From a virus, in IMG/VR virus record IMGVR_UViG_3300042384_000595, positions 1 through 24,063 of that record: 24,063 nt of DNA. One strand, written 5' to 3'. Below, piece after piece: positions 1-24,063 of this stretch (positions within the stretch are counted from its first letter, which is position 1; each line of letters starts with the position of its first letter). The position numbers and the translations under genes are program-made. The notes beneath the pieces are model-generated. The model did not search any database and was not told the origin of the DNA. It saw nothing but the letters and a program-made list of their open reading frames with translations.

Positions 1-269
1 CCGTTGGCGGCGTTGCAGTGGATCGAAACCATGATATCCCCGCGGTATTGCCGGGCGATAGCTGCGCGTTGCCCGACAGGTGCGGGGTCCTTGTGATCGA
101 CCCGGGTCCTTACGACACGATGACCAGCGGCGAGCAGGATGCCGCGCAACTGGTTTGCCCATGCCATCGCGATCGTGGCCTCACAATGCTCCTCAGAGCA
201 TGCACCTGGGTCGTAAACGCCTGCGCGGCGGTTGCCGAGTCCATGGCCGGGGTCGAGGATGATGGTCAT
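1..269 (-). CDS. N-acetylmuramoyl-L-alanine amidase (Amidase_3), endolysin, 3' end cut by window edge
   Basis: Cuts the amide bond between muramic acid and the stem peptide of peptidoglycan, and so is the phage lysin. The first 89 codons are visible. Residues 5-10 read LDPGHG, the first zinc-binding His motif of Amidase_3. An acidic cluster at residues 26-30 (EEHCE) should supply the metal-binding Glu, and residues 82-87 (SIHCNA) match the second His motif. The N-terminus has no signal peptide, so release would depend on a holin. The start is fixed by an ATGA overlap with the stop of the lipoprotein gene upstream. It is the last gene of a four-gene overlapping lysis cassette. The C-terminal part lies beyond the left edge, so any cell-wall-binding domain cannot be seen. 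The motifs are seen directly; the lytic role is inferred from family and position. Confidence 0.88.
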   Translation of the reverse strand, partial: MTIILDPGHGLGNRRAGVYDPGACSEEHCEATIAMAWANQLRGILLAAGHRVVRTRVDHKDPAPVGQRAAIARQYRGDIMVSIHCNAAN

Positions 270-439
270 TTCGTAGGGACGATGCCGCGGCTGATTTCGG
301 TGGCGGCGACGACGGACGCCTGGTCAATTCCGCGTTGCTCGATCACGGTCACGGTGCCATCCGGCGACGTGGTGGTGGTGGTAGTTGAGACGCACGAGGT
401 AAGGCAGACGGCGACGAGGGCGATGGCGATGATTTTCAT
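266..439 (-). CDS. small lipoprotein in lysis cassette (outer-spanin-like by position)
   Basis: A 57-residue protein with a lipoprotein signal: a charged start (MK), a hydrophobic stretch at residues 3-14, and the lipobox LTSC at 13-16 with Cys16 as the expected lipidated residue. A run of six Thr follows, then about 30 polar residues. The start overlaps the stop of the 49-codon gene upstream (TAATG) and its stop overlaps the amidase start (ATGA), so translation looks coupled. In phages of Gram-negative hosts, small lipoproteins beside holin and endolysin genes often act as outer-membrane spanins such as Rz1. This one is not proline-rich as Rz1 is, so the spanin role is an inference from position and lipidation only. 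Confidence 0.75.
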   Translation of the reverse strand: MKIIAIALVAVCLTSCVSTTTTTTSPDGTVTVIEQRGIDQASVVAATEISRGIVPTK

Positions 440-588
440 TAGTCCTTTTTGATGATGTTGATGGCACCGACGAGGGCGAGCCCGACAGCGATGATAGCTT
501 CGATGAGTTCGGGCGCGATCTGCACGCCAAACGCGGTCATGACGAGGATGATTCCGCGCCAGGTTGATTCTTGTTTGAGTCGGTTCAT
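439..588 (-). CDS. 49-residue membrane protein, holin candidate
   Basis: The product has a short charged N-terminus (MNRLKQE), a hydrophobic stretch at about residues 12-23, a small polar turn with PE at 26-27, a second hydrophobic stretch at about 29-45 and a basic end (IIKKD). Two short transmembrane segments in a tiny protein directly upstream of a lipoprotein and an amidase fit a class II holin, which would open the inner membrane for the endolysin. The start is fixed by an ATGA overlap with the previous gene, and ACC directly precedes the ATG. It is below the length cut-off of many gene finders. The reading frame, hydrophobicity and overlaps are seen; the holin function is inferred. Confidence 0.75.
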   Translation of the reverse strand: MNRLKQESTWRGIILVMTAFGVQIAPELIEAIIAVGLALVGAINIIKKD

Positions 589-911
589 GGTTTTAGGTTC
601 GTTTTCACTTCTCGCAGCACGATGGAATTTTGATTGATCACCTCCTGATTTTGCGTAGTCAGGGAGATGAGGGTCTGCATGTTCCGCTCGCGCTCTGCAT
701 CCCGCGCCTCGTGTTTCGCCTCGCTCTTATCCAGCCGCGCCAGCAGCCAGCGGATCGCCAGCAGGGTTCCGGCGAGCGCACCCAGCGGACCTAACAATGG
801 CCCGATCCAATCAGGATTTGTCGCGGTTGCGATGATCCCGCCGATCCTGCCTCCTGCGATGGCTGAGAGAGGGACTGCGGCGGCGGCGGTGAGTTGTGCG
901 GTGAGTGTCAT
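585..911 (-). CDS. membrane protein with C-terminal coiled coil (holin or inner-spanin candidate)
   Basis: A 108-residue protein. It has a hydrophobic Ala/Gly/Ile-rich N-terminal half with two possible membrane segments (about residues 8-30 and 36-57). From about residue 58 a charged helical tail rich in Lys, Glu, Arg and Gln runs to the end and looks like a coiled coil. Its stop overlaps the start of the 49-codon holin candidate (ATGA). A membrane anchor plus a periplasmic or cytoplasmic coiled coil beside a lipoprotein gene fits an inner-membrane spanin (Rz-like), but a holin or holin-regulator role is equally possible. No family motif was recognised. Confidence 0.7.
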   Translation of the reverse strand: MTLTAQLTAAAAVPLSAIAGGRIGGIIATATNPDWIGPLLGPLGALAGTLLAIRWLLARLDKSEAKHEARDAERERNMQTLISLTTQNQEVINQNSIVLREVKTNLKP

Positions 912-923
912 GAGTCGGAAAAG

Positions 924-1241
924 TTATGCCCAGAATTGCTGCGGGCAGTCCTCGGGGCGTGGGTCGCCGGATGTGGATGACCAATGGATGAACACCTCGC
1001 CGCCTTCAGGAATCGGGATGCCTACGAGGTCACGGAACAGCACCCAGTATTGCCCGTCTCCGGTGAGGGCGGGGTCCTCGTCGCCACCTGTAAAATGTTC
1101 GCCGATGACGCACAGCGCGTGCGTGTGACTGGCGAGGTTGGATTGCACCACGCCTGACTCGTCGGGCGAAGCGAAGCCGTTGGCGATGCCGAATTGTTCG
1201 GCATGGGCTTTGCTGGGGAATACTAGCAGATAATCGGTCAT
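924..1241 (-). CDS. hypothetical protein after tail fibre gene
   Basis: A 105-residue soluble protein starting MTDYLLVFPS, with no signal peptide or membrane segment. The chosen ATG overlaps the stop of the tail fibre gene (ATGA), which is why I reject the longer frame opening at 1313. Two His residues (SHTHA, about residues 38-42) and a Trp-containing end (FIHWSSTSGDP) are visible, but I recognise no domain. Position directly after the long fibre gene and before lysis genes suggests a fibre-tip, fibre-assembly or adaptor protein. This is inference from context only. Confidence 0.7.
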   Translation of the reverse strand: MTDYLLVFPSKAHAEQFGIANGFASPDESGVVQSNLASHTHALCVIGEHFTGGDEDPALTGDGQYWVLFRDLVGIPIPEGGEVFIHWSSTSGDPRPEDCPQQFWA

Positions 1242-3385
1242 GACGTGAGGGATTGGAGTTTGAAGTTGGTGAGGCGCTTGCGGTAGTAGCGGAGGGAGGT
1301 GATGTGGCCGCACATGGTATTGCCGCCTTGCCCCGCACCAATCCGCATGCGATCAACCGTTGGGATCGTGCCAGTGTTATCAGCGACTACGCTGCCACCA
1401 TTGATGCTAGATGCAAAATCGTTGACTTTGTATGCGCCGATCAGTTTGAACGCGGTATTTCCAACAACTGTTCCCGCGTCAATAGCCACAAGTTCACTAT
1501 TACCGTCCGCTACTTTGAAAAAGGGATTAGTCCCCTCTGTTCTGAGGCGTATCATTTCATTCGCGGTATCGTCATCTGTTGCAAGAACAGTTCGATCTCC
1601 ACTCGCGGGAGTGAATGCGTTTGCAAACATCGTCCCCTCACTCTGGTTATAAAACCCACTAAAATTACTCCCCGTGATGCTGCACACATCCTCGCTGCGG
1701 GTCAGGGCTGCCGTGGTCGTCGGGATGTAGCTGGTGGGGAATGCGCCTGCTTCGAGTTGTGCGCCCCATGCGTAGATGCCAGATCCGACAGTTCCTAAGT
1801 AAGTCCCCCATTTTCCCAATGTGCTAGAATCTGCTGGACCGATAGTAACCTGTGTTACCCCCGACCCTGCTGATGTAACGGTAGCGGTGCAGCGATACCA
1901 ACCATCTGGAAGCGCAATAATTTGTGGCGAAGTGACTCCAGATCCAGAACCTAGTGTTCCAGCGTTTACCCCACCAATGATAAAGTTTTGAAATTGGTTT
2001 CCGAAAGTTGTCCCAAAGGCTAATTGCGCGAAGTCCCTTTCTCCAGCTTTGAGGAAGCAAGAGTAGGTGTATACGGTGGAAGCAACGGCTGTTACCGTTC
2101 CGATCAAGATTCTCCTCTCAAGCAATACACTGTTTTCTGTGATCTTATCGGCAGTTATTGCGCCTGATGGGCTTGCGATTACATTTGTAGCTACTGCTAC
2201 CCTCCCAGCATCGTTTGACCAAGAAGTTCCAAAATCCTCACTCCGCAAAAGCAAATTCGCCCGCTGCTCCTCAATCAGCAAGCCTTTGCACGCAAGCGTT
2301 AGCGGGTCGTGGTCGAAGCGGGGTTCGTTGACTGCGGCAGATTGAATCAAGCCATTACTCCCCACGAACGTCGCAGTCGAAGCACGCGTGAATACCGGAG
2401 TCGGGCCTCTGCGGGCGATCAGCGTTTTGTCGCGGGAGAACTGGAGGTTGAGGCTCAAAAACTCATCGTCTGAATCCAGCTCGCGGTCCACGTCGAGCGC
2501 GTAGGGGATGATCCAACGGCTTTGCGCCGAGCTGTAAAGGTAGAGGATTTCCGTGGTCGTCCCCATCCATAACATCCCGTCGGTCGGCGAGACCGGGGCG
2601 GCGTCGGCGATGGTTACCGGGCCGATGCCTTGGATGCCTTGGATGCCCTGGTCGCCGGTCGCGTAAAAGTCGAACGTGACGACCTCGTTGTTGGAGAACG
2701 CAGAGCCGGAAACATACGTGCCGTTGATGTGATAGTGGTTGCCCTCGTCGGTGACGCTGGTCACAAGGAAATTGAAATGGCTGGTGTCCGCGTTTGAGTT
2801 GCTGCGGATGACGACTCGCGCCTTGATCGCCGAGGTTGAGTCGTCGATCAATGCCAGTAATGCGCTGATGTCCGTGCCGTTGAAATCCGTGTCTCGAATC
2901 GAGATGCGCGTCACGGCGCTCAAGGTCGAGCTGTTAAATTTGAGATGCCCATGATTGGGTGAACCGGGGCTTGTGTTCGTGTCGAAACTGTATTTTAGCC
3001 CGGCACGGTCGCCTTGGTCGCCTTGCGGTCCCTGCGCCCCGGTTGCGCCGGTCAATCCCACCTCGCCTTGAGGTCCACGCGGGACAACGAAATCCAGCAC
3101 CTGCTCGCCCGGATCGCCGGTAATCGTGACGCTGCCGCCTGCTCCGGGGGCGGAGGTCGAGACGGTGCCAATCTCTAGCCGGGAGGCATCAGCGGCTTCG
3201 TTGGCAGATATAGCGGCGGCTGTCGCGGATGCTTCGGCGGCTTCAGCGAAACCTAGCGCGGTGTTTTGCTGGTTGAGCCATTGGGTTAGCGTGCCGATGA
3301 AGCCATTGGCCAAGGCGAGCTGATAGGCGTCCCGCGCAACGGTGATCGGCGCGGTGATTTCGTTCGTGATGGTCTGGATGCTCAT
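1238..3385 (-). CDS. tail fibre / receptor-binding protein, collagen-like with LamG-like C-terminus
   Basis: A 715-residue structural protein, the largest in the window. Residues 1-75 are helical and Ala-rich. Residues 90-130 hold collagen-like Gly-X-Y repeats (GPQGEVGLTGATGAQGPQ), and a second short stretch, GDQGIQGIQGIG, lies at 244-255. Residues about 330-565 resemble a module common in phage appendages, with GLLIEEQRANLL near 368 and WGAQLEAGAFPTSYIP near 540. Residues about 580-715 look like a LamG/concanavalin-type sandwich, ending in the typical LRYYRKRLTNFKLQSL. The start overlaps the stop of the previous gene by ATGA. Part of the C-terminal coding stretch (about 1800-2350) appears more AT-rich than the N-terminal half, which would fit exchange of receptor-binding modules. 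The receptor-binding role is inferred from architecture and gene order. Confidence 0.85.
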   Translation of the reverse strand: MSIQTITNEITAPITVARDAYQLALANGFIGTLTQWLNQQNTALGFAEAAEASATAAAISANEAADASRLEIGTVSTSAPGAGGSVTITGDPGEQVLDFVVPRGPQGEVGLTGATGAQGPQGDQGDRAGLKYSFDTNTSPGSPNHGHLKFNSSTLSAVTRISIRDTDFNGTDISALLALIDDSTSAIKARVVIRSNSNADTSHFNFLVTSVTDEGNHYHINGTYVSGSAFSNNEVVTFDFYATGDQGIQGIQGIGPVTIADAAPVSPTDGMLWMGTTTEILYLYSSAQSRWIIPYALDVDRELDSDDEFLSLNLQFSRDKTLIARRGPTPVFTRASTATFVGSNGLIQSAAVNEPRFDHDPLTLACKGLLIEEQRANLLLRSEDFGTSWSNDAGRVAVATNVIASPSGAITADKITENSVLLERRILIGTVTAVASTVYTYSCFLKAGERDFAQLAFGTTFGNQFQNFIIGGVNAGTLGSGSGVTSPQIIALPDGWYRCTATVTSAGSGVTQVTIGPADSSTLGKWGTYLGTVGSGIYAWGAQLEAGAFPTSYIPTTTAALTRSEDVCSITGSNFSGFYNQSEGTMFANAFTPASGDRTVLATDDDTANEMIRLRTEGTNPFFKVADGNSELVAIDAGTVVGNTAFKLIGAYKVNDFASSINGGSVVADNTGTIPTVDRMRIGAGQGGNTMCGHITSLRYYRKRLTNFKLQSLTS

Positions 3386-3744
3386 TTTGTGATTTGCGGA
3401 AGCACGGTTAGGACTCCACGATAAAATGTCAGAGGCGCGGCGTCATCCCCCTGCCAGAACTCCATGTCCCACTGCCATGTCCCGGTTTCTAGTGGCAAGG
3501 GTTGCACCTCTGGAACATGTGCAAGCCATGTGGTGGCGTTGGATATGACGATGGGGAGACTGTCGCCCGACTCGCTGTCGAACGTCACACCGAGCTTGCC
3601 ACCGCGCCGGAACTGCATCTTGACGCGGGAGAGTGGGAACTCGGGTTGCGCGTCGTTGATCAGCACCGGGCCGATGGCGGCGATGCCCTGCCATTTGTCA
3701 CCGGCGGTGGTGGCGGCGAGGTCGATTTGAATGGGGATGGACAT
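3382..3744 (-). CDS. distal tail protein, beta-rich (hypothetical)
   Basis: A 120-residue protein with alternating hydrophobic residues and a Trp/Phe-rich C-terminal third (TGTWQWDMEFWQGD at about 87-100, then a short strand ending VLTVLPQITK). This pattern fits a small beta-sandwich of the kind found in baseplate or fibre-connector proteins. The ATG overlaps the TAA stop of the upstream structural gene (TAATG), and its own stop overlaps the fibre start (ATGA). It probably sits between the 294-residue structural protein and the fibre. No enzymatic motif is visible and no family was recognised with confidence. Confidence 0.7.
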   Translation of the reverse strand: MSIPIQIDLAATTAGDKWQGIAAIGPVLINDAQPEFPLSRVKMQFRRGGKLGVTFDSESGDSLPIVISNATTWLAHVPEVQPLPLETGTWQWDMEFWQGDDAAPLTFYRGVLTVLPQITK

Positions 3745-4628
3745 TATGCGGTTGCTCCGATGACGGTGATCGAAACATCCGACACGCCGGATGCTGTTAA
3801 AGTCGCTGTTGTTCGGAAATCACCTCCCGGGGTCTCCGCTAAAAACAAAATCCTGTTTCCTGTATTCAACCCAAAACTATTCCCATCCTCGTCCAAATAA
3901 GTCACAGCCCCTATCGAACACTGTAAAAGCAGGCCTGCGATTGCGGTAACGACAGGAATCACATCACCCTCGAAATCCTTCCCATCGCCATCATAAATCT
4001 TCACTCCATCGCTAACTACTCCCGCCGTGGTGTTCGCGCTTGTGCTTGCGGTCGTAATACCCGTGCATGTGCCGTTGTTAAGCGCGATGTTTAGCGTTGC
4101 ATCGTTGGCCGCGTAAAGGTTGAGCGTTCCGCCCGGGACGGTATAGCTGGAGGTTGGTTTGCGTGTAAGGACGATTGCGGTGGTTGTTCCGCCCACTGAA
4201 AATAGCGCGGAGACCGCTGAATCAGCAGCAAGAGCGGTGCGGACCTTGCCTGCCCATGTTGCGGCAGTATCGGTGTTTGCAACAGCAACGCTGATAGTCT
4301 TGGGTGATCCCGTCATTCCCGCCGCAGTCACGACAACGGAAGCATTGCCCGCCGCCGTGATGGTTCCCGCCGCAGTTGCGGTTTCAACTTGTGCGGTGCC
4401 GGCCACGAACGCCGTGCTTCCGGTCGTGTCGCAATCGGCCAGGTCGATGGCCAGCTCATCGCCAGTCCCCACAAAAATGGCGCGGAGTGAATAGGCGACG
4501 TCGGCAGTCGGGAATCTAACTTGCGTTTGCGCGGTGCCGATCTGAGCGGAACCGATGACACCGGATGATGTATGCACCCCCGTCGCCTGTAACCCATAGA
4601 TAGCGCGGGCGTCTGAAATTGTAGCCAT
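3744..4628 (-). CDS. Ala/Thr-rich virion structural protein
   Basis: A 294-residue, beta-rich protein low in charged residues and rich in Ala, Thr, Val and Gly. After an N-terminal 60-residue segment, residues about 76-160 (GTAQVETATAAGTITAAG onward, with SPKTISVAVANTDTAATWA) resemble a repeat-like domain I know from phage tail and capsid decoration proteins. The C-terminal part (LDEDGNSFGLNTGNRILFL, then DVSITVIGATA) looks like another sandwich. The ATG at 4628 is preceded by one of four TTTGACATTCGCG elements, 28 nt upstream, so this gene may have its own transcript. Likely a tail-tip, baseplate or decoration protein; the exact role is unknown. Confidence 0.75.
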   Translation of the reverse strand: MATISDARAIYGLQATGVHTSSGVIGSAQIGTAQTQVRFPTADVAYSLRAIFVGTGDELAIDLADCDTTGSTAFVAGTAQVETATAAGTITAAGNASVVVTAAGMTGSPKTISVAVANTDTAATWAGKVRTALAADSAVSALFSVGGTTTAIVLTRKPTSSYTVPGGTLNLYAANDATLNIALNNGTCTGITTASTSANTTAGVVSDGVKIYDGDGKDFEGDVIPVVTAIAGLLLQCSIGAVTYLDEDGNSFGLNTGNRILFLAETPGGDFRTTATLTASGVSDVSITVIGATA

Positions 4629-4663
4629 GCGCAGGGTTTCGCTAATGCCCCGCGAATGTCAAA
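4629..4663 (-). promoter_or_regulatory. putative promoter-like element before the 294-residue structural gene
   Basis: Read on the minus strand, TTTGACATTCGCGGGGCA is followed by TTAGCGAAACCCTGCGC and then the ATG at 4628. TTGACA ends 28 nt before the ATG, and GAAACC begins 16 nt after it. The same arrangement occurs before the start codons at 12481, 14171 and 16547. TTGACA matches the -35 hexamer of housekeeping sigma factors; the GA[A/T] block sits where a -10 element would, although it does not match TATAAT. The element overlaps the TGA stop of the small gene upstream and also forms a 6-bp GC hairpin (4648-4653 with 4664-4669). Confidence 0.5.
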
Positions 4664-4835
4664 GCGGGGGTTGCTTGGCTGGCCCGCAACTCTTGCACCT
4701 GGCGACGGTGGAGGCTCCCTTGGTGGGCTGGGCGATAACGACGCCCACCGGCTTCTCCGGCGTTCCCATCGCGTAGGTCGGTGGCTTGGTGTCACGCTTG
4801 CGCGGGCGAGGCCATGGCGTCGGCTCAGAACTCAT
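4659..4835 (-). CDS. short basic protein with CxxC motif (hypothetical)
   Basis: A 58-residue reading frame starting MSSEPTPWPRPRKRD, rich in Pro, Lys and Arg, ending CKSCGPAKQPPL with one CxxC pair near residues 48-51. Its start lies 11 nt inside the end of the 401-residue gene. A longer frame begins at 4976 but would overlap that gene by about 150 nt, so I prefer the internal ATG. The small size, single CxxC and position in the distal tail block give no clear function; a metal-binding tail-tip accessory or assembly factor is possible. It may also not be translated, so confidence is moderate. Confidence 0.5.
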   Translation of the reverse strand: MSSEPTPWPRPRKRDTKPPTYAMGTPEKPVGVVIAQPTKGASTVARCKSCGPAKQPPL

Positions 4836-6030
4836 ACACCTCCCCGTGTGCGGTTGGTTTTTGCCCGAGGGATGCGGAGCGGTAACAGATGACGAGTTGA
4901 TTGACGACCCGGGTCTCGCCTGGCCCATCAGGAATTGCGATTTCAAACCACTCCGACCATTCGTCGCTGCCATCATAGACCCACGAACGCGAGGCTGTCA
5001 GCGTTGGTCCTGATGGTTCAGCGCCGGGATCGTCGGGAATCTCCGGCTCGTCGCCACGCTCTTCGTCGTCTTCGGCGTCCTCCCAGATTTCATGCGCGGC
5101 GGTGGCGGCATCGAAGGCGTCTTGGAGTGCTCGCCATGCGCTCCATTCAGTGGGAAAAAACACCTCGTCGCCCTGCCATTCGTAGGTGGTGCGGCGGGTG
5201 GGTTCGATCGGTTCGTCTCCGCGTTCGTCCTCATCGGCGGCAGTCCATTCGGCGTGCGCGATCACCCAAGCGGCGTGTGCAACATCGAAGGTGGTCACCG
5301 GTGGTTCGTCGCCTCTCGTTTCTGGGTCGGCAGCGTCCCATGCAAGCCACGCTGCGCTGGTTGCATCCCACCGCTCGCCGGCGGGGATGCCGATGCGGTA
5401 GCGGGCGAGAGTAACGATCGCGGAATGAGGCTCCTCTGTCGCGACTCCCCGGCAACTCAGGTAGGCCAATGATGCGCTTGATCCGCATGTCGTGGCCGGG
5501 CCCCACTCCTCATCATCTAGCTTTTCGGCTGTTTCCGATATTAGGGACGGGGCGTCTACCGGGTCGGTGAATGTGATCGATGCGGTGATCGTGTCCGTGA
5601 ATTCCTCGTACTCCACTGTATAGCTTCCGGAATAAACTCCGCCGCCGTATGTATCTATTAGTGAAACCGTAAAAACCGATCCAACTTCTGTGGTTGGTGA
5701 AGGATACCCGAACACGTTGTATACCGCGCCCGCATTAACCGCTGATTCCAAAGATTGAGAAAACGGTTCAGATTCAGGATCGCTGGATGTCTGGGTTTGC
5801 TCCTGCGAAACATTACGATAAGTACGAACATAATCGGGGCAAGGAATCGTGTCCTCGAAATCTTCATCCCAACCAATGCCGACCGCTGATCGCCATGTTG
5901 AAATCGACCAGCCCACCGCCAACTGCGTCACCTGCTTAGACTGACACTCCCTCCTCGGTGCCTCGCACGCATCCGGCAGGCACGAGCAGCAGCCGATGGC
6001 GGTAACGTCTTGGGAGGTGCGGATGTCCAT
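4825..6030 (-). CDS. distal tail protein with acidic RGDEP repeats
   Basis: A 401-residue protein with three parts. Residues 1-60 contain a Cys-rich patch (C14, C15, C17, C22, C29). Residues about 95-220 look beta-rich (TVSLIDTYGGGVYSGSYTVEY). Residues about 220-335 hold three imperfect Trp/Ala/acidic repeats, each ending in RGDEP (239-243, 270-274, 325-329), and a short C-terminal sandwich follows (RSWVYDGSDEWSEWFEIAIP). It starts one base after the upstream gene ends. The acidic helical repeats suggest a stalk or spacer. The position between tape measure and fibre implies a tail-tip or baseplate component. No catalytic motif was seen and the family is not known to me. Confidence 0.7.
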   Translation of the reverse strand: MDIRTSQDVTAIGCCSCLPDACEAPRRECQSKQVTQLAVGWSISTWRSAVGIGWDEDFEDTIPCPDYVRTYRNVSQEQTQTSSDPESEPFSQSLESAVNAGAVYNVFGYPSPTTEVGSVFTVSLIDTYGGGVYSGSYTVEYEEFTDTITASITFTDPVDAPSLISETAEKLDDEEWGPATTCGSSASLAYLSCRGVATEEPHSAIVTLARYRIGIPAGERWDATSAAWLAWDAADPETRGDEPPVTTFDVAHAAWVIAHAEWTAADEDERGDEPIEPTRRTTYEWQGDEVFFPTEWSAWRALQDAFDAATAAHEIWEDAEDDEERGDEPEIPDDPGAEPSGPTLTASRSWVYDGSDEWSEWFEIAIPDGPGETRVVNQLVICYRSASLGQKPTAHGEVYEF

Positions 6031-6031
6031 A

Positions 6032-6637
6032 TCAGTCTGCGGTCAGGGTGCCGCCGCAATGGTTGATCGTGATGTTGCCGCAGCGGACGGATTCCAACGT
6101 CGCCGCGCCGTCCAGGATCGTGAGCTTGCCAATCGGGATGATGATCTTGCCGACGCCGGTGGTGAGTAGCGGGCGGGTGTTTGCGGGGTATTGGGTCACT
6201 GGTTCAGCAGCCCATGAGACGGATTTCCAGAATCCCGAAGGTGTGGTCTCGGTGCTGGTTTCGAGTCCCGGCAAAAGGATTTCGTTGGCATCGTCGCGGT
6301 TGGCGGTCACTGAAATTTCCAGATAGATCAGGGTCACGCCATCATCTTCAAGGTTCTCAATTTCCTTGTTGGGGACGTTGAAGTTTTTGATGCCTGCTTG
6401 GATAAATCCGCCACGGATTCCGGTCTTGGTGGTTTCGCCGACGGTGTAGGTGATCACCTCACCGAATGGGCAAGTGGTGGATGCGGCACCGCCGCGCCCG
6501 CCGCTTGTGTTAACCTCGAACACCCGATCCCTCAGTTGCTGTAAGGCGCGATCAACCTCCTTGCACCAGCCAATCAAGGCGAGTCCTGCGTGCGAGCGTC
6601 TCGGCAGGGTAACGGTTCCTCGTGGTCGAATTATCAT
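6032..6637 (-). CDS. distal tail protein (hypothetical)
   Basis: A 201-residue soluble protein beginning MIIRPRGTVTLPRRSHAG, with a short helical segment at residues 20-42 (GLALIGWCKEVDRALQQLRDRV) and beta-rich sequence afterwards, including GGFIQAGIKNFNVPN and a C-terminal KIIIPIGKLTILDG strand block. The stop of the preceding gene is separated from the ATG only by CC (TAA CC ATG), and no Shine-Dalgarno sequence is visible, so re-initiation is likely. Its place between the 282-residue tail gene and the RGDEP-repeat gene marks it as part of the tail tip. I recognise no named family. Confidence 0.7.
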   Translation of the reverse strand: MIIRPRGTVTLPRRSHAGLALIGWCKEVDRALQQLRDRVFEVNTSGGRGGAASTTCPFGEVITYTVGETTKTGIRGGFIQAGIKNFNVPNKEIENLEDDGVTLIYLEISVTANRDDANEILLPGLETSTETTPSGFWKSVSWAAEPVTQYPANTRPLLTTGVGKIIIPIGKLTILDGAATLESVRCGNITINHCGGTLTAD

Positions 6638-6639
6638 GG

Positions 6640-7488
6640 TTAGGTCTGTAGGAATTCATCATGCCCGCCGTCGTCAGAGAGTAGATAGGTTAGCGAGTTG
6701 TCGAAAAGAAAGTCGCCGCTGCCGTTTTGTTCCTCATCCACGCCGACAAGCAGCCAGTTGCGCCCGGCACCGGGAGTCGGCGGGTTGCCTGTTGGTGTAT
6801 CGATCTTGCCGAGCTTGTTGAGTTGCGCGGCGGTCACTCCCTTGTTGCCTTGCCAGCGGTGGTGATATTCGTAGGTGGCCATGCGGTAGGTCGTGCGTCC
6901 CTCTGCGATCCTGGCCGCGAATTCAATCGCATCCTCGCTTGTCAGCTGTTGGTCTTCGGGGCGAATGGTGTAGGACTCGCCACCCGTTTCGTTTGCCAGA
7001 ACGTATCCGCCGGGGGGGAACGGATCTTCGACGTATAACCATACCCCCGTGAGAAGTTTCCCAAGTGAGTTGCGCTCTTTGACTTCCAGATTCTTCCATT
7101 TCGGATGTTCATTCAATGGCGCATCCACCAGAACGCCACGCTTGGAAAACGTCGGTCTTGCCGCGGTTTCCGGTGGTGTAAATTCCGAGGTTGAGCCGCT
7201 AGTGAATCCGACAAACTCGACGCTGATTTGCTGCCAGCCGCCGGGGATGTTTTGGATACCCTTGATCGTGACGAGGCGCATGTAAGCGAATAGCTCGTCA
7301 CAATTCGGATCGAGTGATTGCAGAGTTGCGCCGCTTGGAAACGCCTCCTTGACTCTGTAGTTGTCAAGATCGCCCTTGCGAATTCGGAAGGATTGCGTTG
7401 CCTGCCATCCTCCGTTTTCGTTTTGCGATGCGTTGAAATCATCCTGCGGGACGATGGAGTTTGGTGTGTGTCCGTAGAGCTTTCCCAT
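6640..7488 (-). CDS. tail protein downstream of tape measure
   Basis: A 282-residue soluble protein starting MGKLYGHTPNSIVPQDDF, mixed alpha/beta, without signal peptide. Aromatic-rich stretches include GGWQQISVEFVGFTSG (about residues 83-98) and YEYHHRWQGNKG (about 205-216). The ATG overlaps the TAA stop of the tape-measure gene (TAATG). In siphoviruses the gene directly after the tape measure usually encodes the distal tail protein (Dit or gpM-type), so a tail-tip role is the best inference. I could not confirm a Dit fold by eye. Confidence 0.7.
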   Translation of the reverse strand: MGKLYGHTPNSIVPQDDFNASQNENGGWQATQSFRIRKGDLDNYRVKEAFPSGATLQSLDPNCDELFAYMRLVTIKGIQNIPGGWQQISVEFVGFTSGSTSEFTPPETAARPTFSKRGVLVDAPLNEHPKWKNLEVKERNSLGKLLTGVWLYVEDPFPPGGYVLANETGGESYTIRPEDQQLTSEDAIEFAARIAEGRTTYRMATYEYHHRWQGNKGVTAAQLNKLGKIDTPTGNPPTPGAGRNWLLVGVDEEQNGSGDFLFDNSLTYLLSDDGGHDEFLQT

Positions 7489-8750
7489 TACATTTTTGCG
7501 CCTTGCGCGGTGTTGTTTTCAATCTTGCTGAGCACCTCAACAACCTTGTTTCCGTTGGCGTCTGAGAGTGGTGAGTTGCTGCCGGGTGGGGCGAATTGGA
7601 ATCGCCCGCCGGATCCAGGGACTAACCCTTGATTGCCTTGCATGACGGATTGCGCCTGCTGCTTGATGCCCCGATTGATCATGTGTGCTTCTAGCAGTTC
7701 ATCAAAGCCGGGGGTCTGCCATTGGCTTCCCCGCTCCCCCTCGTAACCGACAGCCTCGGACATTCTTCGGATCGGGTTGATATCCTCAAGGAACTTCATG
7801 ATTCCTTTATGTATATTCATGATTCCTGATTGATACGCCGCCTCCGTCGCCGCCGCTATCGTGTCACCAATGAGTTTTCCAGCAGCTATAAATTTATCGT
7901 GATTCCCTCCGATGGAATCGCTGATGGCATTCGCGAAGAGATTACCGAACCTCTCGGCCTGCGTCACAATGGTGGAAAACACGCTTTCCAGTGCACCGGG
8001 AAGCGAATCAAATCCACTTGAAAATGGTTCCGCGAACGCGTCCACGATTTGCGCCCACGATGCGGAAATCTTCCCGCTTGATGTTGCTGCCGCTGCTGCT
8101 GCCCCTTTGACCTGAGTTTCAATAGCTTTTAAAATAAGGTCCTGAGCTTCTAGTGTCCTGTTGCTTTCAACCAATGTTTTGATTTTATTCTTCTCTTGGG
8201 CGGTAAAGCTGATTCCCGATTTACTGAGAGAGTTGATGCCTTTGATTGGATCGTTCAGTGCCTTGCCTAACTGGACCGCATTTGATTCCGCCGTGCCGAA
8301 TCCTTCCTCCGCCATATCTAGCGCCGCCATGGTTGCGCGGTCGAAAGCTCCCCCCGCGACATCCGCGGTCTTCGCTAGCTCCTTAAAGGTCATCAGCTTG
8401 GTTTGCGTGACACCTATGGACTCGCCGTCAAGCCCGGTCATCCGGGAAACGATGTCAGCATAGTCAATCAGTCGCTTGGTGACGTTATCGGCTTCATTGC
8501 CGAAAATCCCCATCTGCTTAGTGACGTTAGCCAACACCCTATCTCCAGCCCTTCCAGCCTCGCCGATACTGTTGAGTTTGATGGCTAGCGCGGCGATACC
8601 TGCAACGCCAGCGATAGCGCCAACGCCGATAGCCTTAAACGCCGTCACGCCGATCTTGGCGATGTTTGTAAATCCAGCTTTTAGACCAGCGAGTCCACGT
8701 TGCACGGCGGAACTATTGAAAGAGATTTTTAAAGTTGTTCCAATTGCCAT
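7488..8750 (-). CDS. tail tape measure protein (short)
   Basis: Sets tail length and may help DNA entry. The 420-residue product starts MAIGTTLKISFNSSAVQRGLAG and has a hydrophobic segment at about residues 33-57 (IGVGAIAGVAGIAALAI). The conserved tape-measure block is at about 120-215: LGKALNDPIKGINSLSKSGISF, then a helix ending in KAIETQVKGAAAAAA. The ATG lies 22 nt inside the frameshifted part of the G/GT gene, the usual arrangement. At roughly 0.15 nm per residue the tail would be near 63 nm, short for a siphovirus. Part of the middle of the gene (about 7780-8260) looks more AT-rich than its flanks. Confidence 0.85.
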   Translation of the reverse strand: MAIGTTLKISFNSSAVQRGLAGLKAGFTNIAKIGVTAFKAIGVGAIAGVAGIAALAIKLNSIGEAGRAGDRVLANVTKQMGIFGNEADNVTKRLIDYADIVSRMTGLDGESIGVTQTKLMTFKELAKTADVAGGAFDRATMAALDMAEEGFGTAESNAVQLGKALNDPIKGINSLSKSGISFTAQEKNKIKTLVESNRTLEAQDLILKAIETQVKGAAAAAATSSGKISASWAQIVDAFAEPFSSGFDSLPGALESVFSTIVTQAERFGNLFANAISDSIGGNHDKFIAAGKLIGDTIAAATEAAYQSGIMNIHKGIMKFLEDINPIRRMSEAVGYEGERGSQWQTPGFDELLEAHMINRGIKQQAQSVMQGNQGLVPGSGGRFQFAPPGSNSPLSDANGNKVVEVLSKIENNTAQGAKM

Positions 8751-9336
8751 GAGTGGTTCCGGTTAGAAAGTTCGTTGAATGTTTCCAGATTGCTCGTCAT
8801 GTCCGACGCTTCGGGCGACTCGATTTCCAGCCCGAGAGATAGCCAGTGGCAGGCTATCAACTGATGCGCTAACCCCACCGGCATCTCGTGCAACGCCTCC
8901 CGCCATGGGATGCCGCATTGCCCGAGAATGAAGATGATAGAAGCGGTCGAGCATGGGTCTATCTCTTGACTTTCTGCCGGGGTGGAGTCGCTTTTTTTTT
9001 GGGGACGACGGCGGTTTTCTGGAACTTCAGAAGCTCGCCCTCGGCATGCTTTTGGATCCGGTGGAACTCTGCCGGCGTGAGCGAGTGCATGAAATCCTGA
9101 ATCCGTCCTGATAGCTTGGCGTCGGGGATGGCGCAGACTTCAGCGGATGGAAGCGTGAAGGCGAAACAAAGCTCGCCCGCGTGCTTGAGTTCCGCGTTGC
9201 CGCCGACAAGTAAGGGGTTCTTGCGCTTGCCTTGGAGCCATTCCAACAGCCCGAAGGTGGCAGGGTGGAGCGTGTGATTTCCAGATTGTTTCGGGGTGTC
9301 GATGACTGATTGATGCTGTGCTTTTTTAGTTGTCAT
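8729..9336 (-). CDS. tail assembly chaperone, -1 frameshift product (GT-type)
   Basis: Predicted 202-residue fusion. The first 115 residues are shared with the G-like protein. A -1 slip at nine A then continues in a frame that stays open for 87 codons, from SDSTPAESQE to SWQLEQL, stopping at 8731-8729. The extension contains LGQCGIPWREALHEMPVGLA followed by a helix ending LSLGLEIESPEAS, which resembles the T domain of tail assembly chaperones (Ile-Pro-Trp followed by an EMP helix). In lambda-type phages the G and GT proteins coat the tape measure during tail assembly, and GT recruits tube subunits. The extension ends 22 nt inside the tape-measure gene, as expected. Shift frequency cannot be read from sequence. 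Confidence 0.8.
8959..9336 (-). CDS. tail assembly chaperone, unshifted product (G-type)
   Basis: A 125-residue protein starting MTTKKAQHQSVIDTP, with Leu-rich helices in the middle (TFGLLEWLQGKRKN at 27-40; DFMHSLTPAEFHRIQKHAEG at 81-100) and a basic Pro/Lys tail ending KVKR. It lies between the putative tail tube gene and the tape measure, exactly where lambda G sits. The final codons cross a run of nine A (Lys-Lys-Lys at 113-115) that allows frameshifting. Without a shift the ribosome stops at 8961-8959. No Shine-Dalgarno is visible; ACC directly precedes the ATG. The G role is inferred from position plus the frameshift arrangement. Confidence 0.78.
   Translation of the reverse strand: MTTKKAQHQSVIDTPKQSGNHTLHPATFGLLEWLQGKRKNPLLVGGNAELKHAGELCFAFTLPSAEVCAIPDAKLSGRIQDFMHSLTPAEFHRIQKHAEGELLKFQKTAVVPKKKATPPRQKVKR
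8992..9000 (-). other. programmed -1 ribosomal frameshift slippery site (A9)
   Basis: Nine consecutive A on the coding strand read as AAA AAA AAA after a CCC codon and before GCG. In the zero frame this contains A AAA AAA, a classic slippery heptamer on which both tRNA-Lys can re-pair one base back. A -1 slip opens an 87-codon extension; a +1 slip gives a frame without resemblance to any chaperone. Confidence 0.8.
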
Positions 9337-9340
9337 GGTC

Positions 9341-9922
9341 TTATCTGATATGTGATAGAAGAAAATCCCGGATTCTCTTCGGGGCTTTTGCCGGGATCAT
9401 CGATATGGATTTGCTCCGGTCCTGCATGTTGATGAATGCCCCTCGCTTCTGCTTATCTTTGGCCGCGCAAATCCAGTCGATACGGTTGCGTATGAACGCG
9501 CAGACGTAGGAAACCGGAGACTCAGGCGATGCCATACAAACCCGGCCAATGTCCCGGAAGGTCTTGCGCACTCCGTCAATCGGAAGCCCCAGGAACGCCG
9601 CCGCGTGCGCGATCCAGTCGTCCTGCGATGTGCAGCCATTCGGGCGATGCGCGATGAAGTCCATCAGCAGTCCGAATGCATGGCCTGGATGTTCCGCCTT
9701 GAACGATTCGACGTTGGACCATGCGTGCGAGAGTGCCTCCGGGGTGTAGAAGCCGCAGGGGGATTCCTCGCTGAAATGGAAGCGGATGTAGTCCTTGCCG
9801 TTATCGCGTGCGATGAGGCTAACTGAATCGCGTAGGTCTGGGCGTTCGGGGGGAACTCCCATTGTCAGGATGGCGGCGGCGAGGTTGAGGTCGCCGCATC
9901 CGAATGTCTTTTTTCCTGTCAT
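9341..9922 (-). CDS. hypothetical protein in tail block
   Basis: A 193-residue soluble protein starting MTGKKTFGCGDLNLAAAIL. It is mainly helical, with several Cys and His residues spread through it and two Trp-containing segments (EALSHAWSNVESFKAEHPGH near 73-92; NRIDWICAAKDKQKRG near 146-161). The stop is four bases from the G-like start. Extra genes between tube and chaperone genes are common in siphoviruses. Here it could be a tail-assembly factor or a protein acting on the host. I see no motif that decides, and I do not assign a function. Confidence 0.65.
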   Translation of the reverse strand: MTGKKTFGCGDLNLAAAILTMGVPPERPDLRDSVSLIARDNGKDYIRFHFSEESPCGFYTPEALSHAWSNVESFKAEHPGHAFGLLMDFIAHRPNGCTSQDDWIAHAAAFLGLPIDGVRKTFRDIGRVCMASPESPVSYVCAFIRNRIDWICAAKDKQKRGAFINMQDRSKSISMIPAKAPKRIRDFLLSHIR

Positions 9923-9935
9923 GGTGGATGTTCCG

Positions 9936-10361
9936 TTAGCTCACGGTCGAAGGCGAGTTGGTGGCGATGAGCGGATTGAAGATGGCTTTCACTTCGCCAT
10001 TCTCGAAATCGGCATTGACCCGCTTCAAGCTCGCACCGGAAATCACGGTCCCAGCGTTTGCGACTGGCGTGGAAATGAGGTTTTGCGAGTTGAGAGTCAG
10101 CCCGTCTGCCGTGGCATTAACCAGCGTGAGAGCATCGCCAAGATTCACGATCATGCCCGTGCCTTTGACTGCGACGACGCCGGAAGCGGTCACCTCCGTC
10201 ATATCGTTGAGCAGCGCCATAGAAACCTTGTTGCCGACGTGATTCATCGCGTAGGTGATCTCCACGCTGTAGTCATAGGACAAGTCACCAAGCAGCAGCC
10301 CGGTGGCGGTTGAATCGTCAGTGATGCCAAATCGAGAAGCTCCGTGAACAGTTGCGGCCAT
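9936..10361 (-). CDS. putative major tail tube protein
   Basis: A 141-residue, beta-rich protein starting MAATVHGASRFGITDD. I chose the ATG at 10361 because it follows the stop of the tail-terminator candidate by 13 nt, while the longer frame from 10586 would overlap that gene deeply. Alternating hydrophobic residues (YDYSVEITYAMNHVG, then VTASGVVAVKGTGMIVNLGD) and a Ser/Thr-rich end fit the small sandwich of tail tube subunits. The lambda-like order terminator, tube, G/GT, tape measure is preserved around it. The identification rests on position and secondary structure, not on a recognised family signature. Confidence 0.6.
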   Translation of the reverse strand: MAATVHGASRFGITDDSTATGLLLGDLSYDYSVEITYAMNHVGNKVSMALLNDMTEVTASGVVAVKGTGMIVNLGDALTLVNATADGLTLNSQNLISTPVANAGTVISGASLKRVNADFENGEVKAIFNPLIATNSPSTVS

Positions 10362-10374
10362 GGTAGAAAAGTGG

Positions 10375-10809
10375 TTAGGAAGGACATGCGACAATCTGAA
10401 GGTTCCACCGGGAAACCCTTCGCCCATCGCTTGCCTCTGTCGTCGGGGATACGGTCCGAATGTCAAATATGCGGGAATTGTTCCGCCAATCCATCCATGT
10501 GATAGCTCCCGCGTCTCCAATGATATCGTAAAGGTCACGGCGCATCTGGCGTTCGTCCTCTGGGGATGTTCCGTCGTTGTCATCATCCGCCGGCACGGTG
10601 TGGAGTTCGCATGTGATTTGATAGTCTGTGACTCCGCGCAGGATTACCCCATTGGTTTCGTGATCGCTGGATGACTCTTCCATGATGCCTATGAACGGCG
10701 GCACTAGGTCACCATCGTCGCCCATTTTGACGATGGGCAGAGATGCGATGGATGGGAGGTAAACCTGTTTGAGCGCGATCCATTCCGCGAGTGATGTGAT
10801 GACCGTCAT
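10375..10809 (-). CDS. putative tail terminator / tail completion protein
   Basis: A 144-residue protein starting MTVITSLAEWIALKQVYLPS; the ATG overlaps the upstream stop (ATGA), so I reject the start 69 nt further upstream. The sequence has an N-terminal helix, a central strand with ILRGVTDYQITCELHTVP (about 57-74), an acidic loop (ADDDNDGTSPEDE) and a C-terminal strand pair RRVSRWNLQIVACPS. Alternating strands after one helix resemble gpU/HK97 gp10-type tail terminators, which close the tail tube under the head. Position between the connector block and the putative tube supports this, but sequence alone does not prove it. Confidence 0.6.
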   Translation of the reverse strand: MTVITSLAEWIALKQVYLPSIASLPIVKMGDDGDLVPPFIGIMEESSSDHETNGVILRGVTDYQITCELHTVPADDDNDGTSPEDERQMRRDLYDIIGDAGAITWMDWRNNSRIFDIRTVSPTTEASDGRRVSRWNLQIVACPS

Positions 10810-11534
10810 AATTTTTGTTTCTGGTTTTGGCGTCGGAGTGCTGCCCGATACCATGAGAGGGTTTTCCGCAGTCCCCACTGCACCGCAGATTCGATGTGGG
10901 AGCTTTTAAGGACGTGATTGGATGAGACGTGGCTTGCCTTGTTGGTGAGTATCGCGGATGGACTCCAACCCGGTTGTGGGTGGGTCGATTTGCCGAAGGC
11001 GTTGTGCTTTTGCGCGTAGCCGAGGAAGTTCTTGCCGATGTTGATGCGGTCGGTCCCTTTCTGCGCGGCGGCGATGTCTTGGCCTGCGCCGATCCAGCCG
11101 CCTTTTGCTAGACCCGCAAGCGCGAGTCTTTTTTTCATACCCGCCTTGAATACGGATCGCACCACAACGCGCCGCTCTTCGACTGGTAGCCTGGCGGTCC
11201 TACCCCGCCTCCTGGTTCGATTGAGCTCAATCCAGTCGTGAACTTCATCGGGGGATTTCAGGACTTTCCGCCCCGATACTGTGTAAAATTTCCCCTTATT
11301 TTCTACCCGATAGCCTTTTCCGGTCGAGCGCAGGGAATCAACCACCAGCAGCACGTTGTAAGCGTCGGATGTGATCGCACCTTCTTGGACTTGGCGTGTC
11401 TTTTTATCCCCGAAGGCCTGCGTGGATTTCGCTAACTCCCGGCACGTTTGCACGCCCCACCGGGCAATCGCCTGCGCGTTGTTATCCCCGAGGTCTTTTG
11501 CTAGACGCTTGAGACTCCGCTCAAGCTTGGGCAT
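10806..11534 (-). CDS. putative head-tail connector / minor tail protein (hypothetical)
   Basis: A 242-residue, very basic protein starting MPKLERSLKRLAKDLGDNNAQAIARW. It has Arg/Lys-rich segments in the middle (NRTRRRGRTARLPVEERR near 104-121) and at the end (WYRAALRRQNQKQKL). In lambda and HK97 this position holds the gpZ or gp10-type tail completion protein, which also starts with a long basic helix. The frame stays open upstream of the annotated ATG for nine codons (SIAIKAKFD), with no ATG, GTG or TTG, so the start may be a rare ATC codon (11558 or 11552). Its stop overlaps the next start (ATGA). Confidence 0.6.
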   Translation of the reverse strand: MPKLERSLKRLAKDLGDNNAQAIARWGVQTCRELAKSTQAFGDKKTRQVQEGAITSDAYNVLLVVDSLRSTGKGYRVENKGKFYTVSGRKVLKSPDEVHDWIELNRTRRRGRTARLPVEERRVVVRSVFKAGMKKRLALAGLAKGGWIGAGQDIAAAQKGTDRINIGKNFLGYAQKHNAFGKSTHPQPGWSPSAILTNKASHVSSNHVLKSSHIESAVQWGLRKTLSWYRAALRRQNQKQKL

Positions 11535-11582
11535 GTCAAACTTCGCCTTGATGGCGATTGACTAAAAGCCACTACCTGAAAG

Positions 11583-12116
11583 TCAACCTTGCCAACGGTC
11601 GGTATCAGCCACAAGGCGCTTGACCTTGATGGTGTCCCCCATGCGACCGGGGCGATACTTGGAGCCGGGGCGGCGGATAACGCATCCTTCGCCGCCTGCC
11701 GCCACGATATCGCGCTCCAGTGCATCCAGTTCGCCGCTGTTGGCGAGCGGCAGGTGCTGGACTGGTACAACGTGGGCCGTAAGGGATGCGCTCTGCAAGA
11801 TGCGGTTGCGGGACTCAAAATCCCCAACGTCGGCCAGGTCGAAAACCATGTATTTCACACCGCTCCAATCGCTGCCTTTTTTCTGGATCGTGGAAACCAG
11901 CGTGTCGAAGGTTCCGCGTCCCATCCAAAGCTCGCCATCAAGACGGAGGTTTTTCGGTAGGCCAGCGGTAAACCATGCCGGGGCCTTGAGGTCTTTGCCG
12001 TTGCGGGTCAGGAGTTTGGTCCCGGTCCAGATCGCCCGCACACCATCGAACTTCTCGGAAACCCACCAGCCGGAAACGTCGGCGGGAATTTCGTTGGTGA
12101 GGAGTGCGGCCTGCAT
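11583..12116 (-). CDS. ATP-dependent DNA ligase, LigE-like, adenylation domain only
   Basis: Seals nicks in DNA through an enzyme-AMP intermediate. Motifs: I at 20-27 (SEKFDGVR, Lys22 the nucleophile), Ia at 36-40 (LTRNG), III at 60-64 (DGELW), a conserved VFDL at 91-94, IV at 143-148 (EGCVIR) and V at 163-166 (IKVK). The order, spacing and wording (WWVSEKFDGVRAIW, PAWFTAGLP) are those of the minimal bacterial LigE group. LigE proteins normally carry a C-terminal OB domain of about 70-90 residues after motif V. Here the frame ends 11 residues after motif V, so that domain is absent. There is no signal peptide, unlike periplasmic LigE. It lies alone between the connector candidate and the tail completion gene, an unusual place for a ligase. 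Confidence 0.88.
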   Translation of the reverse strand: MQAALLTNEIPADVSGWWVSEKFDGVRAIWTGTKLLTRNGKDLKAPAWFTAGLPKNLRLDGELWMGRGTFDTLVSTIQKKGSDWSGVKYMVFDLADVGDFESRNRILQSASLTAHVVPVQHLPLANSGELDALERDIVAAGGEGCVIRRPGSKYRPGRMGDTIKVKRLVADTDRWQG

Positions 12117-12169
12117 GGGTAAAACATGCGCCGGGATTGATCACCTGAAAAGCAAAATGCCAAAAATTT

Positions 12170-12481
12170 TCACGCCTTCGTGACCTGCTCCAACATCAGC
12201 GTCGAGAACGTCCCGCCGCGAGTGATGGACGCCACGCGGAACGACTCGCCCCGAGCGGTGGCGGATTTTTTGACCACCGTGGAAATCGGTAAATCAGCGG
12301 TTAGGCAAACAGCGGAAAGTCGCTTGATGATCTCGAATCCGCCCGATGAAAAATCCTTGTCGTCGGAGATTTCCGCCATCACGCATGACAGAATCAGGTC
12401 GCCAATCGTGACCGGCTCTTGTCCGATCATCGGCATAGCCTGCGCTGCCATGGATTTTACGAAGTCCGAAACAATACTCAT
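12170..12481 (-). CDS. putative head-tail connector / head completion protein
   Basis: A 103-residue protein starting MSIVSDFVKSMAAQAMPMIG, with a helix at 1-20, a strand-rich middle (EPVTIGDLILSCVMAEIS) and a C-terminal strand pair (ESFRVASITRGGTFSTLMLEQV). Size, position directly after the coat gene and the small beta fold match FII-type or gp7-type head-completion proteins. It is preceded by a GC-rich hairpin and by one of the recurring TTTGAC[A/T]TTCGCG elements 28 nt before the ATG, so it may be transcribed separately from the coat gene. The family assignment is inference. Confidence 0.65.
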   Translation of the reverse strand: MSIVSDFVKSMAAQAMPMIGQEPVTIGDLILSCVMAEISDDKDFSSGGFEIIKRLSAVCLTADLPISTVVKKSATARGESFRVASITRGGTFSTLMLEQVTKA

Positions 12482-12516
12482 GCGCCTCGTATCATCACCC
12501 CACCGCGAAAGTCAAA
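12482..12516 (-). promoter_or_regulatory. putative promoter-like element before the connector gene
   Basis: Minus strand: TTTTGACTTTCGCGGTGGGG, then TGATGATACGAGGCGC and the ATG at 12481. TTGACT ends 28 nt before the ATG; GATACG starts 16 nt after it. It differs from the copies at 4657, 14201 and 16576 by a T in place of the last A of TTGACA. It follows directly on a GC-rich hairpin that could end the coat transcript. Confidence 0.5.
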
Positions 12517-12545
12517 ACCGCCGCCCCGGTTTCCCAAGACGGCGG
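12510..12545 (-). terminator. putative intrinsic terminator after the coat gene
   Basis: On the minus strand CCGCCG (12545-12540) pairs with CGGCGG (12523-12518) around a 16-nt loop and is followed by TTTTGACTTT. It lies 29 nt after the major coat stop. The U-tract is broken by GAC, so termination may be partial, which would lower expression of downstream genes relative to coat. The U-rich end overlaps the promoter-like element. Confidence 0.45.
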
Positions 12546-12573
12546 CTATGAATCCAACAATACAACCCAGAGA

Positions 12574-13710
12574 TTAACCCATGAGAACGGCGATGTGCTC
12601 AGGCTTGAACACTTTCAGACCCCAAGCGGCTTGCAGTCGATAGGTCACCATGCCGACGCCGGGGTAGCAGCGAAGGTCAAAGCTGATACCCGTGCGGGGG
12701 TCAGTGATGATTTCGCTGTCAATGGCGAGGTCACCTTCCGCTGGCATGATCGGCACGCGAGCGGCGAGGAGGATCGCGTTAGGCGTGAAGGCCACGTTGC
12801 GCGAGCCAGTGATGGCAACCGCAACAGCGTTCCCATCAACGCCAGCATCCCGAAGGCCAGGCGCGGCGATGGTGAAAGCACCAACACCGGATCGCCCGGT
12901 TTCGACAACGTAGTTTTTGCCGTTGATCAGCAAAACGTCGCCGTCAAGGATGGTGCCGGTTCCGGTTTTCACGGTGATCGAGGTTGCTCCGACAGCGTGC
13001 GAGCCGTTGAGAACGAAACTTGCGCCAGTGCCGACAGCTGGGCGCTGGATCTGCGCCGACTCACGAATGGAGAAACCGTGAAGGTTGAGCAACTCGCCAT
13101 CGCGGAGAGTCATCGAAGTGCCGGCCTCATTTGCCTTGGTGAGTTGGGCGAGGGTGCGGAGATTCGCGCCGGCGGTGGTGTCGATCACGAGCGAGCGACC
13201 CGACATCGGAGCGCCATTGTCATCGAGGATTTTGCGGAGCTGTGCCGAGTCGCTGAGGGTGGTGGCGAATGGGGTGGTGCCACTGGCACCGGCTGCGCGG
13301 GATCCACCTTTGTAGAGTGCGGTGCAAACGTCGGATTCCATCTCATTGACCAGAGCGCGGAACGCTTGGGCGATTTGATCCTGCTTGATGGTTAGATAAC
13401 CTGGCCCGCCGTTATCGACTCCGCGTTGCTCTTCGCCAGTCCACGAGAATGGAGCGAAGCGAGACTTGGAAATGGTCAGAGTTTTGTTGTCAATCGTCTG
13501 ATCGGCGGCGGCGGGGAATGCCATAGCAGCAGCTACATCGCCGACTGCGCTATTGGCGCGGGTGGCGTGGGATCGAACAGTTTGACCAAAGGCCACACCG
13601 TCAGCGGATGCGTCCCGAGATACGCCAGGGAGTGATCCGACCAGTTCGCGACTGATGACGTCCAACGCAGCGTAAACATCGGGAATTAAATTTGAGAGAG
13701 TATTAGCCAT
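12574..13710 (-). CDS. major capsid protein, P22-like coat family
   Basis: Forms the icosahedral shell. The 378-residue product starts MANTLSNLIPDVYAALDVIS, the characteristic N-terminus of P22-type coat proteins (HK97 fold), and has an A-domain-like C-terminal part (RNVAFTPNAILLAARVPIMP at 304-323; a KPEHIAVLMG end). Residues about 230-300 (SHAVGATSITVKTG, DGDVLLINGKNYVV) form a beta-rich segment where P22-type proteins carry their inserted I-domain. P22 coat is about 430 residues, so this one is somewhat shorter. The gene follows the protease/scaffold gene by 26 nt, with no Shine-Dalgarno but an A/T-rich leader. Its combination with lambda-type packaging genes shows module mosaicism. Confidence 0.88.
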   Translation of the reverse strand: MANTLSNLIPDVYAALDVISRELVGSLPGVSRDASADGVAFGQTVRSHATRANSAVGDVAAAMAFPAAADQTIDNKTLTISKSRFAPFSWTGEEQRGVDNGGPGYLTIKQDQIAQAFRALVNEMESDVCTALYKGGSRAAGASGTTPFATTLSDSAQLRKILDDNGAPMSGRSLVIDTTAGANLRTLAQLTKANEAGTSMTLRDGELLNLHGFSIRESAQIQRPAVGTGASFVLNGSHAVGATSITVKTGTGTILDGDVLLINGKNYVVETGRSGVGAFTIAAPGLRDAGVDGNAVAVAITGSRNVAFTPNAILLAARVPIMPAEGDLAIDSEIITDPRTGISFDLRCYPGVGMVTYRLQAAWGLKVFKPEHIAVLMG

Positions 13711-13736
13711 AATTTAGTGATGTGAGTGATTTTGAT

Positions 13737-14171
13737 TTAGGAGAGTTTGCCGCCGGTCTTCACGAATGCGAGACGAGCGGATGGAGATAGTGCATTGAAT
13801 GCTTCGCGGGAAAGTTCTTTGGTGCCGGGCTTTTCATCGGCTTCAATATTGAGCGGCTCGGGCTGCCCGATAGATGCCAGCGCCTGGGTAGCGAGTTGGC
13901 CGGCGGATGTTTTGGCGGCTTCGATTTCCAGATCCTTTGCGGCGAGTTCAGCGGATGCAGTCACAAGCGCGGCGTCGAGATCAGCCTTGGCGGTGGTGAG
14001 TTCCGAAACCTCGGATTGCAGCGATGTGTTAGCTTCTGCCAGTCCGGTCAACTCGGCAATGCGAGATTGTGCGGCGGTCAGGTCGTTGCGGAGGGAATCG
14101 TTTTCAGCGAAAGACGCTTCCAGCTTGGAAACCTCATCGTTGCCGGGAAATAGCTTTGAGAGAATGCTCAT
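13737..14171 (-). CDS. candidate internal-start scaffold protein (144 residues)
   Basis: In-frame product starting at Met203 of the protease gene (MSILSKLFPGNDEVSKLE), covering the coiled coil and the C-terminal tail without the protease domain. In lambda, Nu3 arises in the same way from inside gene C and serves as the scaffold for shell assembly. Support here comes from the recurring TTTGACATTCGCG element, whose TTGACA ends 29 nt before this ATG, as it does before three annotated genes. Without that element there would be little reason to propose this start. Confidence 0.45.
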   Translation of the reverse strand: MSILSKLFPGNDEVSKLEASFAENDSLRNDLTAAQSRIAELTGLAEANTSLQSEVSELTTAKADLDAALVTASAELAAKDLEIEAAKTSAGQLATQALASIGQPEPLNIEADEKPGTKELSREAFNALSPSARLAFVKTGGKLS

Positions 14172-14777
14172 GGACTCTGCTTTCGGCTTTGCCCCGCGAA
14201 TGTCAAATACCTCGTTTGCGAAGCCGAGGTCGACCGCTTGCTTGGCAGTCATCCAAGTTTCTACCTTCATCATGGCGCGGATTTCATCCAGCGGCTTGCC
14301 CGTGCGGTTAACGTAGGTCTGCGCGATGTCAGCAGATAGCCCGTCGAGTAGGTCGGCGGCTTTGCGGTGGGCGTCAGCGTTTCCATGGACGCCATTCGAC
14401 GCGTCATGGATCATCATGCGGGCGTGTGGCACCATGCGGACCACATCGCAGGCCATGCAAATCACGCTGGCCATAGAAGCGGCCATACCCGTCACGGTGG
14501 CGGTGACTATGACGCCACGATCCCGCAGTGACATGATCTCTTGGTAGATGTTGTATCCGTCGAAGATGCTGCCGCCGGGTGAGTTGATTTCAATCTCCAG
14601 CGTATCCACGGCGTTCTCCGCACAATTCGTGATCGCGCCAAAGTCTGCGCCCTCTGCTGCGGCTTTTGCGCCGAAAAGTTTGCTGATATCCTCGGTTAGT
14701 TTTTCAACGGACCAAGGCATGATCGCGTCAGTCAGCTTGACCTTGCCCGCTTTGTTTTCAGTCTGAATCAGGTTCAT
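13737..14777 (-). CDS. prohead protease (ClpP/S49-type) fused to scaffold-like domain
   Basis: Processes the prohead and probably itself. Residues 1-200 are a ClpP-fold serine protease: EIEINSPGGSIFDG (61-74) is the conserved oxyanion-loop region, GMAAS (97-101) carries the nucleophile Ser101, and RMMIHDA (120-126) carries the catalytic His124. WMTAKQAVDLGFANEV (175-190) is the usual end of the domain. Residues 217-290 are a coiled coil rich in Ala, Glu, Leu and Ser, and the last 40 residues are acidic then basic, typical of an internal scaffold as in lambda C/Nu3. The ATG lies 20 nt inside the portal gene. An internal ATG (residue 203) sits right after a promoter-like element and may give a separate scaffold protein. 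Confidence 0.88.
   Translation of the reverse strand: MNLIQTENKAGKVKLTDAIMPWSVEKLTEDISKLFGAKAAAEGADFGAITNCAENAVDTLEIEINSPGGSIFDGYNIYQEIMSLRDRGVIVTATVTGMAASMASVICMACDVVRMVPHARMMIHDASNGVHGNADAHRKAADLLDGLSADIAQTYVNRTGKPLDEIRAMMKVETWMTAKQAVDLGFANEVFDIRGAKPKAESMSILSKLFPGNDEVSKLEASFAENDSLRNDLTAAQSRIAELTGLAEANTSLQSEVSELTTAKADLDAALVTASAELAAKDLEIEAAKTSAGQLATQALASIGQPEPLNIEADEKPGTKELSREAFNALSPSARLAFVKTGGKLS
14172..14207 (-). promoter_or_regulatory. putative promoter-like element inside the protease gene
   Basis: Minus strand: TTTGACATTCGCGGGGCA, then AAGCCGAAAGCAGAGTCC and ATG at 14171. The first 18 nt are identical to the copy before 4628, and GAAA recurs at the same distance. It is read as FDIRGAKPKAES in the protease frame, so coding constraint could explain part of it, but not the identity with an intergenic site 9.5 kb away. 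Confidence 0.45.
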
Positions 14778-16269
14778 TCGTTTGAGTGGTTGGGGGTTCA
14801 GGCACTTCCTTTTCGGATTGTTCGCCCATCTCGTTTGCGGTCTGCATGAACATCTCGCGAGGTTCCACGGTGATTTCTGCGCCGTGTTTCGCGTTGAGTT
14901 CGTCGGAAATGCTCTGAGCTTTCCATTTACGCAGCCACACCGAGCGGGCGCGCTGGTCTAGAAATTCGTCCTCGGTTAGCCCGCGAGCACCGAGCACTTC
15001 GCCCAGGTTGCGCGAGCCGGTCACGAGTTCATCGAGTTCCATCTTGGATTCCCGGCCATCGTCAACGGTTAGTCGGGGCGGATAGGAAAAGCTCCATGCG
15101 GTCGGGTTTTGGATCGGCGCAAACCTGCCAGACTCCGCGAAAACCGAGTAGGCCCACGCGAACGCACGCTTGGCACCATACCAGAGTTGCCCTTGGCGTT
15201 TGGTGACGAAACGGCGGCACTTGAGCACCTCGCCACGCTCTGCGGTGCCTTGGCCTGCGCCTTTCCAGACGGAGTAGGACCAGACGGAAATGACGGCATC
15301 ACGCACGATGCGGTCTTGGAACGAATCCCAGATTGGGCCGGGGTTGTCGTGCTTGATCTGCTCGATGCGCTGGTTGCCTTCAGCGGGGAGATACATAACG
15401 CCACCGGGGAATGCTTTGCTTGAGAAACCGGATTCTAACGACACATCGCCTGTCAGGCCATTGATCGGGTCGTCTAGATCGGGGCCACCGCTGTCGTTGA
15501 AAATCGTCAGGTGAAGCCGGGATATGATTTGTTGGCGGATCCGCTCGTCCTCGGTGGAGAAGAGCGACATTTTCAGAGACTCAAGCGCATGCGTGAAGGC
15601 TGGTAGTCCGCGCCCCTGCTCGCAGTGCGTCGGGTCGAAAAGGTGGATCACTTCGGCGGCGGGAACGTCTTTAAAAACTGGTTGCCCCATTGCGCCGACG
15701 TTGAACCGATAGGCGGCAGGTCGTCCGCTGCGGTAGTAGATGATTCCATCGTTGATGCGGTAGCCTTTAAACGGTCCCTCTTCGCCGACGATTCCATCGC
15801 TGGAGTGGGCCGAATAACAGCGATGTGATGGGATGAGTTGGATCCGGGGGAAACCGTCATCACCCTTGACCATCAGCCAGAAAATCTCCCCGTCACGGTC
15901 GATTGAGACGCTAGAAAGCTCCAGCATTTTCCACCAATCAAAGATGCCGCCGCGTGTGTCGCATTGGGGATACCAAACATCCGCCATGAATTTGGAGATA
16001 GCTTTGCCCGCGTCCGCATCGGGTCCGATGTAGGAAGGAATCCACGCCTCACCGGTGGCGAAGTCGGCTTTCTGGAGGATGCATGCCCTAGGCACGCCCA
16101 TATTCATGAACAGGCGATTTGATAGACTGCAAAGCGTCCTGCGGTCATGCGACGGAATGAGCTTGTCAATGTCATCATTCCTCACCTGGTGCTGCGGGCC
16201 GCGCCGATTGGATCGGTCGGCGGCATGCGCGAAGGTGTAGGGTTGCCCGAATTCGTTGAGTATAGCCAT
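14758..16269 (-). CDS. phage portal protein, lambda gpB family
   Basis: Forms the dodecameric ring through which DNA enters and leaves the head. The 503-residue protein has the lambda-family layout: an N-terminal segment with Asn/Arg-rich turns (SNRLFMNMGVPRACI, 50-64), DWWKMLELSSVSIDRDGEIFW (111-131), the conserved VIHLFDP (207-213) followed by QGRGLPAF (218-225), and a C-terminal acidic, Pro-rich tail (about 477-503). Length is close to lambda gpB (533). The stop of the preceding gene is separated from the ATG by CC only (TAA CC ATG). It lies between the gpW-position gene and the protease/scaffold gene, which is the lambda order A, W, B, C. Confidence 0.92.
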   Translation of the reverse strand: MAILNEFGQPYTFAHAADRSNRRGPQHQVRNDDIDKLIPSHDRRTLCSLSNRLFMNMGVPRACILQKADFATGEAWIPSYIGPDADAGKAISKFMADVWYPQCDTRGGIFDWWKMLELSSVSIDRDGEIFWLMVKGDDGFPRIQLIPSHRCYSAHSSDGIVGEEGPFKGYRINDGIIYYRSGRPAAYRFNVGAMGQPVFKDVPAAEVIHLFDPTHCEQGRGLPAFTHALESLKMSLFSTEDERIRQQIISRLHLTIFNDSGGPDLDDPINGLTGDVSLESGFSSKAFPGGVMYLPAEGNQRIEQIKHDNPGPIWDSFQDRIVRDAVISVWSYSVWKGAGQGTAERGEVLKCRRFVTKRQGQLWYGAKRAFAWAYSVFAESGRFAPIQNPTAWSFSYPPRLTVDDGRESKMELDELVTGSRNLGEVLGARGLTEDEFLDQRARSVWLRKWKAQSISDELNAKHGAEITVEPREMFMQTANEMGEQSEKEVPEPPTTQTNEPDSD

Positions 16270-16271
16270 GG

Positions 16272-16547
16272 TTAGAACGTTGGGATCTGGGTGGTCGAGA
16301 TCGGGCTTCCTCGATCAATGCATGCGACAACCCAGCGCAGGAGTTGCAGTCGCTTCCCGTTAGTCATCTCGGATTGCGAGGAGAATGTTTGCCCGTTGAC
16401 CGTTGCGCTTGTGATTCGGGCGGATGCGTTGGGGTCAGTGGCAATCAGGACAGCCAGCGTCGAGAACTCGCCCCGGATTTTAGCACATGCAGCAGCATCG
16501 CTCGATATGGCGGAGTAGATGGTGTTCCCAAGGCTGGCGATGTTCAC
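16272..16547 (-). CDS. gpW-position head-tail joining protein (putative)
   Basis: A 91-residue protein with a GTG start (residues MNIASLGNTIYSAISS). It is helical at the N-terminus, then has a strand pair (RITSATVNGQTFSSQSEM, about 44-61) and a final helix (KRLQLLRWVVACIDRG, about 65-80). The gene lies between large terminase and portal, where lambda has W. The helix, strand pair, helix pattern is also that of gpW, which plugs the portal channel and prepares it for the tail. The GTG is 28 nt after a TTTGACATTCGCG element, which supports this start. The sequence similarity is not strong enough to name it W. Confidence 0.6.
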   Translation of the reverse strand: MNIASLGNTIYSAISSDAAACAKIRGEFSTLAVLIATDPNASARITSATVNGQTFSSQSEMTNGKRLQLLRWVVACIDRGSPISTTQIPTF

Positions 16548-16582
16548 GGGCTTGCAATCCCCACCGTGACGCGAATGTCAAA
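16548..16582 (-). promoter_or_regulatory. putative promoter-like element before the gpW-position gene
   Basis: Minus strand: CTTTGACATTCGCGTCACGG, then TGGGGATTGCAAGCCC and GTG at 16547. TTGACA ends 28 nt before the GTG, and GATTGC begins 16 nt after it. It fills most of the 42-nt gap between the large terminase stop and this gene and is fully intergenic. Confidence 0.5.
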
Positions 16583-16589
16583 GTGAGCA

Positions 16590-18359
16590 TTAATCGGAAA
16601 CCGGAGCAAACACCCGATACATCAGCGCGGCGGCGAGCGAATACACCTCCGCATCCCTTAAATGGTTAGCCCCGACCCGAGTCCACTCCTCCACATCGCG
16701 CCCACGGGTGTCTTTTTTCGTCATCAACCGTTCGCCGTTGAGGTGCTTTGCGTAGGTTGGAGGGGCGTCGTCATAGGCCAGCCATTCCGCACCTTGCCCG
16801 TCGATAAGGCGTTGCAGGATGTATTGGAGTTGCGTGGTCGAGACGTGCCAGCATTTCGCCCGTGCTCCGTTCTTCGCCTTTGCGTGCCATGGCCGGGAGT
16901 AAAGCCGGGTTTCTTTTTGCCCGCGTTTTGGTCCTGCTTTTATCTCCCATTCCCACCCGCTCTTTCGGTTGCCGTCGCCCTTGATACCTTGCCAGCCGTA
17001 GGTCGTTATAATGCCGGCCATACGCTCCTGATCGAATCCAACATCGAGGAATGTGAGTTCTGGTAGCACGCCATACATCACGCGCTTTTCCTCGCACGCC
17101 GCCTCGGTGGGTTCATACCCGCAATACAGCAACCGGGAATCGCCACCCTCTGCCCATGCGCGGATTGCCAGCCAGAAGTGATCACCGCCCGCGTCAATGG
17201 TGCAGAAGCGCATCTTCTCGTTGTCGATTTTCCGCGCTTCCTCGTAGTCGGATCGGGTGTAGCCGGATTGCCTAACTGTGATTGTTTTCACGCCTTGGGA
17301 CTCATTCCAGCCGACCGCCCGCCGCTTCTGAAACCACTGCTTGAGCTGGGTGTGGTCGCCAATCGCCATCTGTCGGTCAGCGACGATCTTCTGTAAAACA
17401 TCCTCAGCCCACGGAATCCACCAGATGCCGCCGGCGTCGAGATGGAAGCCCTCGTAGCCGCGCAGCCCGTTGTCATCGGTCAGCAGGTATCCGTCGTTTT
17501 CTTGGTAGGAGTCATGCAGCAAGCGGCGGTTGGCAGGCGTGTCGGCAAACTCCGCTTTGCATTCCTCATTTGGGCAGATCCGGCGCACGGTGTCGGCGGT
17601 CGCCTGGTCGTCGGGGGTGCCGTTCTCGCGCTTGATTTCGTCCCATGCGAGTTGCTCAAATTTGAACGAGTGGACGCTCTGGCACGATGGGCATTGCCAC
17701 GCAAAATCCCACTTGCGGCATTTATCGTGTTCAAGGTGGAGTTCTGAAGTTTGCCCGATGCCGTCCTCGGTGGCGATTTCCCCCGCTTGGGATGCCAATA
17801 CAAACTTCCGATTCTCGCGGTTGTGGGATCGCCCGAGCCATTCGCGTACCATGCCGTGCTTCCACTTCCATGCCTCGTCCCCGAGTCCGAAGGTAATGGA
17901 TTTTTCTTGGAAGTTGCTCATGTTCGCCCCGCCGAAAAGCTGGAACATGTGCGGCCATACAATCGCGTCTTTGCGCACCGAGTTTCGGAGTTGCGACGGC
18001 CAGAGCGGCTTGATAGGCTCGCATCCCCGGAGCGATTTGATGAGCCGGGTTTCTGCCCACAGCTGCGCGTCGGAGTCGGTCTGTGATGCGTAGAGTGTCG
18101 ATCCGGGGGACTCGGAAACGATCCAGCAGGTGATCGCCTCAAAGAACGTCGATTTGCCTGCGCCCGTCGGAAACAGCAGAACCATGTGGCGGGTCACATA
18201 GTCGCCCATGCAACCCATCGGTTTGACTAACCAGCGGGTTTGCGACGGGTCAAACATGCCAGAGCGTTCAGAGTTTTCCACCGGGACATGCAACGCTGCC
18301 CATTCCGCTGGGTGGAGATCGGATGGGGGAGATACGGCGGTGCGAAATTCTGCGCTCAT
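16590..18359 (-). CDS. terminase large subunit, GpA-type
   Basis: Packages DNA: ATPase motor plus nuclease. From MSAEFRTAVSPPSDL the protein has 589 residues. The Walker A-like PTGAGKST is at 64-71 and the Walker B region TFGLGDEAW at 156-164. A zinc-finger pair has Cys223/Cys226 (CPSC) and Cys262/Cys267 (CPNEEC). Nuclease-domain acidic residues are Asp389 (FCTIDAGGDHFW) and Asp439 (FLDVGFDQERM), with a C-terminal NHLRDAEVYSLAA (565-577). This is the layout of lambda gpA-like terminases. I chose the start at 18359 because it overlaps the small subunit stop (ATGA); the frame is open upstream to 18380. GpA-type enzymes usually cut at cos sites, so the genome ends are probably cohesive, but no cos site was identified here. 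Confidence 0.92.
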   Translation of the reverse strand: MSAEFRTAVSPPSDLHPAEWAALHVPVENSERSGMFDPSQTRWLVKPMGCMGDYVTRHMVLLFPTGAGKSTFFEAITCWIVSESPGSTLYASQTDSDAQLWAETRLIKSLRGCEPIKPLWPSQLRNSVRKDAIVWPHMFQLFGGANMSNFQEKSITFGLGDEAWKWKHGMVREWLGRSHNRENRKFVLASQAGEIATEDGIGQTSELHLEHDKCRKWDFAWQCPSCQSVHSFKFEQLAWDEIKRENGTPDDQATADTVRRICPNEECKAEFADTPANRRLLHDSYQENDGYLLTDDNGLRGYEGFHLDAGGIWWIPWAEDVLQKIVADRQMAIGDHTQLKQWFQKRRAVGWNESQGVKTITVRQSGYTRSDYEEARKIDNEKMRFCTIDAGGDHFWLAIRAWAEGGDSRLLYCGYEPTEAACEEKRVMYGVLPELTFLDVGFDQERMAGIITTYGWQGIKGDGNRKSGWEWEIKAGPKRGQKETRLYSRPWHAKAKNGARAKCWHVSTTQLQYILQRLIDGQGAEWLAYDDAPPTYAKHLNGERLMTKKDTRGRDVEEWTRVGANHLRDAEVYSLAAALMYRVFAPVSD

Positions 18360-18895
18360 TGCTCGGGATGCTCTGCCCAAAATTGAGAAAGCCCATCCGC
18401 CAGTTGACCCTGGATGGCTCGGATTCGTTCTTTGACTAACGGGCGGGAACGCTCAAGCGGTAGCCCAAGGCAGAGTTGCGGAAGCTCTGACTCCATGACG
18501 CGGAGGGCGGCTGAGACGGCGGCACCGATGCGGATATCTCGTTGCCCAACCTCATCGCGGGATAGCAGTTGATTCATTTCCTTGCGCACGGCGGCGGCGA
18601 GCTTTAGCCCTTCCAGCTGCCGCTTGAGCGTGGTGGCTTCGGCGACGGAAATCCCCTTTGCCATCAGCGCCCGCTCGATCTCGTCCAGCGTCATCTCTGC
18701 CGATGGTCCCGGTTTCGATGGCGCGGAATACTCCGACCGAGAATCGACGCGGGGAGGGATTCCCGCCTTGAATTTGCGGAGCGCCTTGATGTCGTGCGCG
18801 TCGATCCCGGCCTTTTTTGCCTCGTTGATCTGCCCCAGTGACATGCCCAATTCGGCCGCGATGACCCGAACGGTTTTCTGTTTTTTCGCTGCCAT
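18356..18895 (-). CDS. terminase small subunit (putative)
   Basis: A 179-residue protein. A basic N-terminus (MAAKKQKTVR) leads into a helix-turn-helix-like stretch at about 9-40 (VIAAELGMSLGQINEAKKAG), suited to recognising the packaging start. A linker rich in Pro and Ser (about 45-65) follows, then a helical, coiled-coil-like region (about 68-130: LDEIERALMAKGISVAEATT) and an amphipathic C-terminal helix that could bind the large subunit. It directly precedes the large subunit with an ATGA overlap. Size, HTH-plus-coil layout and position support a Nu1/DUF1441-type small terminase. Confidence 0.8.
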   Translation of the reverse strand: MAAKKQKTVRVIAAELGMSLGQINEAKKAGIDAHDIKALRKFKAGIPPRVDSRSEYSAPSKPGPSAEMTLDEIERALMAKGISVAEATTLKRQLEGLKLAAAVRKEMNQLLSRDEVGQRDIRIGAAVSAALRVMESELPQLCLGLPLERSRPLVKERIRAIQGQLADGLSQFWAEHPEQ

Positions 18896-19042
18896 TTTTT
18901 AAGTTGTTGATCGTTACGGTGTTACGGGCTGGGAATGGTAGGTCTATCCCGCGCGACGCATCCCGATCGTTTTCAGGCCTGATCCGTAGGGTTCCCACTA
19001 GGGGGTTGGTTTTCAGTCACTTGCGAACCTGTTAGATCTAAC
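18896..19042 (-). promoter_or_regulatory. 147-nt gap before the terminase operon, with two GTTAC repeats
   Basis: No gene is visible here. Plus-strand GTTAC at 18913-18917 and 18921-18925 form a tight direct repeat (GTTACGGT GTTACGGG), the same pentamer that clusters at 21955-22295. The 12 nt before the small terminase ATG are A-rich. This is the natural place for a late promoter or for a packaging (cos) site, but I found no convincing -35/-10 pair and no clear cos-like symmetry. Confidence 0.4.
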
Positions 19043-19711
19043 TCACTCACCCACCTCTTCCAGCATCGCGATGAACACCGCAACCGGCTTCATGGCTGAC
19101 CTGATATCACCCATTAGGCCTGGGGGGATGGTGTCAAGATTACCCCCAAGTCCTTTAGTGATGCTGCCGACCATTGATGCCATGCGACCAGCCTTGGCCA
19201 GCACCATGGCACCCACATCATCCACCATCACCTTGGGCTTGTGCTCGATGCCTAGCCCAAGCTCAAGCTGCGCCTCGGACTCAGCCACGAAATCAATCCC
19301 CCATTTGTCAGATGCAAATTTGCGCGACTTGCTCAGCCATTGGCCAGCATGCCGCTTGCATTGCAATAGCTGATGATGCATTGCTACCCACTCGTCCTGT
19401 GTTGCGTTGTCGGATATGGATAGCCCGAAGTCCGCGCCAACGATGGGGCGTAGAGATGCCGTGAAATCCTCGCAAATCTGTTTCGCATTGATGGGTAGTG
19501 AATCGGGATGTAATGCGTCATAAGTGGCGCACTCATCACTAAATCTCAACTCTAATCGCTTCTTCTCCTGGGGATTCGTGCATTCTCTGATTTCTGCCAG
19601 TAGTTTTGCAATAGCGATGCTCGGTAGTGGTGGCGCAACCGGAACCTCTGGCTGTGGCCCGCGCTTTATCCATTTCCCCGGTCTTGTGCTGGTGTCTAGG
19701 TCATTTGTCAT
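19043..19711 (-). CDS. hypothetical protein upstream of terminase
   Basis: A 222-residue soluble protein starting MTNDLDTSTRPGKWIKRGPQ. After a Pro-rich N-terminus (to about residue 32) it is mostly helical, with an early charged helix (ECTNPQEKKRLELRFSDECA), a central helix (DEWVAMHHQLLQCKRHAGQW, about 107-126) and a Met/Val/Ala-rich C-terminal segment that is amphipathic rather than transmembrane (AMVLAKAGRMASMVGS; KPVAVFIAMLEEVGE). It starts 11 nt inside the end of the 61-codon gene. No motif was recognised. Possible roles are a regulator or a DNA-associated accessory, but nothing visible decides. Confidence 0.65.
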   Translation of the reverse strand: MTNDLDTSTRPGKWIKRGPQPEVPVAPPLPSIAIAKLLAEIRECTNPQEKKRLELRFSDECATYDALHPDSLPINAKQICEDFTASLRPIVGADFGLSISDNATQDEWVAMHHQLLQCKRHAGQWLSKSRKFASDKWGIDFVAESEAQLELGLGIEHKPKVMVDDVGAMVLAKAGRMASMVGSITKGLGGNLDTIPPGLMGDIRSAMKPVAVFIAMLEEVGE

Positions 19712-19886
19712 CTTCGTTGATTTTCGATTTTCGATTTTCCCGATCTTTCAAAAACTCATCGCAGGCGAGTTTCACCTTCCTCGCCGTGGATTTCTCGTGC
19801 ATCTCCCAAAAACACGAACGCTCTTCGTCGAGCCTTGCGTGCGGTTCGGTTGCCCTTCGCGAGTAACTCCCCCTCTTTTTTGCCAT
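19701..19886 (-). CDS. small basic hypothetical protein
   Basis: A 61-residue protein starting MAKKRGSYSRRATEPHARLD, very rich in Lys, Arg and Glu, with a helical C-terminal half (KVKLACDEFLKDRENRKSKI). I chose the ATG at 19886; the longer frame from 20003 would run back through the gene with the DIPF tail. Its end overlaps the start of the next gene by 11 nt. A short tandem repeat of GAAAATC lies in its 3' part. The charge suggests nucleic-acid or protein binding. No family was recognised. Confidence 0.55.
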   Translation of the reverse strand: MAKKRGSYSRRATEPHARLDEERSCFWEMHEKSTARKVKLACDEFLKDRENRKSKINEDDK

Positions 19887-19944
19887 AAAGGTATAAAAGC
19901 GGAAATCGCTAACGAAGGGCAAGGGAAGAATCCAGAAATGTAAA

Positions 19945-20241
19945 TCAAAACGGGATATCCTCACATTCATCATTCCCGACATGATTAGCGACCGGCGGCG
20001 CAACCCCGTTCTGGTTCGGTGACCGCCGTTCCCCGATGTGCTTCCAATTGCCGATTATCGGACCCTTAATTCCGGCCTCGCGCTTCTCCTTGCCAACATC
20101 CTGAACGATGAATCCATCGTTGCCGTATTGGTCGGTGCCGTCCCTGTTGTCCATCAGGGTGAGGTCCATATAGGTCCCCTTCGATCCGGTGAAGAGAAGC
20201 GCCTTGTCGATCTTGGTAACGTCAATTTTGAGTCGTTGCAT
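19945..20241 (-). CDS. SSB-like small protein with acidic DIPF tail
   Basis: A 98-residue protein starting MQRLKIDVTKIDKALLFTGS, with YMDLTLMDNRDGTDQYGNDG (about 24-43), a Gly/Lys-rich middle with GPIIGNWKHIGERRS, and the end ECEDIPF. That acidic tip ending in Ile-Pro-Phe is the signature by which single-stranded-DNA-binding proteins recruit repair and replication partners. The start of the protein (strands, then a loop with DGTDQYG) fits a compact OB-like domain, but it is shorter than a usual SSB. The gene lies in the early block between the primase/helicase and the terminases. SSB-like function is inferred mainly from the tail. Confidence 0.7.
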   Translation of the reverse strand: MQRLKIDVTKIDKALLFTGSKGTYMDLTLMDNRDGTDQYGNDGFIVQDVGKEKREAGIKGPIIGNWKHIGERRSPNQNGVAPPVANHVGNDECEDIPF

Positions 20242-20313
20242 TTTGGTGTGTTTGGTTAGAATTATTTGAGAACCGTTGATGCAGCGGACGGGACACCGCC
20301 GCTGATCGTGGTG

Positions 20314-20523
20314 TTAGCGATGAGATTCCCTGACCGCATCCGCCAAGTCGCTGATCGAGCTTGCGATACTTTGCATTGCAGCCGTGAGTCCCATCACAGC
20401 TTCCGTGTGCGAAGTTACATATCCCCCAGATGCGTCGTGCGATCCAGCGGCGTTTGTGGGCGTAATGGCATCAGCAAGTTGCCGGATAGCCCCTGTCATT
20501 TTTTCGATTTCTGGTGTATTCAT
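20314..20523 (-). CDS. small hypothetical phage protein (GGYVTS/TEAVMG type)
   Basis: A 69-residue protein: N-terminal helix (TPEIEKMTGAIRQLADAI), a short loop with NAAGSHDASGGYVTSHTEAV (about 24-43) and a C-terminal helix (ASSISDLADAVRESH). I recall similar short helical hairpin proteins with this Gly-Tyr-Val-Thr-Ser loop in early regions of other phages, always without known function. It stands alone between the SSB-like gene and the 155-residue gene, with gaps of 72 and 25 nt. No enzymatic motif is visible. Confidence 0.65.
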   Translation of the reverse strand: MNTPEIEKMTGAIRQLADAITPTNAAGSHDASGGYVTSHTEAVMGLTAAMQSIASSISDLADAVRESHR

Positions 20524-20548
20524 AGTTTATCGGTGGTAAAAAGATTCG

Positions 20549-21016
20549 CTAACAAGACGCGTCATCCAACGGCGTGGACGCATCTCTTTGTTTTCCAGCT
20601 CCAGCGCCGCCGTGGATGCGCTCAGCGTTCGGGTCAAGAATTTTGAAGTCCTCCGCGAGCAGTTCGTTGTATTCCGGGATGGCAGACAGAGCGGCGTGGA
20701 GATTTTCCAGAGGCACACCGTCACGGCAGGCAATATGCCACACCTCGACCATTAGCCGGAGCATTGTCCACGCGTGTTTAGCCTCCTTTTGCGGGTATGG
20801 GCCTTCGGGGATGGATTGCGAAGGCTTGCACCACATAGAGAGGTGTTTTAGCTGTCCGCCGTCAGGGTGCTTGCACACTCCGACATGTCCAGATTCTCCG
20901 CCTCTCGCGCAAAGTCCCCATGTCGGGTTCCACGCGATCATAGCATCAGAAAGCCGAACAAGTGGCTGGTGAGCAACGGCAGCCCGTTGCGTGTTGGATT
21001 CTTGGGGTGGTTTCAT
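20549..21016 (-). CDS. hypothetical protein in early block
   Basis: A 155-residue protein with a Pro-rich, low-complexity N-terminus (MKPPQESNTQRAAVAHQPLV), Cys/His residues at about 36-63 (CARGGESGHVGVCKH ... MWC), which might bind a metal, and helical segments (AKHAWTMLRLMVEVWHIAC; ENLHAALSAIPEYNELLAED). The ATG overlaps the stop of the DUF551-like gene (ATGA). Helical ALxAIPEYxxLL stretches of this type occur in small phage early proteins that I cannot name. Function unknown. Confidence 0.65.
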   Translation of the reverse strand: MKPPQESNTQRAAVAHQPLVRLSDAMIAWNPTWGLCARGGESGHVGVCKHPDGGQLKHLSMWCKPSQSIPEGPYPQKEAKHAWTMLRLMVEVWHIACRDGVPLENLHAALSAIPEYNELLAEDFKILDPNAERIHGGAGAGKQRDASTPLDDASC

Positions 21017-21354
21017 AGTTGGTTGGTGTTGTCAGAGTTCGCTATCGGCTGCCGCGCCACAGCACAGGCGTTCGGCAGAGGAATCCAGAGCGTTGGTTCG
21101 CGTAGTTCGCAGACGGAAAAGCCCGCGTCCTCGTGGTATGCGCAGACGCTGGCCATGTGATCGAGTCCGTGAGCGGGCGGGCAATAGACGATAATATCCC
21201 GATCCTTCGGAGCATCCTCAATCGGCATCCATCCACCCATCTCTCGGGCGATGATTTCGGCGATGTCTGCCCGCTGGTTGTCTGGTAGCCCGAATTCGCG
21301 CAGATAATCCAATATCCGCGAGGTTGCGGCGATGGCTTGTAGTGGTGTTTTCAT
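21013..21354 (-). CDS. DUF551-like protein
   Basis: A 113-residue protein. After a helical N-terminus (AIAATSRILDYLREFG) and a short helix (QRADIAEIIAREMG), residues 42-58 read WMPIEDAPKDRDIIVYC, the hallmark of the DUF551 family, which then has a short beta domain closed by WIPLPNA (about 90-96). Function of DUF551 is unknown; members are frequent in phage early regions. ATGA overlaps join it to the MazG-like gene upstream and the 155-residue gene downstream, giving a three-gene translationally coupled unit. Confidence 0.75.
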   Translation of the reverse strand: MKTPLQAIAATSRILDYLREFGLPDNQRADIAEIIAREMGGWMPIEDAPKDRDIIVYCPPAHGLDHMASVCAYHEDAGFSVCELREPTLWIPLPNACAVARQPIANSDNTNQL

Positions 21355-21695
21355 GGTTTGTCCTTAATAAATTGCCCGCCGATCATTTTCCCGGTCCTGC
21401 CGGCGATCTCGTTATACGCCCCTTGTAAGCACCCCTGAAAATCCAGCCCGGCCATTTCGGCGGCTAGGATGAGAGTGACTGTGGTGTCGCCGATGCCGTC
21501 CTCCAGCTGTAAATAGGCGTCAACCATACCGGGCGACCCGGATTCATGCTGCGCCATCGCAACCGCAGCATCCCGCGTCTCGGTAAGCTCTTCCTGGCTT
21601 TTGCTGAGTTGCGCCAGAAGCGTCCCTTTGCCGTTTGGCCCGGTGATCCCCTTGGCGATCCCCCAGCTTTTCACTTGTTCAATCAGTTCGTTCAT
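21351..21695 (-). CDS. MazG-like NTP pyrophosphohydrolase
   Basis: A 114-residue all-helical protein with the MazG fold: SQEELTE at 33-39 supplies the first acidic metal-binding pair, and LEDGIGDTTVTLILAAEMAG (64-83) supplies Glu65, Asp66 and Asp70 of the second. The C-terminal AYNEIAGRTGKMIGGQFIKD is the usual closing helix. Such enzymes hydrolyse NTPs or dNTPs to NMP and pyrophosphate. In phages they adjust nucleotide pools or counter ppGpp signals; that role is known for the family, not shown here. Directly followed by the DUF551-like gene with an ATGA overlap. Confidence 0.8.
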   Translation of the reverse strand: MNELIEQVKSWGIAKGITGPNGKGTLLAQLSKSQEELTETRDAAVAMAQHESGSPGMVDAYLQLEDGIGDTTVTLILAAEMAGLDFQGCLQGAYNEIAGRTGKMIGGQFIKDKP

Positions 21696-21720
21696 TTTGT
21701 TTTTTGGTTGGTGAGAGTTT

Positions 21721-21930
21721 TTAAGCGGTCCTCCAGATTCTGGTTTCCTCTGGCGAGACGGCTCGCGATGTGATTTTTATGGATAGCCTGCCAGCGATGA
21801 CTCTTGCTGAGGCGTATTGCTTTTTCTGGAGTAGGCATGAGTCGCCAATTTCCATCGACTGAATCATTTTGGTCATTCCGGTGCCGTGGCTGACTGGTGC
21901 TGGTATTGCGATGTGTTTTTCAATTTTCAT
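21721..21930 (-). CDS. small putative regulator-like protein (hypothetical)
   Basis: A 69-residue protein starting MKIEKHIAIPAPVSHGTGMT, with EIGDSCLLQKKQYASARVIA (about 27-46) and the end PEETRIWRTA. Short phage proteins with an N-terminal IEK-x-IP segment, a MEIGDS strand-turn and a C-terminal R-[IV]-WR strand are common and are often taken as small DNA- or RNA-interacting proteins; their function is not established. I chose the ATG at 21930, not 21975, because MKIEK matches this pattern. It is the first gene after the GTTAC cluster, so it may be controlled from there. Confidence 0.6.
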   Translation of the reverse strand: MKIEKHIAIPAPVSHGTGMTKMIQSMEIGDSCLLQKKQYASARVIAGRLSIKITSRAVSPEETRIWRTA

Positions 21931-21954
21931 AACAGCGAAACAATGAGTCACACG

Positions 21955-22295
21955 GTAACCAGATGCAACAGACAATTTATGGAATGTGAGTCAGTTACGA
22001 TAAATACGGTCAGTTACAAGCCTGTTACGATGGACTGTAACAGGGTTAAATCGTTGATTTTCAGCTTCTTACCCTCTTTATTTATATTCAGTTACAGTAA
22101 TAGTACTATAGAGAGAGATCTACGAGGATATTTTTAGGTAGGGATATTTATAAGGGTGAGTATGATTTTCACTGTAACGCGTAACAGATTCATAAGTCGT
22201 TGGTTTGCAAGGATGTGTCGGTTACAGTTGTTACGATTTGGGGTAAAATCGGGCATTTTAGGCCCTAAATCGGGATCGTCACGGCACGCTGTAAC
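21955..22295. repeat. GTTAC/GTAAC pentamer cluster, candidate iterons or replication origin
   Basis: This stretch covers nearly the whole gap of more than 300 nt without a gene. Eleven copies of GTTAC or its complement lie at 21955, 21994, 22013, 22024, 22037, 22091, 22174, 22181, 22221, 22230 and 22291. Chance would give fewer than one in this length. Several extend to GTTACGAT (21994, 22024, 22230) or GTTACAG/CTGTAAC (22035, 22091, 22172, 22221, 22289). The stretch is more AT-rich than its surroundings and lies directly after the primase/helicase gene, which suits an origin of replication. Binding sites of a phage regulator would look the same. Confidence 0.6.
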
Positions 22296-24063
22296 ACGCT
22301 CGGGCCGAACCGAACCGGGTTTTTCGGGGTCAAAGCGCCCTCAACACGGAGTAATTGCCCCCTCCATTTTGCTCCAGACCATGGTGTATTTGCGAAAATC
22401 CGCTCCAAACCCTGATGATTATTGGCGATATGCACCGATTCCCGCCCGACATGGACCCCGATTCGGAGCATGGCCAACCCGTCAGGACCGGGAGTTGCCT
22501 CCATCCGCGCACGTTCGATGGCCTCGTCCAAGGTGATCGTTTCCGAGCCAAATTGCCTCTCCACCCGGATCGGCGAAGACAACAGGTGAGCGAGGCACTG
22601 GTTTTCATCCGAGTCTATCGCCTCCACCCTAAATCCTGACCAGTCCTGTTTCTCAAGCCACGCGACCGCCGCGTTGAGTGAGATCAGCTTTGAGGATGTC
22701 AGCGAAAATGCCCCGGCTAGCAATGTCCCCACCTGGTCGGCGCTGCGCTTGTCGCCGGTGAACGCCACAGCGGCCTCCGAGAATACCTCCGCGTTTGCTC
22801 GCGTCGTGATGGCGTTTCTGACCGCTCGCGCACGAAACCGGGAGCAATACGCGGGACTCGCCGCCGTGACCCGCCAGAGAGCCTTTACAGCATCAAATTG
22901 CGCTGGGTTGTTATCCTTGCGGAGCGACAGGACCGAGATGCGCGAGGTGTCGGCCTTTCTGACCGCCGCCACGCCGATGGACGCAAAGCAGAACATCGAG
23001 CGCACCATGTAGGTGATGCTGCCGCCGTTCTGAGTCCCTTTGACGATTCCGCCGCCGTCCTCGCTGGATGATTGGCGGGCAAGCTCGAGCACACCGTCCA
23101 TGCGCGGGATTGATCGTTGGTTTTCCGCCTCGGCCTCATCGAAAAGGACGGGAAGCGCATCGGACCCGATCCGCCCCCTTATCCCAGCCTCCGAGGTGTT
23201 GCCCTTAACGTAAATCGCGGATTTCCCGGCTAGCTGGTAGATGATGTTGCCCGTGATCCAGCTTTTGCCGGATCCAGAAGCACCCGTCACCCAGATGTGC
23301 GGCCTCCACATCAAAGCCCCGCAGATAGGTGCGAGTGCCATCCATCCGGCTAGGAGCTTGCCGAACAGAGGCTGGTCGAATGGTAGTGCATCGCAAAGTT
23401 CGATCAGTTTTGCGGACTCTACATTCCGTGACGCATCACCCGTGTCTATCGTGATCGACAGCCCACCCTCATAAATCGCCCTCGTCGGGGAATTGTAAGC
23501 AGGGATGGGGGTGATGGCGCCGTTGACCGCTAGCTTGCTGCCGGCGTGGTAAATCACATCCTCGCCGTCAATCCAGCATCCGCGTCCACGGATTGCGCGT
23601 GGGTCGAATTTGGGCAACGCCTGCGAGCATTGGATGAGCGAGTTTGCCGCCGCCTCCCAGTCGGTTGATGATTTGCCGGGAAAAACCTCCTCCCATGCTT
23701 GTAGCGGTGCAAGCTGCATCAGGTTCAGCTTGGAGTGGCCGCAGGGAGGGATGCTAACAATGTGCTGCCCGTTGTCGGGCATGTATCGCATCACGCCGTC
23801 ATCCATGCCGAGCAAGCGAAACGGCATGTCTTGGATCCGGTCCCGTTGGTTCAGATCGGCGGTGTCAGGCTCGAAACAATCCGGTTCATTGGAGTAGTCA
23901 ACCTCGGCAGTCTCGACGGTCGGGGTCCTGGGTTGAAATTTCTCCGCGTGGACCTTGGCGAGCTTCCTGACGGTTTTTCCCGAGTCGTCACCCCTAGCGA
24001 GTTCCGCCGTGAGTTGGTGGGTGAGTTTCTCGATGGTTAGCTGCCGGCTGTATTCCCAGAGCT
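22265..24063 (-). CDS. phage primase/helicase, ATPase part; 5' end beyond right edge
   Basis: The frame is open from the right edge, so the true start is outside the window; about 598 residues are visible. Near the middle is TGASGSGKS, a Walker A motif, preceded by MWRPHIW and followed about 40 residues later by PVLFDEAEAE, a Walker B. The segment before them (PFRLLGMDDGVMRYMPDNGQ ... KLNLMQLAPLQAWEEVFPGK) is one I know from phage bifunctional primase-helicases related to DUF927 proteins. The enzyme should unwind DNA and, if the hidden N-terminus carries a primase domain, start strands. It lies just upstream of the GTTAC cluster. The Walker motifs and partial state are seen; the primase half is inferred. 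Confidence 0.8.
   Translation of the reverse strand, partial: LWEYSRQLTIEKLTHQLTAELARGDDSGKTVRKLAKVHAEKFQPRTPTVETAEVDYSNEPDCFEPDTADLNQRDRIQDMPFRLLGMDDGVMRYMPDNGQHIVSIPPCGHSKLNLMQLAPLQAWEEVFPGKSSTDWEAAANSLIQCSQALPKFDPRAIRGRGCWIDGEDVIYHAGSKLAVNGAITPIPAYNSPTRAIYEGGLSITIDTGDASRNVESAKLIELCDALPFDQPLFGKLLAGWMALAPICGALMWRPHIWVTGASGSGKSWITGNIIYQLAGKSAIYVKGNTSEAGIRGRIGSDALPVLFDEAEAENQRSIPRMDGVLELARQSSSEDGGGIVKGTQNGGSITYMVRSMFCFASIGVAAVRKADTSRISVLSLRKDNNPAQFDAVKALWRVTAASPAYCSRFRARAVRNAITTRANAEVFSEAAVAFTGDKRSADQVGTLLAGAFSLTSSKLISLNAAVAWLEKQDWSGFRVEAIDSDENQCLAHLLSSPIRVERQFGSETITLDEAIERARMEATPGPDGLAMLRIGVHVGRESVHIANNHQGLERIFANTPWSGAKWRGQLLRVEGALTPKNPVRFGPSVLQRAVTIPI

Follow-up and report, generated by a model that had tools for sequence, protein, structure and literature searches.

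A putative phage replication origin built of dispersed GTTAC repeats behind a primase-helicase gene, with counterparts in other phages and in small plasmids

The window (the whole stretch of 24,063 bases analysed here, which is the entire virus record and probably a fragment) encodes a terminase large subunit and a portal protein and carries every gene with a family match on its minus strand. From the contig end, where the 5' end of the first gene is missing, the order is primase-helicase, a short non-coding stretch, a MazG-like gene, small genes, terminase and portal (Table 1). An earlier note on this DNA had placed a cluster of GTTAC pentamers between the primase/helicase and the early genes. 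The cluster does adjoin the primase-helicase, and the word early was presumptive for the other flank, on which the next same-strand gene with a family match is that of the MazG-like pyrophosphatase.

A recount of 21955-22295 (341 nt) returned the eleven copies of GTTAC/GTAAC that had been claimed, compared to 28 in the whole record, with six on the plus and five on the minus strand. The gaps between copies are irregular (7 to 83 nt) and the strands mixed, unlike fixed-period iterons, just as the earlier note had described. The copies fall into a group of five adjoining the primase-helicase stop, a second group of five on the far side and a lone copy within the AT-rich centre. The stretch is indeed AT-rich (61% AT, with a 60-nt peak of 72% near 22050-22140), but it is not wholly free of genes as had been stated, because the primase-helicase gene contains, at its 3' end, the copy at 22291-22295, so that the array begins in the last codons of that gene. 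An Rfam search at the array locus gave no match. Elsewhere in the window we observed two minor GTTAC groups, one of three copies within 35 nt (1845-1879) inside the 1238-3385 gene and one of two copies 8 nt apart (18913-18925) in an intergenic position on the terminase side.

Table 1. Features of the array locus and its flanking genes (window coordinates)
Feature	Position	Strand	Details
Primase-helicase, C-terminal 598 aa, Walker-type ATPase core	22265-24061	-	phrog_35358 DNA primase, E 1.1e-99
C-terminal winged-helix-like domain, proposed iteron reader	22268-22630	-	predicted model; switched-pair comparison
Iteron arm adjoining primase-helicase	22174-22295		GTTAC at 22174(-), 22181(-), 22221, 22230, 22291(-)
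Second IHF-like copy AACCAACGACTTA, in the arm adjoining primase-helicase	22193-22205	-	one mismatch to consensus; read directly from sequence, not scored separately
AT-rich centre between arms, candidate melting region	22042-22173		60-nt AT content up to 0.72
TATAGAGA, recurrent central word of related arrays	22107-22114	+	
Lone GTTAC within AT-rich centre	22091-22095	+	
IHF-consensus match AATCAACGATTTA	22047-22059	-	
Far iteron arm	21955-22041		GTTAC at 21955(-), 21994, 22013, 22024, 22037(-)
MazG-like pyrophosphatase	21351-21695	-	phrog_715, E 1.8e-22

The density of the array exceeds chance when the stretch itself is shuffled: 5,000 dinucleotide shuffles of the 341 nt contained 1.2 GTTAC on average and 6 at most, versus the 11 observed, and in 1,000 shuffles of the intergenic region the best count of any 5-mer was 10, never 11. 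When the whole GC-rich window is copied by a second-order Markov model, however, some 5-mer does reach 11-13 in 341 nt, so density alone is not decisive and the argument rests on relatives. Taken by itself, the window array scores 6.8, close to the value that marks the top 1% of control windows (6.9).

Relatives of the primase-helicase were collected by protein searches of IMG/VR, GTDB species genomes, phage records and plasmids. Some 170 family members were found, which were reduced to 122 loci by removing redundancy at 85% identity. With an array score cut-off of 7 or more, a dense short-repeat array is located just behind the gene in 44 of these 122 loci versus 23 of 1,921 control windows taken from other parts of these contigs (odds ratio 47, p 7e-41). 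The presence of the cluster in relatives that keep the primase-helicase had been set beforehand as a refutation test, and the cluster was present there at the same place, its position and anatomy being kept down to about 32% protein identity. The layout occurs in tailed phages, minimal plasmids and contigs from Pseudomonadota, Cyanobacteria and Verrucomicrobia genomes. About 60% of the non-redundant relatives have no array at the exact place behind the gene, some having one elsewhere (such as loci L153 and L108) and others none that we found, and most isolated phages with a primase at 30-39% identity lack an array directly behind it. Serratia phage MQ-4 carries 16 GTTAC in 41.3-41.8 kb, 1.6 kb downstream of the gene, and Acinetobacter phage Acjo_20 carries 12-13 copies at 3.07-3.5 kb, directly upstream of the helicase gene. 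Cumulative GC skew, the check that the earlier note had put forward, was uninformative in these two complete relatives, with no turning point at the array. A search for loci closely related to L087 yielded no addition. Dense arrays of other words (TGTTCCG, GTCTGGC, GTCCGGC and CGGTATT) were also seen 2-5 kb from the primase gene in L058, L082, L127 and L055.

The arrays share a recurring plan of two repeat arms, an AT-rich centre often with TCTCTATA, and IHF-consensus sites in the arms. In nearly all of them the repeats flank the AT-rich minimum on both sides. TCTCTAT (either strand) is situated mid-array, at a relative position of 0.35-0.68 in 21 of 23 cases, while IHF-consensus sites fall mostly in the two arms (24 in 58 zones versus 1.6 expected) and TATAGAGA is found in 13 of the 58 zones versus 0.2 expected. 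Within arrays, the positions of the AT minimum, TCTCTAT and the IHF sites are consistent. A second common word, near AACCCTTRTAGAATAA, occurs in or beside the arrays of the nearest relatives (L037, L038, L039 and L043) and is not evident in the window.

Full-length relatives of the window protein carry CHC2 zinc-finger, TOPRIM/DUF6371 or PriCT_2 modules ahead of the helicase. Across residues 79-598, the fold of the AlphaFold model of the window protein (pLDDT 90.7) matches SCCmec Cch (5dgk) best (Foldseek E 6e-8; Z 14.8, 417 aligned, rmsd 6.3), and NrS-1, the SaPI5 primase-helicase, pox D5/E5 and MCM follow as matches of the predicted model. The C-terminal 121 residues alone (pLDDT 95.5) display a winged-helix-like order of elements; in this predicted domain the top VIA row is SaPIbov1 Rep 447-549, with a weak Z of 4.3, and the next rows are winged-helix DNA-binding domains such as those of HSF and IRF. 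Foldseek alone returned no significant match for the C-terminal domain, and a sequence profile search of the PDB gave weak P-loop matches only. Pfam DUF927 was matched neither by eight full-length relatives (E<=0.1) nor by the window protein (E<=0.001), and no P4-specific Pfam domain was matched; TOPRIM or CHC2 was present in several full-length relatives, the window protein being truncated at its 5' end.

The repeated word differs by lineage. The window and its relatives use GTTAC, and other lineages use GTTACAC, GTGCC, GTTTGC, GTATGC, GTTGAC, GTCAGC, GTCCGC, GTCTGC, GTTGC, GTCAC, GTTCC, GTCCC or GTTAGA. On a helicase tree from which the C-terminal domain was left out, 27 word classes required 28 changes over 68 rows, at least 11 of them forced by well-supported branches, in a tree that was made by a quick method, has several long branches and carries word classes assigned by hand. 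GTTAC turns up all over the tree (29 of 68 rows) and, given this spread, may be an old default word.

Near-identical proteins can face arrays that are altered in every copy. First, at 92.7% identity between their proteins, L099 and L110 have origin regions that run parallel, with 11 GTTAC and no TGTATA in L099 versus no GTTAC and 12 TGTATA in L110. The two proteins differ consistently in the wing and tail of the C-terminus (LKID to LKII in the wing, and VRF..GIL to VKY..GIQ). L200 has the L099 word (TGTTACA) and shares most of the residues that separate L099 from L110; L201 has the L110 word (TGTATA), but is not independent of L110 because both lie on the same contig. Second, the protein groups that face GTTTGC and GTATGC arrays are about 90% identical and diverge at LFMDTSW versus LFENTSW. 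Over all arrays, word similarity correlates with similarity of the C-terminal domain (r 0.19, permutation p 0.002), weakly so after correction for the core (partial r 0.12, permutation p 0.049), while no contribution of the core is left after correction for the C-terminus (0.03, p 0.31). From these comparisons, helicase and repeats appear to change together.

The same structure is present on very small plasmids. On Arsenophonus nasoniae plasmids of 7.9-11.6 kb, a helicase without a primase module is the only recognisable replication gene, although the gene table of the plasmid collection is incomplete, and the lack of another initiator is thus not proven. Directly behind this helicase are 7-13 iterons in near-mirror arms around an AT-rich core. 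The words are TGTTACC, TGTTAGC, GGTTGTA and TGTAATGC, a different one per plasmid type, and plasmids of the same strain differ in word (paPv13 versus paPv15; paNv_CAN17 versus paNv_CAN18), as expected if the word sets replication identity. Some of the Arsenophonus plasmids are linear and several carry a telomere resolvase. In the set formed by NZ_CP123519, NZ_CP123517, NZ_CP123540, NZ_CP123558 and NZ_CP123541 (L214-L217 and L219, in that order), all very small plasmids of this species, three have small terminase genes, and in the four Arsenophonus plasmids examined, a conserved block richer in G+C comes after the array. The 19-kb Atlantibacter plasmid pLH84-a-B (L213, NZ_CP100496) carries an integrase, a CHC2 primase, the array and a terminase small subunit and looks like a phage satellite by its gene content; its arms differ, with GGTAACA in one and GGTAATA in the other.

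We infer with considerable confidence that the array region is the replication origin of the phage and that the adjacent primase-helicase is the initiator that reads the iterons. The C-terminal winged-helix-like domain would bind the GTTAC iterons of both arms, which IHF or a similar bending protein might fold together. Two helicase rings (a presumed number) would then assemble at the origin, the AT-rich centre would melt and the N-terminal primase module would prime. With the word being read by a fast-evolving domain, repeats and domain would be expected to change together and neighbouring replicons to stay orthogonal.

It is improbable in our estimation that the array is a true origin bound by another phage or host protein instead of the primase-helicase. 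DnaA or small phage proteins can be initiators, and the earlier note had entertained a novel initiator and had named a 69-residue product among the early proteins to be checked; the link between C-terminal domain and iterons is also statistically modest. Against such a binder, the replication gene that the phages share with the Arsenophonus plasmids and with the satellite-like Atlantibacter plasmid is that of the helicase, iteron switches accompany changes in the helicase C-terminus, and no DnaA-box match, allowing up to one mismatch, was detected from 20,712 to the window end. Moreover, the predicted fold is similar to that of SaPI-type Rep helicases, in which the C-terminus is known to read the iterons (PMC7581432). 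We judge the adjacent primase-helicase, rather than the 69-residue product or some other early protein, to be the most likely initiator.

The earlier note had left the choice between an origin and a regulator array, and it is for the origin that the relatives and the small plasmids provide good support, whereas the repressor gained no positive support. As an operator array, the repeats would be the binding sites through which a repressor, or an initiator that regulates itself, sets the transcription of the far-side genes. Autoregulation is also common among iteron replicons, gene blocks of the same strand flank the array on both sides, and weak promoter-like matches occur at 22282-22255 (-) and 22221-22249 (+), 2 versus 0.9 expected in a terminator and promoter scan of the locus that stayed near chance. 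Yet the arrays follow the conserved gene instead of preceding it, the arrangement of a dozen or so repeats about an AT-rich centre, with IHF-type sites in the arms, is the anatomy of an origin, and the same structure sits on 8-kb plasmids without another recognisable replication gene, on which grounds we rate an operator as unlikely as a different binder. Short repeats also occur at partition and packaging sites, but a site of this kind or a chance cluster is very improbable, given that shuffles and conservation exclude chance and that it is the helicase gene that the array lies behind, the terminase being more than 3 kb away in the window.

If the primase-helicase indeed reads the array, natural pairs of near-identical initiators that face entirely different iterons open to direct test how an initiator changes specificity in step with a dozen scattered sites, and such pairs offer sets of orthogonal replicons; the layout also points to origins in many unannotated phages. 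Whether these replicons form a widespread phage and plasmid class, in which one primase-helicase family serves an origin word of 5-8 nt that is rewritten time after time in all copies together with a few C-terminal residues to yield orthogonal replication groups, is in our view an evenly balanced question.

Several known initiators combine such parts. Both P4 alpha and pRN1 ORF904 unite several functions in one initiator and possess winged-helix DNA-binding domains (PMC4234260). As in P4 alpha, primase, helicase and winged-helix repeat-binding parts would reside in one protein, the last being predicted here, but P4-type Pfam domains are lacking and no distant second repeat cluster like crr was seen in the incomplete contig. 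The pRN1 origin lies directly downstream of the gene for a primase-helicase that ends in a winged helix (PMC4234260), an arrangement predicted here as well, except that pRN1 uses a 100-nt stem-loop and not iterons. Unlike a classical iteron plasmid of the RepE/RepA type, the locus has neither fixed-period direct iterons nor a DnaA-box match near the array.

SCCmec Cch, to which the model is most similar in fold along its full length, shares about 12% identity with it. The isolated C-terminal domain of Cch2 binds its putative origin, short direct repeats directly behind its own gene (PMC7581432), but that site has three iterons only, compared to 7-13 or more in two arms here. A close parallel is the Rep-ori organisation of SaPI/PICI elements, which a 2018 report described as absent from every other bacterial replicon then known. 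In PICIs the origin is found 3' of rep, with one iteron set on either side of an AT-rich region (PMC6092414), and the C-terminal domain of SaPI Rep binds the iterons (PMC7581432). Similarly, our arrays lie just 3' of the helicase gene, a likeness to SaPIbov1, SaPI1 and EcCICFT073 (PMC6092414) in position only, with two iteron sets around an AT-rich region, an element-specific iteron sequence and an initiator helicase with a (predicted) C-terminal DNA-binding domain. By contrast, they occur in plasmids and in tailed phages that encode terminase and portal, and not in satellites alone; their core is 5-8 nt, irregularly spaced and of mixed orientation, with added IHF-type sites; and the initiator belongs to another sequence family, without Pfam DUF927 and fused to CHC2/TOPRIM or PriCT-type primase modules. 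By analogy, array and primase-helicase may thus work like a SaPI/PICI Rep-ori replicon, in phages and plasmids and with a non-DUF927 initiator.
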